Of a stretch of 64,000 nucleotides of DNA, positions 1 through 64,000 are shown piece by piece; positions within the stretch are counted from its first letter, which is position 1, and each line of letters opens with the position of its first letter. Location: assembly GCA_003050565.1 (NCBI GenBank), contig PEBW01000002.1, positions 248,001 through 312,000 on the forward strand. The letters run 5' to 3'. The position numbers and the translations under genes were made by a program. Under the pieces are notes generated by a model. The model worked only from the letters and a program-made list of their open reading frames with translations. It searched no databases and was not told where the DNA came from. The DNA is from Brockia lithotrophica (GTDB lineage Bacteria; Bacillota; Bacilli; Thermicanales; DSM-22653).

Positions 1-876
1 CGCGAGGTCGAGGCGGGGAAAGGTGTTTGCGGGGCGCTCGGGCGCAAAGAGGGCGTACTGGATGGGGAAGCGCATGTCGGGAACGCTCAAGACGGCCTTC
101 ACGTTCCCGTCATGAAATTCTACCATAGCGTGTACGATGCTTTCATCGTGGAGGAGGACGTCGATTGCCTCGTAGGGCACGTCGAAGAGGAAGTGCGCCT
201 CGATCACCTCGAGCGCCTTGTTCATCATCGTCGCGGAGTCGATCGTCACCTTGGGGCCCATGGCCCAGTTCGGGTGCCGCAAGGCGTCGGCCGCCGTGAC
301 GCGGGCAAGGGCGTCGCGCGTGAGGTGGCGGAAGGCGCCGCCAGAAGCGGTGAGGATGAGGCGACGGATTCCCGAACGCGGTTCGCCTGCAAGGGCCTGG
401 TACACCGCAGAGTGCTCGCTGTCCACGGGTACGATCCTTCCGCCGCCCCTGGAGAGCGCCGCGAGGAGGAGTTCCCCCGTGGCGACGAGGGCTTCCTTGT
501 TGGCGAGGGCGATCGTCTTCCCCGCTTCCGCCGCGGCGAGCGTCGGCACCGCGCCGGAAAACCCCACGAGGGCGGAGACGACGACCTCCGCATCCGGGTG
601 CTCGGCCAAAGCGGTATACCCCTCCTCCCCCACGAGAATTTCCGGCAGGGGGGAACACCCCCGGGCCACAAGCTCCGCGGCGAACGCCTCCGCCGTTTCC
701 CCGTCGAGGACGGCTACCGCGCGCGGACGAAACGCGCACGCCTGTTCCGCGAGACGGCTCGCGTTACGTGCCGCCGCCAACCCTACAACTTCAAACGATT
801 CCGGAAACTCCGCCAGGACCTGGAGCGTCTGCATCCCGATGGATCCCGTGGAGCCGAGGATTACCACGCGTCGCAT
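1..876 (-). CDS. dxr: 1-deoxy-D-xylulose 5-phosphate reductoisomerase (3' end cut off by the window edge)
   Basis: DXR converts 1-deoxy-D-xylulose 5-phosphate to 2-C-methyl-D-erythritol 4-phosphate with NADPH, the committed step of MEP isoprenoid synthesis. The 292 visible codons show the NADPH loop GSTGSIG (residues 8-14), ANKEALV (125-131), the metal-binding VDSEHSA (151-157) and the substrate segment HPNWAMGPKVTIDSATMMNK (201-220). The ATG at 876 is preferred over the in-frame ATG at 882, because the GGGAG ribosome site lies 6 bases before 876 and abuts 882. It is the last visible gene of the rpsB-to-dxr unit, 97 bases after cdsA. The C-terminus is outside the window, so nothing can be said about it. 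Confidence 0.97.
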   Translation of the reverse strand, partial: MRRVVILGSTGSIGMQTLQVLAEFPESFEVVGLAAARNASRLAEQACAFRPRAVAVLDGETAEAFAAELVARGCSPLPEILVGEEGYTALAEHPDAEVVVSALVGFSGAVPTLAAAEAGKTIALANKEALVATGELLLAALSRGGGRIVPVDSEHSAVYQALAGEPRSGIRRLILTASGGAFRHLTRDALARVTAADALRHPNWAMGPKVTIDSATMMNKALEVIEAHFLFDVPYEAIDVLLHDESIVHAMVEFHDGNVKAVLSVPDMRFPIQYALFAPERPANTFPRLDLA

Positions 877-973
877 CTGCATCTCCCTTTCGTTCGTTCC
901 CCGCGCGGACGGTGGACCCTCCTCCGGACCCGGGCCGCATACGCCGGGGACGACCTGAAGCGAGACGGAAGGC

Positions 974-1780
974 TCAGAGGAGGCCAAGGAAGCGGAAGAA
1001 GAAGTACGCGATCGGGTAGGCGACGATCATGCTGTCGAAGCGGTCGAAGAACCCCCCGTGTCCCGGGAGGAGGTGACCGGAATCTTTGACCTGAAAGGCC
1101 CGCTTGATCGCCGATTCGATGAGATCCCCGATCTGTCCTGCGAAGGAGAGGAGGCCGCCCAGGAGAAAGGCCTGCCCGAGCGAGAGCGGCAAGCGGAACC
1201 CGCCTGCGGCAAGAAGGGCGACGAGAACGCCGAGGACGAAGCCGCCTAGGGAACCCTCCCACGTCTTCTTCGGGCTGACGTTGGGGAGGAGCTTGTGGCG
1301 ACCGAAGAGACGTCCGGCGAGAAAGGCGCCGATGTCCGTGGCCCAGACGACGAAGGCGACGAAAAGGGCGTACGCGGCCGTATCGGGAAGCACGCGCAGG
1401 AGGTAAAAGTAGTGGAACCCGAGACCGATGTACACGGCGCCGAGGAAGACGTACGCGAGCTTTTGCAGGGAGACTTCTTCTCGGTAGAGGACGTAAAAGA
1501 AGAGGAGGAGGAAGGCGGCGACCCAGAGAAAGTCCTTGAACTCGGGGGTATGAAGGGAAAACTTCGTCGAGAACGCGTAGCCGAAGACGAGCCCCCAGGT
1601 GAAGAGAACCCCGAGGACGTTTAGGGGGGTCAAGAAGCGCCGTTCGTACATGGCGGCAAACTCGAGGAAGACCGCCGTCGAGATCACGAGCAGGAGAAAC
1701 GAAAAGGCGGGCCCGCCCAACACGACGAGCGAGACGACGAGGGACCCGCCCACGAGCGCGGTGATGACCCGCGAGGCCAT
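974..1780 (-). CDS. cdsA: Phosphatidate cytidylyltransferase
   Basis: CdsA is an integral membrane enzyme that makes CDP-diacylglycerol from phosphatidate and CTP, the precursor of anionic phospholipids. The protein has 268 residues with many hydrophobic spans. It carries the full family signature near its C-terminus: it begins SAIKRAFQVKDSG at residue 223, continues with HLLPGHGGFFDRFDS, and supplies the conserved metal-binding aspartates. An upstream in-frame codon at 1804 exists, but the ATG at 1780 has a good GGGAGGGG site just ahead, so it is chosen. The gene follows uppS by 27 bases. This order (uppS-cdsA-dxr) is the usual Bacillales one and links isoprenoid, lipid-carrier and phospholipid synthesis. 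Confidence 0.96.
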   Translation of the reverse strand: MASRVITALVGGSLVVSLVVLGGPAFSFLLLVISTAVFLEFAAMYERRFLTPLNVLGVLFTWGLVFGYAFSTKFSLHTPEFKDFLWVAAFLLLFFYVLYREEVSLQKLAYVFLGAVYIGLGFHYFYLLRVLPDTAAYALFVAFVVWATDIGAFLAGRLFGRHKLLPNVSPKKTWEGSLGGFVLGVLVALLAAGGFRLPLSLGQAFLLGGLLSFAGQIGDLIESAIKRAFQVKDSGHLLPGHGGFFDRFDSMIVAYPIAYFFFRFLGLL

Positions 1781-1807
1781 GCCTTCCCCTCCCTGCACCG
1801 GCAAGCG

Positions 1808-2587
1808 CTACCGCCGACCGCCGTCCCCCAACGCCCCGAAGCGCCGTTCCCGCTCCGCGTACGCGCGGAGCGCCTCGAGGAGGTCCTCCCGCGTAAAGTC
1901 CGGCCAAAACCGGGGGGTAAACCAGAGTTCCGCGTAAGCCGCCTGCCAGAGGAGAAAGTTCGAAAGCCGCATCTCCCCGCCCGTCCGAATGATGAGATCG
2001 GGATCGGGCAGCCCGGCGCTCAGAAGGAAACGAGAGAGGTCTTCCTCGCGAAGCGCTTCCACGTCCGACCACGCGAGCTCGCCGTCCTGGACGGCGAGTA
2101 AAATCCTGCGCAGCGCGTGCACGATCTCGCGGCGGGAACCGTAATTCAGGGCGAAGTTCAAGATGAGCCCCGTATTGTCGCGCGTTTCCGCCACGGCCCG
2201 CTCTACCGCCGCGCGCGTGTGCGCCGGAAGTTCGTCGAGGAAGCCCATCACGCGAACGGACACGTTGCGTTCCTTGAGTTCCGGGAGATCGCCCTCGAGA
2301 AACCGCGTGGGGAGGGAGAGGAGGAAGTCGACCTCTTCCCGCGGCCTGCGCCAGTTTTCCGTAGAAAAGGCGTAGAGGGTGAGCACGCGAATGCCGAACT
2401 CGTCGGCGGCGCGCACCGTTCGGCGAACGGCGCGCATGCCCGCCTCGTGCCCTGCAATCCGAGGAAGCCCCCGCACCTGCGCCCAGCGCCCGTTCCCGTC
2501 CATGATAATCGCCACGTGCTTCGGCAGGCGATCGACCGAAGGGACCTCTTCCCGCTTTCGCGCGCGCCCACGCCCGAACGGCCACAT
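1808..2587 (-). CDS. uppS: Isoprenyl transferase (undecaprenyl diphosphate synthase)
   Basis: UppS condenses isopentenyl diphosphate onto farnesyl diphosphate to give the C55 carrier lipid used in peptidoglycan and wall polymer export. The 259-residue product has the catalytic IIMDGNGRW (Asp30), the LYAFSTENWRRP motif, and the C-terminal RTGGEMRLSNFLLWQ (from residue 201), which contains the RxSNF signature. An open frame continues far upstream, but MWPFGRGR at 2587 is preceded by a GGAGG site and gives the normal family length. It lies between frr and cdsA. Confidence 0.96.
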   Translation of the reverse strand: MWPFGRGRARKREEVPSVDRLPKHVAIIMDGNGRWAQVRGLPRIAGHEAGMRAVRRTVRAADEFGIRVLTLYAFSTENWRRPREEVDFLLSLPTRFLEGDLPELKERNVSVRVMGFLDELPAHTRAAVERAVAETRDNTGLILNFALNYGSRREIVHALRRILLAVQDGELAWSDVEALREEDLSRFLLSAGLPDPDLIIRTGGEMRLSNFLLWQAAYAELWFTPRFWPDFTREDLLEALRAYAERERRFGALGDGGRR

Positions 2588-2643
2588 CTCCGTCGCCTCC
2601 GTCCCGCACGAGCTCTTCCCAAACCGCGCCCAAATAGAGGACA

Positions 2644-2669
2644 CCCCCCGACCCGGTGCGGCCGGGGGG
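2644..2669 (-). other. GC-rich inverted repeat between frr and uppS
   Basis: The arms CCCCCCG (2644-2650) and CGGGGGG (2663-2669) form a perfect 7-bp stem in the 116-base gap between frr and uppS. No T-tract follows on the minus strand, so it does not look like a simple intrinsic terminator. It could attenuate or stabilise the transcript between the ribosomal-protein part and the lipid part of the operon. This is inference only. Confidence 0.3.
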
Positions 2670-2703
2670 CGGGCCGAGTAGGTCCCGCGTCGCCAATCCC
2701 AAG

Positions 2704-4009
<1,306 letters not shown>

Positions 4010-4666
4010 TCACCCTTCGCGGCCCAACTGCGACATCACTTCCCGGGCGAAGTCCTTGGCCTCCCGTTCGATCCCCTCGCCCAGCTCGTAGCGGACGAAG
4101 CGGCGAACGTCTACCTTCTCGCCCGTCTTGGCGATCGCCTCTTCGAGCAGGTCCTTCACCGTGCGGTTTGCGTCGCGGATGTACGGCTGTTCGAGGAGGA
4201 CGACTTCCTTGAAGAAGTTTTCCAGCTTCCCTTCGGCGATGCGGGCGGCGATGTGCTCCGGCTTCCCTTCGTTCTTGGCCTGCTCGAGGTAAATCGCCCT
4301 TTCCTGCTCGATGACCTCCGCGGGGATGTCCTCGCGCCGCACGTAGCGCGGCTTAAAGGCCGCGATCTGCATGGCGATTTCTCGGGCGAACTGGCGGAAG
4401 ACCTCCGTCTTGGCGACGAAGTCCGTCTCGCAGTTCACCTCCACGAGGACGCCGATGCGGCCGCCGGCGTGGATGTACGCCTCGACGACGCCCTCGGCGG
4501 CGATGCGCCCCGCCTTCTTTGCCGCCTGCGCCTTCCCTTTCTCGCGCAGGATCTGCACGGCGCGCTCCATGTCCCCCGCCGCTTCTTCCAGGGCCTTTTT
4601 GCAGTCGAGAAACCCGGCGCCTGTGCGTTCGCGAAGTTCCTTGATCTGATCGGCGCGTACGGTCAC
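4010..4666 (-). CDS. tsf: Elongation factor Ts (short form)
   Basis: EF-Ts is the nucleotide exchange factor of EF-Tu. Both signatures are present: [13 protein letters not shown] (residues 14-26) and [11 protein letters not shown] (76-86). At 218 residues it is much shorter than B. subtilis EF-Ts (about 293) and resembles the compact forms of Thermus and other thermophiles, which have a single core subdomain. It starts with GTG at 4666, with AGGAGGG well spaced ahead. It lies 93 bases after rpsB; no separate promoter is evident in that gap. Confidence 0.96.
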
Positions 4667-4759
4667 GCGGTGTCCCTCCTCGAGAAATCTCCCCGCCGCC
4701 AGCGGCCGGGGTGCCTTTTCCGCCCGAAGCGGACCCTCCGGACCCGGTCGAGGCGATGA

Positions 4760-5557
4760 TCAGACCTCAGCGTCGCCTTCCGGTTGGGCGAAAAACGCCT
4801 CGTCGAGCGGTTCTGCCTCCTCGGCGGCGGGTTCCTCCGCGCCTTGCGCTACTTTGCCCGCCGGTTCGGGAGTGAGCCCGCGGCGCCCTTCGAGAACGGC
4901 ATCGGCCATCTTCGCCGTGATGAGGCGGATGGCGCGGATCGCGTCGTCGTTTCCGGGAATTACGTAGTCTACCTCGTCGGGATCGCAGTTCGTGTCTACG
5001 ATGGCGACCACGGGGATCCCGAGGCGGCGCGCCTCCGACACGGCGATGCGCTCTTTCCGCGGATCGACGACGTACATCGCCTCCGGGAGCCGCTTCATCG
5101 TCTTGATCCCGCCGAGGAAGCGCTCGAGGCGCTCCTTTTCCTTTCGAAGGAGGATGACTTCCTTCTTGGGAAGGACGTCGAACGTGCCGTCCTCTTCCAT
5201 TCGCTCGAGCTCGTGAAGTCGGGCGATGCGCTTCTGGATCGTCTGAAAGTTCGTAAGCGTGCCGCCGAGCCAACGGTGGTTCACGTAAAACACGCCAGCC
5301 CGTTCGGCTTCCTCCCGGATGGCCTCCTGCGCCTGCTTCTTCGTCCCCACGAAGAGGATCTCTCCCCCTTCCGCCGCGACGTCGCGCAGAAAGCGGTAGG
5401 CCTCTTCCAGGAGCTTCATCGTCTTTTGCAGGTCGATGATGTAGATCCCGTTTCGCTCGGTGAAGATGTACCGCGCCATCTTGGGGTTCCACCGGCGCGT
5501 CTGGTGGCCAAAGTGCACACCGGCCTCCAAAAGCTGCTTCATGGACACGACGGCCAT
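4760..5557 (-). CDS. rpsB: 30S ribosomal protein S2
   Basis: S2 is a late-binding protein on the back of the 30S subunit. The protein has 265 residues and the full family pattern: [20 protein letters not shown] at the N-terminus, then [31 protein letters not shown] and [21 protein letters not shown] proline/glutamate-rich acidic tail of about 35 residues follows the conserved core. It is the first gene of the rpsB-tsf-pyrH-frr-uppS-cdsA-dxr unit. A sigma-A-type promoter and a foldable leader lie directly upstream. Confidence 0.97.
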
Positions 5558-5645
5558 GCGCTCCCCTCCGTATGGGGTTTCCTTCCGTCCCCCGACCGCC
5601 TACGCGGCACCCCAGTTTGGGAGACGGTACGTGGTGGGTAAATCC
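5558..5645 (-). promoter_or_regulatory. rpsB mRNA leader with extended stem
   Basis: About 88 bases separate the predicted transcription start from the rpsB start codon. On the minus strand CCGTCTCCC can pair with GGGGGACGG (one G-U pair), and GCC/GGC closes a small hairpin inside. Ribosomal protein leaders often fold for feedback control, so an S2-sensing role is possible, but I recognise no named leader family. The stem is seen; the function is inferred. Confidence 0.35.
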
Positions 5646-5651
5646 TGAGTA

Positions 5652-5681
5652 ACTATAGCACAGCCCCTTTCCTCCCCGCAA
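5652..5681 (-). promoter_or_regulatory. Sigma-A promoter of the rpsB unit
   Basis: On the minus strand the pattern is TTGCGG (5676-5681), an 18-base spacer, and TATAGT (5652-5657). Transcription would begin near 5645, about 90 bases before rpsB. The region between the boxes lies within a perfect inverted repeat (5663-5691), described separately. Confidence 0.7.
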
Positions 5682-5691
5682 GGAAAGGGGC
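5663..5691 (-). repeat. Perfect 11-bp inverted repeat overlapping the rpsB promoter
   Basis: GCCCCTTTCCT (5663-5673) and AGGAAAGGGGC (5681-5691) are exact reverse complements around a 7-base loop. In the minus direction it lies downstream of the last gene of the fla/che operon, but no T-tract follows. The rpsB -35 hexamer lies almost wholly in the loop. It could be a weak terminator for the upstream operon, an operator, or both. Confidence 0.5.
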
Positions 5692-5723
5692 CGAAGCGAG
5701 AGGCCGCAGAATTTCGAGGCGCC

Positions 5724-6122
5724 CTAGAGACGTTCGTCGAACAACGTCCCTGCCGAAGGCGGGAACGTTTCGCCCCGCTCGGGCGGAGAGCCCTCCGGCA
5801 TCCCAGGGGAAGGAGAATCCCCCTTCCGATTCCCTCCCCCGGCCTCCCCCCGCCCCCCTCTGCGACCCTCGCCGCCCGCGCGATGCGGAGCGACTCCCGA
5901 GCCGCCTCCGGCGCCTCGCGTGCGGGAAGGCGGGGCTCCCGGGAGAAGACCGCGATCGCCGGAAAGGGAAGCGGCAAGGGTGAGGGCCGCTTCGTTTTGC
6001 CGGACGTCCATCCGCTCCCGGAGGTAGGGTTGGACGCTTTCGCGCACCTGAAGTTCGAGGGAACGTACTACGCCCTCGTACAGCGTGCGTGTCAAGGCGA
6101 CCTGGAGTTCGACGAGGCGCAC
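5724..6122 (-). CDS. Hypothetical protein at the 3' end of the fla/che operon
   Basis: I do not recognise this 132-residue product. A GTG at 6122 is preceded by GGAGGGGGAGAGAC, a strong ribosome site, which favours it over an in-frame start at 6212. The first 50 residues look like an alpha-helical domain (RLVELQVALTRTLYEGVVRS, later VRESVQPYLRERM). The rest is rich in Gly, Arg, Pro and Ser and is probably disordered. It follows sigD by 150 bases. In B. subtilis this position holds swrB (ylxL), but no N-terminal membrane anchor is visible here, so homology to SwrB is not supported. The coding call rests on the ribosome site and the structured N-terminus. Confidence 0.5.
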   Translation of the reverse strand: MRLVELQVALTRTLYEGVVRSLELQVRESVQPYLRERMDVRQNEAALTLAASLSGDRGLLPGAPPSRTRGAGGGSGVAPHRAGGEGRRGGRGEAGGGNRKGDSPSPGMPEGSPPERGETFPPSAGTLFDERL

Positions 6123-6272
6123 GTCTCTCCCCCTCCCGGGACGGCACCGCGTGGGGCCGTCCGCAAGCGCCGCTCCCCCGACGTCGGCGGCGAAAAGCCC
6201 CCTCTCCGACAACCGCCGGTCCGTCCCCCTAAGAGAATCGGGCGAGGAAGGAGGCCCGTACAGAGGAAGGCG

Positions 6273-7040
6273 TCACCTTCCTTCTAGGTAGCGCTCCAAG
6301 AGGGGGCGCAGGCGAGCGAGGGCGCGGCCGTGAAGCTGGGAAATCCGCGAAGGAGACAACCCGAGGAGGTCGGCAATCTCGTTGAACTTGAGCCCTTCGT
6401 AGTAAAAGAGGGAAAGGATGAGACGCTCGCGCTCGGGAAGGCGCTCGATGGCCCGGGCGAGCTCGTCTCGAAGCTCGTTTCTCTCCGCCTCTTCCTCGGG
6501 GAGGGGGGCGTTGGGGTCCGACCACGGCAAGGGGAGCTTTTGTCCTTCGTCGTCCTCGAGCTCCGGGAAAGAACTTTCCGGTTCCTCGCGGCGCAGGCGC
6601 GCCACCTCTCGGGGAGAGAGGTTCGCCTCCGAAGCGATCTCCTCGTCGTCCACGCGCCGGAGGTGCTTCTGCTCGAGGAAGGATTGGATTTCCTCGACCT
6701 TCTTGCTCTTCTCGCGCAGGGAGCGCGTGTAGGGATCGAGATCCCGCAGGCCGTCGTAGATGGCCCCGCGGATGCGCCACATCGCATAGGTGGAGAAGGA
6801 AATCCCTCGCTCGGGCTCATATTTGCGCACGGCTTCGAGAAGCCCCACGTACCCGTAGCTCCGGAGCTCCTCTTGGCTCACGAACGACGGAAGCCGCGAC
6901 GCCACCCGCCCTACGACGCGATCCACCAGCGGCATGAAGCGGCGCACGAGCGCCTCTTCCGTCCGAACGTCCTTCGTGCGGATGTAGCGCTCCCAAAGGA
7001 TCTGCTCTTCGCTCCGCTCCTCCAGGATGGAATCCCCCAC
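6273..7040 (-). CDS. sigD: RNA polymerase sigma factor for flagellar genes (sigma-D/FliA)
   Basis: Sigma-D directs transcription of late flagellar, motility and autolysin genes and is held inactive by FlgM until the hook is complete. The 255-residue protein has region 2 (MPLVDRVVGRVASRLPSF, GLLEAVRKYEPERGISFSTY, AMWRIRGAIYDGLRDLD), a region 3 segment, and region 4 with a C-terminal helix-turn-helix (FNEIADLLGLSPSRISQLHG). It starts with GTG at 7040 behind GGGGAGGGGAGG. It lies 15 bases after cheD, as expected at the end of a fla/che operon. FlgM is not in the window. Confidence 0.96.
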   Translation of the reverse strand: MGDSILEERSEEQILWERYIRTKDVRTEEALVRRFMPLVDRVVGRVASRLPSFVSQEELRSYGYVGLLEAVRKYEPERGISFSTYAMWRIRGAIYDGLRDLDPYTRSLREKSKKVEEIQSFLEQKHLRRVDDEEIASEANLSPREVARLRREEPESSFPELEDDEGQKLPLPWSDPNAPLPEEEAERNELRDELARAIERLPERERLILSLFYYEGLKFNEIADLLGLSPSRISQLHGRALARLRPLLERYLEGR

Positions 7041-7055
7041 GTTCCTCCCCTCCCC

Positions 7056-7529
7056 TCAGAACACCGCTACTTCCCCCCGAACGGTCCAAACCGTGAGCTT
7101 CCCGCTCTCCGGGTCGAACTCGATCGTCCGGCCCACGGTTCCCCCCACGTCCTCCGCTTCCACGGGAATTCGGAGCTCCTGAAGGGCCGCCCGCACGGCG
7201 CGGACGTTCTTCTCCCCGATGCGAAAGAATTCGTTGGAGAGCAGGGGAAACATGTTCGCCCCCCCGGCGATCTTGGCCCGTAGCCGGCGGCGCACGCCGC
7301 CCGCCTCTTCGATGCGCCGCACGAGCTCGGGAATCCCCGTGTCGGCGAACTTGGCGGGGGGACCTTCGCGGCCGTGGCTCGCCTGGGGAAGCATGATGTG
7401 CGCCATGCCGGCGATTCGGGCCCAAGGGTCGTACAGGACGACCCCCACGCAAGACCCAAGCCCCGTCGTTCGCAACTTGGCGGGAGGACGGGCCACCGCC
7501 ATGTGGGCGATGGGCACGTGGATCACCAT
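7056..7529 (-). CDS. cheD: Chemoreceptor glutamine deamidase CheD
   Basis: CheD deamidates glutamines of chemoreceptors and binds CheC, stimulating its CheY-P phosphatase activity. The 157-residue protein has the catalytic motif TTGLGSCVGVVLYDP with Cys27, followed by GMAHIMLP with His44, then KIAGGANMF and GGTVGRTIEFDPESG. It follows cheC by 94 bases. With CheB missing from the locus, CheD may carry more of the receptor adaptation; that is inference. Confidence 0.96.
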   Translation of the reverse strand: MVIHVPIAHMAVARPPAKLRTTGLGSCVGVVLYDPWARIAGMAHIMLPQASHGREGPPAKFADTGIPELVRRIEEAGGVRRRLRAKIAGGANMFPLLSNEFFRIGEKNVRAVRAALQELRIPVEAEDVGGTVGRTIEFDPESGKLTVWTVRGEVAVF

Positions 7530-7623
7530 ACCTCGCCCCCCTTATCCGTGCGGTAGCTCGCTCCCCGCGCTGCGCCCTCGTTCCCCCGAATCCCGACCAT
7601 GCGGTTCCCCACGCTTCCCGTTT

Positions 7624-8271
7624 TCATTCCTCGTCCACCGCGAGGGCGGCGAGGAGCACGTCCACGGACCGGGGATGTGGGAGAAAGACGAGCTCCCCGC
7701 GAATTTCCTGCTCGCCGGCGCTCAGGCGGGCGTCTCCCAGGAGGATTTCGTCCGCGCTCTCCCCGACGGCGAGCATCCCTTCGGCGAGGATGGCGAGGGC
7801 GTAGTCGTACGCGAGGCCGGGCACGTTCATCCGCATTTCGAGCGAGGCGAAGGAAAAGAGGGTGGCGACGAAGTTCCCTGCGAGGATGTTCCCGATCTCC
7901 GCAAGGGCGCTCCACTCGAGCTCCGTAAAGTGCACCCCTTCCCCGTCTTCGCGGGGCGGATGCGCCTCCGTTTCTCCCGCGAGGAGAGCCGTCATGCGCC
8001 GCGCGAGCGCGCGGGCGTCTCTCGGGGAGAGGAGAAAAAAGAAACTCCCTTCCAGGTCTCCTTGAAAGCGGAGGTACGCACCCACGCGCGGCTCCTCGCC
8101 TCCGACGATCTCCTCCACCTCCGCAAAGTCCACCTCGCGCAAGGTGGGAACGGAAATCCACACGGTGACCTGCAGAAGTTCCCCCAGCGCCCGTGCGGCG
8201 TGGTGCGCTCCGATGTTGAAGATTTCCCGGAGGGCGTCCAGCGCCAGCGGGGGGTAGCGTCCGGTGGTCAT
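7624..8271 (-). CDS. cheC: CheY-P phosphatase CheC
   Basis: CheC dephosphorylates CheY-P and links to receptor adaptation through CheD. The 215-residue protein shows both phosphatase half-sites: LREIFNIG with Glu16 and Asn19, and ALAEIGNILAGNF with Glu125 and Asn128. The two-fold repeat is characteristic of CheC/FliY/CheX proteins. The ATG overlaps the cheW stop as ATGA, so the two are translationally coupled. Confidence 0.95.
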   Translation of the reverse strand: MTTGRYPPLALDALREIFNIGAHHAARALGELLQVTVWISVPTLREVDFAEVEEIVGGEEPRVGAYLRFQGDLEGSFFFLLSPRDARALARRMTALLAGETEAHPPREDGEGVHFTELEWSALAEIGNILAGNFVATLFSFASLEMRMNVPGLAYDYALAILAEGMLAVGESADEILLGDARLSAGEQEIRGELVFLPHPRSVDVLLAALAVDEE

Positions 8272-8756
8272 CGCATCTCCTCCAACTCCTGCGTTTCTTC
8301 TTCGCTCAAGATGCGCGTGAGGTCGAGGAGGAGAACGAGGTCCTCTCCGATGCGCGCCACGCCGGAAAGGTACCGGCTGCGGTCCGTCTTCGCCACCTCG
8401 GGGGTAGGCTCCACGGAAGCCTCCGTGAGGTCCCGCACGTCGTTCGCCTCGTCGACGATGTAGCCGATCTCCTTGTCGTTGAGGTTCACGATGAGCACGC
8501 GCGTCCGGTCGCTCACCTCCCCCGCCGGCAATCCGAGACGAAGCCGGAGGTCGACGAGGGGAACCACGGACCCTCGCAGGTTCATCACACCGCGTACGTA
8601 CGGAGGCGCGTGGGGAACGCGCGTCACGGCGCCCAAACGTTCGATGGACCGGACGTGCCGCACGTCGACACCGTACATCTCGCTCCCGAGACGGAAGAAG
8701 ACAAATTTCGACTCTCGCTCGCGCCCTTCTCTGCCTTCCGTGCGCAGAAGTTCCAT
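8268..8756 (-). CDS. cheW: Chemotaxis coupling protein CheW
   Basis: CheW is the SH3-like adaptor that joins chemoreceptors to the CheA kinase. The protein has 162 residues. The fold motifs are clear: FVFFRLGSEMYGVDVRHVRS, the receptor-binding VRGVMNLRGSVVPLVDLR, and the C-terminal repeat SRYLSGVARIGEDLVLLLDL. It lies 30 bases after cheA and overlaps cheC. Confidence 0.97.
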   Translation of the reverse strand: MELLRTEGREGRERESKFVFFRLGSEMYGVDVRHVRSIERLGAVTRVPHAPPYVRGVMNLRGSVVPLVDLRLRLGLPAGEVSDRTRVLIVNLNDKEIGYIVDEANDVRDLTEASVEPTPEVAKTDRSRYLSGVARIGEDLVLLLDLTRILSEEETQELEEMR

Positions 8757-8786
8757 GGGAATTCCCTCCCGATCTCGAGGTCCGGT

Positions 8787-10904
8787 TTAGTGGGCGAAAA
8801 AGGCGGCGGGTTCGAGGATGAGGGCGATTTGGCCGTCGCCGAGGATCGTCGCGCCGGAAAACGTGGGAATGTGGGCGAGGTAGCTTCCGAGGGGCTTGAG
8901 GACCACTTCCTGTTGTCCGTAAAAGCGGTCGACCACGAGGCCGGCGAATCGCTCGCCGCGGCGGATGACGACGACCAGGCGTTCCCCATCCTCCTTTGGC
9001 GTGTGCGGCGACTCGGAAGACCGCAATCCGAAGTGTGCGGCGAGGTCGACGAGGGGGACGAGGCGATCGCGGACGAGGACGACCGGCTGCCCCCCCACGG
9101 TCCGCACCTCCTCGGGACGTACGCGCAGGCTCTCCACGATGGCTCCCACGGGGATCGCGTACGTCTCCCCTTCGACGCCGACGAGCATCGTCGTGAGGAT
9201 CGAAAGGGTGAGGGGAAGCTGGATGCGGAAGAGCGTACCGCGGCCTTCGCGGGAAAACACGCTCACGCTCCCCCCCAGAGACTCGATCTTGTTCTTCACC
9301 GCGTCGAGGCCGACCCCACGGCCGGAGACGTCGCTTACGTCGTCTTTTGTCGTAAACCCGGGGTAAAAGAGGAACTGGTGGGCCGCCTCGTCGTCTAGCG
9401 CCTCCGCCTCCTCGGGGCGAACGAGTCCCCGCTCCACCGCCTTGCGCAGAACTCTTTCCCGGGAGATTCCGCGGCCGTCGTCTTGCACTTCGATGTACAC
9501 GTGGCTTCCGGAGGGGTAGGCCACGAGCTCGATGCGGCCGACCGGCGGCTTCCCCGCCGCACGCCGCTCTTCGGGGGTCTCAATGCCGTGGTCTACGGCA
9601 TTCCGGAGGAGGTGTACGAGGGGATCGCCGATCTCGTCGATCACCGTGCGGTCGAGCTCCGTCTCCTCCCCTCTGGTTACAAATTCGACCTCCTTCCCCA
9701 ATTCTCTTGCTAAGTCGCGCACCATGCGCGGAAACCGGTGAAAAACCTGCTCGAGGGGGACCATGCGAATGCCCAAAATGAGCATTTGAAGCTCGCCCAT
9801 CACGCGGTACATGTGCTCGACGACCTCTTGGAGCTCCACGTGTCCCGACTCGCGGGCGAGGAGTTCGAGGCGACCGCGGTCGATCACGAGTTCGCTAAAG
9901 AGGTTCATGAGCTTGTCCAGCCGCTCGGCGTCCACGCGCAGGATGCGCCGCTGCGCGAGCTTATCCCGGCCCTCGGCGGAAGCTTCCCGCGCCTTCCGCT
10001 CCGGAGAACTTCCCCGGGGCGTGTCGCCTCCTTCCGGGGGAATAGGCCCGGTTCCGCCGGCCTTGGAGGGACTGCCGCCCTCTCGCGCGGGCGGGTCGCC
10101 TTCGGCTGCCGGCTCCGCATCTCTTTCCGCCGCAGCTACCCTGGACAGGGTCACGGAGGCGACCTCCGAAACGTTGGCCACACTTCGGCGGAGTTCCTCG
10201 GGGGAGGCGGAAGTAGCGACGAGGAGGGAAAAGCCCGTTCCCATCCGCTCTTCCTCGATGTCCTCCACGGGAGGATCCGTGTAGAGCACCTCGCCGTACT
10301 CTTCCGCCGTCCGGTAGACGAGAAAGGCTCGGGCGGCCTTCAAGAGGGCGTCCGGGACGAGCTCGACGTCCAGCCGGTAGACGCCGTACCCTTTGCGGAG
10401 TGCCTCGCGGACGACAACCTGGACGTACGGAGGAAAAGAGGTCGGAGAGACTTCGGGGTAGGTCGGTTCCGAGGACCCTCCTTCGGGAGAAAGCGGGGAT
10501 GCGGCGGGAGGTTCCCCTCCTTCGCGAAGACGGCGCAGGAGGTGGAGGACGTCGGCGTGGGGAACGTCGTCCCTTCCTTCTCGGGCTACGGCGTCGAGCA
10601 TCGCGCCGAGGGTGTCCACGGCGCGGAAGAGGACGTCCACGAGCGCGGGGTCGACCGTCCGCCGACCGACGCGCACGAGGTCGAGGACGTCTTCGAGCTC
10701 GTGGGTGAGCGCGGCGATCGCCTCGAAACCCATCGTCGCGGCCATCCCCTTGAGCGTGTGGGCGGCGCGGAAGAGGTTGGCGACGACCTCGCGGTTTTCG
10801 GGCTCGCGCTCCAGGCGGAGGAGCTCTCCGTTGAGCGTGTCGAGGTTTTCGCGGCTCTCTTCGAGGAAGAGGGCGAGGTACTGGGAAAGGTCAAAGTCGT
10901 CCAT
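8787..10904 (-). CDS. cheA: Chemotaxis histidine kinase CheA
   Basis: CheA autophosphorylates on a histidine under receptor control and passes phosphate to CheY. The 705 residues show, in order: an HPt domain with FRAAHTLKGMAATMGF (His49), a middle region with a ferredoxin-like CheY-binding domain, a Pro/Gly-rich linker near 290-330, a dimerisation helix pair, an ATPase domain (LVHLLRNAVDHGIE, DDGRGIS, FTTKDDVSDVSGRGVGLDAV), and a CheW-like C-terminal domain. The open frame extends upstream, but the ATG at 10904 has AAGGAGGGG ahead and gives the normal length. It overlaps flhF by 14 bases with no cheB or flhG between them. Confidence 0.97.
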   Translation of the reverse strand: MDDFDLSQYLALFLEESRENLDTLNGELLRLEREPENREVVANLFRAAHTLKGMAATMGFEAIAALTHELEDVLDLVRVGRRTVDPALVDVLFRAVDTLGAMLDAVAREGRDDVPHADVLHLLRRLREGGEPPAASPLSPEGGSSEPTYPEVSPTSFPPYVQVVVREALRKGYGVYRLDVELVPDALLKAARAFLVYRTAEEYGEVLYTDPPVEDIEEERMGTGFSLLVATSASPEELRRSVANVSEVASVTLSRVAAAERDAEPAAEGDPPAREGGSPSKAGGTGPIPPEGGDTPRGSSPERKAREASAEGRDKLAQRRILRVDAERLDKLMNLFSELVIDRGRLELLARESGHVELQEVVEHMYRVMGELQMLILGIRMVPLEQVFHRFPRMVRDLARELGKEVEFVTRGEETELDRTVIDEIGDPLVHLLRNAVDHGIETPEERRAAGKPPVGRIELVAYPSGSHVYIEVQDDGRGISRERVLRKAVERGLVRPEEAEALDDEAAHQFLFYPGFTTKDDVSDVSGRGVGLDAVKNKIESLGGSVSVFSREGRGTLFRIQLPLTLSILTTMLVGVEGETYAIPVGAIVESLRVRPEEVRTVGGQPVVLVRDRLVPLVDLAAHFGLRSSESPHTPKEDGERLVVVIRRGERFAGLVVDRFYGQQEVVLKPLGSYLAHIPTFSGATILGDGQIALILEPAAFFAH

Positions 10905-12165
10905 GGGAATCCCCTCCTTGCTCGGAAGCCCCGAAGGGCGGGGGGCTTCCCTCGCGAAGGAACACGTCCTGGCCCTTGAACCGACCGCAAGCTTCGCGAA
11001 CGGGGCCCGGAGTGAGGAAGAGCTCGAAGAGGAGGTCGGGCGATGCGCGGGCGAGGTCGAAGGGGACGCTCTGCCCGCAGGCGAGGAAGGCGAGGGGGAG
11101 ACGACCGCGGAGGACGAGGTCGAGGACGTGGCCCGGCGTGCGCGTCTCGTCGACCTTGGTGAGGACCAAACCGTCGGGTGCGTAATCGGCAAAGCGGGAA
11201 AAGAGCGCTTCGAGGTCGGAGGGCATCTGGGTGGCGGACACGACGAGGAAGGCGTACACCACGCCTCGGGACCGTGCGGGGGCGAGGAGCTCCATGGTTC
11301 GGCCCGGATCTTCTTCGAAGTAGTTCCGGCCCGAGGTGTCGAAAAGGATGAGCTCCCGCTCCCGCCCCCATTCCCCCAAGACGCGCTCCACTTCCTCCGG
11401 AGTGCGGACGACGGCCATGGGCGCGCCGAGGATCCCCGCGTACTTGCCGAGCTGCTCGACCGCCGCCATGCGGTACGTATCCGCGGTGAGGAGGGCGACG
11501 CGCATTCCCCGCAGGACGGCTTGACCTGCGAGCTTCGCGAGCGTCGTCGTCTTCCCCACCCCCGTCGGCCCGACGAAGGCAAACACGGTAGGTCGATCCC
11601 GAACGCGCCCCCGCCACACCGCCGGAGCAAAGCGAGCGCGAAACGCCCGAAGGAGCTTCTCCCGGGGTTCGCCGTCTTCCTCCCGATAGGCTTCGTAGAG
11701 GGTGGCGAGAAGGGCTTCGCCCACGCCGCGAGCGCGCAAGCGATCGGCCCACACCGCAAAATCTTCGGGGTACTCCGGTGGTGCCTTTTCTGCCAGCCGT
11801 TCCACGAAGCGTCGAAGGTCCTCGAGCTCCCGAAGCACGTCGCCGGAGGGCGAGGCTGCGGCTTCCCCTTTTGCCGTGCCGAACCCGCCTCCGCCGACAC
11901 GCACGCCGGGTTCCGAAGTTCCGGCAAAGGTGCGAAGCTTTCCCGAAGGCGCAACCCTTTCCCCGGGAGTGCCTTCCCCGTCGAATCCGTCGGGAACGTA
12001 GAGGAGAAGTTCGATCTCCCCCTCCCTCCGCCAGGGAAGCAGGCGACTCCACGGGGACGCGCTTCTCCGGCGGCTTTCCAAAAGAAAGGCGCGGTCGCCG
12101 TATACGGCGCGGGCCCGGGCCATGGCTTCCTCGACGTTCTTTCCTACGATCTTGCGAACGGGCAC
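10891..12165 (-). CDS. flhF: Flagellar SRP-like GTPase FlhF
   Basis: FlhF is the third SRP-type GTPase, next to Ffh and FtsY, and helps to place and start basal body assembly at the membrane. The 424-residue protein has an N-terminal basic region, a variable linker (about 60-110), an N domain, and a G domain with [10 protein letters not shown] (199-208), DTYRMAA, DTSGRN and TKVDE. It starts with GTG at 12165. The usual partner gene flhG, a MinD-like ATPase that stimulates FlhF, does not follow; the next gene is cheA with a 14-base overlap. Confidence 0.96.
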   Translation of the reverse strand: MPVRKIVGKNVEEAMARARAVYGDRAFLLESRRRSASPWSRLLPWRREGEIELLLYVPDGFDGEGTPGERVAPSGKLRTFAGTSEPGVRVGGGGFGTAKGEAAASPSGDVLRELEDLRRFVERLAEKAPPEYPEDFAVWADRLRARGVGEALLATLYEAYREEDGEPREKLLRAFRARFAPAVWRGRVRDRPTVFAFVGPTGVGKTTTLAKLAGQAVLRGMRVALLTADTYRMAAVEQLGKYAGILGAPMAVVRTPEEVERVLGEWGRERELILFDTSGRNYFEEDPGRTMELLAPARSRGVVYAFLVVSATQMPSDLEALFSRFADYAPDGLVLTKVDETRTPGHVLDLVLRGRLPLAFLACGQSVPFDLARASPDLLFELFLTPGPVREACGRFKGQDVFLREGSPPPFGASEQGGDSHGRL

Positions 12166-12213
12166 GGAACCAACCCCCTTTTCGTTCCGCGAGGTTCGGG
12201 CTTCCCCTGGGTC

Positions 12214-14259
12214 CTACAACGTGATCACGCTCAACCCTTCGACGCGCACGTTTGGGAGAAGTTCGGCGTACGAGAGAACCGGGAGGTCGGGAAAGACGCG
12301 CTCCACGAGCTCCCGTACGGCCCGACGCACGGCCGGGGACGTAAGGAGAACCGGACGAACGCCGAGCGCCTCGCTTCGCCGGAGGGCGTCGCCTAGGGAG
12401 CGGTAGAGGCGTTCCACGTCTTCCGGAGCGAGGAGGAGTGCCGGCGAGCCGTCGCGCGCGCGCAGCGCCCCGAGAAGGCGTTCTTCCGCGTCGGCGGCAA
12501 AGTGGATCACCTTGAGTTCCCCGTCCGGCGCGTAGCGCTCCGTGATCACGCGGGCGAGCGCCTGACGCACGTGCTCCGTGAGCTCGTCGGGGTTTTTCGT
12601 CCGCGGCGCATACTCCGCGAGCACTTCGAGCACGGTGACGAGGTTGCGGATGGGGATGCCCTCCCTGAGCAGGTTGCGCAAGACCTTTTGCACTTCCGTG
12701 AGGGTGAGGGTGCCCGGGACGAGGTCCTGGACGAGCGTGGGATGGGTCTTCTTCACGTGGTCGAGGAGGGCGCGCGTCTCTTCGCGGCCGAGAAGCTCGT
12801 GGGCGTGGCGCCGGAGGATCTCCGTGAAGTGCGTGGCGAGGACCGTCGAAGCGTCCACCACGGTGTACCCCCGGTCTTCCGCCAGGGAGCGCACGCCGGG
12901 AGGAATCCACGCCGCCGGAAGCCCAAACGTCGGATCCCTCGATGCGAGCCCCCCCAGTTCCCGCGCTTCCGCTTCGCCGACGCCTACGGCGAGGAGGCGG
13001 TCGGGGTACACCTCCCCTTCTCCCACGCGCCCGCCGTGGATTTTCACGACGTAGCGGTTTTGCGGGAGGGCGAGGTTGTCCCGCACGCGCACCGTGGGGA
13101 CGACGAATCCGAGCTCAAGGGCCAGCTGGCGGCGAATGAGGAGGATCCGCTCGAGAAAATCGCCGCCGTGCTTCGGATCCACCAGGGGCACGAGCCCGTA
13201 GCCGAATTCGAACTCCACGGGGTCGTACGTGAGCACCTCGAGCGTCCCCTCGGGCGTCCAAAGCGCACGTTCCTGCCGCTCCTCGGCCTCCTGCGGCGCG
13301 ACCTCTTTCTGCGCCTGGCGTTCCATGCGCCGGGCAACGGCAAAGAAGAGGAGGGCAAGGGCCGCGGGGAGAAAGAGGGGGATCGGCGTAAAGACGCCTA
13401 GGGCGAGGAGGACGAGGGCCACGAGGTAGAAGTTTCGCGGAAAGGCGGAAAACTCGCGGGCGAGAACCGCGTCGAGGCGCGCGTCCCCCGCGGAACGGGT
13501 GAGGAGGATCCCCGTGGCGGCGGAGACGAAAAGCGCGGGAATCTGCTGGACGAGGCCCTCCCCGACGGAGAGGACGGTGTAGATGTGAAGGGATTCCTGA
13601 AAGGACTTCCCGTGGACGAGCATGCCGATGAGGAAACCGCCCAGGATGTTGATGAAGAGGATCACGAGGGCGGCGATGGCCTCCCCGCGCACGAACTTGC
13701 TCGCCCCGTCCATCGCCCCGTAAAAGTCGGCTTCGCGCTGGAGCTCCCGCCTCCGCCGCCGCACCTCCTCCTCCCCGATGAGGCCGGAGGAGAGGTCGGC
13801 GTCGATGCTCATCTGCTTTCCGGGTAGGGCGTCGAGCGTGAAGCGGGCGGCGACCTCCGCGACGCGTTCGGCGCCCTTCGTGATCACGAGGTACTGCACG
13901 AGGACGAGGATGAGGAAGACGATGAACCCCACGACCGGCTCGCCGCCGACGACGAAGTCGCCGAAGGTGTGGATCACCGTACCGCCGTTCATGCGAGCGA
14001 GGATGGAACGCGTGGTGGCGATGTTCACGGCGAGGCGGAAGAGGGTGGCGAGGAGGAGGACGGTGGGAAAGGAGCTGAATAAGAGCGGCCGTTCCACCTG
14101 CATCGCGACGAGGAGGACGGTGATCGCCAGGGAAAAGTTGAGGAGGACGAGCACGTCGAGCACCGGCGGCGGCACGGGGACGACCATGAGGAGCACGGCA
14201 CCAAGCACGGCGAGGTAAAACCCGACGCCGCGGAGTTCGGCAAACACCACGGCGGTCAC
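12214..14259 (-). CDS. flhA: Flagellar export gate protein FlhA
   Basis: FlhA forms the nonameric ring of the flagellar type III export gate, which uses the proton motive force and receives substrate-chaperone complexes. The 681 residues contain about eight membrane spans in the N-terminal half, including the family signature around FRLAVNIATTRSIL and GAMDGASKFVRGEAIA. A large cytoplasmic domain with subdomains ending in VITL follows. The GTG start overlaps the flhB stop as GTGA. The length matches B. subtilis FlhA. Confidence 0.97.
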   Translation of the reverse strand: MTAVVFAELRGVGFYLAVLGAVLLMVVPVPPPVLDVLVLLNFSLAITVLLVAMQVERPLLFSSFPTVLLLATLFRLAVNIATTRSILARMNGGTVIHTFGDFVVGGEPVVGFIVFLILVLVQYLVITKGAERVAEVAARFTLDALPGKQMSIDADLSSGLIGEEEVRRRRRELQREADFYGAMDGASKFVRGEAIAALVILFINILGGFLIGMLVHGKSFQESLHIYTVLSVGEGLVQQIPALFVSAATGILLTRSAGDARLDAVLAREFSAFPRNFYLVALVLLALGVFTPIPLFLPAALALLFFAVARRMERQAQKEVAPQEAEERQERALWTPEGTLEVLTYDPVEFEFGYGLVPLVDPKHGGDFLERILLIRRQLALELGFVVPTVRVRDNLALPQNRYVVKIHGGRVGEGEVYPDRLLAVGVGEAEARELGGLASRDPTFGLPAAWIPPGVRSLAEDRGYTVVDASTVLATHFTEILRRHAHELLGREETRALLDHVKKTHPTLVQDLVPGTLTLTEVQKVLRNLLREGIPIRNLVTVLEVLAEYAPRTKNPDELTEHVRQALARVITERYAPDGELKVIHFAADAEERLLGALRARDGSPALLLAPEDVERLYRSLGDALRRSEALGVRPVLLTSPAVRRAVRELVERVFPDLPVLSYAELLPNVRVEGLSVITL

Positions 14260-15368
14260 CCCCTCTCCCCTACGTTTCGCCCGCGAATCCGATAGGCGTA
14301 GGCGAGGACTTCGGCAACGGCCCGATAAAGGTCGGGGGGGATTTGCGCACCCAGGGGGACGCGGTCGTACAGAAGGCGGGCGAGCGGAGGACGTTCGACG
14401 AGGGGGACCCCGTGCTCTTCCGCGACTTCTCGAATCCGCAGGGCCACGACGCCCTTCCCCTTGGCTACGACCGTGGGGGCCTGCATCGCCTGCGCTTCGT
14501 ACCGCAGCGCGACGGCCACGTGGGTGGGGTTGGTCACGACGACGTCCGCCTTGGGAACGGCGTGGATCATCCGGCTTCGGGCGAGGGATCGCATCCGTTC
14601 GCGCTGACGGCTCCGGAGCAAGGGGTCGCCTTCGGTCTTCCGCAGCTCTTCCTTGAGCTCCGTGCGCGACATGCGCAGCCCCCGCTCGTGTTCGAAGCGC
14701 TGGTAGGCAAAGTCCAAGAGTGCGAGGGCGAGGAAAAGACCTCCGACGGACCAGAGGAGGCGAAAGGAGGCCCCGGTAAGTTCCGCCGTCGCCGTCTCCA
14801 CGTCCGGGGGAACCCGCACGTCCTGCAAAAGCCCCCGAAAGAGGAAGACGGCGAGGGCCACCGCCCCGGCGGATTTCAAGAGGGCAAAGGCGAGGTAGAC
14901 GAGGGAGCGGAGGGAAAAGATGCGTCGAAGCCCCTGCACGGGGTTTATGCGTCCCAAGTCGAACCCGACGGCCTCCGAAGAGAGGACAAAGCCGGTTTGG
15001 GCGGCGGACGCCAAGATCCCGAAGGCGAAGAGGGCGAGGAGAAAGCTGCCGCCCAAAAGACCTACGGGAAGGGCGAGCTCCGCGATTCGGCGGAGCCCCT
15101 CCGCCAGCGTATCGCCCGGCGAAAGGGCGAGCCCGCGGCGAAAGAGGGCGGCGAGCGCGGCGGCGAGCGGACGCTGGCCCGCGGAGATGAGAAAGACGGC
15201 GAAGAGGAGGCTCAGCGCCACCGTGAGGTCGTGGCTTCGCGCCACCTGCCCCTTCCGGCGGGCTTCCTCCCGCCGTCGCGGCGTGGGCGGCTCGGTCTTC
15301 TCTTCCGCGAAAAACCGGAGATCTACGGGGTAGGGAAAGCGGACCTTCGACTCACCCGCGCCGCGCAT
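14256..15368 (-). CDS. flhB: Flagellar export switch protein FlhB
   Basis: FlhB controls the change of export from rod/hook to filament substrates. The 370-residue protein has a charged N-terminus (EEKTEPPTPRRREEARRKGQ), four membrane segments, and a cytoplasmic domain with the self-cleavage site NPTH at residues 280-283. In relatives, cleavage occurs between Asn and Pro. The interplay with the hook-length ruler FliK (also in this operon) is established for the family. Confidence 0.97.
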   Translation of the reverse strand: MRGAGESKVRFPYPVDLRFFAEEKTEPPTPRRREEARRKGQVARSHDLTVALSLLFAVFLISAGQRPLAAALAALFRRGLALSPGDTLAEGLRRIAELALPVGLLGGSFLLALFAFGILASAAQTGFVLSSEAVGFDLGRINPVQGLRRIFSLRSLVYLAFALLKSAGAVALAVFLFRGLLQDVRVPPDVETATAELTGASFRLLWSVGGLFLALALLDFAYQRFEHERGLRMSRTELKEELRKTEGDPLLRSRQRERMRSLARSRMIHAVPKADVVVTNPTHVAVALRYEAQAMQAPTVVAKGKGVVALRIREVAEEHGVPLVERPPLARLLYDRVPLGAQIPPDLYRAVAEVLAYAYRIRGRNVGERG

Positions 15369-15407
15369 CGCCCATCACCTCCCCGTGTGCGGCCGCACAA
15401 CCGACCC

Positions 15408-16199
15408 TTATCCCCCGGCCAGGCGTGCCAAAACGAGCATCTCTTCCACGAACCGGTCGGCGATGCGGAAGAAAGCAAACGCGAGAACCCCCGCAAACGG
15501 CACGAGGAGGAAGTTCCCCGCGAGGAGCTTGAGAGGCAGCCCGTGGACGAAGAGGTTGAGCTGCGGCACCGCCCGGGCGAGGAGCGCCGCCGTGAGGTCG
15601 ATAAAGAAGAGGAGCACGAGGAAGGGGAACGTGAGGAGGACTGCCCCAACCACCGCCTCCCCCGCCAAAGACACGAGATGCCGCGTCCCCGCAGCAAGCG
15701 CAAGATCCGCTCCGGGCGGCAGCGCGTCGAACGTGAGGAAAAGCCCGCGGATCACCGTGCGGTGCGCCCCGGAGGCGAAGAAGAGCGCCGCCGTGTACAG
15801 GGCAACGGCGTGCCCGAGGACGGAGACGCTCGCCCCGCTCTGGGGGTCGAAGACGTTCGCGATGGCCAAACCCATCTCGAAATCGAGGAGGTTTCCCGCC
15901 GTCTGCAGGAGGGAAAAGAGGAAGAGGAGGGAAGTCGCGAGAAAGAGGCCGAACGCGAGCTCGCGGAGGAAGGAAAGGACAAACGCCGAGAGGCCACCTT
16001 CGAGGATGCGGGCGGTGACTTCCGGCGGCAAGGATTCCGGCGCGGCCACGAGGAAGGCGAGACCCAGGGCAAGGAGTGCCCGCACCTGCACGGGAAAGGC
16101 CGGAAGGGAAAAAGGGGGAACGAAGAGGAAGAGCGGGAGAATGCGCGCCGAGGCGAGGAGCCCTCCCACCACCCACGCCGTCCACGGATCCACGTACAT
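15408..16199 (-). CDS. fliR: Flagellar export gate protein FliR
   Basis: FliR joins FliP and FliQ in the export-gate core inside the MS ring. The 263-residue protein is strongly hydrophobic with about six membrane segments. It shows the typical PPFSLPAFPVQVRALLALG region and the conserved NVFDPQSGASVSVLG. It lies 6 bases after fliQ and 39 bases before flhB, in the standard fliP-fliQ-fliR-flhB-flhA order. Confidence 0.95.
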   Translation of the reverse strand: MYVDPWTAWVVGGLLASARILPLFLFVPPFSLPAFPVQVRALLALGLAFLVAAPESLPPEVTARILEGGLSAFVLSFLRELAFGLFLATSLLFLFSLLQTAGNLLDFEMGLAIANVFDPQSGASVSVLGHAVALYTAALFFASGAHRTVIRGLFLTFDALPPGADLALAAGTRHLVSLAGEAVVGAVLLTFPFLVLLFFIDLTAALLARAVPQLNLFVHGLPLKLLAGNFLLVPFAGVLAFAFFRIADRFVEEMLVLARLAGG

Positions 16200-16205
16200 C
16201 CCCCC

Positions 16206-16475
16206 CTACCCGCCCAGGTTCCCCGCAAGGGCAAGCAATCGGTACGTGAGTTCGACGAGGACACCCAGCATCCACTTTCCGAGGAGTCCTATGACGAAAA
16301 ACATGGCGAAGAGCTTCGGCACGAAGACCAGCGTCTGCTCCTGGATCTGCGTCGCGGCCTGGAGGATGCCGAAGAGGACCCCTACGGCGAGCCCCGCCCC
16401 GAGGATCGGGGTGAGGAGGAGAAAGAGCGTCCCCAAGACCTCGCGGAAGACGTACTGCACCGTTTCCGGCGTCAC
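16206..16475 (-). CDS. fliQ: Flagellar export gate protein FliQ
   Basis: FliQ is a small two-span membrane protein of the export-gate core. The key stretch ILQAATQIQEQTLVFVPKL is nearly invariant in the family. Two in-frame ATG codons lie upstream, but the GTG at 16475 has GGAGG seven bases ahead. It gives an 89-residue protein starting MTPETVQYV, the same length as B. subtilis FliQ. Confidence 0.93.
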   Translation of the reverse strand: MTPETVQYVFREVLGTLFLLLTPILGAGLAVGVLFGILQAATQIQEQTLVFVPKLFAMFFVIGLLGKWMLGVLVELTYRLLALAGNLGG

Positions 16476-16509
16476 GCACATCCCTCCCATCGTCTCCCGA
16501 AGAGACGCC

Positions 16510-17172
16510 TCAGCCGCCGAAACTTCGAAGGAGCGTGGCGACGACGAGATTCCACCCGTCTACGGCGAGAAAGAGGAGGAGTTTGAGCGGAAGCGAGATC
16601 ATCACGGGCGGGAGCATGAGCATGCCCATACCCATGAGGACGCTGGCCACGAGGAGGTCGATGAGGAGAAAGGGGAGATACAGGAGAAAGCCCATTTGAA
16701 AGGCGGTGGTGAGTTCGCTCAGGACGTACGCGGGGAGAAGGGCGGAAAAGGGGACTTCGTCCAACGAGCGGACGGCGGTGATCCCCCGCCGTTCGAGGAA
16801 TAGGGCGAGGTCCTTTTGCCGCGTGCTCTTGGCCATGAATTCCTTGAGCGGTTTTTCCGCCGCCCGGATCGCCTCTTCCGTCGTGATCCGCCCCTCTACG
16901 TAGGGGACGTAGGCCGCCCGGTACACTTCCTGCGCCGTAGGTTCCATGATGAAGACGGTGAGGAGGAGGGCCAGGCCGATGAGCACCTGGTTGGGCGGAA
17001 CCTGCTGCGTCGCCAAGGCGTTGCGGAGGAGGGCAAAGACGACGACGATGCGCGTGAAGCTCGTCATGAGGACGACGATTGCCGGGGCGAGGGAAAGGAC
17101 GGTGATGAGGAGGAGAAACTGGACGGCCGTAGGGGCCGTTTCCGGACGGAGGAGATCCGGCAGGATCGGCAC
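16510..17172 (-). CDS. fliP: Flagellar export gate protein FliP
   Basis: FliP forms the central ring of the export gate. The 220 residues contain four membrane segments and both family signatures: LAPAIVVLMTSFTRIVVVFA near residue 28 and the C-terminal FLLIDLLVASVLMGMGMLML. Translation starts with GTG two bases after the fliO stop. No cleavable signal peptide is obvious before the first conserved span. Confidence 0.96.
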   Translation of the reverse strand: MPILPDLLRPETAPTAVQFLLLITVLSLAPAIVVLMTSFTRIVVVFALLRNALATQQVPPNQVLIGLALLLTVFIMEPTAQEVYRAAYVPYVEGRITTEEAIRAAEKPLKEFMAKSTRQKDLALFLERRGITAVRSLDEVPFSALLPAYVLSELTTAFQMGFLLYLPFLLIDLLVASVLMGMGMLMLPPVMISLPLKLLLFLAVDGWNLVVATLLRSFGG

Positions 17173-17174
17173 CC

Positions 17175-17777
17175 CTAATCCCCCCTTCGGAAGAGATCGC
17201 GGAGGCGGCGCTCTTCCTCCGTCACGACAGGGGATCCGTCCTCTCCGGTGCCTCCGCGCCCATTCCCGGCGGGAAGGGACGCGTCCGTTTCGGGTGCGGA
17301 TTTCTCCGCGGCGCCGGCGAACAGGGGGAAGAACCGCCCTCCCAAAGGTGGAGGGGAAAGCCCGTCCTGCGGAGGAGTTGCGTGACCGAACTCCTCGGCC
17401 GCAAGAACCTCGAGGAGGTGCACGTCCTCGCCCACGCCGAGGAGGTAGACAGACCTACCCAGGCGGAGCGCGGCGACGTACTTCCCCGGAGCCAGAGGTA
17501 CGCGGAAGAGGACTTCGGCGCCTTCGGCCGGAAAATTCCCTTTCCTCTGGCGCGCGAGGCGGAGGGCAACCCAGCCGAGGAAGACAAGGAGGAGAAAAAA
17601 CGCGGAAACCCTGAGGAGGACGAGGAAGAGAGGTTCTCCCGTCGCGTCGGGGAGCGGGGGACCACCCGGGTCCGGCGTCCCGCGAAGCCACTCGTCCACC
17701 GTAGGACCGCCGCCCAGAGCGAATACGGGCAAGGAGTTCACCGCCTTTCCGCACAAGGGGGCGCGGCGCCCGGTCAC
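17175..17777 (-). CDS. fliO: Flagellar assembly protein FliO (FliZ family)
   Basis: FliO is a membrane scaffold that helps to assemble the FliP ring. The 200-residue protein has a Gly/Pro-rich N-terminus, one membrane span (about 48-72, LFLVLLRVSAFFLLLVFLGW), a small soluble domain (VPLAPGKYVAALRLGRSVYL), and a disordered charged tail. The GTG start overlaps the cheY stop as GTGA, which supports 17777 over the in-frame GTG at 17741. The family is poorly conserved, so the call rests on topology, the VYLLGVGE core and position. Confidence 0.85.
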   Translation of the reverse strand: MTGRRAPLCGKAVNSLPVFALGGGPTVDEWLRGTPDPGGPPLPDATGEPLFLVLLRVSAFFLLLVFLGWVALRLARQRKGNFPAEGAEVLFRVPLAPGKYVAALRLGRSVYLLGVGEDVHLLEVLAAEEFGHATPPQDGLSPPPLGGRFFPLFAGAAEKSAPETDASLPAGNGRGGTGEDGSPVVTEEERRLRDLFRRGD

Positions 17778-18136
17778 CCGAGGACCTTGCGCACGGCTTC
17801 GAGCACGCGCTCGGCCTGGAACGGCTTCACGATGAAGTCGCGCGCTCCGGACTGGATCGCCTCGATGACCATCGCCTGTTGCCCCATGGCCGATACCATG
17901 ATCACCTTGGCTTCGGGATCGAGGGTGCGGATCTGCTTGAGCGCCGCAATGCCGTCCATTTCCGGCATCGTGATGTCCATCGTGACGAGGTCGGGGCGGA
18001 GCTCGCGGTAAAGGGCCACGGCTTCCACGCCGTTGGCCGCTTCCCCGACGACTTCGTATCCGCCGCGCTTCAAGATGTCCTTGAGCATCATGCGCATGAA
18101 CGCTGCGTCGTCGACGACGAGGATTCGCTTGGACAT
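17774..18136 (-). CDS. cheY: Chemotaxis response regulator CheY
   Basis: CheY carries the signal from CheA to the switch, where it binds FliM and FliY. The 120-residue receiver domain has VVDD (acidic Asp9-Asp10), the phospho-acceptor Asp54 in MDITMPEMDG, Ser82 in MVSAMG, and Lys104 in IVKPF. The ATG at 18136 gives MSKRILVVDDAAFMRMM, the usual CheY beginning. A GTG at 18148 is an alternative, but the nearby AAGGAG site is only one base from it and 13 bases from the ATG, so the exact start is open. Confidence 0.95.
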   Translation of the reverse strand: MSKRILVVDDAAFMRMMLKDILKRGGYEVVGEAANGVEAVALYRELRPDLVTMDITMPEMDGIAALKQIRTLDPEAKVIMVSAMGQQAMVIEAIQSGARDFIVKPFQAERVLEAVRKVLG

Positions 18137-18176
18137 CTGCGGGTCCACGCTCCTTCCGCGAAGCTTCGTCCGGCCG

Positions 18177-19424
18177 TCAGCGCACGCGCTCGAGCTTCCC
18201 CACGAGCTCCGTGATCCGGACGCCGAAGTTTTCGTCGATCACGACGACCTCGCCGCGGGCGATGTGCTTGTTGTTCACGTAGATGTCGACGGGTTCGCCG
18301 GCGAGCTTGTCCAGCTCCACGATGGAACCGGGGCGAAAGGCGAGGATGTCCCGAACGCGGCGCCGCGTTCGCCCGAGTTCTACGGTGACCTCCAGCTCCA
18401 CGTCGTAGAGAAGACCCAGGTTGCGCTCGTCGACGTCTCCCTCCTCGACCCCTCCCTCGAGGGGGGCAAATTCCACCGGCCGGACGACCACCTGCCCGCC
18501 CGCGGAAGCGACCCGCCCGGGTTCGGAAGAGGGGGAATGTCCCGCCGTCCCCGCCGGCGCACCTCCCGCCCCTTCCGACGGGGAAGACCCCGTTCCCGCT
18601 TTGTGGACGGTTCCGCCAACCCCTCCCTCCCCTTGGGACGGGGAAAGCCCCTTTCCCGACGCGATAGGCGAAGGAGGAAAAGAGGCGGTCTCCTTCGCAA
18701 CCGAAGGGGGAAGCTCCGACGGAGGCTCATCCCCGTGGGATTCGAAGAGGGCGCGCGTCATCTCCTTCGCGAAGCTCAGAGGGATGAGCTGTACGAAGGA
18801 AGAATCCACGAGCGTGCCGATTTTCAGGCGAAAGGAGACGACGACGAGCGTGCCGTTGGGAAGGTCGGAGAGCGCCTCGCCCTCGGGGGGGATCATCTGA
18901 AGCTTCAGGGTCGTCGGCGAGATGTTCACGCGGCGCCCGAAGAGCGTGGCCATGGACGTTGCGGCCGACCCCATCATCTGGTTCATCGCTTCCTGCACGG
19001 CGCTCAGGCGAAGCTCGTCGAGCTCTCCCTCGAATTTGGGCCCCTCCCCCAACATGAGGGAAGAGATCACGAGGGCGTCGGACACGCGGAGGACGAAGAC
19101 GTTTTTCCCCCGCAGCCCCTCGGTGTAGTCCACCGTGATCCCGACGTGGGGGTAGGGAAATTCCTGCGCGAGCACGTCCTTTTTGAGAAGGCGCACGTTC
19201 GGCGTCGTAATCTCCACCTTCTGCCCGAGGAGCGTAGAAAGCGTCGTCGCCGCCGTGCCGAAGGCGATGTTGCCGATTTCCCCTACGGCATCCTGTTCGA
19301 GGGCCGAAAGTCCGCCCTCGAGCTCCCGTACCAAGTCTTCCGCCTGCGAACCTTCGGAAGAGGGCAGCGGGCCCGCGCCGGCGGACGGGGGGGGATTGTC
19401 GAACGGAAGGCGAGGTTCTTCCAC
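18177..19424 (-). CDS. fliY: Flagellar motor switch phosphatase FliY (FliN/CheC fusion)
   Basis: FliY replaces FliN in Bacillales motors and also removes phosphate from CheY-P. The 415-residue protein has an N-terminal CheC-like phosphatase domain with two half-sites (AVGEIGNIAFGTAATTL and AVQEAMNQMMGSAATSM), a disordered Ser/Pro/Gly linker of about 90 residues, and a C-terminal SpoA/FliN domain (LEVTVELGRTRRRVRDILAF, VDIYVNNKHIARGEVVV). The frame is open far upstream, but the GTG at 19424 has GGGAGG about ten bases ahead. A GTG at 19433 that overlaps the fliM stop is the alternative. FliY as third C-ring protein is a Firmicute trait. Confidence 0.96.
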   Translation of the reverse strand: MEEPRLPFDNPPPSAGAGPLPSSEGSQAEDLVRELEGGLSALEQDAVGEIGNIAFGTAATTLSTLLGQKVEITTPNVRLLKKDVLAQEFPYPHVGITVDYTEGLRGKNVFVLRVSDALVISSLMLGEGPKFEGELDELRLSAVQEAMNQMMGSAATSMATLFGRRVNISPTTLKLQMIPPEGEALSDLPNGTLVVVSFRLKIGTLVDSSFVQLIPLSFAKEMTRALFESHGDEPPSELPPSVAKETASFPPSPIASGKGLSPSQGEGGVGGTVHKAGTGSSPSEGAGGAPAGTAGHSPSSEPGRVASAGGQVVVRPVEFAPLEGGVEEGDVDERNLGLLYDVELEVTVELGRTRRRVRDILAFRPGSIVELDKLAGEPVDIYVNNKHIARGEVVVIDENFGVRITELVGKLERVR

Positions 19425-19429
19425 GGCGG

Positions 19430-20410
19430 TCACTCCTCCCTCGGGAGAATCCCTTCGATGCGCACGGCCACTCGTCCGCGGGAGATCCCGGGACGTCCGA
19501 CGAAGGCATCGCGGTCGCCGAGCTTCACGATGAGCGGCTCGTCGATTCGCGTTCCGAGGCGAATCACGTCCCCGACCTCCAGCCGGAGGACGTCGGCAAA
19601 CCGGAGCGCCGTCTGCCCGAGGATCACACGGATGGGAACCCACGTCCACGCAAGGCGCGCCTTGATTTCCTCGCTCGGACGTTGATCGTCGCCCTCCTGA
19701 AACCCTTCCAGCATGTGTCGGGCGGAAAGTTTGGGCATGAGCGGTTCGAGCATGAAGTGGGGGAGGACGACGTTCATCACCGTTGTGGTCTCCCCGACCT
19801 TGACCTGGAAGGAAAACACGACGACGATGTCGTTGGGCGAGGCGATCTGGAGAAACTGAGGATTTGTCTCGATCGCCTCGTGGCGAACGTCGAGATCCGC
19901 CAGGCTCTGCCAAGCTTCCCGAAAGTTCTCCCCCGTATGTTGAAAGAGCATCTCGAGGATCCGCGTCTCGATCTCCGTGAGACCCGATTCCTTTACCTCC
20001 GCGAGGCCCGGACCTCCGAGGTAGCGGTCGAGCATGCTGAAAGCCATCGTCGGCGAAAACTCGACGAGAAACCGCCCTTTGAGGGGGGAGGCGGTGAACA
20101 CCCCCACGACCGTAAACTTAGGCGCGGAGAGGACGTACTCTTCGAAGGGCACCTGGTCGGCGGCGGCCAAGGCGACGTGGACGTACGTCCGCAACGCCGC
20201 GGAAAACGCCGTCGAAAGGAGGCGCGCAAAGTGCTCGTTGAGGCGGTTGAGCGAGCGGAGTTGCTCTTTGGAGAGGCGGAGCGCGCGCTTGAAGTCGTAG
20301 GGACGCACGCGCTCCTTGCGCGTTTCCGAAGCCGGCGGTTGCGGGGGTCCACCGGAAGTAAGCGATTTGAGAAGTTCGTCGATCTCTGCCTGCGAGAGGA
20401 CTTCTTCCAC
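19430..20410 (-). CDS. fliM: Flagellar motor switch protein FliM
   Basis: FliM is the middle C-ring protein and the main docking site of CheY-P. The 326-residue protein begins with the CheY-binding peptide LSQAEIDELLKSL, followed by the CheC-like middle domain (YDFKRALRLSKEQLRSLNRL onward) and a C-terminal SpoA domain (RVILGQTALRFADVLRLEVG). The start is GTG with GGGGGGAG ahead. It overlaps fliY. Confidence 0.97.
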   Translation of the reverse strand: MEEVLSQAEIDELLKSLTSGGPPQPPASETRKERVRPYDFKRALRLSKEQLRSLNRLNEHFARLLSTAFSAALRTYVHVALAAADQVPFEEYVLSAPKFTVVGVFTASPLKGRFLVEFSPTMAFSMLDRYLGGPGLAEVKESGLTEIETRILEMLFQHTGENFREAWQSLADLDVRHEAIETNPQFLQIASPNDIVVVFSFQVKVGETTTVMNVVLPHFMLEPLMPKLSARHMLEGFQEGDDQRPSEEIKARLAWTWVPIRVILGQTALRFADVLRLEVGDVIRLGTRIDEPLIVKLGDRDAFVGRPGISRGRVAVRIEGILPREE

Positions 20411-20434
20411 GGCGCTCCCCCCTTCACACTCCGC

Positions 20435-20887
20435 TCACTGGACGATCTTCTTCGTCGCGAACACCTTGACGACGTGTCCGCCTTCCACCACGCTGTCCAG
20501 GCGTTGGGCGACGCGCTCCTCTACGGAGCGTAATCCGTCGTCGGTCTTGAACTCTTCCGCCTCACACTCGCTCAGGACGCCGAGGATCTCTCGCTGGACG
20601 AGGAAGAGGTTTTTCTTGAGGAAGTCCTGCGCCTGCGCCGAGTCGGCGACGATCGTGAAGTTTACGACGACGTAGTGGTTGTCCTTGAGGTCGGTGGTGA
20701 TGTCGCCGGACTCTACGGAGTACTTCGCGTAGTCGGCGGGAGCCACCTTCGGACGATCTTGAGCGGCGGTCGGCGATTCTTGGGCCGGGGCGAGGAGGAC
20801 CTTGCCGACGAAGACGATCGCCGCGGCGATGAGTACGAGGGCCAAGACGAACCCCACGCTCAAAGAGACGAGTTGCTTGCGGTTCAC
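20435..20887 (-). CDS. fliL: Flagellar basal body-associated protein FliL
   Basis: FliL is a single-span protein that surrounds the stator units and supports torque and stator activation. The 150-residue protein has one membrane segment (about 9-30, SVGFVLALVLIAAAIVFVGK) and a periplasmic-type domain with the typical VVVNFTIVADSAQAQDFLKK region. The GTG start overlaps the flbD stop as GTGA. Confidence 0.92.
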   Translation of the reverse strand: MNRKQLVSLSVGFVLALVLIAAAIVFVGKVLLAPAQESPTAAQDRPKVAPADYAKYSVESGDITTDLKDNHYVVVNFTIVADSAQAQDFLKKNLFLVQREILGVLSECEAEEFKTDDGLRSVEERVAQRLDSVVEGGHVVKVFATKKIVQ

Positions 20888-21123
20888 GGACGATCCTTCC
20901 CTTCTTCCGCCGGCCGAACGAGGGAACGGAGGGGCGCCTGCGGCGCCCCGAGTTCGAGGAAAAAGGCGCGCAGGCGCTCCGCCACCTCTTCCTTCCGCTC
21001 GACGACGCGGAGCCTCTTCCCGGTGACAAGGGTGATGACGGCCTCTTGGCCGCCTTCGACCACCTCGACGAGGAACGGGTTGAGGAAAAAGGGCTCCCCG
21101 CTCAATCGGGTCAGCAAAATCAA
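20884..21123 (-). CDS. flbD: FlbD/SwrD family flagellar protein
   Basis: Small proteins of this family sit between the hook gene and fliL in many Firmicutes. B. subtilis SwrD raises flagellar power, possibly through stator function. The 79-residue product starts MILLTRLSGEPFFLNPFLVE, the typical family opening. The start codon is TTG with a weak ribosome site, so the level may be low, or coupled to a neighbour. Confidence 0.88.
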   Translation of the reverse strand: MILLTRLSGEPFFLNPFLVEVVEGGQEAVITLVTGKRLRVVERKEEVAERLRAFFLELGAPQAPLRSLVRPAEEGKDRP

Positions 21124-21193
21124 GGCGTCACACCCGCTTTCCGATCCCGCGAAGGCGAGAAGCGCCTTCCGCAGTGCCTCACGAGGTCAAACG

Positions 21194-21994
21194 TCAACGC
21201 TTCAAGTTCACGAGTTCCTGGAGGACTTCGTCGGACGTGGTGGTGATTCGGGCGTTGGCCTGGAACCCCCGCTGGGCGATGATCATCTCCGTGAACTCCT
21301 GGGCGAGGTCGACGTTGGACATCTCGAGGTAGCCGGAGCGCACGAGGCCGCGGCCGCCGGTACCCGGCGCTCCAAGGTTGGGGGTGGCGGGGGTGGGCGT
21401 CGCGTTTGCCGTAAGGCGGTACATGTTGTCGCCTACCTTTTCCAGTCCTTGGGGGTTGGGCACCTGAACGAGCCCGATCGTGGCCACCTCTTGGACGGCA
21501 CCGCCTACCACCGCCCGGACGGTCCCTCCGAGGTCTACCGAGAAGCTTTCCGCATCCGGCGGAATCTGAATCCGGTTGCCGTTCACGTCGAGGAGGAAGG
21601 CGCCGCCGGCGGTGACCACGTTGCCGTTCGCGTCGAGGGAGAAGTTGCCGGAACGCGTAAGGAGCCGTTCCCCCTCCTTTTCCACGGCGAAAAACCCGTT
21701 GCCGTCCACGGCGAGGTCGAGGGTTACGCCCGTGAACTGCAGGTTCCCCTGAGTCATGAGGAGGTCCGTTGAGGCGACGCGTACGCCGAGGCCGATCTGT
21801 ACGGGATTTGCCCCGCCCCGGTTCGCCTGCGGTTGGGCGGCGCCCACGAGCGTTTGGCTCATGAGGTCGGCAAAGGTCGTGCGGCTCGCCTTGAAGCCGT
21901 ACGTGTTTACGTTGGCGATGTTGTTCGCCACGACGTCGAGTTTCGTTTGGAAGCTCCGAAGCCCGGAAATCCCGCTGTAGAGCGAACGAAGCAT
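21194..21994 (-). CDS. flgE: Flagellar hook protein FlgE (FlgG-like)
   Basis: This rod/hook-family protein of 266 residues has the same position and length as the B. subtilis hook protein, once called FlgG. The N-terminal motif MLRSLYSGISGL and DVVANNIANVNTYGFKASR, together with the C-terminal SNVDLAQEFTEMIIAQRGFQ, form the coiled core shared by axial proteins. Two ATG codons lie close together; the one at 21994 is 8 bases from GGGAGG and fits the family start. It could be called FlgG by sequence alone; position favours hook. Confidence 0.92.
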   Translation of the reverse strand: MLRSLYSGISGLRSFQTKLDVVANNIANVNTYGFKASRTTFADLMSQTLVGAAQPQANRGGANPVQIGLGVRVASTDLLMTQGNLQFTGVTLDLAVDGNGFFAVEKEGERLLTRSGNFSLDANGNVVTAGGAFLLDVNGNRIQIPPDAESFSVDLGGTVRAVVGGAVQEVATIGLVQVPNPQGLEKVGDNMYRLTANATPTPATPNLGAPGTGGRGLVRSGYLEMSNVDLAQEFTEMIIAQRGFQANARITTTSDEVLQELVNLKR

Positions 21995-22046
21995 TTCCAT
22001 CGCCTCCCGAAAAAGTTTGGAGAACTTCCCGATTCGGGCTCTCCCT

Positions 22047-22388
22047 TTACGCTCCCGGAGAGGATCCGGAAGGAGCGGGGGGATTGCCCATGTCTCCGGA
22101 CGAGGGGGAACCCGAACCGCCTTCGAGGCGGTCGCGGATTTCCCGAACGAGCTCCGTGAGCTTGAGGACGGACTCCACGACGGAAAAGAGGGCAAGCTCC
22201 GTGAGAAACGTCTTCCCGTCGGCAGGAGAAAGAGGGTCCTGGTAGCGGAGCTCGGTGAGGAAGAGCTTGAGAAAGGTGTCCTTCCCCAGGACGTTTTCCG
22301 TTCCCCCCCTACCCGGAGAGGACACCGGAGAAGAGGGTTGCGCCAAAGGCGTCCCGGAAACTTCCACTGCCTTCACCCCCTTGCGCAT
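22047..22388 (-). CDS. flgD: Hook cap protein FlgD (short)
   Basis: FlgD caps the growing hook and is needed for hook assembly. The 113 residues contain the conserved N-terminal domain (LGKDTFLKLFLTELRYQDPL, residues 34-53, then FSVVESVLKLTELV) and a Gly/Ser/Pro tail. The C-terminal Ig-like part of long FlgD proteins is missing; B. subtilis FlgD is also short (about 140). The gene begins 80 bases inside the end of fliK in another frame. Confidence 0.9.
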   Translation of the reverse strand: MRKGVKAVEVSGTPLAQPSSPVSSPGRGGTENVLGKDTFLKLFLTELRYQDPLSPADGKTFLTELALFSVVESVLKLTELVREIRDRLEGGSGSPSSGDMGNPPAPSGSSPGA

Positions 22389-23928
22389 GCGACACGGAAA
22401 AGTCTCCTTCTTCTTCGAAGGGCCGCTGCCTTCCGTCTCCTCGCCGCCGCGGGGGCTCCTCTTCGATGCGCCCGACGTGCGCGAAGCCGCCGAAGCCGAT
22501 CCCCGCCTGGCGCAAGGCCCCCTCGAGTTCCGCCGCCTGGCGGAGGAATTCCCGCACGACGTGTTCGGAAGACCCCGAAAGGGAGAGGTATACGCGCCCC
22601 TCGCGGACGCTCACGTGGACGAAGAGCGCGTCCGGGCCGAATGAGAGGTGGAGCACCGCTTCGCTGCCGCCCGTGCGAAACGCGTTTGTCGCGAGACGAA
22701 CGACGCGCGCGAGAAGCTCGGGCCCTTCCGCAGAAGAGGGCAGAACTTCCCGAGGTTGGGGCTCCAACGGGACGCTCCTCGGGAGGAAAGCCGCTTCTTC
22801 CCCTCCCGAAGCCGTCTCAAACGCCCGCATATGTGCCGAGTCGCGGTACCCGCGCCCGAGGACCGGCCCTTCGCCCCGGGAAGGGGGCGTCGCGCGCGAA
22901 ACCCCGTCCGTACGTTCGGAAAACGACGCTTGCCCCGGACCCGGAGCGGGAGGATCGTCGGCGGCCGAAAGTCCCCGTTCCGAGACGGGAGGGGAGGCTT
23001 CCCGCGGAGACGCGTCCGGAAAAGGAGAAGATCCGACCGAAACGCGTGAAGCCCCCTCGGGAGAAACGCCCTGCGGAGGAGGAAGCGACTGCCCCGCAGA
23101 CTCCGGCTGCGAAGTAACTGCAGGCTGCGGCGCGGAATCCGGCCGTGGGGCAAGGGCCGGCCGCTCCAAAGACCCCGGCTGCGAAGCAACTGCAGGCTGC
23201 GGCGCGGCATCTTTCTGCGTCCCGACGAAGGACGGCACATCCGCATCCGGAGAGGCCACCGCCGACGTCCCCTCTCCGGGAAAAGCGAGCACCTTCTCCG
23301 CCACTTCGCGCATTTGCCCACGTTCGCCCCGAAGGGCGAGAAAGACGGCGGAAGGCAAGGTGGAAAAGGCGGTCGACGGAAGAGGAGGAGAAACCTCCTT
23401 AGCGGGCATCCCCCCTTCCAATGCGACGAGCGGGCCAGGAGAACTCGCGTCCTCCCGCAGCCCCCCCTTGCTTTCCGCCTTCCCGCCCGAAGGGGGAAGC
23501 GGCGGCGGCACAGGGGTGGAACTTCCGTCGGGTGCATCCCCTCCTCTCCCCGGAAGATGGGGAGCGGGAGAGTCCGCAGAAAAGAGAAGGTACGAGGGTG
23601 CGGGAAAAGGCGCGATCCCGTCGGCAAACGCGAGGAGGGAAACCCCGGCGCCCTCGGCCTCCGGGGGAACCCCGTCCTCCTCTTTCTCCGTGCCGTGCAC
23701 GTCTCCCGCATACGTCGTCGCCCCTTCGGACGGTAGATCCGCCGAAAGCCCGGAGAAGTCGTCCACCGCATCCGTGAGAACGAAGGCGAATTCTTCCGAG
23801 AGGAGGGAATAGGCCGTCCCATCCGCCGAGAAAACCGGCACCCGAAACCCGATGGCCGCGCCCCGAAAGGAACGAAGAACGGAAACGGCCGCCGCGGGCT
23901 CGGAGCCTCGGGGAAACGCGTCCGCCAC
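22309..23928 (-). CDS. fliK: Flagellar hook-length control protein FliK
   Basis: FliK is the secreted ruler that stops hook growth and triggers the FlhB switch. The 539-residue protein has a long disordered Pro/Ser/Ala-rich N-terminal part and a C-terminal hook-control domain (about 415-490, EAVLHLSFGPDALFVHVSVR, REFLRQAAELEGALRQAGIG). A 24-residue internal repeat (APQPAV-[AT]-SQP) lies in the ruler region near residues 240-280. The GTG start has AAAGGAGG ahead. The last 80 bases overlap flgD. Low conservation outside the C-terminus is normal for FliK. Confidence 0.93.
   Translation of the reverse strand: MADAFPRGSEPAAAVSVLRSFRGAAIGFRVPVFSADGTAYSLLSEEFAFVLTDAVDDFSGLSADLPSEGATTYAGDVHGTEKEEDGVPPEAEGAGVSLLAFADGIAPFPAPSYLLFSADSPAPHLPGRGGDAPDGSSTPVPPPLPPSGGKAESKGGLREDASSPGPLVALEGGMPAKEVSPPLPSTAFSTLPSAVFLALRGERGQMREVAEKVLAFPGEGTSAVASPDADVPSFVGTQKDAAPQPAVASQPGSLERPALAPRPDSAPQPAVTSQPESAGQSLPPPQGVSPEGASRVSVGSSPFPDASPREASPPVSERGLSAADDPPAPGPGQASFSERTDGVSRATPPSRGEGPVLGRGYRDSAHMRAFETASGGEEAAFLPRSVPLEPQPREVLPSSAEGPELLARVVRLATNAFRTGGSEAVLHLSFGPDALFVHVSVREGRVYLSLSGSSEHVVREFLRQAAELEGALRQAGIGFGGFAHVGRIEEEPPRRRGDGRQRPFEEEGDFSVSHAQGGEGSGSFRDAFGATLFSGVLSG
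23103..23207 (-). repeat. Direct repeat in fliK, 72-base period
   Basis: A 33-base unit at 23103-23135 recurs at 23175-23207 with one mismatch. The 72-base spacing keeps the reading frame and yields two copies of APQPAV-x-SQP. Repeat gain or loss here would lengthen or shorten the ruler by 24 residues. Confidence 0.75.
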
Positions 23929-23978
23929 AACCGTTCACCTCCTTTCTCGGAGACAACTCTGTGCCTTTGCGCGGGGAC

Positions 23979-24704
23979 TCACGGGCCGGAAAGAGAAGAA
24001 AGGGTCTCGCGAAGCCGGGAAAGCTCGGTGCGCACGGCGGCGATTTCCTCCCGAAGCGCCGACTCGTTTGCCGTCGGGTCTTTGCGCCCGGCGAGCGCCG
24101 CCAGATCTTGGTCCAAGGCGTTGAGGCGCCCGTCCAGGACGCTCAGCCGCGTCCGAAGGAGGTCGAGGTTCCCCTGGAGCGAGGCGTTCTTCGCCTCGAG
24201 ATCTCGAATGCGGTTCTGGAGTTCGGCGGTCTGCCGCATGAGGTCGGCCTTTTCCCCCTCGAGGGAGGCCACACGGGCGCGGGCGTTGGCGAGCTCCCCG
24301 GCGAGGCGGACGACCTCTGCCTCTCCTCCCTGACCTTTCGGAGGGGTGACGAGCAAGACGAGGAGCTGGGAGGCGACGTCCGGGGGCAAGGCGGCCAAGA
24401 AGCGGCGCCGGGAGTCGAGGTCCATCTTTTCCATCCAGAGCGCCGCCGTCTCCGGGGCGACGTTTTGCAGGAGCTTTGCCGCCGTATCCGGCGGAAGGCC
24501 CTCAAGCGTGCGGGCGGCCTCTTCGAGGCGCAAGTCGTCGGGAGCCGGGGACTTGTGGAGCATTCCGAGAACGGGGCTCACGACGTCGATCCCAAACGCG
24601 AGAAGGACCGCAGCCGTGAGGAGGAGGGCGACAAGAAGAGGAAAGACGACGAGGAAGAGGACGATCTCCCACGTGCTCGCCCGCACGTCCTCCCGCGCGT
24701 CCAC
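23979..24704 (-). CDS. MotE-like (YlxF) flagellar coiled-coil membrane protein
   Basis: This 241-residue protein has one N-terminal membrane span (about 14-40, VLFLVVFPLLVALLLTAAVL), a magnesium-transporter-like helical segment (AARTLEGLPPDTAAKLLQNV, LAALPPDVASQLL), and a long C-terminal coiled coil (about 130-240). That layout matches YlxF/MotE proteins encoded between fliJ and fliK in Bacillales. Their role is not fully settled; related proteins chaperone motor or stator parts. The start is GTG behind AAGGGGGG. Confidence 0.85.
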   Translation of the reverse strand: MDAREDVRASTWEIVLFLVVFPLLVALLLTAAVLLAFGIDVVSPVLGMLHKSPAPDDLRLEEAARTLEGLPPDTAAKLLQNVAPETAALWMEKMDLDSRRRFLAALPPDVASQLLVLLVTPPKGQGGEAEVVRLAGELANARARVASLEGEKADLMRQTAELQNRIRDLEAKNASLQGNLDLLRTRLSVLDGRLNALDQDLAALAGRKDPTANESALREEIAAVRTELSRLRETLSSLSGP

Positions 24705-24717
24705 GGGCGTTCCCCCC

Positions 24718-25164
24718 TTACGTCTCCGATTCCGTGCCCTGCGAGCGCATGCGGACGAAGCGCGCCGCAGCCGCGTCGATTTCGCCCTGCTCGCGCCGGA
24801 GGGCTTCGACGCGCACCCGCTCCGCTTCCCAGGTGAAGAGCACTCGGTAGCGCTCGCGCTCTGTGCGCTTTTCCCGTACGGCTTCCTCCGCGTCCTCGGC
24901 CCTACGCCGCGCTTCCTCGAGTCTCTCCGCGAGATCCCGGGCCGTCCCGCGGAGGCCGGAGAGGTACGAATAGGCGGTCTGCATGTCCAATACGGTACCG
25001 GGACCCGTGCGGGTGAGGGAATATTCCGTTCGATGCTTCTCTTCGAGGAGACGTGCGAGGTTGTCCTCGAGGCTCTCTGCCCACTCCTGAAGCTTGCGAA
25101 GTTCCCCGGCGCGGACGAGGGCTTCCACGTAGGCGAGGTGTTCGAGTCGGTACCAGCGGTTCAC
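24718..25164 (-). CDS. fliJ: Flagellar export chaperone FliJ
   Basis: FliJ forms an antiparallel coiled coil that sits in the FliI hexamer and couples it to FlhA. The 148 residues are almost entirely charged helix (RLEHLAYVEALVRAGELRKL; EEARRRAEDAEEAVREKRTE), as expected. An upstream in-frame start at 25218 exists, but the GTG at 25164 has GGGAGGG well spaced and gives the B. subtilis length (147). Confidence 0.9.
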   Translation of the reverse strand: MNRWYRLEHLAYVEALVRAGELRKLQEWAESLEDNLARLLEEKHRTEYSLTRTGPGTVLDMQTAYSYLSGLRGTARDLAERLEEARRRAEDAEEAVREKRTERERYRVLFTWEAERVRVEALRREQGEIDAAAARFVRMRSQGTESET

Positions 25165-25222
25165 CGCAATCCCTCCCGGGCCTTGCGCAAGGGGCCGCAG
25201 TCGCCTTATCCCGTCCACCGGC

Positions 25223-26539
25223 TTACGAGGGGTCGGTAAAGACCTCCCGCAGCCCCTCCTCGGCCGCGGAGAACGTCGTCGGCGCCTCGCGGTCCTGGAC
25301 GAGGTAGCGCTCGATGCGAGAAAGGTAGGCCAAACTCTCGTCGAGGTCCGGGTTTTGCCCCGCCCGGTACGCCCCGATGTGCACGAGGTCTTCGTGTTCC
25401 CGGTAGACGGCGAGAAGCCGGCGAAGGCGCGCGGCCAAGAGCCGGTGCTCCGGCGACACGAGGGTGTGCATGAGGCGACTCGTGCTCGCCAGGACGTCGA
25501 TCGCGGGAAAGTGTCCCTTTTGCGCGAGGGAGCGGCTGAGGACGATGTGCCCGTCCAAGATGCTCCGGGCGTGATCGGCTACGGGATCGGCGAGGTCGTC
25601 GCCCTCCACGAGGACGGTGTAGAAGGCGGTGATCGAGCCCCGTGGTGCCGTACCCGCCCGTTCCATGAGCCTCGGGAGGAGGGCGAACACCGAGGGCGGA
25701 TAACCCTTCGTGGTGGGCGGCTCGCCCGCGGCAAGCCCGACTTCGCGCGCCGCCATGGCCACGCGCGTCACCGAGTCGAGGAGGAGGAGGACGTCCTTCC
25801 CCTGATCGCGAAAGTGTTCGGCGATGGCCGTGGCGAGATAGGCCCCCTTGAGGCGGAGGAGGGGCGGCTCGTCGGAGGTCACCGCGACGACGACGGCGCG
25901 CGCCAGACCCTCGGGACCGAGGTCCCGCTCGAGAAATTCCCGAACTTCCCGGCCCCGCTCGCCGATGAGTCCGATGACCGTCACATCCGCCGTCGTCCCC
26001 CGGGCGATCATTCCCAGGAGCGTGCTCTTCCCCACCCCGCTCCCGGCGAAGATCCCCACGCGCTGCCCGCGCCCCACGGTGAGGAGCCCGTCGATGGCCC
26101 GAACCCCTACCGGGAGGGGCTCCGCGATCGGCGGCCTTTCGAGAGGCCGGGGAGGTTCGCGGACGAGGCGCAGGCGGACGAACGGCGGGCGAAATCCGAG
26201 GCCGTCTATGGGACGTCCTAGCCCGTCGAGTACGCGGCCAAGCAGGTTTGCCCCCACCTCCACGGCGTACGGGCGCCGCAAGGCGTGCACGCGCGCACCC
26301 GGGGCAATCGCCCCAACTTCCCCTAGAGGCATGAGACGAACGCGCTCTCCTTCGAACCCCACGACCTCCGCGAGGACTTCGCCGTCGTCGGAGACGATGC
26401 GCACGGTCTCCCCCAGACGCACATCCGGACCGATGGATTCCACCATGAGACCGACGGCCCTCGTCACCCGCCCGACGAGTTCCACGGGATCGACGCGGCG
26501 CACGGCTTCGCGCAAGTCCCCGAACAGCAGGTGGTCCAT
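25223..26539 (-). CDS. fliI: Flagellum-specific ATPase FliI
   Basis: FliI is the F1-beta-like ATPase of the flagellar export apparatus. The 438 residues include the Walker A GSGVGKST (166-173), the Walker B region LLLLDSVTRVAMAAREVGLA, and the family motif PPSVFALLPRLMERAG. The open frame begins earlier, but the ATG at 26539 has GGAGGGG ahead and gives exactly the B. subtilis length. It lies 2 bases after fliH. Confidence 0.97.
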   Translation of the reverse strand: MDHLLFGDLREAVRRVDPVELVGRVTRAVGLMVESIGPDVRLGETVRIVSDDGEVLAEVVGFEGERVRLMPLGEVGAIAPGARVHALRRPYAVEVGANLLGRVLDGLGRPIDGLGFRPPFVRLRLVREPPRPLERPPIAEPLPVGVRAIDGLLTVGRGQRVGIFAGSGVGKSTLLGMIARGTTADVTVIGLIGERGREVREFLERDLGPEGLARAVVVAVTSDEPPLLRLKGAYLATAIAEHFRDQGKDVLLLLDSVTRVAMAAREVGLAAGEPPTTKGYPPSVFALLPRLMERAGTAPRGSITAFYTVLVEGDDLADPVADHARSILDGHIVLSRSLAQKGHFPAIDVLASTSRLMHTLVSPEHRLLAARLRRLLAVYREHEDLVHIGAYRAGQNPDLDESLAYLSRIERYLVQDREAPTTFSAAEEGLREVFTDPS

Positions 26540-26541
26540 CT

Positions 26542-27351
26542 TCACCCCTCCTGTACGGGTTCGCCGCCGACTTCTTGGTAACGCTTCCAAGCCTCGAGGA
26601 GCCGGTCCACCTGCGCGCGGACGCTCCCCTCGTACACCCCGCGGGCGACCTCGAGTCGGAAATCCCCGCGGGCCAAACGGGGATCGATGCGGAGCTCGAA
26701 GCGGGAGCGGGAGACGGCGTCTGAGGAAGCCTCTTCTTCGGCGAGGAGCCGTCGCAGCACGGGGAAGTCCTCCGGGGCGGCGAAGAGGACCGCGTGCCCC
26801 CCTTCGAGACGCTCGCGAAGCTGCGACCGCACGTAGCGAACGAGGCGTTCCTCATCCCGAAGTGCCTCCCGCACGACCGTTTCCGCGAGGAGGAACACCG
26901 CCTCCTCCGCCTCGCGAAGGAGCGCTTTGCGCATTGCGTCGCGTTCGGCGAGAAGCGCCTCTTGGGCTTCCTCCAGCGCCGCGAGGCGTTCGGCGAGCGC
27001 CGCCTCCGCCTCCCGGCGCGCTGCGGCGTTTCCTTCTGCGTAGCCGGCGGCGTACCCTTCCCGGCGGGCTTCGTCCCGTAGGCGGCGCGCCTCTTCCTCC
27101 CAAGCGCGCCGCCTCTCCGCTTCCTCGCGGGCCAAAGCCTCCCGCGCCTCGCGAAGGAGTCGCTCTCGCTCGAGAAGCGCCCGTTTCCGGAGGAGCGACT
27201 CGAGGCGCGCACCGCCGACTGCTTCAGGAGAGGGCGGTTCCCGATCCGCGGGGGCTTCGCGGAGGACGGCCGGCAGGGCGAGGCGCAGGGGGGCCGCCCG
27301 TTCGACTCCAGGACCCTTGAAGAGACCCGTCGCCTCACTCAATGAGATCAT
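26542..27351 (-). CDS. fliH: Flagellar export ATPase regulator FliH
   Basis: FliH binds FliI as a dimer and anchors it to the C ring. The 269-residue protein has a long charged helix rich in Ala, Glu and Arg (about 50-150, with GYAAGYAEGNAAARREAEAA, a typical GxxxG-like stretch) and a C-terminal V-ATPase E-subunit-like domain (residues 165-250, ELRIDPRLARGDFRLEVARG). It overlaps fliG by 17 bases. Confidence 0.92.
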   Translation of the reverse strand: MISLSEATGLFKGPGVERAAPLRLALPAVLREAPADREPPSPEAVGGARLESLLRKRALLERERLLREAREALAREEAERRRAWEEEARRLRDEARREGYAAGYAEGNAAARREAEAALAERLAALEEAQEALLAERDAMRKALLREAEEAVFLLAETVVREALRDEERLVRYVRSQLRERLEGGHAVLFAAPEDFPVLRRLLAEEEASSDAVSRSRFELRIDPRLARGDFRLEVARGVYEGSVRAQVDRLLEAWKRYQEVGGEPVQEG

Positions 27352-28348
27352 CCTCCCCTCCGCGCCGCACGTAAATCTCGCCCAGTTCCTCGAGCCGGCG
27401 GATCACCCCGACGATGCGCCCCTGCGCTTCTTCTACGTCGCGGAGGCGTACGGGGCCCATGTACTCCATCTCCTCCCGGATGCTCTCCGCCATGCGCTGC
27501 GACATGTTGCGAAAGAGAAGCTGGCGCACCTCTTCGCTCGCGCCTTTGAGGGCGAGGACGAGGTCTTCCTGCGGCACTTCGCGGATCACCTTTTGGATGG
27601 AGCGGTTGTCCAGGAGCACGATGTCCTCGAACACGAACATTCGCTTCTTGATTTCCTCTGCGAGTTCGGGGTCCGTCGTCTCCAGCTGTTCGAGGATCGC
27701 GCGCTCCGTGGAGCGGTCCACGAGGTTCAAGATTTGCACGACCGCGTCCACGCCGCCCACCTGCGTGATGTCCGCGATCCCCGTCGAGGCGAGCTTCTGC
27801 TCGAGAATCCGCTCCACCTCGTAAATCGCCTCCGGGCTCGCTCCGCGCATCGTCGCCATGCGGAAGGCGATATCTCCTTGGCGTTCGGGCGGAAGCGAGG
27901 CGAGGATTTCCGCCGCCTGCTTAGGTTCCAAGTACGAAAGGACGAGGGCGATCGTCTGGGGATGCTCTTCTTGGAGGTAGTGGAGGAGTTGCATGGAATC
28001 CGTCTGCTTGAGGAAGTCGAAGGGGCGCACCTGGAGCATGGAGGTGAGGCGCTTCAAGATGTCCACGGCCTTGTCGCGACCGAGCGCCTTTTCGAGCACT
28101 TCGCGGGCGTAGGAAATCCCGCCTTCCGCGATGTAGGTCTGCGCGAGGACGAGCTCGTGGAACTCCTTGATGATCTGGTTGCGGAGTTCGGAAGGGACGT
28201 GCCGCGTGGCGGCGATCTCGAGGGTGAGCTCCTCGATTTCTTCGTCTGTGAGGTGCCGAAGGACCTTGGCCGAGACCTCCGGACCAAGACCTATGAGGAG
28301 CACCGCCGCCTTTTCCTTGCCCGTGAGCTCCTTGGTCGATCGGGGCAT
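27335..28348 (-). CDS. fliG: Flagellar motor switch protein FliG
   Basis: FliG is the rotor protein that meets the stator. The protein has about 337 residues and all three domains: N-terminal (LTGKEKAAVLLIGLGPEVSA), middle with the EHPQ motif (LQEEHPQTIALVLSYLEPKQ), and C-terminal with the charged torque helix (LVDRSTERAILEQLETTDPE, MFVFEDIVLLDNRSIQKVIR). The ATG at 28348 is taken as the start; a GTG at 28357 is possible. Both have purine-rich but closely spaced ribosome sites. Confidence 0.96.
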   Translation of the reverse strand: MPRSTKELTGKEKAAVLLIGLGPEVSAKVLRHLTDEEIEELTLEIAATRHVPSELRNQIIKEFHELVLAQTYIAEGGISYAREVLEKALGRDKAVDILKRLTSMLQVRPFDFLKQTDSMQLLHYLQEEHPQTIALVLSYLEPKQAAEILASLPPERQGDIAFRMATMRGASPEAIYEVERILEQKLASTGIADITQVGGVDAVVQILNLVDRSTERAILEQLETTDPELAEEIKKRMFVFEDIVLLDNRSIQKVIREVPQEDLVLALKGASEEVRQLLFRNMSQRMAESIREEMEYMGPVRLRDVEEAQGRIVGVIRRLEELGEIYVRRGGEDDLIE

Positions 28349-28372
28349 GCCTCCCACCCCCTGAACGCCGCT

Positions 28373-29947
28373 TCAGGCTTCTTCCTTGAGCCAGGCGCGC
28401 AAGATCTGGGCGAACTCCTTGGGTCGCTCCTCGGCCAAGCGGGCGAGCTGTCGAAGCATCCGCTCCTCGTCGGAAACCTCGAGGACGAGCGGCTCTTCGG
28501 ATCCCGCGGGTTCTTTCGGGGTGACCTCCGCCACGGGGGCCGGCGGCACCGAAATCCCCATCCGCCGGCGGCGGAGGAAGAGGAAACCCCCGCCGAGGAG
28601 GAGAAGGAGCCCTACACCGAAGGCCCACACCCACGCACCGCCCGGCCAACCTCCGGGGGCGGTGCCGGGCGCCTGCTCCGGACGCGACGCCTGAGCGTAA
28701 AGGAGTACCGTAGCCTGTGCGCTACCTCCCGGGGCGTCCACGAGGGCCCCTGCCACTTGTCCCACCGCCGCCTGGATGTCTTCCTTGAGTTTCTGCGCTT
28801 CCGGCGCGGCGGGGTCGGGGAGGCCGACGGCGACGTTTACCGCCACGCTGCGAACGCGGAAAGGTTGTGCTTCCCGGACCTGGTGAATGCGCGTCACTTC
28901 GTAATTCACGCGTTCGCTGCGCTTTGACCCTTCGCCGCCTCCGCCGCCCTCCGCCTGCGCCTGGTACGTAGGAGGTTCGTTGGCGCCGACCCCGGGCACA
29001 CCCGCCGCAGGCGGTGCCGCTCCCCTCCACGTCTCCTCTTGCGTCTCCCGGCTCAGAACCACCCCGGTATCGCCCGAACCCTGGGGTTCGACGCGTTGCT
29101 CCTCGCGTTGCTCCTTGGAAAAATCGAGCGCCAAGGTCACCTGAACGGTGGCCTCTCCCCGGCCGGCGAGCATGGGCGCGAGGAGGCGTTCGATGCTCTG
29201 CTGGGTCTCCTGCTCGAGGCGGCGACGCACGGCGAGCATCTGGTCCACACCTCCCACCCCGTCGCCGGGATCGAGGAGACGGCCGCTTTGGTCGGTGAGG
29301 GCGATGTTCTCCACGGGGAGGTTGGGAACGCTGTGGGCGATGAGGTGGTAGATGGCGCGCACCTGTTCCGGGGTGAGGACCACCCCGGGTTCGAGGGTGA
29401 GGACGACGGACGCCGAAGCGCTTTGGGGAACGTCGCTTACCCAGATGCTCGGCTCCGGTTCCACGAGAAGCACCTGTGCGTCGCGGATACCTTGAATCCC
29501 CCGGACGAGGAGGTTGCGCAGGGCGTTCTGCCGCGCTTCCCGCGTGAGGGCGTTGAACTCGCGCTCGGAATACCCAAAGGGAGAGCCCTTGAGGAGGTCT
29601 TCGAGGGAGATCGTCCCCTGATGGGGGATCCCCTCCTTGGCGAGGGCGACCTTGACTTCCGTCGCCCGGTCGCGCTCGACGTCGATCCCGCGACCGTCGG
29701 GGGTGATGCGGTAGCGCACCCCGAGTTCCTTGAGGCGGGCGGCGATTTCCCCGGTTTCCCGCTCCGATAGGTTTCGATAGGCGGGGACGTAGTCCACGTG
29801 GTTCCCGACGTAGAGGACGTACAGAAGGAGGAGGAGGAAAAAGATAAGGCCGAAGATCCCGACGATCCGCGCTCCTCGGGAAAGGGATCGGTACCACGAC
29901 ACCAACCGCGACGCGATTTGCCGGATGCTTTGTCCGAATTCTCCCAT
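28373..29947 (-). CDS. fliF: Flagellar MS-ring protein FliF
   Basis: FliF builds the membrane MS ring that houses the export gate. The 524 residues have two membrane spans (about 29-48 and 432-455), ring-building motifs between them (LFFLLLLLYVLYVGN at the first span; VALAKEGIPHQGTISLEDLL, EGYSEREF-type region), a Gly/Ala-rich insert around 290-330, and a C-terminal FliG-binding tail (ERPKEFAQILRAWLKEE). Confidence 0.96.
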   Translation of the reverse strand: MGEFGQSIRQIASRLVSWYRSLSRGARIVGIFGLIFFLLLLLYVLYVGNHVDYVPAYRNLSERETGEIAARLKELGVRYRITPDGRGIDVERDRATEVKVALAKEGIPHQGTISLEDLLKGSPFGYSEREFNALTREARQNALRNLLVRGIQGIRDAQVLLVEPEPSIWVSDVPQSASASVVLTLEPGVVLTPEQVRAIYHLIAHSVPNLPVENIALTDQSGRLLDPGDGVGGVDQMLAVRRRLEQETQQSIERLLAPMLAGRGEATVQVTLALDFSKEQREEQRVEPQGSGDTGVVLSRETQEETWRGAAPPAAGVPGVGANEPPTYQAQAEGGGGGEGSKRSERVNYEVTRIHQVREAQPFRVRSVAVNVAVGLPDPAAPEAQKLKEDIQAAVGQVAGALVDAPGGSAQATVLLYAQASRPEQAPGTAPGGWPGGAWVWAFGVGLLLLLGGGFLFLRRRRMGISVPPAPVAEVTPKEPAGSEEPLVLEVSDEERMLRQLARLAEERPKEFAQILRAWLKEEA

Positions 29948-29962
29948 CCCCGAAACCCCCGC

Positions 29963-30283
29963 CTAGAGCGGCATGCGCATGAGGTCGTGGTACGCCTCGA
30001 TCACGCGGTTGCGCACCTCCGCCGCCGCAAGTACGAGGAAAGTGAGCTCCTGGCTCTTGAGGACGACTTCCTCTACGGGAACAGGTTCGCCGGCGGCCAT
30101 GCGTTGGGAGAGCGCGGCGACCTCGCGCTCACTCCTCTCGACTTCGCGCAGGGCGTCGCGAAGGGTCTCGGCAAAGTCGCGGCCGACGCCCGGCGCCCCG
30201 CCGGATACCGACGGCCTCCCCCCTCCGTCGGACGGGCGCAGGGGACCGGAAGCGCTTCCTAGAAAAGGGATGAGCTTGTCCAT
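29963..30283 (-). CDS. fliE: Flagellar hook-basal body protein FliE
   Basis: FliE is the rod-MS ring adaptor. The conserved C-terminal half is clear (DFAETLRDALREVERSEREV; ELTFLVLAAAEVRNRVIEAY, ending HDLMRMPL). The ATG at 30283 gives 106 residues, the B. subtilis length, but has no clear ribosome site. A GTG at 30337 that overlaps the flgC stop would add 18 residues. Translation is probably coupled to flgC either way. Confidence 0.9.
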   Translation of the reverse strand: MDKLIPFLGSASGPLRPSDGGGRPSVSGGAPGVGRDFAETLRDALREVERSEREVAALSQRMAAGEPVPVEEVVLKSQELTFLVLAAAEVRNRVIEAYHDLMRMPL

Positions 30284-30329
30284 CGAGTGCCCGAGGCGCA
30301 GGGGCCCCGGGGCGCCACCTCCTTCGGGC

Positions 30330-30764
30330 CTAGGCACGGCCGAGGTCGAGAAGTCGCTGAACCAACGATTTGGACGCGTCGAGGACGTTTGCGTTGAGCT
30401 CGTAGTACCTTTGCGCTGCCAGGAGATCGGCCATTTCCTTGGGTGCGTCGACGTTGGGGTAGCGCACGTACCCGTCCGCGCCCGCGTCGGGGTGCTCGGG
30501 ATCGTAGACCAGCTTGGGCGGGGCGGGATCCTCTACGACCGCCCGTACGTGCACCCCCCGAAGAGAAGACGTAGCATCTGCCAATGCGTCGGCAAAGCTC
30601 CCTCCTTCGAGCGCTTCGAAGACGGCGAGCTTTCGCCGGTACGGTCCTTCCCGTCCGTCTACCCGCGTCGAATCGGCGTTGGCCAGGTTTTCCGCGATGA
30701 GGTCAAGGCGGAATCGCCCCGCCGTAATCGCAGACCCGCTGATGCGAAACGAGGAGAGAAACAC
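30330..30764 (-). CDS. flgC: Flagellar basal-body rod protein FlgC
   Basis: FlgC is a proximal rod protein. The 144 residues carry the rod N-terminal motif (FRISGSAITAGRFRLDLIAE, NLANADSTR), the typical GYVRYPNVDAPKEMADLLAA, and the C-terminal helix RYYELNANVLDASKSLVQRL. Of two nearby GTG codons, the one at 30764 lies the right distance from AGGAGG; the other at 30773 lies inside that site. Confidence 0.95.
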   Translation of the reverse strand: MFLSSFRISGSAITAGRFRLDLIAENLANADSTRVDGREGPYRRKLAVFEALEGGSFADALADATSSLRGVHVRAVVEDPAPPKLVYDPEHPDAGADGYVRYPNVDAPKEMADLLAAQRYYELNANVLDASKSLVQRLLDLGRA

Positions 30765-30842
30765 CGCGTTCACCTCCTGCGCCCTTCGGCTAAAGCGCTT
30801 CGAACGCGCACGGTCGTCCGCTCCTTACGGATTCTCCGCAGG

Positions 30843-31244
30843 CTACAACCCGCGCAAGGCGTCGCGGTAGCGGGCGTACGTCTGCCCGAGAAGACCGAGG
30901 AGGGTATAGGCGCGGAGCTGTTCGTCCATGAGGCGGACGAGCTCCGCATCTACGTCCACGTTGTTTCCGTTTAGCCGCGCGGCCGTGGTCTCGTCGCGGA
31001 CAATGCGCACCGGGAGAGAATCCCCGGCCTCCTCTCCGGAAAAGCGAAGGTGCCGCGGGTCCGTGCGCCGGGCCTCCAAGGGACGCGCATCCTCCGCCCC
31101 GCGGCCCACCTCCGCCAACACGGCGGAAAACCGCTTAAACCCCGGGGTATCCGCATTTGCCAGGTTGTGCGCCGCGACGTCGCGCACGGCAAACGAAACG
31201 CGAACCGCGCGCTGTAGGGCGTCGGACACGGGACTAACGCCCAT
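30843..31244 (-). CDS. flgB: Flagellar basal-body rod protein FlgB
   Basis: FlgB is the first rod subunit and the first gene of the fla/che operon. The 133 residues include the rod motif AAHNLANADTPGFKRFSAVL and NNVDVDAELVRLMDEQLRAY near the C-terminus. The ATG lies behind GGGGGGTGAAGG. A leader of about 180 bases with several hairpins precedes it. Confidence 0.94.
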   Translation of the reverse strand: MGVSPVSDALQRAVRVSFAVRDVAAHNLANADTPGFKRFSAVLAEVGRGAEDARPLEARRTDPRHLRFSGEEAGDSLPVRIVRDETTAARLNGNNVDVDAELVRLMDEQLRAYTLLGLLGQTYARYRDALRGL

Positions 31245-31420
31245 CCTTCACCCCCCTTTTGTCCGGATATTCACCCCGGACCGCTCCTATGTTCATTTTT
31301 TCGACACAAAGAAACTGAATCCTCTACGCCTAAGGGTATGGAAACTCCTTCCGGCCCGCAATAGACCAAAAGGCTCAAATCTCCGGAGATTCGCCTGCGC
31401 CTGCGGCCCAAAGGCCTATG
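31245..31420 (-). promoter_or_regulatory. Structured flgB leader region
   Basis: This stretch between codY and flgB contains no gene. On the minus strand it holds three foldable elements: ATAGGCC pairing with GGTCTAT around an inner hairpin (AATCT-CCGG-AGATT), and a hairpin GTCCGG/CCGGAC directly upstream of the AAAAGGGGGG ribosome site. The last could limit access to the flgB start. No known riboswitch class is recognised. The pairings are seen; a regulatory role is inferred. Confidence 0.4.
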
Positions 31421-31435
31421 CTCAGAAATACTAGC

Positions 31436-31460
31436 TTATCGGACGAAGGAAAATTTTCCT
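31436..31460 (-). promoter_or_regulatory. Possible sigma-D -10 box and AT-rich palindrome upstream of flgB
   Basis: On the minus strand TCCGATAA (31436-31443) matches the sigma-D/FliA -10 consensus GCCGATAT/A at six of eight positions. No good TAAA -35 box lies 15 bases upstream. The perfect palindrome AGGAAAATTTTCCT (31447-31460) fills the expected spacer. B. subtilis fla/che has a sigma-D promoter in addition to sigma-A, so the position makes sense, but the match is incomplete. No good sigma-A promoter was found here. Confidence 0.35.
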
Positions 31461-31463
31461 AAG

Positions 31464-31503
31464 AAAAAACGCGGGGCCCGCGCCTTGCGAACGTGGACCC
31501 CGC
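31464..31503 (-). terminator. Intrinsic terminator after codY
   Basis: GCGGGGTCC (31495-31503, minus strand) pairs with GGGCCCCGC (31471-31479) with one G-U pair. A run of six T follows. It lies 36 bases after the codY stop and separates the topA-to-codY unit from the fla/che operon. Confidence 0.85.
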
Positions 31504-31538
31504 TTTCGCCCGCCTTCGTGCTCCCGAGATCCGGGGCG

Positions 31539-32315
31539 TCAGCTCCGAACCTTGGCGAGCTCCTCCAAGAGCTTGTCGTTTAAGATCTTGATGTATGTCC
31601 CCTTCATCCCCAGAGAGCGAGACTCGATCACACCGGCGCTTTCCAGCTTGCGCAGGGCGTTCACGATTACGGAGCGGGTAATTCCCACGCGGTCGGCGAT
31701 CTTGCTCGCCACGAGGAGCCCCTCCGTGCCCCCGAGTTCTTCAAAGATGTGTTCCACGGCTTCGAGCTCGCTGTACGAGAGGGAACCGATGGCCATCTGC
31801 ACGATGGCGCGGTTGCGCGCATCCTGTTCCAGAAGCTCGGCGCGCTCGCGCAGGATTTCCGTGCCGACGACGGTCGCCCCGTATTCGGCGAGCACGAGGT
31901 CGTCCTCCGTGAATTCCCTGTGGAGACGGGCGAGAACGAGCGTACCCAGACGGTCGCCGCCGCCCACGATCGGCACAACGGTCGTGAGCCCGTCCTTGAA
32001 CTCGTCCTTCATCTCCACGGGAAAGGCCGTGAGCACGTCCTCGATGGGGATGTTCGTCCGCGTCTCCGTGACTTTGAGGAGCTCTTCGTTGTACCACTCG
32101 GGGAAGCGGCGCGCGGAGAGAATTTCCTTCATCCGCTCGTTTTCGATTTCGTGGTGCAAGGAGTACCCGAGCACCTTCCCCTTGCGGCTCAAGATGTACA
32201 CGTTGGCCTCGATCGTATCCCGGAGGACCTCCGCCATCTCGTGAAAGTTCACGTGCGAACCTGCAGACGCCTGAAGGAGTCGGTTGATCTTTCGTACCTT
32301 TTGCAGCAAGCTCAT
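31539..32315 (-). CDS. codY: GTP- and branched-chain amino acid-sensing repressor CodY
   Basis: CodY represses stationary-phase genes when GTP and branched-chain amino acids are high; in B. subtilis it also represses fla/che. The 258 residues have the N-terminal GAF ligand domain ([35 protein letters not shown]) and the C-terminal winged helix, with HTH at about 203-222 ([20 protein letters not shown]) and the wing [10 protein letters not shown]. It is the last gene of the xerC-hslV-hslU-codY group, as in B. subtilis. Confidence 0.97.
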
Positions 32316-32428
32316 AGGTTGAACCCCCTTTGTTATGCTCGCGAGTTTTGCCCAATCGTCGGGATTCCGCCGCCGCCCGATTGCATCGGCAACATCGGCG
32401 TTCGCCTACAGGGTTTTCCCGCCGCGAA

Positions 32429-33820
32429 CTACAAAATGTAGCGGCTCAAATCCCTCCGCTCGACGAGTGGGCCGAGCTTTTCCCGTACGTAGGCTTCCGT
32501 GATCGGAACGGTCTGTCCCCGAAGTTCGGGGGCTTCAAACGAAACGTCCTCGAGGAGCTTTTCGAGGAGGGTGTAGAGACGCCGCGCCCCGATGTCTTCA
32601 GTATGGGCGTTCACTTCCGCCGCCAAACGGGCAATTGCGCGAATTGCATCAGTTGTGAAGTTCAAGGTGACCTCCTCGGTGGCCAAAAGGGCGGTGTACT
32701 GCTTGACGAGGGCGTTCTCGGGCTCCGTGAGGATCCGCACGAAGTCTTCTTCCGTGAGGGGCTCGAGCTCGACGCGCACGGGGAATCGGCCCTGAAGTTC
32801 GGGAATGAGGTCGCTCGGCTTTGCGGTGTGGAAGGCGCCTGCGGCGATGAACAAGATGAAGTCCGTCTTCACGGGACCGTACTTGGTCATCACCGTAGAT
32901 CCCTCCACGATCGGGAGGAGGTCCCGCTGCACGCCCTCGCGGGAAACGTCCGGGCCTACGCTGCCTTCCCGACCCGCAATCTTGTCGATCTCGTCGAGGA
33001 AGATAATCCCGTGCTCTTCTGCCAAGCGGAGCGCCTCGTCCCGTACTTCGTCCATATCGATGAGCTTTTGTGCTTCTTCTTGGATGAGGATGGGGCGCGC
33101 CTCGCGGACGGTGAGTTTGCGCCGCTTTGTGCGGCGGGGAAACATGCTGCGAAGCATCTCCTGCATGTTCACGCCGATCTGCTCGAGCCCCTGGCCTTGA
33201 AACCAGTCAAACAAGAAGGCGTTCCCTTCCTCCTCCACCTCCACTTCCACGAGGGCGTCCTCCATCCGGCCGGCACGCAGCGCTTCGCGCACGTTGCGCC
33301 GCGCCTCTTCGCTTACGCCGTCTTGCGCCCGTTCGCGCGGTGCCTCACCGCCGCCGAAGAGCACTTCCAGGGGGTTGCGGAATTCTCGCGGCCCTCTGCC
33401 GCCGCCCGTGAGGAGCTCCACGAGACGTTCCTCGGCGAGGAGTTCCGCGCGACGGCGAACGGCTTCCACCTTGCGCGCCCGCACCATGTGCACCGCCGTG
33501 TCCACGAGGTCCCGAACCATGGACTCTACGTCGCGGCCGACGTAACCCACTTCCGTGAACTTCGTCGCCTCCACCTTCACAAAGGGAGCGCCCACAATGC
33601 GCGCGAGGCGCCGGGCGATCTCCGTCTTCCCCACACCCGTCGGGCCGATCATGAGGATGTTCTTGGGGGCGATTTCCTCGCGAAGTTCCGGCGGCAAGAG
33701 GCTCCGGCGGTAGCGATTGCGCAAGGCTACGGCGACGGCGCGCTTCGCCGCCCGCTGGCCGACGATGTACTTGTCGAGCTCCTCCACGATGCGTCGTGGG
33801 GTGAGTTCGCGTTCGCTCAC
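32429..33820 (-). CDS. hslU: ATP-dependent protease ATPase subunit HslU (ClpY)
   Basis: HslU is the AAA+ unfoldase that feeds HslV. The 463-residue protein (B. subtilis ClpY has 467) shows Walker [10 protein letters not shown] (59-67), the pore loop GYVGRDVE, an intermediate domain (about 110-230), Walker [14 protein letters not shown], and the C-terminal tail ending DLSRYIL, which docks into HslV. The open frame runs further upstream, but the GTG at 33820 follows GGGAGGAG and gives the family start [20 protein letters not shown]. Confidence 0.97.
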
Positions 33821-33935
33821 AGGAACCGACTCCTCCCGCTTCGACGTGTTTCGAAACTTAGACGCTCCGGCCCCCCCGCAGGCGGTCGAGGGGCCGCACC
33901 GCCATCCGCTCGGGGCGAAAACCGGTCGGCAACCC

Positions 33936-34475
33936 CTAGCCGAGCTCCTCGACGACGATGCGGTCGTTCGTGTACACGCAGATCTCGGAGGCGATCTCGA
34001 GGGATTTCCGGGCGATATCCGCCGCGGTGAGGTCGGGGGCGTTGCGCGCGAGAGCCCGTGCGGCGGCGAGGGCGTAAGGCCCTCCGGAACCGACGGCGAG
34101 AATTCCGTCGTCGGGTTCGAGCAGTTCTCCGCTTCCCGACAGGAGAAACATCGCCTCGCGGTCCACGACGACGAGGAGCGCTTCCAGACGCCGGAGGTAG
34201 CGATCCGTTCGCCATTCCTTGGAAAGCTCGACGGCGGCGCGGGCGAGGTTGCCGTGGTGAGCTTCGAGCTTTCCCTCAAAGCGCTCGAAGAGGGCAATCG
34301 CGTCTGCCACGGCGCCGGCAAAGCCGGCGAGGACCCTACCCCCGTACAGCCGACGTACCTTGCGCGCCCCGTGTTTGAGAACCGTCGCCTGGCCAAAGGT
34401 CACCTGTCCGTCGCCGGCCATGGCCGCCCGCCCGTCCTTGCGCACGGCGACGATCGTCGTTCCGTGGATGCGCAC
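33936..34475 (-). CDS. hslV: ATP-dependent protease peptidase subunit HslV (ClpQ)
   Basis: HslV is the proteasome-like peptidase ring. The 179 residues contain [20 protein letters not shown] and the C-terminal [11 protein letters not shown]. The start is GTG at 34475 behind AGGAGG, giving MRIHG before Thr6. Thr6 aligns with the N-terminal nucleophile of Escherichia coli HslV, so either a five-residue propeptide is removed or, as suggested for B. subtilis ClpQ, the N-terminus is used differently. It lies 11 bases after xerC and 115 bases before hslU. Confidence 0.96.
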
Positions 34476-34486
34476 CCCACCACCTC

Positions 34487-35458
34487 CTACGCGCGCGGAT
34501 GCGTCCGCCTGTACGTTTCCCGCAGTCGTGCCTGGGATACGTGGGTGTAGATTTGCGTAGTTCCGATGCTCGCATGGCCGAGGAGCTCCTGCACCGTGCG
34601 GAGATCCGCCCCCCCGTCGAGAAGGTGCGTGGCAAAGCTGTGGCGTAAGGTGTGGGGTGTAACCGGTTCCGCACCCAGCGCCTGGAGCGCCGCCCGTCCT
34701 ACGATGCGCCGCGCGTCGCGATCTCCCAACGGCCGACCCCGAACGCTCAAGAAGACGTAGCCCGGGTCTTCTCGATCGCCCAGGAGCCGGGGACGTCCCG
34801 CGGCGAGGTAGGAGCCGAGCGCTTCTACGGCATACCTTCCCAGAGGAACCAAGCGCTCTTTCCCGCCTTTGCCGAGAACGCGCGCCTTCCCCTCCACGAG
34901 GTCCAAATCCCCGAGGCGCAGACCTACGACTTCCCCCACGCGGGCCCCCGACGAATAAAGCGTTTCCAGCAGCGCGCGGTCCCGCAACCCCACGGGCGAC
35001 CGCGGATCGGGGGCTTCGAGCACCCGGAACACTTCCGAAGGGGCGAGCACCTTGGGGAGGCGTTTCCCCGGCTTGGGGGGCTTGATCCCGAGGAAGGGGT
35101 TGTTCTCGACGACGCCCTGGTCTACGAGGTAGGCGAAGAAAGCCCGCAAGGAGACGAGGCGACGCGCCACCGTCGTCCGGCTGCGCCCGCGCTCGAGCAT
35201 CTGCCGGACGTAACGCCGGGCCAACGTCCGCTCTCCCCGGGATCCCGCGGGGAGTTCGGCAGACTCCCGGAAGGGCGCACCACCTTCCCCGCGGGAGGGA
35301 GCCGTTTCTTTCCCCGAATCGCCCGCCGCCTCGCGGAGGAAGGCGAGAAAATCGGCCACGTCCGCCCCGTAGGCGCGCACCGTGCGCGGGGCGAGCCCGC
35401 GCTCGTAGCGGAGGGCGTGCAGAAAACGCGTACGCCAGAGCTCGAGATCTCGCCTCAC
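34487..35458 (-). CDS. xerC: Tyrosine recombinase XerC (CodV)
   Basis: XerC with XerD resolves chromosome dimers at dif during division. The 323-residue protein has an N-terminal SAM-like domain and the catalytic domain with Arg173, Lys197/Lys200, His269, Arg272, His295 and the nucleophile Tyr304 ([29 protein letters not shown]). A Ser/Gly/Glu-rich insert of about 25 residues (48-75) in the N-terminal domain makes it longer than B. subtilis CodV (304). Position before hslV marks it as housekeeping, not a phage integrase. The start is GTG. Confidence 0.95.
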
Positions 35459-35616
35459 GTGTCCCGCCTCCGCGGATAAATCGTATCACAGTTTCGAATC
35501 CAACGCAAGATCCGAGGAAGAGCTCCCGTCTCCGCGATCTCCGGTTGTTTCGCGCTTTTCACACCCCGGCGTTTCGAGTTTCGGCGTTTCCGAGCCCCTT
35601 TAGGCGCTTCCGCGGT

Positions 35617-37842
35617 TCATCCCTTCCGCGCCGCCCGCGATCGCTTCCTGCCCTCTGCGGATCCCGCCGAAAGGGCCCCTTGGGCCTCGGAAGCGGGAGG
35701 CTCGTCGAAATCCCCCTCGTCCGCCCCCGCCGGAAGAGGCGAACTTTCCGCCTCCGGGGGTTTACCCCTTTCAAGCTCTTCCCGGGTGAACGTAGACCCG
35801 CAGGAAGTGCACCGAAGGCGCTGGTTGCGCTCGACGACGAGGAGTCCGCCGCAGACGGGACAAGGGGTAGGGTCGGGCTTTTGCCACACCACGAAGTCGC
35901 ACTCCGGGTACCGACTGCACCCGTAAAACACCCGCCCCTTGCGACTCCGGCGTTCCACGAGCACGCCCTGCCCGCACTTGGGGCACGGGATGTCAAGGGA
36001 CTTGAGAAGCGGACGGGTGTACGTGCACTCCGGGTATCCGGAACAGGCCAAAAAAGGGCCGTACCTCCCCTCCTTTACGACGAGCGGGCGGCCGCATACG
36101 GGACAATTTTCCCCCGCGTACTGAGGTGCGAGCTCGACGCGGGCAATCGTGCGCTCGGCCTCCCGGAGCCGTTCAGAAAACCACGCGTAAAACTCCTCGA
36201 GCACCCGGCGCCACGGCAGGCCCCCCTCTTCGATTTGGTCGAGCTGGGATTCGAGGTTGGCAGTAAAACGCACGTCGACGATTTCCGGGAAGTGCCCTTC
36301 GAGGAGCTCCGTGACCAGACGTCCGAGTTCCGTCGGGCGAAGGCGCCGATCTTCGAGGACCACGTAACGCCTCTTCGTGAGGGTTTCGAGGGTGGGCGCG
36401 TAGGTGCTCGGACGCCCAATGCCGAGCTCTTCCATGGCCTTGACGAGCTGGGCTTCCGTGTAGCGCGCGGGCGGTTGGGTGAAGTGCTGCTTGGGTTCGA
36501 ACCGAAGGAGTTCGAGGCGTTCCCCCGCGGAGAGGGGGGGAAGGGCGCGTTCTTCTTCTTTCTCGGAAGCGTCTTCTTTTGCGTCCGCATACACCCGGAG
36601 AAATCCGGGGAAGACGAGGACGGATCCGCTCGCCCGAAAGCGCGCTTCCCCGGCGGTGAGCGTGGCGCTCGTCGCGTTGTACACCGCCGGAGCCATGAGA
36701 CTCGCCACGAATCGTTCCCAGATGAGCCTGTACAGACGGTACTGGTCGCGGGAGAGGTACGGTTTCACAGCTTCCGGCGTTCGCCGGACGTCCGTGGGGC
36801 GAATCGCCTCGTGGGCGTCCTGCACGTTTTCGCGCTTCTTGCCCGCACTCACATGTCCCACGTACTCCGGACCGTACGTCTCGCGGATAAAGGACTGGCC
36901 CACTTCGACGGCGAATGGGGAAAGGCGGGTGGAGTCCGTGCGCATGTAGGTGATGAGACCCACGGGACCTTCGTCGCCCACCGGGAGACCTTCGTAGAGC
37001 TCCTGGGCCACGCGCATCGTGCGCGCGGGGCGAAAACCCAGGCGCTTAGACGCTTCCTGTTGCAACGTGCTCGTAGTGAACGGGGGCGGCGCCGAGCGCC
37101 GGCGCGGCTTCGTCTCCACGGCGGCGACGACGAACTCCGCGCCCTCGAGTCGCCGGAGGACGGCGTCCACGTCCTCTCGGGAGCGAAGGGAGACCTTGTC
37201 TTCGCCGAAGCCGACGAACTCCGCGTGAAATTCCCCACCTCCGCTCGCCCGAAGGTGGGCCGTGAGGGTCCAGTACTCTTCGGGGACGAAGGCCTCGATC
37301 TCTCGTTCCCGGTCGACGACGAGCTTGAGGGCCGCAGACTGCACCCGTCCTGCCGAAAGCCCGCGCTTGACCTTTTGCCAGAGGAGGGGCGAGAGCTTGT
37401 ATCCGACGAGGCGGTCGAGGATCCGGCGCGCCTGCTGCGCGTCCACGAGACGCTGGTCGATGGCCCGAGGCTCGCGAAAGGACGCTTGAACCGCCGGTTT
37501 CGTGATCTCGTGGAAGACGACGCGGATCGGAGCATTTGGGTCGAGGCCCAGGTACTGGGCGAGGTGCCAGGCGATCGCCTCACCTTCGCGGTCCGGGTCG
37601 GAGGCGAGGTAGATTCGCTCCGCCTTTTTTGCGCGCTCCTTGAGCTCCTTGAGCACCGACCCCTTCCCGCGAATCGTGATGTATTTCGGAGTGAATCCGC
37701 TTTCGATGTCTACCCCGAGCTGGCTCTTCGGCAGGTCGCGTACGTGACCCATGGACGCCACGACGCGCACGCCGCGCCCGAGGAATTTTGCGATCGTCTT
37801 GGCCTTGGCCGGCGATTCGACGATGACCAACGCCTCTCCCAA
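35617..37842 (-). CDS. topA: DNA topoisomerase I
   Basis: TopA relaxes negative supercoils through a transient 5' phosphotyrosine. The 741 residues have the Toprim domain (Glu9 in ESPAKA; SDPDREGE at 81-88), the active-site Tyr299 in LITYMRTDSTRLS, and three C-terminal four-cysteine zinc ribbons (CPVCG..., CPKCG..., CPVCG...). A charged Ser/Ala/Glu tail follows. The start codon is TTG at 37842 with AGGAGG ten bases ahead, so expression may be limited. It heads the unit that ends with codY. trmFO, usually next, is absent. Confidence 0.96.
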   Translation of the reverse strand: MGEALVIVESPAKAKTIAKFLGRGVRVVASMGHVRDLPKSQLGVDIESGFTPKYITIRGKGSVLKELKERAKKAERIYLASDPDREGEAIAWHLAQYLGLDPNAPIRVVFHEITKPAVQASFREPRAIDQRLVDAQQARRILDRLVGYKLSPLLWQKVKRGLSAGRVQSAALKLVVDREREIEAFVPEEYWTLTAHLRASGGGEFHAEFVGFGEDKVSLRSREDVDAVLRRLEGAEFVVAAVETKPRRRSAPPPFTTSTLQQEASKRLGFRPARTMRVAQELYEGLPVGDEGPVGLITYMRTDSTRLSPFAVEVGQSFIRETYGPEYVGHVSAGKKRENVQDAHEAIRPTDVRRTPEAVKPYLSRDQYRLYRLIWERFVASLMAPAVYNATSATLTAGEARFRASGSVLVFPGFLRVYADAKEDASEKEEERALPPLSAGERLELLRFEPKQHFTQPPARYTEAQLVKAMEELGIGRPSTYAPTLETLTKRRYVVLEDRRLRPTELGRLVTELLEGHFPEIVDVRFTANLESQLDQIEEGGLPWRRVLEEFYAWFSERLREAERTIARVELAPQYAGENCPVCGRPLVVKEGRYGPFLACSGYPECTYTRPLLKSLDIPCPKCGQGVLVERRSRKGRVFYGCSRYPECDFVVWQKPDPTPCPVCGGLLVVERNQRLRCTSCGSTFTREELERGKPPEAESSPLPAGADEGDFDEPPASEAQGALSAGSAEGRKRSRAARKG

Positions 37843-37921
37843 AGACGCCCATCCTCCTTGGCGGAGCCTTGGTCGTTCAACCTAGGTGTACGCCCGCATA
37901 CCGGAAAAAAATTCACACCTA

Positions 37922-37950
37922 ATTATGAAAGGGGGAATCCCTTTTGTCAA
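37922..37950 (-). promoter_or_regulatory. Sigma-A promoter of topA
   Basis: On the minus strand the pattern is TTGACA (37945-37950), 17 bases, then CATAAT (37922-37927). Five of six -10 bases and all -35 bases match the consensus. The transcript would start near 37915, about 70 bases before the topA TTG. Confidence 0.85.
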
Positions 37951-37983
37951 TCGCGCAAGCGGCACAAAAACGCCCGCGTTCGT

Positions 37984-39159
37984 CTACCTCCCCTCTGCGC
38001 GAGCGTACCGCCCACCGGGGAGTCTCCGGACGAGCCCCGCGAGCTCGAGGCGGACGAGGAGGGGGAGGAGCGTAGAGGGTTCCAGGGAGAGCTCGCGGAG
38101 GAGCTCCTCTGCCGTTCGAGGCGCCGCGCCGAGACGGGCGAGAACCGCCTGCTCTTCCGGTGTGAACGGACGGGGAGCCGAAGGCGACTCCGGCGCGGAA
38201 CCTGTACCCCCGTCCCGCGGGGACGAAGGCCGAAGCGCTCCTTCGGCCTGGAGGGAGGGTCGGAATTCTCCCGAAGAGGCGGACGAAAGACGTGCGAGGA
38301 CCTCGCGGGCCGAGAGAGCGGGGTGGGCACCCGCGGCGAGAAGGCGGTTGGGTCCCTCGCTTGCGGGCGAAAAGACGGGACCGGGAACGGCAAAGAGAGG
38401 ACGACCGTGCCTTTGCGCCCATTCCGCGGTAAGCATCGCTCCGCCGCGAGAACGGCTCTCCACGACGAGAACGGCGCGACTCACGCCGCTCAGGAGTCGG
38501 TTCCGCAGGGGAAAGAGGCCGCGCTCCGCCGCCGTCCCCGGGGGCATCTCGGAGAGGACGAGTCCTCCCCCTTCGAGGATTTCCTCGTACAGCCGCCGGT
38601 GCGCTTCCGGCGTCGGGACGTCTACCCCGGAGGCGAGGACGGCGATCGTTCGGCCTCCGGCCCGGAGGGCAGACCGGTGCGCCGCAGCATCGATGCCGAA
38701 GGCCATGCCGCTTACGACAGCGGCGCCTTCGGAGACGAAATCTTTGGCGAAACGTTCGGCGAGGAGGAGGCCGTAAGCCGTAGGCCGCCGTGTCCCTACC
38801 ACGGCGACCGCCGGAAGCCCGAACGCGGCGAGGTCGCCTCGTACGTAGAGGAGAAAGGGAGGGTCGGGTATTTCCCGAAGACCGCGGGGGTATTCCGGGT
38901 CGCCCCACCACAAGATGCGCACACCTCGAGGCATACGGGGGGTCTCCTTCCCGCCGCACATGCGCGCGAAACGCTCCCCTGCCGCCCGAAATACCTCCTC
39001 GGGGAGAACTCGTCCTGCGCGGAGGCGCTCCCACCCCTCGCGGGTGCAGAGGAGGCGAAAGGAGCCGGAAAGAATCTCGTAGACCCGCCAGAGGCGCCTC
39101 TGCCCTACGCCGCGCACGCCGTGCAAGACCGCGGCCGCGAGGAGATCCGCTTCCGTCAC
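37984..39159 (-). CDS. dprA: DNA processing protein DprA (Smf)
   Basis: DprA loads RecA on incoming single strands during natural transformation. The 391-residue protein has an N-terminal helix-hairpin-helix-like domain, the central Rossmann-like core (VAVVGTRRPTAYGLLLAERF, VVSGMAFGIDAAAHRSAL, PLRNRLLSGVSRAVLVVESR), and a C-terminal winged-helix domain (about 335-390, EEQAVLARLGAAPRTAEELL). The open frame begins earlier, but the GTG at 39159 has GGAGGG ahead. With comM nearby, it suggests at least a remnant of transformation ability. Confidence 0.95.
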   Translation of the reverse strand: MTEADLLAAAVLHGVRGVGQRRLWRVYEILSGSFRLLCTREGWERLRAGRVLPEEVFRAAGERFARMCGGKETPRMPRGVRILWWGDPEYPRGLREIPDPPFLLYVRGDLAAFGLPAVAVVGTRRPTAYGLLLAERFAKDFVSEGAAVVSGMAFGIDAAAHRSALRAGGRTIAVLASGVDVPTPEAHRRLYEEILEGGGLVLSEMPPGTAAERGLFPLRNRLLSGVSRAVLVVESRSRGGAMLTAEWAQRHGRPLFAVPGPVFSPASEGPNRLLAAGAHPALSAREVLARLSSASSGEFRPSLQAEGALRPSSPRDGGTGSAPESPSAPRPFTPEEQAVLARLGAAPRTAEELLRELSLEPSTLLPLLVRLELAGLVRRLPGGRYARAEGR

Positions 39160-39263
39160 CCGATTTCCCTCCGCCGGGTTCCCTTTTTCCTCTTTCCTCC
39201 GGAAAAACCGCGGGCCGGCCCACGGCCGGCCCCGTCTCTCCCCAGTCCTTTGCGAGAGCGCTT

Positions 39264-39488
39264 TCAAAAAACGCGCTCTTCGAGCTTTTTCTTTCCTTCC
39301 TTCTTTCCTTCCCGCTCGCGGCGGCGTTCGAGCATCGCCTCGAGCTCTTCCGCGCTCAGAATTCCCTTGCGGCCTGCAAAGCGGAAGTACCGCCTGCCCA
39401 CGAGCTCGCGAAATTCCTCGCCGATTACCTGCTTCTGCCAGGCAATCTGCGCATCTTCTTCGGGTACGCGCGTAAATGCGGGCCGCAT
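39264..39488 (-). CDS. Small hypothetical protein upstream of dprA
   Basis: I do not recognise this 74-residue product. The ATG at 39488 lies behind GGAGGTGGTAGCC, a good ribosome site. The sequence is charged, with an aromatic segment (QIAWQKQVIGEEFRELVGRR, then YFRFAGRKG) followed by a Lys/Glu-rich helical tail. There is no signal peptide or membrane span. It lies 104 bases before the dprA start and 109 bases after a Spo0E-like gene, all on the same strand. Confidence 0.6.
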   Translation of the reverse strand: MRPAFTRVPEEDAQIAWQKQVIGEEFRELVGRRYFRFAGRKGILSAEELEAMLERRREREGKKEGKKKLEERVF

Positions 39489-39597
39489 GGCTACCACCTC
39501 CACCCCAAAGCCTTGCCGCAAATGGCTCTCTCTATGCCGTATTCATTCTACCACAAATAGCGTAAAGAAATCCAGCACGTCGCAACTTCGGTACTTC

Positions 39598-39909
39598 CTA
39601 GAGACGGTTAAATTTTTCGTCGAGTAGGCGGCTCAGACGGACGATTTCCGGATCGGTGAGGGACCGCGCCGACTCCGCGCGTTTGAGGAGCTCGAAGCGC
39701 AAGCGGACGATCTCCAAGACGAGCTCCTCCAGTTCTTCGTCCTCGGGGTCCTCTCCGTCGGAACCGCCCCTCCGCCTCTCGTACCTTGTCTCCTCCCCCG
39801 GCACACGCGCCTCGCTGAGCACGTGCGCTCTCGGGAGGTTCACCGCCGTGAACATGAGGGGAGAAGAGTCGTTCCGGATGAAGTCTTCCTCCATGTCCCG
39901 CGCGTGCAT
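39598..39909 (-). CDS. Spo0E-like phosphatase family protein
   Basis: Spo0E-family proteins remove phosphate from Spo0A-P and delay sporulation. The C-terminal half has the family pattern: helix LVLEIVRLRFELLKRAESAR, then SLTDPEIVRLSRLLDEKFNR, close to the typical LTDPEVxxLSQxLDxxI with S-[QR]-x-LD. The N-terminal 50 residues are not part of the domain and may be wrongly included: the ATG at 39909 has only a closely spaced GAGGTGG, and other starts have none. A sigma-A promoter with a Spo0A-type box lies about 300 bases upstream. The family call is from pattern only. Confidence 0.65.
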   Translation of the reverse strand: MHARDMEEDFIRNDSSPLMFTAVNLPRAHVLSEARVPGEETRYERRRGGSDGEDPEDEELEELVLEIVRLRFELLKRAESARSLTDPEIVRLSRLLDEKFNRL

Positions 39910-40203
39910 TTCCACCTCGGCCACCCCCAAAGCAACCGCAGAAAGATGAGTAACCGTTTACGCATTCCCTTTCCCCATTCTTTCCCGCACCCTGGATTTC
40001 CGCACCGCAGAACGCGTGCTTCCCCACGTTCGCCTTATCCGACCGGGCCCCGTCCGAACTTCCGAGGTCAACTTTCCCTATCCATTGATTAGGAAAAGAG
40101 GCGACTGCTGGTTGGGCCGTGGCGCACGGCACGTCTCCGTATCTTCTTTGTCTTTGTTCCCTGAGGGGTCTTAGACAAATGATATGAGCCATCGGTAAGG
40201 TAC
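39910..40203 (-). other. Long leader / gene-free stretch upstream of the Spo0E-like gene
   Basis: Nothing convincing is encoded here on either strand; the open frames lack ribosome sites and protein-like composition. Together with the 40211-40374 segment it forms a gene-free region of about 460 bases that is less GC-rich than its surroundings. If the promoter at 40211-40239 drives the Spo0E-like gene, this would be its untranslated leader of nearly 300 bases. Confidence 0.5.
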
Positions 40204-40210
40204 GGAAACA

Positions 40211-40239
40211 AACCTAACGCAACTCGCATCCATTGTCAA
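40211..40239 (-). promoter_or_regulatory. Sigma-A promoter upstream of the Spo0E-like gene
   Basis: On the minus strand the pattern is TTGACA (40234-40239), a 17-base spacer and TAGGTT (40211-40216). The -35 box is perfect, the -10 box is poor, a shape often seen at activator-dependent promoters. Transcription would start near 40204. Confidence 0.65.
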
Positions 40240-40247
40240 GTAAAAGT

Positions 40248-40255
40248 TTGTCGAA
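40248..40255. promoter_or_regulatory. Candidate Spo0A box
   Basis: TTGTCGAA matches the 0A box core TGTCGAA exactly. It lies 9 bases upstream of the -35 hexamer of the promoter above, a usual place for Spo0A-P to act. A second site, GGTCGAA on the minus strand near 40316-40322, has one mismatch. A single 7-base match can occur by chance, so this is tentative. Confidence 0.4.
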
Positions 40256-40374
40256 CCTCGTTCGGCCTGCGCCGGAATACACTCCGAGAGACAAAAAATC
40301 TTCGCGCGCACAGTTTTTCGACCGCACCGTACAGTCACGGCGTGAGTTCTGCGCCACGTACGCGATGAACTCGC

Positions 40375-41919
40375 TCAGATCACCTCGCGGCGCAAGGCCG
40401 CCGCCTCGAGAAGGTGGGCTTCGCCTACGTCCTCCTTACCCTCAAGGTCGGCGATCGTGCGTGCGACCTTGAGGAGCTTGTGTACGGCACGGGCGGAGAG
40501 CCCCAGCCCCGCGAGGAGTTCGTGGAGAAAGGCGCGGAGGGCAGGTGTCAGGGGGACGACCTGGGCTACATCCCGGGGACCCAGAAATCCGTTGGCCGGC
40601 AAGGGGAGGTCGGGAAGTCGCCGGGCGGCGCGCGCCGCTGCTTCCCGGACGCGCTCGGCCATTTCCGCAGAAGTTTCCGTGCGTCGGCGATCGAGGATGT
40701 CCCGGTAGCGGGGCAGCGGAACCTCGAGGAGGATGTCGAAGCGGTCTTTGAGAGGGCCCGAAAGGCGGTTTCGGTAGCGCCCGACTTCTTGCGAGGTACA
40801 GCGGCATGCGTGCGCTTCGTCCTCGAAACCGAAATACCCGCACGGACAGGGGTTCGTCGCCGCGGCGAGGAGGAAACGCGCGGGGTACCGCACGCGCGCC
40901 CGCGCCCGCGCCAAGACCACTTCCCCGGCCTCGAGGGGTTGGCGCAAGAGGTCGAGGAGGCGCGGCGGGAACTCGAGCAGTTCGTCGAGGAAGAGGACGC
41001 CCCGGTGGGCGAGCGTCACCTCGCCGGGTACGGGTACGGATCCGCCTCCCACGAGACCTTGAGGGGAAATCGTGTGGTGCGGTGCGCGAAAGGGGCGCCG
41101 CCGAAGAAGTCCCGAACCGTTGAGAAGCCCGGCGACGTCGTAAATCGTGGACACCTCGAGGGACTCTTCCGGGGTAAGGGGAGGAAGGATGGTTCTCAGG
41201 CGCTCGAGGAGCATCGTCTTTCCCGAACCGGGAGGTCCCACGAGAAGGACGTTGTGAAATCCGGCCGCGGCGATGACGAGGGCGCGCTTCACGTCTTCGT
41301 GGCCGTAGACGTCCGCGTAGTCCCCGGGTTCTGCTTCGGCGTCCTCCGCCTCACCCGGGCTCCCCGTGTAGCTCACGAGACCCCGTGGGCGTTCGAGGAA
41401 AGCTGCGACTTCCGCGAGGTTTCGGGCGAGAAAGGCCGTGATCCCGAGCAGGCGCGCCTCTCGTTCGTTTCCCTCGGGAAGGACAAACGCTTCGACGCCT
41501 GCGCGCCGCGCCGCCTGGGCAAAGGCGAGGATTCCGCGCACGGGTCGAAGCGTTCCGTCGAGCGAAAGTTCCCCCAAAAAGGCGATGTCGTCCAGGCGGG
41601 CCAGTGGCCGCACGCCGCCCGACGCGACGAGGATTCCTACGGCCAAAGGGAGGTCCCAGTGAGTGCCGGTCTTCGGAAGATCCGCGGGGGCGAGGTTTGC
41701 CGTGATCCGCGCCAGGGGGAAGGGAAACCCGGAATTTCCCAATGCGGCGCGCACGCGCTCGCGCGCCTCCCGCGTCGCGTTCCCGGGCAGGCCGACGAGG
41801 TCGAAGGCGGGAAGCCCGCGCGCGAGGGACACCTCGACGTCGACCGGATGGGCCTCGATCCCGACGACGGCCGCGCTGCGAATGCGGGCAAACCCCACCG
41901 TCCGTCCCCCACCCGACAC
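40375..41919 (-). CDS. comM: YifB/ComM family Mg chelatase-like ATPase
   Basis: ComM is a hexameric AAA+ helicase that promotes branch migration during transformation in Gram-negatives; the Firmicute homologue is less studied. The 514 residues have an N-terminal Lon-like domain (PAFDLVGLPGNATREARERV), Walker A GPPGSGKT (228-235), Walker B RGVLFLDELLEFPP, the AAATNPCPCGYFG motif and a C-terminal chelatase domain. The start is GTG behind GGGAGGGG. It closes the rplS-to-comM unit. Confidence 0.94.
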   Translation of the reverse strand: MSGGGRTVGFARIRSAAVVGIEAHPVDVEVSLARGLPAFDLVGLPGNATREARERVRAALGNSGFPFPLARITANLAPADLPKTGTHWDLPLAVGILVASGGVRPLARLDDIAFLGELSLDGTLRPVRGILAFAQAARRAGVEAFVLPEGNEREARLLGITAFLARNLAEVAAFLERPRGLVSYTGSPGEAEDAEAEPGDYADVYGHEDVKRALVIAAAGFHNVLLVGPPGSGKTMLLERLRTILPPLTPEESLEVSTIYDVAGLLNGSGLLRRRPFRAPHHTISPQGLVGGGSVPVPGEVTLAHRGVLFLDELLEFPPRLLDLLRQPLEAGEVVLARARARVRYPARFLLAAATNPCPCGYFGFEDEAHACRCTSQEVGRYRNRLSGPLKDRFDILLEVPLPRYRDILDRRRTETSAEMAERVREAAARAARRLPDLPLPANGFLGPRDVAQVVPLTPALRAFLHELLAGLGLSARAVHKLLKVARTIADLEGKEDVGEAHLLEAAALRREVI

Positions 41920-41944
41920 GCCTCACCCCTCCCGCGGCGGTTTG

Positions 41945-42646
41945 CTACTCTTCTTCGCCGCCCGCCGGGGAAATTCCTCCCCCGAGCACCGCGGCGCGTA
42001 CGGAAGGTTCTCCTCCTGCCCCGGCGTGTGTCTCTTCCTTGCGGGCGAGCGGGGGTACGCGGTCGTATGGGAGGTCTTCGGAAATCCACTTCGTGTACAC
42101 GGTGTACGGATCGCGGGGCGGGGGAGCGGGGATTTCCCGCGGATAGCCGATATCGATAAAGGCCACGATTTCCGCCCGATCGCTCAGCCCGAAAAAGCGG
42201 GCGACGTACGGGTGGTAGGCGCGCTTGCCCGTCTTCCACTTCGCCCCTAAGCCGAGGGCGTGGGCGGCGAGGAGCATGTTCTGCACCGCCGCGCTCACCG
42301 CGGAACGCTCCTCCTGGGGGAGCACGCCGGGCTCGTCCTTGGGTTCTACGGCGACGACGATCACGACGGGTGCTTTAAACGGCTTTTCCTCCTCGCGCCG
42401 AAGGATTTCCTGGTTCTCGGGCGTATCCGGATCGGCCATCTCCCGGCGCCGGAGTTCGCGGAACAACCGCCCCAGGGGCCTCCTTCCCTCCCCCGTCAGG
42501 ACGAAAAACCGCCACGGTTGCGTGAGGCCGTGGTTGGGCGCCCACGTCGCCGCTTCGAGGATCTTGGCGATCTTTTCCTCTTCCACCGGATCGGGTTTGA
42601 ACTTGCGCACGCTCCGCCGCGTGCGAATGGCTTCGAAGACGTCCAC
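41945..42646 (-). CDS. Nitroreductase family protein
   Basis: FMN-dependent NAD(P)H oxidoreductase of the nitroreductase fold. The 233 residues begin with the flavin-binding pattern AIRTRRSVRKFKPDPV and include APNHGLTQPWRFFVLTG, AVQNMLLAAHALGLGAKWKT and FIDIGYP. A tail of about 35 residues rich in Gly and Glu follows the fold. The substrate is unknown. The start is GTG. Its place between yraN and comM in a translation/repair operon is unusual and gives no clear hint of function. Confidence 0.88.
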   Translation of the reverse strand: MDVFEAIRTRRSVRKFKPDPVEEEKIAKILEAATWAPNHGLTQPWRFFVLTGEGRRPLGRLFRELRRREMADPDTPENQEILRREEEKPFKAPVVIVVAVEPKDEPGVLPQEERSAVSAAVQNMLLAAHALGLGAKWKTGKRAYHPYVARFFGLSDRAEIVAFIDIGYPREIPAPPPRDPYTVYTKWISEDLPYDRVPPLARKEETHAGAGGEPSVRAAVLGGGISPAGGEEE

Positions 42647-42719
42647 CCTCGCTTCCCCTTTCTACCTCTACCCTTTCTCCTCGTACCGCTCGGCGTATTT
42701 TTCGTGTAGGGGTATGTCC

Positions 42720-43085
42720 TCACATCTCGAACGCATTGGGGAGGTGGAGAACTCGCGCCTTCCGCCGCCGGACGTCGAGAACCACCTCGATCACGTCGAA
42801 ACGGATCCGCCGTCCGTCGCACCCGTACCGGAACACGTACGCCTGAGCGAGGCGTACGAGGCGCGAAGACTTCCGCGGGGTCACCGCTTCGCGGCCCGTA
42901 CCGAAGCTCCCCTCCCGACGCCGCGTCTTCACCTCGACGAAGACGAGGAAGTCGTCCCTCGTCGCCACGAGGTCGATTTCTCCGAAGCGGAAGCGGATGT
43001 TTTGCCCTACGATGCGGTAGCCGCGCTCCTCGAGGTAGCGGCGGGCGAGCGCCTCGCCGACCCGGCCGGTTTCAAAGGCGCGCAT
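42720..43085 (-). CDS. YraN family (UPF0102) nuclease-like protein
   Basis: YraN proteins have the restriction-endonuclease fold, with a predicted nuclease site and unknown biological role. The 121 residues show the family core: GRVGEALARRYLEERGYRIV, GEIDLVATRDDFLVFVEVKT (the E-D-EVK catalytic pattern) and a C-terminal VIEVVLDV strand. The ATG at 43085 has GGGAGG ahead and lies inside the end of rnhB (14-base overlap). The rnhB-yraN pair is common in Firmicutes. Confidence 0.9.
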   Translation of the reverse strand: MRAFETGRVGEALARRYLEERGYRIVGQNIRFRFGEIDLVATRDDFLVFVEVKTRRREGSFGTGREAVTPRKSSRLVRLAQAYVFRYGCDGRRIRFDVIEVVLDVRRRKARVLHLPNAFEM

Positions 43086-43791
43086 TCGGCACCTCCCCCT
43101 CCTCCCGATCGTCCCCCGGGCGATCCGCCGACCACCCGAAGTTCCGGAGAAACGAACGGCGGTGGATGGCGGAGGGGCCGTGGAGCACGAGCGCCTCGCG
43201 ATGCGCCGCGGTTCCGTACCCGACGTGGCGTTCGAATCCGTAGTCCGGATAGAGGCCGCCGTAGGCGCGGAGGCGGCGATCTCGAAGCTCCTTGGCGACC
43301 ACGCTCGCCGCGGCGATCGAAGCGCTCCGTCGATCCCCGCGCACGAGGGAAACCTCGTGCAGCCCGCTCCCCGGGGGAAAGGCATCCACGAGGACGACGT
43401 CCGGTACGAAGGGGAGGGCGGCCAGGGCACGCCGCATGGCGATGCGCGTCGCTTCTGCGATTCCCCAGCGATCGACTTCGTCCGCTTCGGCAAACCCAAC
43501 CCCTACGCCGCGGGCAAGGCGAAAGATCTGCGGGAGGAGTGCACGGCGGCGCGCGGGCGAGAGGCGTTTGGAGTCGTCCACGCCGTAGAGCGGCCGATCG
43601 GGATCCAGGACGACGGCGGCGGCGGACACGGGACCGGCGAGGGGGCCCCTACCCGCCTCGTCAACCCCCGCCACCCAAAGACCGCGTTCCCAAAAGGGGA
43701 GTTCGTGGGCGAGCATCGCCGTATATACGAGGCGAAGCTCGGCCAAAGAACGCCGGCCGGTGCCCAATGGGATCTCCTGGCGTTCGATCAC
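43072..43791 (-). CDS. rnhB: Ribonuclease HII
   Basis: RNase HII removes ribonucleotides from DNA. The 239 residues include GVDEAGRGPLAGPV (Asp44, Glu45), DSKRLSPARRR, VLVDAFPPG, SIAAASVVAKELRDRRL and YGTAAHREAL, covering the DEDD active site. An N-terminal extension of about 40 residues precedes the core, as in B. subtilis. The GTG start overlaps the rbgA stop as GTGA. Confidence 0.96.
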   Translation of the reverse strand: MIERQEIPLGTGRRSLAELRLVYTAMLAHELPFWERGLWVAGVDEAGRGPLAGPVSAAAVVLDPDRPLYGVDDSKRLSPARRRALLPQIFRLARGVGVGFAEADEVDRWGIAEATRIAMRRALAALPFVPDVVLVDAFPPGSGLHEVSLVRGDRRSASIAAASVVAKELRDRRLRAYGGLYPDYGFERHVGYGTAAHREALVLHGPSAIHRRSFLRNFGWSADRPGDDREEGEVPNARL

Positions 43792-44672
43792 GGCTCTCCC
43801 CCTTCCTCATGCCCGTTCTCCTCTTCTTGCCCGTTTTCCTCTTCCGGCCACTCCAAGGTCATGGGACCGAAACGCCCCTCGCGGATCTCCCGCAATACGT
43901 GGCGCATGGCGCGTTCCGCGTCCGGCTTCCCCCCCGGAAGGAGGAAGCGCAAACGCCCCGCGAGAGCGCGGTAAAAGGCTCCGGGCCCTTCGAGATCTTC
44001 GGCGCGGAAGGAGCCGTAGCGCGCTTCGAGTCGATCGCGGTACCGTCCGCGCAAGAGGGAGAAGGCGAAGGCGGCGAGGACTTCCCGCGGGGCGCGCTCC
44101 TCGCGGACGAGCCCGAGGAGGGCGAGACGTTGGGCCGCCTCTTGGTCGTCCAACCGAGGGGGTAAAATCCCGGGCGTATCGAGGACGAGAAGGCCTGCGG
44201 GTCCGCGAAGCCACTGAATTCCCCGCGTGACGCCGGGGAGGCGCCCGACGCGGGTCGCGCGCCGGCCGACGAGGCGGTTTACGAGTGTCGACTTCCCTAC
44301 GTTGGGCATGCCTACGACGGCAACGCGCGGCGGACGTCCGCCGCGCGCCGAAACGGCCGAAAAAACGTGGCGTACGAGGGGAGCGACGCTGCGGGAAGAG
44401 CGGGCAGAAAACGGAACGGCCGTTCGACCGCGGCGGGCAAACCAGCGGACCCACGCCTCCGTCGCCCGCGGGTCGGCGAGATCCGCCTTGCCGAGCACGA
44501 GGAGGGTGGGACGCCCTGCAAGGGCCGCCTCTATCCGGGGGTGAGAAGAAGACGACCGCGGGATCCGCGCGTCCACGAGGAGGAGGACGACGTCCACGAG
44601 TGCCGCCCGTTCCCGGAGGTCCCGCTCCGCCCGTGCCATGTGGCCGGGGTACCACTGGATTGTGCCCGACAC
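43788..44672 (-). CDS. rbgA: Ribosome biogenesis GTPase RbgA (YlqF)
   Basis: RbgA is a circularly permuted GTPase needed for late 50S assembly (uL6, bL27, uL16 region). The 294 residues show the order G4-G5-G1-G3: GKAD (61-64, where NKxD is usual), FSARSS, GMPNVGKST (121-129), DTPG. The catalytic-type His11 sits in QWYPGHMARA. A C-terminal domain of about 100 residues with an acidic Glu/Asn-rich end follows. The GTG at 44672 has AGGAGG ahead; a longer open frame upstream is rejected. The Asn-to-Gly change in G4 is notable. Confidence 0.94.
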   Translation of the reverse strand: MSGTIQWYPGHMARAERDLRERAALVDVVLLLVDARIPRSSSSHPRIEAALAGRPTLLVLGKADLADPRATEAWVRWFARRGRTAVPFSARSSRSVAPLVRHVFSAVSARGGRPPRVAVVGMPNVGKSTLVNRLVGRRATRVGRLPGVTRGIQWLRGPAGLLVLDTPGILPPRLDDQEAAQRLALLGLVREERAPREVLAAFAFSLLRGRYRDRLEARYGSFRAEDLEGPGAFYRALAGRLRFLLPGGKPDAERAMRHVLREIREGRFGPMTLEWPEEENGQEEENGHEEGGEP

Positions 44673-44713
44673 GCCCTTCCCTCCTACCCTTCCCTGCGGC
44701 CCTCTCGGCCGCC

Positions 44714-45352
44714 TCAGGACCCGCCGAGCCACCGAATGCGGTCCAAGGGCCAGTATACGAGGTCGGCCCTCCCCACGACATCGCCTACCGAGATGAAGCC
44801 GAAGAAGCGGCTGTCCGAACTGGCGGGACGATTATCTCCGAGGACGAAGAGTTTCCCCGGCGGTACCTGCACTTCGGGGAAATCCTCGGTAAACGGTCGC
44901 GGAGGTGCGAACCCCAGAAGTTTTTCCTTTTCTGCCCAGGCGCGGAGGTTCTCGGCGAGGTACGGTTCTTCTACGGGTTGGCCGTTCACGTACAGGACGT
45001 CGTGGCGCATCTCGATGCGGTCGCCGGGCAAACCGATTACCCGCTTGATGAGTTCCTTTCCGCCTATGCCGTGAAAGACCACGATGTCGCCGCGTTGAAC
45101 GGGAACGAAGTGGTAGATAAAGCGGTTTACGAGCACGCGTTCGTGGGGTTTGAGCGTCTCCGCCATCGAGTCCCCTTCCACGATCGTCGGCTGAAAGAGG
45201 AACGTCCGAACGACCAGGGCGAGGAGGAGCCCGATGAAGATCGCCTTGACCCACTCCCAAAGCTCCCCGCTGCGCCGCGTCTCCGGCCGCGGCGCGATCT
45301 CCTTCCCTCCAATGGACACGACGTCCGCCGCTCGTCCCTTTTCCCCGTCCAC
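44714..45352 (-). CDS. lepB: Type I signal peptidase
   Basis: It cleaves signal peptides of secreted proteins at the outer membrane face. The 212-residue protein has a cytoplasmic N-terminus of about 32 residues, one membrane span (about 34-53), the nucleophile Ser62 in VEGDSMAETL, the general-base Lys103 in KELIKRVIGLPGD, and the family box GDNRPASSDSRFFGFI. The start is GTG behind AGGAGG. Position between rplS and rbgA is known from other Bacillales (sipS-type genes). Confidence 0.95.
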   Translation of the reverse strand: MDGEKGRAADVVSIGGKEIAPRPETRRSGELWEWVKAIFIGLLLALVVRTFLFQPTIVEGDSMAETLKPHERVLVNRFIYHFVPVQRGDIVVFHGIGGKELIKRVIGLPGDRIEMRHDVLYVNGQPVEEPYLAENLRAWAEKEKLLGFAPPRPFTEDFPEVQVPPGKLFVLGDNRPASSDSRFFGFISVGDVVGRADLVYWPLDRIRWLGGS

Positions 45353-45425
45353 CGACCTGCCTCCTATTCGCCCTTTCGCGAACTCGCCTGACCTTCTCCG
45401 CGCACAACCGGGAGCGAGGGGAGCT

Positions 45426-45851
45426 TCACGCTTCCGCGCCCGTCTCGCGATCCGAAGCGTCCTCGGTCTTGGGGTTCGGCGTTGCCGCCGCGAGTTCCCA
45501 CGCCTTGGGCTTCCGCTCCTTGATGCGGGCGGCCTTACCCCGCAGTTCTCGGAGGTAGTGAAGGCGCGCGCGGCGGACCTTCCCGTAGCGGACGACTTCG
45601 ATGGACTGGACGTTGGGCGAGTGAACCGGGAACGTACGCTCGACGCCGACGCCGTAGGAAATCTTGCGCACGGTAAACGTCTCGGCGATTCCCCGTCCCT
45701 GGCGCTTGATTACCACGCCTTCGAACACCTGGATGCGTTCCTTTCCGCCTTCCACAACGCGGACGGCGACGCGAACCGTGTCTCCCGGACGAAAGTGGGG
45801 AACGTTCTTCTTGAGTTGGTCCTTCGTGAGACGCTCGAGAATGGGGTGCAC
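45426..45851 (-). CDS. rplS: 50S ribosomal protein L19
   Basis: L19 sits at the 30S-50S interface. The 141 residues include [52 protein letters not shown] and [21 protein letters not shown] charged C-terminal extension of about 25 residues follows the usual 115-residue core. The GTG at 45851 has AAGGAGGG ahead. It has its own promoter and a leader, so it can be expressed apart from trmD. Confidence 0.96.
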
Positions 45852-45966
45852 GGGAAAGTCCCTCCTTCTAGAACATCGCACAGCCGACGTGCGCCTGCGA
45901 AAACCGCCGCCCATCCGGCGGAGACCTTGGGATTGGGGCGTCCGGCGCGACCGCGAGGTTCTTCCT
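45852..45966 (-). promoter_or_regulatory. Candidate L19-type mRNA leader
   Basis: The transcript leader before rplS can close with AGAAC pairing to GTTCT just ahead of the ribosome site. It contains the hairpins CCGCC/GGCGG and GCAC/GUGC. A conserved L19 leader RNA is known upstream of rplS in Bacillales, so this is a likely member. I compared only general layout, not a covariance model. Confidence 0.45.
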
Positions 45967-45972
45967 AGCGAT

Positions 45973-46001
45973 TGTACGCCGTTTTCCGGTCGGGGGCAAA
46001 T
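45973..46001 (-). promoter_or_regulatory. Sigma-A promoter of rplS
   Basis: On the minus strand the pattern is TTGCCC (45996-46001), 17 bases, then TACAAT (45973-45978). It lies in the 203-base gap between trmD and rplS and would start the rplS-to-comM unit near 45966. Confidence 0.75.
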
Positions 46002-46054
46002 GCAAACCTTCGCGCCCCGACCGAAAAGTACCCGGTGCAGAGGGACCTTCCGCC

Positions 46055-46942
46055 TCAAGAAAACGCCCACGGACGTTCGAGGCCGGAGCGCCGCTTCTTC
46101 GGCGGGAGGGGGGGAAGGGCGAGGGCGCGCACGCGCGCCGCGAGCTCCGCCGAAGATCGAGCGATTTCCGCCAGGAGCTCCACCTCTTCGGCAGAAAATG
46201 CCCGGCCTAGAAGGAGGTCCGGACGTCGCTCGAGCGTGCGGCGAAGGCTTTCCCGCTTCCGCCAGCGGGCGATCGCCCCGTGATCGCCGGACCGGAGGAC
46301 GTCCGGAACCGTCCAGCCGCGGAATTCCGGTGGGCGCGTGTACTGCGGGTACTCCAAGAGCCCCTCGGAAAAGGATTCCTCGGCGGTCGAAGCCTCGTTT
46401 CCCAAGACTCCGGGGCGCAGGCGGACGACCGCGTCGACGACGACCATCGCCGCAAGCTCGCCGCCCGTGAGGACGAAATCTCCCAAGGAAAGCTCCTCGC
46501 TCACGAGGTGCTCGCGCACCCGCTCGTCGACCCCTTCGTAATGTCCGCAGAGGAAGACGAGTCGGTCGAAGCGCGCGAGGCGTCGGGCTTCGGCCTGCGT
46601 GAAGGGGCGCCCCTGGGGGGTGAGGAAGATCACCGGCGGGCGGCGTTCGGGCTTCGGAAGCTCCGCCCACCGTTCGAAAGCCTCTTCCCCGCCCAAGACG
46701 TGGACGAGGGCGCGAAAGATCGGTTCTACCTTGAGGACCATGCCGCTCCCGCCCCCGTACGGCTCGTCGTCCACGGTCCGGTGGCGGTCTTCGGCGAAGT
46801 CGCGGATGTCGACGATGCGGGGGAGAAACCGTCCTTCCCGTTGGGCGCGGCCGAGGATGCTCGCCCCGAAGACCGGAGGAAAGACCTCGGGAAAAAGGGT
46901 GAGGACGTCCACGACGAAGGGGGAAGGTTCTCGCCCGGTCAC
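46055..46942 (-). CDS. trmD: tRNA (guanine-N1-)-methyltransferase TrmD
   Basis: TrmD makes m1G37 in tRNAs that read codons starting with C, preventing +1 frameshifts. The 295 residues form a SPOUT knot: [83 protein letters not shown] and a C-terminal helical domain. The C-terminal tail is about 45 residues longer than in B. subtilis (243). The GTG start overlaps the rimM stop as GTGA. Confidence 0.96.
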
Positions 46943-47526
46943 GACTCCCGCGCCTCCTCGTCATCGAGCCCCGGAAGGCCCGGGAGAAGCCGCACGCGGA
47001 CGACTCCCTCCGCAGGGGACACCTCGCGCACGACCTCCGCGATGAAGGGAAGGAGGAGGTCGGGCCTACCGGGTCGGCTCACCACCCATACGTCGTTTGC
47101 CGCGTAGGGAAGAACTTCGGACACCACGCCGATTTCCCTCCCCGCCTCGTCGAGCACGCGGAGACCTACGACTTCGTCCACGTAGTACGTTCCCTCGGGA
47201 AGGGCGGAGCGTTCGGCGCGGCGCACGTAGAGATCCCGACCTCGGAGCGCCTCCGCAGCGTTTCGGTCTCCGATGCCCCGAAAAGCGAGGAGGTAGACGG
47301 CTCCGCTCGTGCGGGCGCGAACGACTTCGAGCGGACGGAGATCGGAAGCGTCCGGATTCGACGCCTGCGGTCCGGCGAGGTAGAGCGTGCGCCCCGGGCG
47401 AAAGCGCTCCGCGGGAAAATCCGTAGACGGAAGAACGCGGACTTCGCCGCGGATTCCGTGCGGGGCGACAATCCGTCCTACGCGCGCGTATCCGCTTCGA
47501 TCGCGCGACTTGGACTCCTCCGGCAC
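46939..47526 (-). CDS. rimM: Ribosome maturation factor RimM
   Basis: RimM helps 16S rRNA 3'-domain folding around S19. The 195-residue protein has the N-terminal beta-barrel ([20 protein letters not shown]) and the PRC-barrel domain ([32 protein letters not shown]). The start is taken as GTG at 47526 after a G-rich stretch. It follows rpsP by only 32 bases; khpA and ylqD, usual here in B. subtilis, are absent. Confidence 0.95.
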
Positions 47527-47558
47527 ATCCCCAGCCCCCTCGGAGATTCGCCGCCTTT

Positions 47559-47855
47559 TCAACCTTGGGTACCTTGGACTTCCGCCTTGCGCGCCTTCCT
47601 CCGCTCGTGGTACGCCTTGAGGACGCCCGCCTTGCGGAGCAAGCTCCGCGCCGTCTCCGTAGGTTGGGCGCCGTGTTCGAGCCAGTAGAGGGCGCGTTCC
47701 ACGTCGATGCGCACGGTCTCCGGTTCCGTGAGCGGGTCGTAGATGCCGATCTCCTCGACGAAGCGGCCGTCCCGCGGTGAAGTCGCCTCGGAAACGACCA
47801 CGCGGTAAAACGGGCGCTTCCTGCGCCCCATGCGGCGCAAACGAATCTTGAGCAC
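47559..47855 (-). CDS. rpsP: 30S ribosomal protein S16
   Basis: S16 is an early 30S assembly protein. The 98 residues match the family well: MLKIRLRRMGRRKRPFYRVV, RDGRFVEEIGIYDPLTE and RALYWLEHGAQPTETARSLL. The GTG start has AAAGGAGG ahead. It lies 59 bases after ffh. Confidence 0.97.
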   Translation of the reverse strand: MLKIRLRRMGRRKRPFYRVVVSEATSPRDGRFVEEIGIYDPLTEPETVRIDVERALYWLEHGAQPTETARSLLRKAGVLKAYHERRKARKAEVQGTQG

Positions 47856-47914
47856 GGCGCATGCCTCCTTTTGTCTCGTCGTAGAACCGTCGTCGGACGC
47901 GCCGGAAGTGGGCT

Positions 47915-49333
47915 TCAGCGCCAGAACTTGCGCTTGGCCTTTTTGCCGCCGGCGAAGGGGAAGCCCCCCGCTCCCCCGAGAAGACCGCTCAGGTCTCCCA
48001 AATCCCCGACGTCGGGAAGGCGACCTTTCTTGCCTCCGCCGCGGCCCATCTGCTTCATGAGCTTGCGCATCGTCTCGAATTGCTTGAGGAGGCGGTTTAC
48101 GTCCTGCACGGACGTGCCGCTCCCTCGGGCGATGCGCTTCCGGCGGCTGTAATTCACGATCTCCGGGCGGCGACGCTCTTCCGGCGTCATAGAGAGGATG
48201 ATCGCCTCGATCCGGCGAAGCTCGCGCTCGTCCACACTCACCCCGCGGAGCGCACCACCCACGCCGGGAATGAGCTTGAGGAGCTCCTCCAGCGGACCCA
48301 TGCGCCGGAGGCTCCGAAGCTGCTCGAGGAAGTCCTCGAGGTCGAACGTCGCCTCCCGCATCTTGCGCTCGAGTTCGGCGGCGCGCCGTTCGTCGAGCTC
48401 GCGCTCGGCTTTTTCGATGAGCGTGAGGATATCCCCCATCCCGAGGATCCGCTGGGCCATGCGATCGGGGTAAAAGGGCTCGAGGTCCTCGAGCTTTTCT
48501 CCTACGGCTACGAACTTTACGGGCGCCCCCGTGACCGCCCGAACGGAGAGGACGGCTCCGCCCCGGCTGTCCCCGTCGAGCTTTGTGACGACGACCCCCG
48601 TGAGCGCCAGGCGGCTGTGGAACTCGCGCGCGACGCGCACGGCGTCCTGACCGGCCATGGCATCGAGGGTGAAGAGGATCTCGTGAGGGGTGAGCTCCGC
48701 CTTCATCCGCTCGAGCTCCGCCATGAGCTCCTCGTCCACGTGGAGGCGGCCCGCCGTATCCACGAGGACGACGTCCCGCCCCTCTTCGCGCGCGCGCGCC
48801 ACGCCCTCGCGGGCGATGCGCACGGCGTCGTCCACGTCGTAGCGCGTGTACACGGGAACGCCGGCCTTCCCGCCCAAGGTCTCGAGCTGCTCGCGCGCCG
48901 CCGGTCGGTACACGTCCGCCCCCACGAGGAGGGGGGAACGTCCTTCGCGGAGGAAGTGGTAGGCGAGCTTCGCCGCGGTCGTCGTCTTCCCCGTCCCCTG
49001 CAGGCCCACGAGAAAGAGCACCGTAGGCGGCGACTTCGCCCAGCGCACGTCCTCCCGCGCCTCTCCCATGAGCCGCACGAGTTCCTCGTAGACGACCTTG
49101 ACGACCTGCTGGGCGGGAGTGAGGCTCTCCAGCACTTCCTGACCGACGGCGCGCTCCCTGATGCGCGCGAGGAAATCCCGGACGACCTCCACGCTCACGT
49201 CCGCCTCGAGGAGGGCGAGGCGGACTTCGCGGAGCGCCTCATCCACGTCTCTTTCGCGCAGCTTCCCCCGGCCGCGCAGGCGGGAAAACGCCCGCTCGAG
49301 CCGTTCCGTAAGCGCCTCGAACACGCTCTTCAC
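47915..49333 (-). CDS. ffh: Signal recognition particle protein Ffh
   Basis: Ffh binds the 4.5S/scRNA and nascent membrane proteins. The 472 residues form an N domain, a G domain with GLQGTGKTTT (110-119), DVYRPAAREQL, DTAGR and TKLDGDSRGG, and a methionine-containing M domain (about 330-450, RIARGSGTSVQDVNRLLKQF, MRKLMKQMG) with a Gly/Lys-rich tail. The GTG start overlaps the ylxM stop as GTGA. The SRP RNA gene is not in the window. Confidence 0.97.
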   Translation of the reverse strand: MKSVFEALTERLERAFSRLRGRGKLRERDVDEALREVRLALLEADVSVEVVRDFLARIRERAVGQEVLESLTPAQQVVKVVYEELVRLMGEAREDVRWAKSPPTVLFLVGLQGTGKTTTAAKLAYHFLREGRSPLLVGADVYRPAAREQLETLGGKAGVPVYTRYDVDDAVRIAREGVARAREEGRDVVLVDTAGRLHVDEELMAELERMKAELTPHEILFTLDAMAGQDAVRVAREFHSRLALTGVVVTKLDGDSRGGAVLSVRAVTGAPVKFVAVGEKLEDLEPFYPDRMAQRILGMGDILTLIEKAERELDERRAAELERKMREATFDLEDFLEQLRSLRRMGPLEELLKLIPGVGGALRGVSVDERELRRIEAIILSMTPEERRRPEIVNYSRRKRIARGSGTSVQDVNRLLKQFETMRKLMKQMGRGGGKKGRLPDVGDLGDLSGLLGGAGGFPFAGGKKAKRKFWR

Positions 49334-49788
49334 CCCTTCTCCCCGACGCTTCCCCGCGCGCCTTCTCTCGGACCGACCGGAGGAGGAACGCGGGATGTCT
49401 TGTGCGCTTCCCGGGGAACATCGTCTCCTTCCGCGAGACGGCGGAGTTCCTCCAAGAGACTTTGCCCCTCGCCGTGATACGGGGGCGGAACCTGCGCGAG
49501 GAGGCGGGCGAAGGCGGCGCGAAGGGCGTGTAGACGCTCCCTTTTTTTCCGAAGCCCGAGGACGTCTTCAAAGGCGCGCAAGCGCGCCTCTCCGCGCCGC
49601 AGGTGCTCGTGTACGGACTGGCGCGTCCGTCCCGCTTCCGCTGCGAGCTCCGCGAGCGAAAGGTCGTCTTCGTAGTAGCGGACGAGGAGCTCCCGCGTGC
49701 GCGGAGGCAAAAGCTCCCCGTAGATGTCCAGGAGCTCGCCGACCTCCACCTTCCGCCTCAGACGCTCCTCTTCGTCCACCGACCCCAT
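49330..49788 (-). CDS. ylxM: YlxM family putative helix-turn-helix SRP-associated protein
   Basis: YlxM proteins are encoded directly before ffh in Firmicutes and modulate SRP function. The conserved 95-residue part has the sigma-70 region 4-like fold: LLDIYGELLPPRTRELLVRY, then the helix-turn-helix YEDDLSLAELAAEAGRTRQS, VHEHLRRGEARLRAFEDVLG. A tail of about 60 residues is added at the C-terminus. The start is uncertain: the ATG at 49788 and the GTG at 49779 are both possible. In B. subtilis ftsY precedes ylxM; here the gene heads its own unit. Confidence 0.88.
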   Translation of the reverse strand: MGSVDEEERLRRKVEVGELLDIYGELLPPRTRELLVRYYEDDLSLAELAAEAGRTRQSVHEHLRRGEARLRAFEDVLGLRKKRERLHALRAAFARLLAQVPPPYHGEGQSLLEELRRLAEGDDVPREAHKTSRVPPPVGPREGARGSVGEKG

Positions 49789-49815
49789 CCCCCACACTTC
49801 GCTCAAGACGAGGAG

Positions 49816-49844
49816 AGCATACCGAAGGGAGGGAGAAAAGTCAA
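49816..49844 (-). promoter_or_regulatory. Sigma-A promoter of ylxM-ffh
   Basis: On the minus strand the pattern is TTGACT (49839-49844), 17 bases, then TATGCT (49816-49821). Transcription would start near 49809, about 20 bases before ylxM. This places the 5' end of the ylxM-to-trmD unit. Confidence 0.8.
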
Positions 49845-49904
49845 GGCCTGTTCGGATAAAATCCTGACACACGGACGGACGCCGTGCTAACCGCCATCCG
49901 GTCG

Positions 49905-49913
49905 TGGTACAAT
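49905..49913 (+). promoter_or_regulatory. Extended -10 promoter for the YwiC-like gene
   Basis: TGGTACAAT fits the TG-n-TATAAT extended -10 form. No good -35 hexamer is present, which is usual for this class. It lies about 125 bases before the YwiC-like start codon and is back-to-back with the ylxM promoter. Confidence 0.5.
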
Positions 49914-50037
49914 GGACCCGACTCCCCGCAGTCCGGCCTTCGAGAAGTGTCGGGGTTTCCGGGGTTCCGCGACACGCCGGCGGCACGAGCAAAGGGATGG
50001 GCTCAAGCCCAGCCGTTCCGAAACGGAGTTGAGGAGA

Positions 50038-50772
50038 ATGGCGGGTTTATCCTCCTTGGAAAACGCCTACTTCCCCCGCGAACACGGGGCGTGGTTCATG
50101 TTCTTCGTGCCCCTCTTTGTCGGGCTCCTTCGCTTTCCATCCGGGTGGAACGTCTCCCTCGCTCTCGGCCTTGCGTTTCTCTTCCTGTCCGCAGGCGGTT
50201 GGCTCCGCTACCTCCGAAGCCGCTTCCGTGAAGAGTCCGCCCTCGTCTGGGGGGGCGTTTTCGCAGGCGTGGGAATCCTCTTCCTCCTCCCCCCGCTCAT
50301 CCACACCCCCGTGCTCTACGGGTTCCTCGCCGTAGGAATTCTCTTTGCCCTCGCCTACGCGCGGGAAGTCCTCCGACGCCGGGATAAGACCGTACCCGCC
50401 CACGTCGCCGCGGCCTTCCTCCTCTCGCTCCCGTACCCCCTCCTCGCCACGTCGAGCGCCGGCACGCTCACCGCCGGCGCCTGGCACGGGTACCTCCTCT
50501 TCGCCGCCCTGACCGTAGGTTCGAGCCTGTACGTGAAGAGCCTCATCCGCGAACGGCGCGACCCGACGTACGCCTGGGCCTCCCACGCCTACCACGTCGT
50601 CGTCCCCACGGCCTTCGCCCTCGTCCGCCCTACCTACGCCCTCCTCTTCCTCCCCGCCCTGGCCCGCGACCTCGGAACGCCGCGCTCTCGCAAGATTTCC
50701 CCGGCGGTCGTCGGGGTGATCGAGATCGCCAACTTCCTCGCCTTTGGCATCCTCTTCCTCCTCTGGGGCTGA
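50038..50772 (+). CDS. YwiC-like membrane protein
   Basis: This 244-residue protein has about seven membrane spans and the YwiC family opening (YFPREHGAWFMFFVPLFVGL, residues 10-29). The function of YwiC proteins is unknown; the family name comes from a B. subtilis gene near narK/fnr. The open frame begins earlier, but the ATG at 50038 follows ACGGAGTTGAGGAGA and gives the proper family start. It is one of only three genes on the plus strand, divergent from ylxM-ffh and convergent with the transporter genes. Confidence 0.82.
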   Translation: MAGLSSLENAYFPREHGAWFMFFVPLFVGLLRFPSGWNVSLALGLAFLFLSAGGWLRYLRSRFREESALVWGGVFAGVGILFLLPPLIHTPVLYGFLAVGILFALAYAREVLRRRDKTVPAHVAAAFLLSLPYPLLATSSAGTLTAGAWHGYLLFAALTVGSSLYVKSLIRERRDPTYAWASHAYHVVVPTAFALVRPTYALLFLPALARDLGTPRSRKISPAVVGVIEIANFLAFGILFLLWG

Positions 50773-50799
50773 GGGGAAGGACCGACAGAAAAGGCGAAC

Positions 50800-50829
50800 G
50801 CCCGTCCGTCGGGTTCCCTCGGGACGGGC
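50800..50829 (-). terminator. Hairpin between convergent genes, likely terminator of the transporter operon
   Basis: GCCCGTCC (50800-50807) and GGACGGGC (50822-50829) form an 8-bp stem in the 69-base gap between the convergent YwiC-like and glnQ-type genes. In the minus direction a short T-rich run (CTTTTC) follows after six bases; in the plus direction there is none. It probably ends the transporter transcript. Confidence 0.5.
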
Positions 50830-50841
50830 ATAGCAAAGCGG

Positions 50842-51645
50842 TCAAACCCGAAGAATCTTGCCGAGAAAGCTCCTCGTCCGCTCCTCCCGCGGTCGGTTGA
50901 ACACCTCCTCGGGAGTGCCTTCCTCGACCACCCGTCCTTCGTCCATGAACACCACGCGGTGGCCGACCTCGCGGGCAAACCCCATTTCGTGGGTGACGAC
51001 GACCATCGTCATCCCTTCGCGGGCGAGCTCCCGCATGACGTCGAGGACTTCCTTCACCATCTCGGGGTCGAGGGCGGACGTCGGCTCGTCGAAGAGCATC
51101 GCCTTAGGGCGCATCATGAGGGCGCGTGCGATGGCCACGCGCTGCTTTTGTCCGCCGGACAGCTCGTCGGGAAACGCCCGCGCCTTATCCCGAAGACCCA
51201 CCTTATCCAGCAAGGCGAGGGCGTCCCTTTCCGCATCCTGCCGCGAACGCTTTCGTACGAGGACAGGGGCGAGCGTGAGGTTGTCGAGCACGGAGAGGTG
51301 CGGAAAGAGGTGGAACTGCTGGAAGACCATGCCGAGCTCGCGACGCACGGCGTCGAGGTTCACCCCCGAGCCGTGCAGCGGCACGCCGTCCACGTACACC
51401 TCGCCCGACTGGAACGTCTCGAGGCCGTTGAGGCATCGGAGGAGCGTGCTTTTCCCCGATCCCGAAGGACCGATGACGACGACCACTTCGCCGCGGTGAA
51501 CGACGAAGTCTACGTCCTTTAGAACGTGCTGCCGGCCGAACCACTTGTTCAGACGGACCGTGCGGATGAGGATGTCCCGCGCACTTCCGCCGCTCTCCCC
51601 CTCGGTCGCCGCAGAAGGGGAGCGTTTATTCGTCGCTTCGGCCAT
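50842..51645 (-). CDS. Polar amino acid ABC transporter, ATP-binding protein (GlnQ type)
   Basis: This ATPase drives uptake of a polar amino acid. The 267 residues contain Walker [10 protein letters not shown] (59-67), the Q-loop [18 protein letters not shown], the signature [15 protein letters not shown], Walker [14 protein letters not shown] and the H-loop VVTHEMGFA. An N-terminal extension of about 24 residues precedes the fold. The ATG at 51645 has GGAGG ahead and lies 20 bases inside the permease gene. The substrate cannot be read from this subunit. Confidence 0.95.
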
Positions 51646-52330
51646 GGGCAAACCTCCGTTCGAGCGCGTACGAAACTTGCGTAAAGATCGTCGTAAGGAG
51701 GAAGTAGAGGAAGGCGACGGGCAAAAATGCCTCCCAGGGCCGGAGCGTCGCCCCGAGGATCGTCCGCGCCGCAAAGGTGAGTTCCGGCGCGGAAATCGCG
51801 GCGAGGAGCGAGGAGTCCTTGAGGAGGGCGATGAACTCGTTCGTGAGGGGCGGAAGGACGCGGCGGAGCGCCTGGGGCAAGATCACGTAACGCATGGCCT
51901 GCCAGTGGGTGAGGCCGAGGGAACGGGCCGCTTCCATTTGCCCGCGCGCCACAGATTGGATACCCGCCCGGAAGATTTCCGCCACGTACGCCGCGCTGTT
52001 GAGCCCCAAGGCGACGACGCCGCTCACCACGGGTCCCTGGGAAGCTCCGAAAATTCCCGGGATGACCGCAAAGTGGATGATGAAGATCTGCACGAAAAGG
52101 GGGGTGCCGCGAAACACGTCCACGTAAGCGGACGCCGGCACCCGCACGAAGGGGTTGCGCGAAAGGCGGGCGAAGGCGAGGACGAGGCCGAGGATAAGGC
52201 CGATCGCCTCGCCGGCGAGGGCAAAGAAGAGCGTGTAGCCGATGCCCCGTACGATGAGATCTTCGTAGTGGGCGAGGATGTCCCAGCGGAAGTTCAGGGC
52301 CGCGAGTTGCGCGAGTTCCCCACCGATCGT
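51626..52330 (-). CDS. Polar amino acid ABC transporter permease (start codon unclear)
   Basis: The protein shows the HisMQ/GlnP permease pattern: [40 protein letters not shown], the EAA loop [20 protein letters not shown] and [17 protein letters not shown], with about five spans. No ATG, GTG or TTG occurs between the stop of the upstream lipoprotein gene and GTG 52147, which would delete the first span. AAAGGAGG (52341-52348) is an excellent ribosome site, 8 bases before ACG (52328-52330) and 11 before ATC (52325-52327). By alignment with GlnP the protein should begin near CTG 52295-52297. The coordinates here use the ACG. Confidence 0.88.
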
Positions 52331-52369
52331 CCGTCGAACCTCCTTTGGCGGGACCCGGGGCCTAGACCC

Positions 52370-53179
52370 TCACTCGACGGCGCCCGCGCCGAAGATCTGC
52401 TTGAGGATGCCCTGCTTCTTGGCCTTGTCGAGCGCGGCGTTCAAGAGGTTGAGGAGTTCCGCGTTTCCCTTCTTCACCATGATCCCGTAGTACTCTTTTT
52501 CAAACGAGGGGTCGTTGGCGGTGACGAGCTTGGAACCGGGATTTTCCTTCACGTAGAGGTCCACGACGGCGTTGTCCGCTACGACGGCACCCACACCGCC
52601 GTTCTCGAGCTCTTTCAGGGCGTACGGCGTGTTTTCGAAGGAGCGAATGCGCGGATTTGTGTCCCCCAGGATTTTCTTTACGACTTCGTGCCCCGTGGTG
52701 CCGTTCTGCACGCCGACGGGGAAGGTTCCGTTCCTCAAATCCTCGACGCTCCTTACGGGGTGATCCGCGCGGGAGACGATGAGCTGGTGGGCTTCGAAGT
52801 ACGGTTCCGTGAAGTCGTACGTCTTCTTCCGCTCGTCGGTGATCGTAATCGCGGAGATCGCCATGTCTACCTCGCCGTTTTGCACAGCCTGGAAGAGGGC
52901 ATCCCAGCCGAGGTTGCGGATGTCGACGCGGAAGCCCCCGAGCTCCGCGAGTTTCTTGATGAGTTCGATGTCCGTTCCTACGATTTCTCCCTTGTCGTTC
53001 ACGTACTCGAACGGTTTGTAGGCCGCATCCGTACCCACGATGTAGACCTTACCGCCCGCGCTTCCCGACGAATTCTCCGTATCCTGGCCTTTCCCGCAAG
53101 CCCCGAGAGCAAAGACGAGGGCGAAGGCGAGAATCCCCAAGAGCGCCGACCGTTTGGATAGGCGTATGCCGCGCAGCAT
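52370..53179 (-). CDS. Polar amino acid ABC transporter, substrate-binding lipoprotein
   Basis: The 269-residue protein is a family 3 solute-binding protein. A signal peptide (LLGILAFALVFALGACGKG) ends in a lipobox with Cys28, so the mature protein is lipid-anchored outside. The binding fold shows GTDAAYKPFEYVNDKGEIVG, AVQNGEVDMAISAITITDER, TYDFTEPYFEAHQ and VGVQNGTTGHEVV. Basic or neutral polar amino acids are likely ligands; which one is unknown. The ATG at 53179 follows AAGGGGGG. The TGA stop is in frame with the downstream permease. Confidence 0.94.
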   Translation of the reverse strand: MLRGIRLSKRSALLGILAFALVFALGACGKGQDTENSSGSAGGKVYIVGTDAAYKPFEYVNDKGEIVGTDIELIKKLAELGGFRVDIRNLGWDALFQAVQNGEVDMAISAITITDERKKTYDFTEPYFEAHQLIVSRADHPVRSVEDLRNGTFPVGVQNGTTGHEVVKKILGDTNPRIRSFENTPYALKELENGGVGAVVADNAVVDLYVKENPGSKLVTANDPSFEKEYYGIMVKKGNAELLNLLNAALDKAKKQGILKQIFGAGAVE

Positions 53180-53309
53180 GCGCGATCCCCCCTTGCGTCC
53201 GTTCCGTCCTGCCCGACGCACGTCGCCGAAAGTTCCGAAACCCTTCGCTTTCCCGCCGCAAAGACCCTACCGCTTCTCCCGAGAAGGCGGGGCGGTGTCG
53301 ATGGATGTA

Positions 53310-53338
53310 AGTATACATATAGGCGCATAGTTATGCAA
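53310..53338 (-). promoter_or_regulatory. Sigma-A promoter of the amino acid transporter, with overlapping inverted repeat
   Basis: On the minus strand the pattern is TTGCAT (53333-53338), 17 bases, then TATACT (53310-53315). The -35 end carries GCATA-AC-TATGC, an inverted repeat that partly matches the arginine-repressor half-box TGNATWWWWATNCA (10 of 12 fixed positions). Regulation by an AhrC/ArgR-type repressor would suit the transporter but is inference. Confidence 0.7.
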
Positions 53339-53434
53339 CAGGATGCCGGCGGGGTCCGGGGCAAGATCCCGAAAGCCTCGAGGACGCGCGGCGGGGCGGA
53401 CGGTCAGAAGCTCCCGAGGAAAATGCTCCGAAGG

Positions 53435-56281
53435 TCAGTCCGGAGGACGGACGAGTTCGCGCGCGACGGCAGCGAGGAGACCCCCTTCGCCGAAGTCCCT
53501 GAGCTCCTCGGCGCTGTCGATGCGCGCGCGCAGGGGGTATACGTCCGTGGTTCCGTCCGGACGGTGCACGACGAGTTCGACCGTGCCGAAGGGTTCGAGC
53601 TTGGAGAGGCCGCGGAGATCGAAGAGCTCCGCTCCCGTGAGCTCGAGGTCGGAAACCCTTGTCGTAGGAGGAAGTTCCAGCGGAAGTACGCCCATGCCCA
53701 CGAGGTTGCTCCGGTGGATCCGTTCAAAGCTCTCGGCGATCACAGCCCGCACCCCGAGGAGCTTGGTTCCCTTCGCCGCCCAGTCGCGAGAAGAACCCGT
53801 CCCGTACGCCTTGCCGGCAAAGATGAGGAGGGGTACCCCTTCGGCGCGGTAACGTTCCGCGGCCTCGTACACGGAGAGGAGCTCGCCGCTCGGGAAGTGG
53901 CGCGTGACTCCCCCTTCCCTGCCGCCCGCGAGGGCGTTGCGGAGCCGGAGGTGGGCAAAGGTCCCGCGCACCATGACCTCGTGGTTGCCGCGGCGCGACC
54001 CGTACGTGCCGAAGTCGCGCGGCGAAACTCCCCTCTCTTGGAGGTACCGCCCGGCCGGCGAATCGACGGGGATCGTCCCCGCGGGAGAGATGTGGTCCGT
54101 CGTGATGTAATCGCCCAGGACGAGGAGCGCACGGGCGCGGAGGACATCCTCGACGGGAGGGGCGGAAGGCGGAAGGTCGTCGAAAAAGGGCGGACGCCGA
54201 ATGTACGCGGAGTCCTCTGCCCAAGCAAAACGCACGCCCCGGGGAGCGTCGAGGCTCTGCCAGCGGGCGTCGCCTTCGAAGATCCGGGCGTACACCGCGC
54301 GAAACGTCTCGGGGGTCACGACGCGGAAGAGGAGGTCTTCGACCTCTTCCGACGAAGGCCAGAGGTCGCGCAGGTAGACGGGCCGCCCGTCCGGGGCGAA
54401 GCCCAAGGGCTCCGTCGTCCAGTCGACGTCCACGCGTCCCGCGAGGGCAAAGGCCACGACGAGGGGGGGCGAGGCGAGGTAGTTCGCCTTGACCAGCGGA
54501 TGGATCCGTCCTTCGAAGTTCCGGTTACCGCTCAACACCGAGGCTACGACGAGGTCCCCTTCGCGGATCGCCCGCTCCACAGGTTCTGGCAGGGGGCCGG
54601 AATTTCCGATGCACGTCATGCACCCGTACCCGACGACGTGGAAGCCCAGGTCTTCCAAGGCCGCGAGCAACCCGGCTTCGCGGAGGTAGCGCGTGACCGC
54701 CTGCGACCCGGGGGAGAGCGAGGTCTTCACGTACGCGGGGACGCGAAGGCCGAGATCGCGCGCCTTCTTCGCCACGAGGCCCGCCATGAGCATGAGGGAG
54801 GGGTTGGAGGTGTTCGTGCAGCTCGTGATCGCCGCGAGCACCACGCTTCCGTGGCGGAGGGCGTAGGAGCGCCTGCCCAGATCCAAGGCCACCTCGCGCG
54901 ACGCCTCCTCGCCGGATTTCCCGTACCCGTCCGCCTCCCGCGGGCGCGCGAGGGCGCTTCGAAAGGCGTCCCGCACCTCGCGAAGGACCACCGTCTCGTG
55001 CGGGCGCTTGGGGCCGGCCACGGTCGCCTCCACGCTTCCCAGATCGAAGGAGACCTCGAGGGCGTAACGCCGCTCCCCTCGTGCCGCCCCGCCAAACATC
55101 CCCTGCGCCTCGAGGTAGGCGTGCACGAGGGCGACGTGTTCCGGCGCACGCCCCGTGAGCTCGAGATAGCGAAGGGTGGCGTCGTCCACGGGAAAGAGGG
55201 CCGCCGTCGCCCCGTACTCCGGCGCCATGTTGCTCACCGTGGCGCGGTCGGCAACGGTAAGGGCGCGCACGCCGGGGCCGGTGAACTCGAGGATCTTGCC
55301 CACCACGCCGATGCGGCGGAAAAGGTGGGTGAGCGTGAGCACGAGGTCCGTCGCCGTTCGCCCTTCGGGGAGGCGCCCGGTGAGCTCCACGCCGACGACC
55401 TCCGGAAGTCGGTACACGAGGGGGCGGCCGAGCATGGCCGCCTCCGCCTCGATCCCGCCCACCCCCCACCCGAGGACGCCGAGACCGTTCACCATCGTCG
55501 TGTGCGAGTCCGTGCCCACGAGCGTGTCGAAAAAGGCCCAAGGCGTTCCTTCTCCCCGCACCTCTACGACGCGCGCGAGGTACTCGAGGTTCACCTGGTG
55601 GACGATGCCGCTCCCCGGGGGCACGACGCGGAAGTTCGCAAAGGAATTTTGCGCCCACCGCAAAAACCGAAAGCGCTCGCGGTTGCGTTCGAACTCGATT
55701 TCCCGGTTCCGTTCGAGGGCGTCCGGCGTGCCGTACACTTCGACGCTCACGGAGTGGTCGATCACGAGGTCCACGGGGAGAACGGGATTCACGCGCAGCG
55801 GGTCGACGCCCCGCTCCGCCACGGCGTCCCTCAGCGCCGCCAAATCGGCGACGAGGGGTACCCCCGTATAGTCCTGGAGGAGGATTCGCGCGGGGTAGAA
55901 GGGCACGTCGTCGCTTTCCGCCGCCGTCTCGCCCGGCGAAAGCGGAAGAAGGGACGAAGCACCCCCCGTCGACGTCCCCTTCCCTCCCGCCTCCGCAGAA
56001 GCCCCGTACGCGAGGAGGCGACGGACCGCCGCGGCGAGGCCGGCGAAGTCGGCGCGCTTGCCGGGTTCGGCGCGGTAGGGAGACGTCGGGCACGGGAGGT
56101 GGCGCAAGATCCCCTCGAGGAAGATGCGCAGGGCAAACGGGAGACGGCGCACGGCACCGCCGGTAAGTTCGTCCAGCCGGGAGAGGTCTACGATCCGTAC
56201 GGACCGCTTGCCCAAATCGAGCGTGCGCAAGATCTCGGCGCGCAAGGCGCAGACGTCAAACGCAGGTGTTTCTCTGGACAC
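53435..56281 (-). CDS. acnA: Aconitate hydratase A
   Basis: Aconitase interconverts citrate and isocitrate in the TCA cycle; in Bacillales it also binds RNA when iron is short. The 948 residues have all domains: VDLVIDHSVSVEVYG, FFDTLVGTDSHTTMVNGLGV, the 4Fe-4S cysteines in ITSCTNTSNPS and GYGCMTCIGNSGP, the swivel domain GDYITTDHISPAGTI, and KAYGTGSSRDWAAKGTKLLG. Compared with B. subtilis CitB, about 30 extra residues (93-122, Gly/Ser/Ala-rich) lie before the conserved LLQDYTGVP. The start is GTG. No T-rich terminator is visible downstream. Confidence 0.97.
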   Translation of the reverse strand: MSRETPAFDVCALRAEILRTLDLGKRSVRIVDLSRLDELTGGAVRRLPFALRIFLEGILRHLPCPTSPYRAEPGKRADFAGLAAAVRRLLAYGASAEAGGKGTSTGGASSLLPLSPGETAAESDDVPFYPARILLQDYTGVPLVADLAALRDAVAERGVDPLRVNPVLPVDLVIDHSVSVEVYGTPDALERNREIEFERNRERFRFLRWAQNSFANFRVVPPGSGIVHQVNLEYLARVVEVRGEGTPWAFFDTLVGTDSHTTMVNGLGVLGWGVGGIEAEAAMLGRPLVYRLPEVVGVELTGRLPEGRTATDLVLTLTHLFRRIGVVGKILEFTGPGVRALTVADRATVSNMAPEYGATAALFPVDDATLRYLELTGRAPEHVALVHAYLEAQGMFGGAARGERRYALEVSFDLGSVEATVAGPKRPHETVVLREVRDAFRSALARPREADGYGKSGEEASREVALDLGRRSYALRHGSVVLAAITSCTNTSNPSLMLMAGLVAKKARDLGLRVPAYVKTSLSPGSQAVTRYLREAGLLAALEDLGFHVVGYGCMTCIGNSGPLPEPVERAIREGDLVVASVLSGNRNFEGRIHPLVKANYLASPPLVVAFALAGRVDVDWTTEPLGFAPDGRPVYLRDLWPSSEEVEDLLFRVVTPETFRAVYARIFEGDARWQSLDAPRGVRFAWAEDSAYIRRPPFFDDLPPSAPPVEDVLRARALLVLGDYITTDHISPAGTIPVDSPAGRYLQERGVSPRDFGTYGSRRGNHEVMVRGTFAHLRLRNALAGGREGGVTRHFPSGELLSVYEAAERYRAEGVPLLIFAGKAYGTGSSRDWAAKGTKLLGVRAVIAESFERIHRSNLVGMGVLPLELPPTTRVSDLELTGAELFDLRGLSKLEPFGTVELVVHRPDGTTDVYPLRARIDSAEELRDFGEGGLLAAVARELVRPPD

Positions 56282-56361
56282 GTCGGCTCACCCTTTTCGG
56301 CGCGGAGCGATTTCGAAGAGGAGGGAGAAACGGGAGGACACACGTTTCCCGCGCAGGATCC

Positions 56362-57357
56362 TCACGGGCGGAACGAGTTTTCCGCGAAGTCCGCACACTC
56401 GGGGACGGGAGTTCGAGGGGAGAGCCCCCGAAGGACCCGGACCACGTTGTCCACCGCGAGACGCGCCATGGCCGCCCGCGTCTCCTCCGTGGCGCTTCCG
56501 ATGTGCGGAAGGAGAAGGACGCGCGGCGCCCGCCGAAGAGGGGAATCGGCGGGAAGGGGCTCTACTTCGTACACGTCGAATCCCGCGGCAAAGAGGTGGC
56601 CCGTTGCGAGCGCCTCCGCCACCGCCGCCTCGTCCACGATGCCCCCGCGGGAGGCGACGACGAGGATCGCGCCGCGCTTCATGGCGCGGACCTCCTCTGC
56701 GCCGATGCGGTGGCGGAGCTCCGGTGCGTAGGGGACGAGGACGACCAGGACATCGGAGAGGGCGAGGAGCTCCGGAAAGGATACGTACCGCGCGCCGAGC
56801 TCGCGCACGGCCGAATCTTCCCGCGGACGACGGTTGTGGTAGACGACTTCCATGCCAAATCCCCGCGCCCGCCGGGCCACCGCCGTACCGATGCGTCCCA
56901 TCCCCCAGATCCCCAGCGTCTTGCCGGCGAGGTCGACGCCGAGGTCGGCAAACGGCGCCCAGCCGCGCCACCGATTTTCCTCCACGAGGGCGATCGCCTC
57001 GCGCACCCGCCGAGCCGCGCCGAGGACGAGGAGGAAGACGAGGTCGGCCGTCGCCTCCGTGAGCACGTCGGGGGTGTAGGTCACGACGACGCCCCGTTCG
57101 CAGGCGGCGGCGACGTCGACGTTGTTGTACCCCACGGCGAGATTCGCCACCACGCGCAGCCTCGGAGCCGCCGCGAGGAGGCTTCGGTCTACGCGGTCGG
57201 TGAGAAGGGTGATCAAACCGTCGGCGTCTTGCGCCTTGGCGCGCAGGACGTCCGGCGGCGGGGGGACGTCCGCTTCCGGCCAAACTTCCACTTCCGCATG
57301 GGCGCGGAGGGGTTCGAGAAACTCCTCGGGAATGCGTCGCGCGACGAACACCCGCAC
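56362..57357 (-). CDS. D-isomer-specific 2-hydroxyacid dehydrogenase (glyoxylate/hydroxypyruvate reductase type)
   Basis: The enzyme reduces a 2-oxoacid such as glyoxylate or hydroxypyruvate with NAD(P)H. The 331 residues include the Rossmann motif GKTLGIWGMGRIGTAVARR, and the Arg-Glu-His catalytic set in VVASRGGIVDE, GFDVYEVEPLP and LLPHIGSATEETR. The GTG at 57357 has GGAGG eight bases ahead and fits homologues; the ATG at 57372 would add five residues. It lies 80 bases after acnA in the reverse order, and both may serve glyoxylate/TCA metabolism, but the substrate is not fixed by sequence. Confidence 0.92.
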   Translation of the reverse strand: MRVFVARRIPEEFLEPLRAHAEVEVWPEADVPPPPDVLRAKAQDADGLITLLTDRVDRSLLAAAPRLRVVANLAVGYNNVDVAAACERGVVVTYTPDVLTEATADLVFLLVLGAARRVREAIALVEENRWRGWAPFADLGVDLAGKTLGIWGMGRIGTAVARRARGFGMEVVYHNRRPREDSAVRELGARYVSFPELLALSDVLVVLVPYAPELRHRIGAEEVRAMKRGAILVVASRGGIVDEAAVAEALATGHLFAAGFDVYEVEPLPADSPLRRAPRVLLLPHIGSATEETRAAMARLAVDNVVRVLRGLSPRTPVPECADFAENSFRP

Positions 57358-57468
57358 GGAAGACGCCTCCATTTCCCAACCCGCGACTCGATGGGTCGAG
57401 CCGCTCGACGGCCACGGCCCGCAAAATGCAGCCAAGGGCGACGCGCGGAAATGAAACAGTTGCGAAAT

Positions 57469-57477
57469 ATTGTACCA
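57469..57477 (-). promoter_or_regulatory. Extended -10 promoter of the hydroxyacid dehydrogenase gene
   Basis: The minus strand reads TGGTACAAT, again the TG-n-TATAAT form, about 110 bases before the dehydrogenase start. No clear -35 box accompanies it. Confidence 0.5.
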
Positions 57478-57536
57478 CAGGCTGGCGGGAAAGACGAAAG
57501 ACGGCGGGGGACGACGTACGGGAAAAGGCGAAAACG

Positions 57537-57545
57537 TGGTAGGAT
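57537..57545 (+). promoter_or_regulatory. Possible extended -10 promoter of the amidase pair
   Basis: TGGTAGGAT has the TG-n form with four of six -10 matches. It lies about 80 bases before the first amidase start, back-to-back with the dehydrogenase promoter. A -35 hexamer is not apparent. Confidence 0.35.
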
Positions 57546-57626
57546 ACATCCAAAAGCTTCCCGCGGCCGCGAAGCGAAGGACGCGCGGGGGACGCGGAAA
57601 TGACGCCCGACATCGAGGTGAACCCC

Positions 57627-59291
57627 ATGGGGATCACGTCGTCCGACGTGAACGCCTACGCCCGGTGGGATGCGACGGAGCTCGCCGAACGGATCCGCCG
57701 CGGCGAACTGAGCTGCCGCGAAGCCGTAGAGCTCGCCTTTGCCGCCATCGCCGCGAAAAATCCCGAACTCAACGCTTTCGCATACCTGCGGGAGGAAGCC
57801 CTCCGCGAAGCCGATGAGTGCGACGGAACCGGAACGGCGAACGGCCCCGCTTCCCGAAAAGACGAGCCCTTCCTCGGCGTACCCGTAGGGCTCAAGAACC
57901 TCATCCAAGAGCTCGCCGGCGAGCCGCACACGATGGGATCGCGGGCCCTGCGGGGGGTGCGCGCCCCGTTTACCTCGCGCTTTGCGGAGGCCCTTCGGGA
58001 GGCGGGTTTTCTCGTGATCGGAATCACAAATGTCCCCGAGTTCGCCCTCATGGGGACGACGGAACCCAAGGCGTACGGACCCACGCGCAACCCGTGGGAC
58101 GTGCGCCACTCCCCCGGAGGTTCGAGCGGCGGTTCGGCGGCCGCCGTAGCGGCGCGCATGGTCCCCCTCGCCGGCGCCAACGACGGCGGCGGTTCCATCC
58201 GCATCCCCGCCGCCTACACGGGGCTCTTCGGGCTCAAGCCGACCCGCGGCCGCACGCCAATCGGGCCCGGCCGCGGCCGGGCGCTCTTCGGCCTCGGAAT
58301 CAACCACGTCCTCACGCGAAGCGTTCGCGACTCCGCCGCCGTGCTCGATGTCTTGTGGGCCAAGGTACGCCCCTACGAACCGGGCGCCGCTTTCGTCGCC
58401 CCTCCCTTCGACGGTTCGTACCGCGAAGCGGCGAAGGGGGGCCTGAGCGGCCAAAAGAAGCCCCTGCGCGTCGCCGTCTGGACGCGGTCCCCCCTCGGCG
58501 GCGAACCCCACCCGGCCGTGGCGCAGAGCGCGCGCGCCGTCGCCGAGGCGTTGGCAAACCAAGGGCACGCGGTGGAGGAAGCCTACCCGCAGGTCGACGG
58601 GGAACGGCTCACCTTGAGCTACCTCACGGCGTACCTCGCCGACGTCGCCCACCTGTACACCCGCCGCCTCCCCGCCCTCGTGCGCACCTTCCGCCCCGAG
58701 GAGACGGAAGCCGCCTCGCGCCTCCTCGCCCGCCTCGGCGAGAGGCTCAAGGCCGCCGACTTCCTGGACGCCGTGGAGCTCTGGGATCGGGCGACCCTCG
58801 CCGTGGACGAGTTCTTCGCGCACTACGACCTCCTCGTCACCCCTACGGCCATGGACGCGGCCCCGCGGCTGGGCGAGGGAGGGTCGCGGGCGCAAGACCT
58901 CCTCCTCGAGCTCGTGGCGCGCTTCCGCCTGGAAGGGCTCGTGGAGCGCCTGGGCGCCTTTACCCGCATCTTCCTCGAGGCGATCGGCCGCGTCCCCTTC
59001 ACCCAGCTGGCGAACTTCACCGGCACCCCGACGGCCAGCGTCCCCGTCGGCCGGAAGGACGGGCTTCCCGTCGGCGTGCAGCTCATGGCCGGCCGCGGGC
59101 GCGAGGACCTCATCCTCGCCGTCGCCCGATTCCTCGAAGAAACGCCCCTCTGGCTTCGGGACGTGCCCCCGCACGCCGTAGGCGGGACGGCTGCGGAAAC
59201 CTCCCAGCATTCGCCGCGCGGAAAGATCCCCCGGCTCCCGCCGGACGAATCCCGGAGAGGAGAAGAGGACGGGGGACCTCCCCGCACGTAA
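57627..59291 (+). CDS. Amidase-signature family hydrolase 1
   Basis: This protein hydrolyses an amide bond; the natural substrate is unknown. The 554 residues have the Ser-cisSer-Lys triad at Lys90 (PVGLKNLI), Ser166 ([14 protein letters not shown]) and Ser190 ([15 protein letters not shown]), spaced as in GatA. The C-terminal part includes [20 protein letters not shown] disordered tail of about 40 residues follows. The start may be ATG 57627 (GAGGTG ahead) or ATG 57600. It is not GatA: no gatC/gatB neighbours and a divergent C-terminus. A paralogue follows 25 bases downstream. Confidence 0.9.
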
Positions 59292-59316
59292 ACGCGAGAA
59301 AAGGAGGGGACATCCG

Positions 59317-60939
59317 GTGGCAAGCGTAGACGTGCGGAGCGCCCTGCGCAGCCACGACGCCCTAGGTCTTGCCCAACTCCTCCGGGGGGGCGAGCTGGGG
59401 CCCGAAGAGCTCGTCGAAGCCGCCCTCGAAGAAATCCGCGCCCGAAACCCCCGCCTCAACGCCGTGGTCCACGTCTGCGAAGCGGAGGCGCGCTCGCGGG
59501 CGCGCGAGCTAGCCGACCTCCCCCGCGAGGCCAGGGAGGCGATGCCCCTGTGGGGGGTGCCGATTCTCCTCAAGGACCTCGGGCAGTCCGTCCGCGGCTG
59601 TCCGGAAACCCACGGCTCCCGCTCCCTGCAAGGCCACAGGGCATCGGGAACCTCGCGGTTTGCCGAGGCGCTCCTCGAGGCCGGGGCGGTCGTCCTCGGA
59701 TTTACGAACACGCCGGAATTCGGCCTTTGGGTCGTCACGGAACCCGAGGCCTACGGCCCCACGCGCAACCCGTGGGACGTAAGCCGCTCCCCCGGAGGTT
59801 CGAGCGGCGGTTCGGCGGCCGCCGTCGCCGCACGGCTCGTCCCCCTGGCGGGAGCGAGCGACGGCGGCGGTTCCATTCGCATTCCCGCCGCTTACACGGG
59901 ACTCTTCGGGCTCAAGCCGTCCCGCGGGCGCACGCCCATCGGCCCCGCCCGCGGACGCGGCTGGCAGGGAGCAGCGACCCACCACGTCCTCACGCGGAGC
60001 GTCCGCGACTCCGCCCTCGTCTTGGACGTGCTCTGGCAGAGGGTACGGCCCTTCGAACCCGGCGGTGCGTTTCCGGGCGTCCCCTTTGCGGGCAGCTTTG
60101 CGGAGGCGGGTCGCCCAGAGGTGCTGGAGCGCCTGAAACCGCGCGTCGCCTTCTCCACCGCCCATCCCTTTCCGGGAGAAGCGCCGCACCCGAGCGTCCG
60201 GGAAGCGGTGGAACGGGCAGCAGCCTACCTCGCAGGGCGCGGCTTTGCCGTCGAGGAAGTCCCCCTTCCCTACACCTCGGAAGACCTCGTCGCGGGCTTC
60301 CTCCCCCTCGTGTACGCCGAGACGTACCGCACCCTGCGCGCCCTGGCGCGGCGCAACCGCCCTTCTCCTTCTTCCGGAGGCGGGGAAATCCTCGCTCCTC
60401 CCTCGGTGGAGGCGGCCACCTACCTCCTCGGCCGGCTGGGCGAAACGATACCGGCCGCGGAAGCCGTGGAGTGCCTCGAGCGCTGGGACGCCCTCGCCGC
60501 TAGGCTGGACGACTTCTTCACCCGGTGGGATCTCTTCCTCACGCCCGCGGCGGCGATCCTCCCGCCCCCCATCGGCAGCTGGCGCATGGACAAAGCCCTC
60601 GAAGGCGAACTCCTCGCCCTCGCCGCCCGGAGCGGTGAGGCGCTTCAAAAGGATGGACGGCTGCACGCCTTCGTCGTCGCGCTCACGGCGCGCACACCGT
60701 ACACGCAGGCGGCGAACATGGCCGGCCTTCCCGCCGCCTCCCTCCCCCTCGGGACGGCGCGCCCCGACGCATCCCGCGAACCTTCGGCGGAGGGGAGGGA
60801 ACTCCCCGTCGGCGTGCACGTCCTCGCCCCCCGCGGACGGGAAGACCTACTTTTGGCCTTTGCCGCCTGGTGGGAAGCTTCGGACCTCTGGCGCGGGGGC
60901 GACGAACCTCCCCTCCTCCTGCAAGACGACCGCGGCTGA
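59317..60939 (+). CDS. Amidase-signature family hydrolase 2
   Basis: It is a paralogue of the preceding gene, 540 residues, with Lys86 (PILLKDLGQ), Ser162 ([14 protein letters not shown]) and Ser186 ([15 protein letters not shown]). The two share long near-identical stretches around the active site, while the middle and C-terminal parts differ, which suggests gene duplication with change in substrate. The start is GTG with AAAGGAGGGG ahead. It ends 7 bases before the convergent UbiB-like gene, so no room remains for a terminator. Confidence 0.9.
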
Positions 60940-60946
60940 GCGCGCC

Positions 60947-62722
60947 CTACCTCCGGCGAAGGACGCGGAGCGCCGCCCGCGCGCCGAACGCGGCGCCCAA
61001 CCCGACGAGAGAAGCACCGCAAAACGCCGCGGAGGAGCAGGCGTCGCCTACGCCGAGGGCGGAAAAGGCGGAAAAGAAGGTGTACACGGCTTCTTTTGCG
61101 GCGCGCGCCCCGGACCCGGCCGCCGCGAGCGTCCCGCCCGCCCCCAAGGTGCCGAGGAGGACGAGGAGAACGAAGAGGAGAGCTGCCCCCTGGACGAAAG
61201 CGAGAAAGAGGATAGCCCAGCCCAGGGCGCCGAGATGCTCCGGCGCCCTTTCGCGCCTTCCGCCCCGGCGAAGGGGCCGCACTTCCCGCCCGCCGGCCTC
61301 GTCCGGAGCCAGGGCGGCGAGGGCGTGAAGGGCACGGCGGACGAGGGTGAGGTCTTCCTCGAGGTGCAGGCGCGCGCGACGAAGCACATCCGCAGGCGAA
61401 AGCCGGTGGAGGAGGAGCTCGATCCCGATGGGCTCCGCCAGATCGACGAGGCGGAGGTCCGGATCGAGGCGCACGGCGATCCCTTCGAGGAGGCCGAGGG
61501 CGCGGCCCATGAGCGTGAGCTCGCGGGGCACCTCCACGTCGTGGCGGAGGGCGAGACCCAGGAGGTCGTCCAAGACCTCGGGGATGGAAATCGTGTGGAA
61601 GGGACGGTGGTAGTACTTCTCGCGCAGGCGGTCGACATCTGCGCGGTAGGCGGCGAGGTCTGCGGCGGGAGGGAGGAGACGCATGCCCTGAACGGCCCGC
61701 ACGATCGTGTCCGTGTCCTTCTGCATGAGTCCGACCACGAGCAGGGACATCCCGTCCCGTAGACGCTCCGGAAGACGTCCCACCATGCCGAAGTCGATGA
61801 GCGTCAGGGTACCGTCCGGATGGACGAAGATGTTTCCCGGGTGCGGGTCGGCGTGAAACACGCCGTCGCGAAACATCTGACGCACGATCGTCCGCACGAG
61901 GCGTACGGCGATCGTCCTACGGAAGGCGCGCTCCTCGGGGCTTTGGGACGGACGGGCGAGGACGTCCTTGAGCTTTTCCCCGTGGACGTACTCGAGGGTG
62001 AGCACGCGCTCGGTCGTCCGCTCCCAGATCACCGCGGGGACCTTCACACCCGCTCCGGACGGAAGGACCGCCCGCAGGAGATCCGCGTGGTTCCCCTCGC
62101 GCACGTAGTCGAGCTCCCGCCGCAAGCTCTCCCCGAATTCCTCCACCTTCTCGCCCAAGGCGATCTCCCGGGCGGCGGGAAAGAGGCGCTCCGCCCAAGC
62201 GGCAAGGAAGCGGATTACGGCGAGGTCGCGCTCCACCGCTTCCTCGATGTGCGGGCGCCGGATCTTGACGGCGACCTCGCGCCCGTCCGCAAGGCGGGCC
62301 CGATGTACCTGGCCCAGGGAAGCGGAGGCGACGGGGACGGGGTCGAACTCCGCAAAGATCGCCTCGGGTGGGGCGCCAAACTCGACCTCCACCGTTCGCC
62401 GTACCTCCGCGTAGGAAAAAGGCGGAACCTCGTCTTGAAGTTCCGCTAGCGCCTGGATCATCGCGCGGGGAAAGATGTCGATGCGCGTGCTCAGCACCTG
62501 GCCGAACTTCACGAAGGCGGGGCCCAAAGCGACGAGGAGTTCGCGCAGGCGGCGCCCGAGCACGTCGCCGTGGCGGCGGAGGAGGATCGCGCCCCACGTC
62601 CCCGGCGGTGCTCCCCGAAGGTCGCGCCACGCTCCGCGCAGGAAGAGCGCCGCCGCCGTACCCACCGCCCAAATCCCGACCTTTCCCACCACTTCGCCGA
62701 GGCGCCCAACGCCGTGGAACAT
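60947..62722 (-). CDS. AarF/UbiB (ABC1) family protein kinase-like protein
   Basis: Members of this family bind ATP and support quinone synthesis or lipid homeostasis. The 591 residues carry the diagnostic KFGQ (LGPAFVKFGQVLSTRID), the Ala/Ser-rich nucleotide loop SASLGQVH, the lysine in VAVKIRRP, and DPHPGNIF and LIDFGM of the kinase core. Two hydrophobic segments near the C-terminus (about 500-580) probably anchor it in the membrane. It is convergent with the amidases and follows a phasin-like gene by 120 bases. The substrate is unknown. Confidence 0.92.
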   Translation of the reverse strand: MFHGVGRLGEVVGKVGIWAVGTAAALFLRGAWRDLRGAPPGTWGAILLRRHGDVLGRRLRELLVALGPAFVKFGQVLSTRIDIFPRAMIQALAELQDEVPPFSYAEVRRTVEVEFGAPPEAIFAEFDPVPVASASLGQVHRARLADGREVAVKIRRPHIEEAVERDLAVIRFLAAWAERLFPAAREIALGEKVEEFGESLRRELDYVREGNHADLLRAVLPSGAGVKVPAVIWERTTERVLTLEYVHGEKLKDVLARPSQSPEERAFRRTIAVRLVRTIVRQMFRDGVFHADPHPGNIFVHPDGTLTLIDFGMVGRLPERLRDGMSLLVVGLMQKDTDTIVRAVQGMRLLPPAADLAAYRADVDRLREKYYHRPFHTISIPEVLDDLLGLALRHDVEVPRELTLMGRALGLLEGIAVRLDPDLRLVDLAEPIGIELLLHRLSPADVLRRARLHLEEDLTLVRRALHALAALAPDEAGGREVRPLRRGGRRERAPEHLGALGWAILFLAFVQGAALLFVLLVLLGTLGAGGTLAAAGSGARAAKEAVYTFFSAFSALGVGDACSSAAFCGASLVGLGAAFGARAALRVLRRR

Positions 62723-62842
62723 CCCTTCACCGCCTCGCCAAAGCCGTCCTCCCGCACAACGAGTCGGCGCGACCTCCGCCTCTCCGGACCTCGAAACCGC
62801 GTGCGACCTAAGCCCGCAGAGGCGAAGCGTTTGCCGGTCCGT

Positions 62843-63199
62843 CTACGCCTCCTCGACGCGCGTGCCGAGCTCGCGCAGGAGGGCCGCGAGCTCGTCGATC
62901 CGCGCTTCGAGCCGCGCGAGGCGCTCCTCGAGCGCCTTTAGATCCTTGCGCGAAGCCACGCCCTGCTCCTCGAGTTCCTCCCTGAGACGCCGCCGCAAGA
63001 CGCAGGCGCGGACGAATTCCTGGGTGAGCCGCTCCCGCTCTTCCTCGCCCAGGCGGTACAGCCTCTCCTTCCACGACGAAGGAGACACCCGCTGCCGCTC
63101 GGCGGCAAGCGCGCCTTCCTCCAGGAAGCGGGCGGCTTCCGCCCGCAGGACGGACAGGGCGCCCAACCCGTAGGCGAGCGTACGCCGAAATGCGGACAT
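62843..63199 (-). CDS. Phasin-like coiled-coil protein
   Basis: The 118-residue protein starts MSAFRRTLAYGLGALSVLRA, followed by charged helices and a final coiled coil (KDLKALEERLARLEARIDEL). This layout matches the small 'phasin family' or PHA-synthesis-regulator proteins of Firmicutes, which often lie beside AarF/UbiB genes. Whether they bind polyhydroxyalkanoate is unproven, and no PHA genes are in the window. The ATG at 63199 has GGGAGGGAAAGG ahead; a longer open frame upstream is rejected. Confidence 0.7.
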   Translation of the reverse strand: MSAFRRTLAYGLGALSVLRAEAARFLEEGALAAERQRVSPSSWKERLYRLGEEERERLTQEFVRACVLRRRLREELEEQGVASRKDLKALEERLARLEARIDELAALLRELGTRVEEA

Positions 63200-63232
63200 T
63201 ACCCTTTCCCTCCCCTGTGGTTTCCTGCACCC

Positions 63233-63241
63233 ATTGTACCA
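63233..63241 (-). promoter_or_regulatory. Extended -10 promoter of the phasin-like/UbiB unit
   Basis: The minus strand reads TGGTACAAT (TG-n-TATAAT form), 34 bases before the phasin-like start codon. No -35 hexamer is obvious. Confidence 0.55.
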
Positions 63242-63307
63242 CGAGGACCGCAAGGCGTTTCTCGTGGGATGCTACCCGTCCCCCCACGCTCGGCCTGCGG
63301 CGGAGGA

Positions 63308-64000
63308 TCACGCACCCCTCCAAGGAAGGGGCTGACCTTTGAACTCCTCCAGATCTTCGATTTTGCGGGCGGCGTAGAGGGCCGCATACCGCCCCTTTCG
63401 GGCGAGAAGTTCGGCGTGCGTCCCCCGCTCGACTACGCGCCCTTCGTCCAAGACGATGACCTCGTCGGCGACCCTCGCGAGCCGCAGGCGGTGAACGACC
63501 GCGACGATCGTCCGCCGCCCCCTTTCCTCCCGCAGGACGCGGAGGAGGCGTTCCTCCGTCCAAGCGTCCAGGTGCGCGGTGACCTCGTCGAGGAGGAGGA
63601 GCGCGGGATCGCGGAGGAGGGCGCGCGCAAGGGCGAGGAGGTGGCGTTCTCCCGAGGATAGGCGTGAACCGGCCTCTCCAACGGGGGTGGAAATCCCGTT
63701 CGGAAGGCGCCCGAGGAGCCCCCCCAAACCGACCCGACGGAGGACCTGCTCTACATCCTGCTCCGGGTAAGGGTCGTACAGGCGTACGTTGAACGCGAGG
63801 CTGCCGGCAAAAAGCACGGGCTCCTGTTCCACGAGGGCGATGCGGCGGACGAACTCCTCCTCCGGGAGCGCATCCAAGGGTACCCCGTCGAGGAAGATTC
63901 TACCGCGCGTCGGCGCGTACATCCGAAGGAGCAGGCGGAGGAAGGTCGACTTTCCGCTCCCCGTGCGCCCGACGACGGCCACAAAGCTTCCCGGGGGAAC
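63308..64000 (-). CDS. ABC exporter ATP-binding/permease protein (5' part outside the window)
   Basis: The 231 visible codons are the C-terminal nucleotide-binding domain of a fused ABC exporter (MsbA/LmrA/MdlB type). They show Walker A GRTGSGKST, the Q-loop ALVEQEPVLFAGSL, the signature LSSGERHLLALARAL (a variant of LSGGQ), Walker B ALLLLDEVTAHLD and the H-loop VVHRL. Such proteins export lipids, drugs or peptides; the substrate cannot be told from this domain. The membrane domain lies to the right of the window. Confidence 0.93.
   Translation of the reverse strand, partial: VPPGSFVAVVGRTGSGKSTFLRLLLRMYAPTRGRIFLDGVPLDALPEEEFVRRIALVEQEPVLFAGSLAFNVRLYDPYPEQDVEQVLRRVGLGGLLGRLPNGISTPVGEAGSRLSSGERHLLALARALLRDPALLLLDEVTAHLDAWTEERLLRVLREERGRRTIVAVVHRLRLARVADEVIVLDEGRVVERGTHAELLARKGRYAALYAARKIEDLEEFKGQPLPWRGA

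Follow-up and report, generated by a model that had tools for sequence, protein, structure and literature searches.

A Spo0E-family gene of Brockia lithotrophica with a conserved 0A box upstream of its putative promoter

The window described here, a 64-kb stretch of the Brockia lithotrophica genome (the window is ~67% G+C; the genome is 1.69 Mb, in 12 contigs), carries a gene that is best read as encoding a Spo0E-family phosphatase, transcribed from its own sigma-A promoter and controlled directly by Spo0A-P through one strong 0A box. We put the probability of this reading at about 0.6. According to it, Spo0A-P would bind the 0A box directly upstream of the -35 element of spo0E, where it would most likely activate the gene, and the product would in turn dephosphorylate Spo0A-P; the two would together form a direct loop of negative feedback. 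The regulator, in other words, may directly control the gene for its own probable off-switch. Judged from the DNA, direct control of spo0E by Spo0A is likely in this genus, with activation the probable outcome; what we infer is that Spo0A binds, that it activates rather than represses, that the product acts on Spo0A-P as a phosphatase, and how the loop then behaves.

The gene lies on the minus strand at 39598..39915 and specifies 105 amino acids from a GTG at 39915. The initial annotation began it at the ATG at 39909, and the corresponding frame (39598-39909, minus strand) is open, with a 103-aa product whose C-terminal end is ...SLTDPEIVRLSRLLDEKFNRL. In the congener (G001) this ATG is a GTG; the GTG at 39915, two codons farther 5', is common to both species and is preceded by GGGGGTG, and is our preferred candidate for the start. 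That the C-terminal half of the product fits the Spo0E pattern, as first claimed, is borne out by the HMM search proposed at the time: the Pfam profile of the family, PF09388 (Spo0E), matches residues 65-99 of the 103-aa form at 25.7 bits, above the curated cut-off of 23 bits. In a genome-wide profile search the same product scores 27 bits, and it is the sole PF09388 match over the cut-off in the source genome (97% complete). The S and D of the SxxxD signature, S95 and D99 in the 105-aa numbering, are invariant in five of five aligned sequences; according to the part of PMC11115286 consulted, where the signature is named, the aspartate is critical for function in B. subtilis. Given the five-row alignment, AlphaFold2 predicts a confident helical hairpin (helices 57-82 and 89-104; pLDDT, averaged by block, is 88-96 from residue 61 onward), preceded by an N-terminal extension of ~55 residues with pLDDT <50 that is probably disordered. 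The sequence profile of the product matches 2c0s (E 0.12) and 2bzb (E 0.32), both solved structures of Spo0E family members, only weakly. A fold search gave no match at E <=0.001, with neither structure among its 39 matches, and NCBIfam gave no match up to E 1. The ortholog in the congener is 69% identical. The gene would appear, then, to encode a protein-aspartate phosphatase of the Spo0E family, presumably active on Spo0A-P.

Upstream of the gene, the hexamers TTGACA (-35, 40234..40239) and TAGGTT (-10, 40211..40216) stand 17 bp apart on the minus strand (40239-40211), as the initial annotation had noted, and form the only match to TTGACA-N16-18-TANNNT in the 64 kb, where 0.05 would be expected. 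A stricter sigma-70 scan of 39100-42000 found no promoter; it requires four of six letters in each hexamer and the -10 TAGGTT has three. An exact 0A core stands 9 bp upstream of the -35, again in agreement with the initial annotation: the box TTGTCGAA occupies 40248..40255 on the plus strand (TTCGACAA on the coding strand) and is conserved in the congener. The portion of PMC3485338 consulted describes TGTCGAA as the 0A core and names G2, C4 and G5 as the contacted positions. The 8-mer TTGTCGAA is about as common in the window as chance predicts (two occurrences against 1.82 expected), so it is conservation that carries the case for the box; the 9-mer TTTGTCGAA is found once, both strands counted. 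A second near-match farther up, also part of the original proposal, does exist as the one-mismatch GGTCGAA at 40317-40323, but it has no counterpart in the congener and is not supported as a site. Another one-mismatch core, TGTCTAA at 40171-40177, is not conserved there either. Finally, TTTTACT (40239..40245, minus strand), 10 bp downstream of the main box, may be a weak second 0A half-site; it has four of the seven letters of TTCGACA, and sits near where spoIIGA has its box.

A leader of ~290 nt, mostly poorly conserved, separates the promoter from spo0E. It includes an 18-bp run, GCGGTTGCTTTGGGGGTG (39922..39939, minus strand; 18/18 identical in the congener), in which GGGGGTG is the presumed ribosome-binding site. 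Preceding this site is a 19-bp block, AATGCGTAAACGGTTACTC (39948..39966, minus strand; 19/19 identical), with a near-palindrome, GTAAACGGTTAC, inside it at 39950-39961; the exact 12-mer is found once in the window. In the congener a 14-codon ORF begins with the block and overlaps one possible start of spo0E; the block is a candidate for the beginning of such an ORF, or for an operator. An Rfam search of 39200-40450 returned a single match, far below its gathering score.

Sixty-one genomes were compared, of which G001 is the one congener. Its intergenic region aligns with that of the source genome at 47% identity over 516 columns (43% outside the two longest runs), and the longest identical run, TTCGACAAACTTTTACTTGACA, is 22 bp and spans exactly the 0A box through the -35, the putative half-site TTTTACT included. 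The -10 is TAGGTT in the source genome and TATGTT in the congener. When the alignment columns were shuffled 5000 times, the longest run averaged 7.7 and reached a maximum of 19, never 22. Searched in the 61 genomes with up to three mismatches, the block is found with none only at the spo0E genes of these two species; a single three-mismatch match, in G024, is at chance level, since the backward pattern used as control gives five matches across the same 61 genomes. Three further genomes (G002, G003 and G004) belong to the same family as the source genome. Hydrogenibacillus sp. Bu13 (G002) has no perfect core in the 900 bp preceding the matched Spo0E domain, and the only one seen before the domain in Candidatus Carbobacillus altaicus AL32 (G003) lies ~540 bp upstream of it, inside a divergent gene. 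The arrangement of box and promoter at spo0E is carried by two species only; the alignment of relatives suggested by the initial annotation shows the box in the one congener available (22/22 bp identical) but not in two other genera of the family, where it is absent near spo0E.

Spo0A itself is present throughout: a Spo0A_C domain is encoded in six of six genomes searched, with one Spo0A gene each in the source genome and the congener. Over 113-114 residues the DNA-binding domain of the former aligns with two Spo0A chains of solved structure, 1fc3 and 1lq1, and its recognition region, RVERAIRHAIEVAW, is unchanged in them. Boxes occur at the promoters of other sporulation genes, too. Before spoIIGA, TTCGACA stands exactly 28 bp upstream of TATACT in all four genomes examined (G000, the source genome, to G003), with the same core and orientation as the spo0E box. 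Before spoIIE, a one-mismatch box stands 28 bp upstream of TATACT in three of three (G000, G001 and G002); G003 has only a one-mismatch core, at another position. A perfect core precedes spoIIAA in G002; none does in G000 or G001. At spo0E, in both congeners, the box precedes the -10 by 39 bp, compared with 28 bp for spoIIGA and spoIIE, a difference that counts against the proposed reading; at about -51 to -45 the box would lie 11 bp, one helical turn, farther up than that of spoIIGA. Its spoIIGA-like orientation, the displacement by one helical turn and the weak -10 are our reasons for reading it as an activator site. Each congener also has two AbrB-family genes, and Spo0A may therefore act on spo0E indirectly too, by way of AbrB; the stretch scanned before these genes showed no perfect core.

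The genes on the minus strand run in the order comM, the spo0E-like ORF, an 85-aa ORF, dprA and topA. comM and spo0E are codirectional and ~460 bp apart in the source genome; comM is followed by a stem and then a T-run in the congener, and by a less clear stem in the source species. The pairing of spo0E with the 85-aa ORF downstream (39264..39521, minus strand) is kept in G000, G001, G002 and G003, although the surroundings vary: spo0E begins directly after comM in Bu13, comM is oppositely oriented in G003, and the neighbours of the 85-aa ORF differ in both. Among the stretches read, dprA comes next after the pair in the two congeners only. The neighbourhood is therefore family-wide, and the proximity of dprA looks genus-specific. 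The proposed loop had been placed next to dprA; dprA is indeed nearby, but the 85-aa ORF intervenes, and a special tie to dprA is not supported. A stem of nine G+C pairs with a T-rich tail (39232-39212) lies before the presumed start of dprA, which we think is the GTG at ~39159; the scan that found it counted three such stems where shuffles give 3.7, which is no excess.

The 85-aa ORF itself occurs in G000, G001, G002, G003 and H. schlegelii, always with an invariant AWQKQVIGEEF, and an extended -10 of the form TGTGGTA(T/G)AAT lies upstream of it in each of the five (TGTGGTAGAAT, at ~39545-39555, in the window). Its product has no Pfam match over the cut-off and no NCBIfam match. In H. schlegelii MA 48 (L049, ~3590-3970), comM is followed by the 85-aa ORF, with no spo0E between them, and G004, presumably H. 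schlegelii, has no Spo0E above the PF09388 cut-off genome-wide.

Several other explanations deserve weighing. Spo0A-P might act at the same site with the opposite sign, repressing spo0E and so shedding its own phosphatase, which would amount to positive feedback. Spo0A acts both as an activator and as a repressor, and the consensus -35 of spo0E could work unaided; repressing 0A boxes, however, usually overlap the promoter or stand downstream of it, and the box here precedes the -35, in the spoIIGA orientation, at a promoter with a weak -10. We regard repression as unlikely. We would say the same, and no more, of the suggestion that the conserved block is simply an ordinary sigma-A promoter, or the site of some other regulator, that resembles an 0A box by chance. 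Six of its 22 bp are the -35 itself, and TTGTCGAA is no more frequent in the window than chance allows, but the conservation reaches 16 bp upstream of the -35, where it matches the nine letters of TTTGTCGAA, and spoIIGA, in all four genomes examined, has the same core at a constant upstream position.

More doubtful again is that spo0E is transcribed mainly from comM, the 0A-box promoter being a minor input, a possibility compatible with the other readings. It would suit the shared direction of the two genes and their immediate succession in Bu13, and sits less well with the ~460-bp gap in the source genome and with the stem and T-run after comM, evident in the congener and less clear in the source species. 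We give the least credence to the idea that the protein, though Spo0E-like in fold, acts on a different response regulator or partner, with no Spo0A loop: a Pfam score barely above the cut-off and the ~55-residue N-terminal extension, predicted with low confidence, leave some room for it, yet this is the sole match over the cut-off in a genome that encodes Spo0A, and SxxxD is kept. Direct control of spo0E by Spo0A-P, most likely as an activator, remains the reading that we prefer.

Whether 0A boxes precede spo0E as a rule among the Bacilli is another matter, and here we make no general claim. Perfect TGTCGAA cores, on either strand and within 400 bp upstream, were counted before 128 Spo0E genes in two sets, chosen among the best-scoring matches listed rather than at random (one locus, L119, ends early at a contig end). 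The core was found before 11 of 70 genes in the first set (3.2 expected from shuffles) and before 10 of 58 in the second (2.5 expected), which, drawn partly from the same genomes, is not a fully independent repeat. With near-duplicates removed the count was 20 of 100 (4.5 expected), and among the 630 possible orders of these letters none of the others was as frequent. The core is absent before rpsD, the gene for ribosomal protein S4, which served as one control (0/40; 0/29 deduplicated, 1.3 expected; Fisher p 0.004 against spo0E). The excess at spo0E is matched, however, by a second control, cold-shock genes (15/70; 11/50 deduplicated; p 0.69), a count that includes one misframed locus, L220. 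Because one control equals spo0E and the other does not, the rule is not established. In 9 of the 11 cold-shock loci (L206, L213, L215, L217, L228, L229, L231, L236 and L240) the core falls between -111 and -136, and in seven of these nine it is followed by TTCGTCGA. Since they cluster in this way, the cold-shock cores may be real sites, and Spo0A control of cold-shock genes in several Bacilli is possible.

The region upstream of spo0A adds a further twist. Perfect cores, on either strand of the 420 bp before the gene, number two in each of G002, G003 and G004 and one in G005; neither the source genome (L026) nor the congener (L024) has any in that interval, and the two share no core of the NGNCGAA type there, nor one in the other-strand form sought. 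A sigma-H-like AGGAWW...GAAT precedes spo0A in G000, G001, G002 and G004; of the four, only G002 and G004 have a 0A core overlapping the GAAT. Autoregulation of spo0A may possibly have been lost in the two congeners, degenerate boxes being still conceivable. Together with the box at spo0E, the missing spo0A boxes suggest that the genus may have swapped positive for negative feedback. The full form of this idea is rather speculative: the circuit would have been rewired, spo0A losing the direct positive autoregulation that the perfect boxes of four relatives mark, and the lone spo0E-type phosphatase gene acquiring a 0A box and with it a direct loop of negative sign, so that Spo0A-P would limit itself and not latch. 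Work on whether the sporulation switch latches (positive feedback) or is restrained (negative feedback) has centred on Bacillus subtilis; if the idea is true, a small genome whose one Spo0E gene bears a 0A box directly, and whose spo0A has no perfect box, would be a natural rewired version.

In the open-access literature searched, we recognised no paper that reports Spo0A binding directly to the promoter of a spo0E-family gene. Members of the Spo0E family PF09388 (B. subtilis Spo0E, YisI and YnzD, and C. difficile Spo0E; PMC11115286, in part) have SxxxD in common with the product described here, and a two-helix domain resembling the hairpin predicted for it; the product differs in its N-terminal extension of ~55 residues, predicted with low confidence. 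The closest parallels to the box are the spoIIG and spoIIE promoters of the same genomes, which have the core TTCGACA, with one mismatch in spoIIE, in the orientation seen at spo0E; there it lies 28 bp before the -10, whereas at spo0E it lies 39 bp before, and a consensus -35 follows. In Paenibacillus polymyxa, judging from the portion of PMC7425212 consulted, Alo13-spo0E likewise places a spo0E-like gene under a dedicated regulator of its own, by peptide-receptor control rather than by Spo0A. The nearest circuit is that of B. subtilis itself, where, as set out in parts of PMC4214203 and PMC3269414, three genes form the loop, with abrB inhibited by Spo0A-P and spo0E in turn by AbrB. There, as we propose here, Spo0A-P raises Spo0E and Spo0E dephosphorylates Spo0A-P. 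The B. subtilis loop is indirect, by way of AbrB, whereas here the 0A box is on the spo0E promoter itself and the loop would take a single step. Since B. subtilis runs the same loop indirectly, the Brockia arrangement is a variant in the wiring of a circuit already known and no new kind of system.
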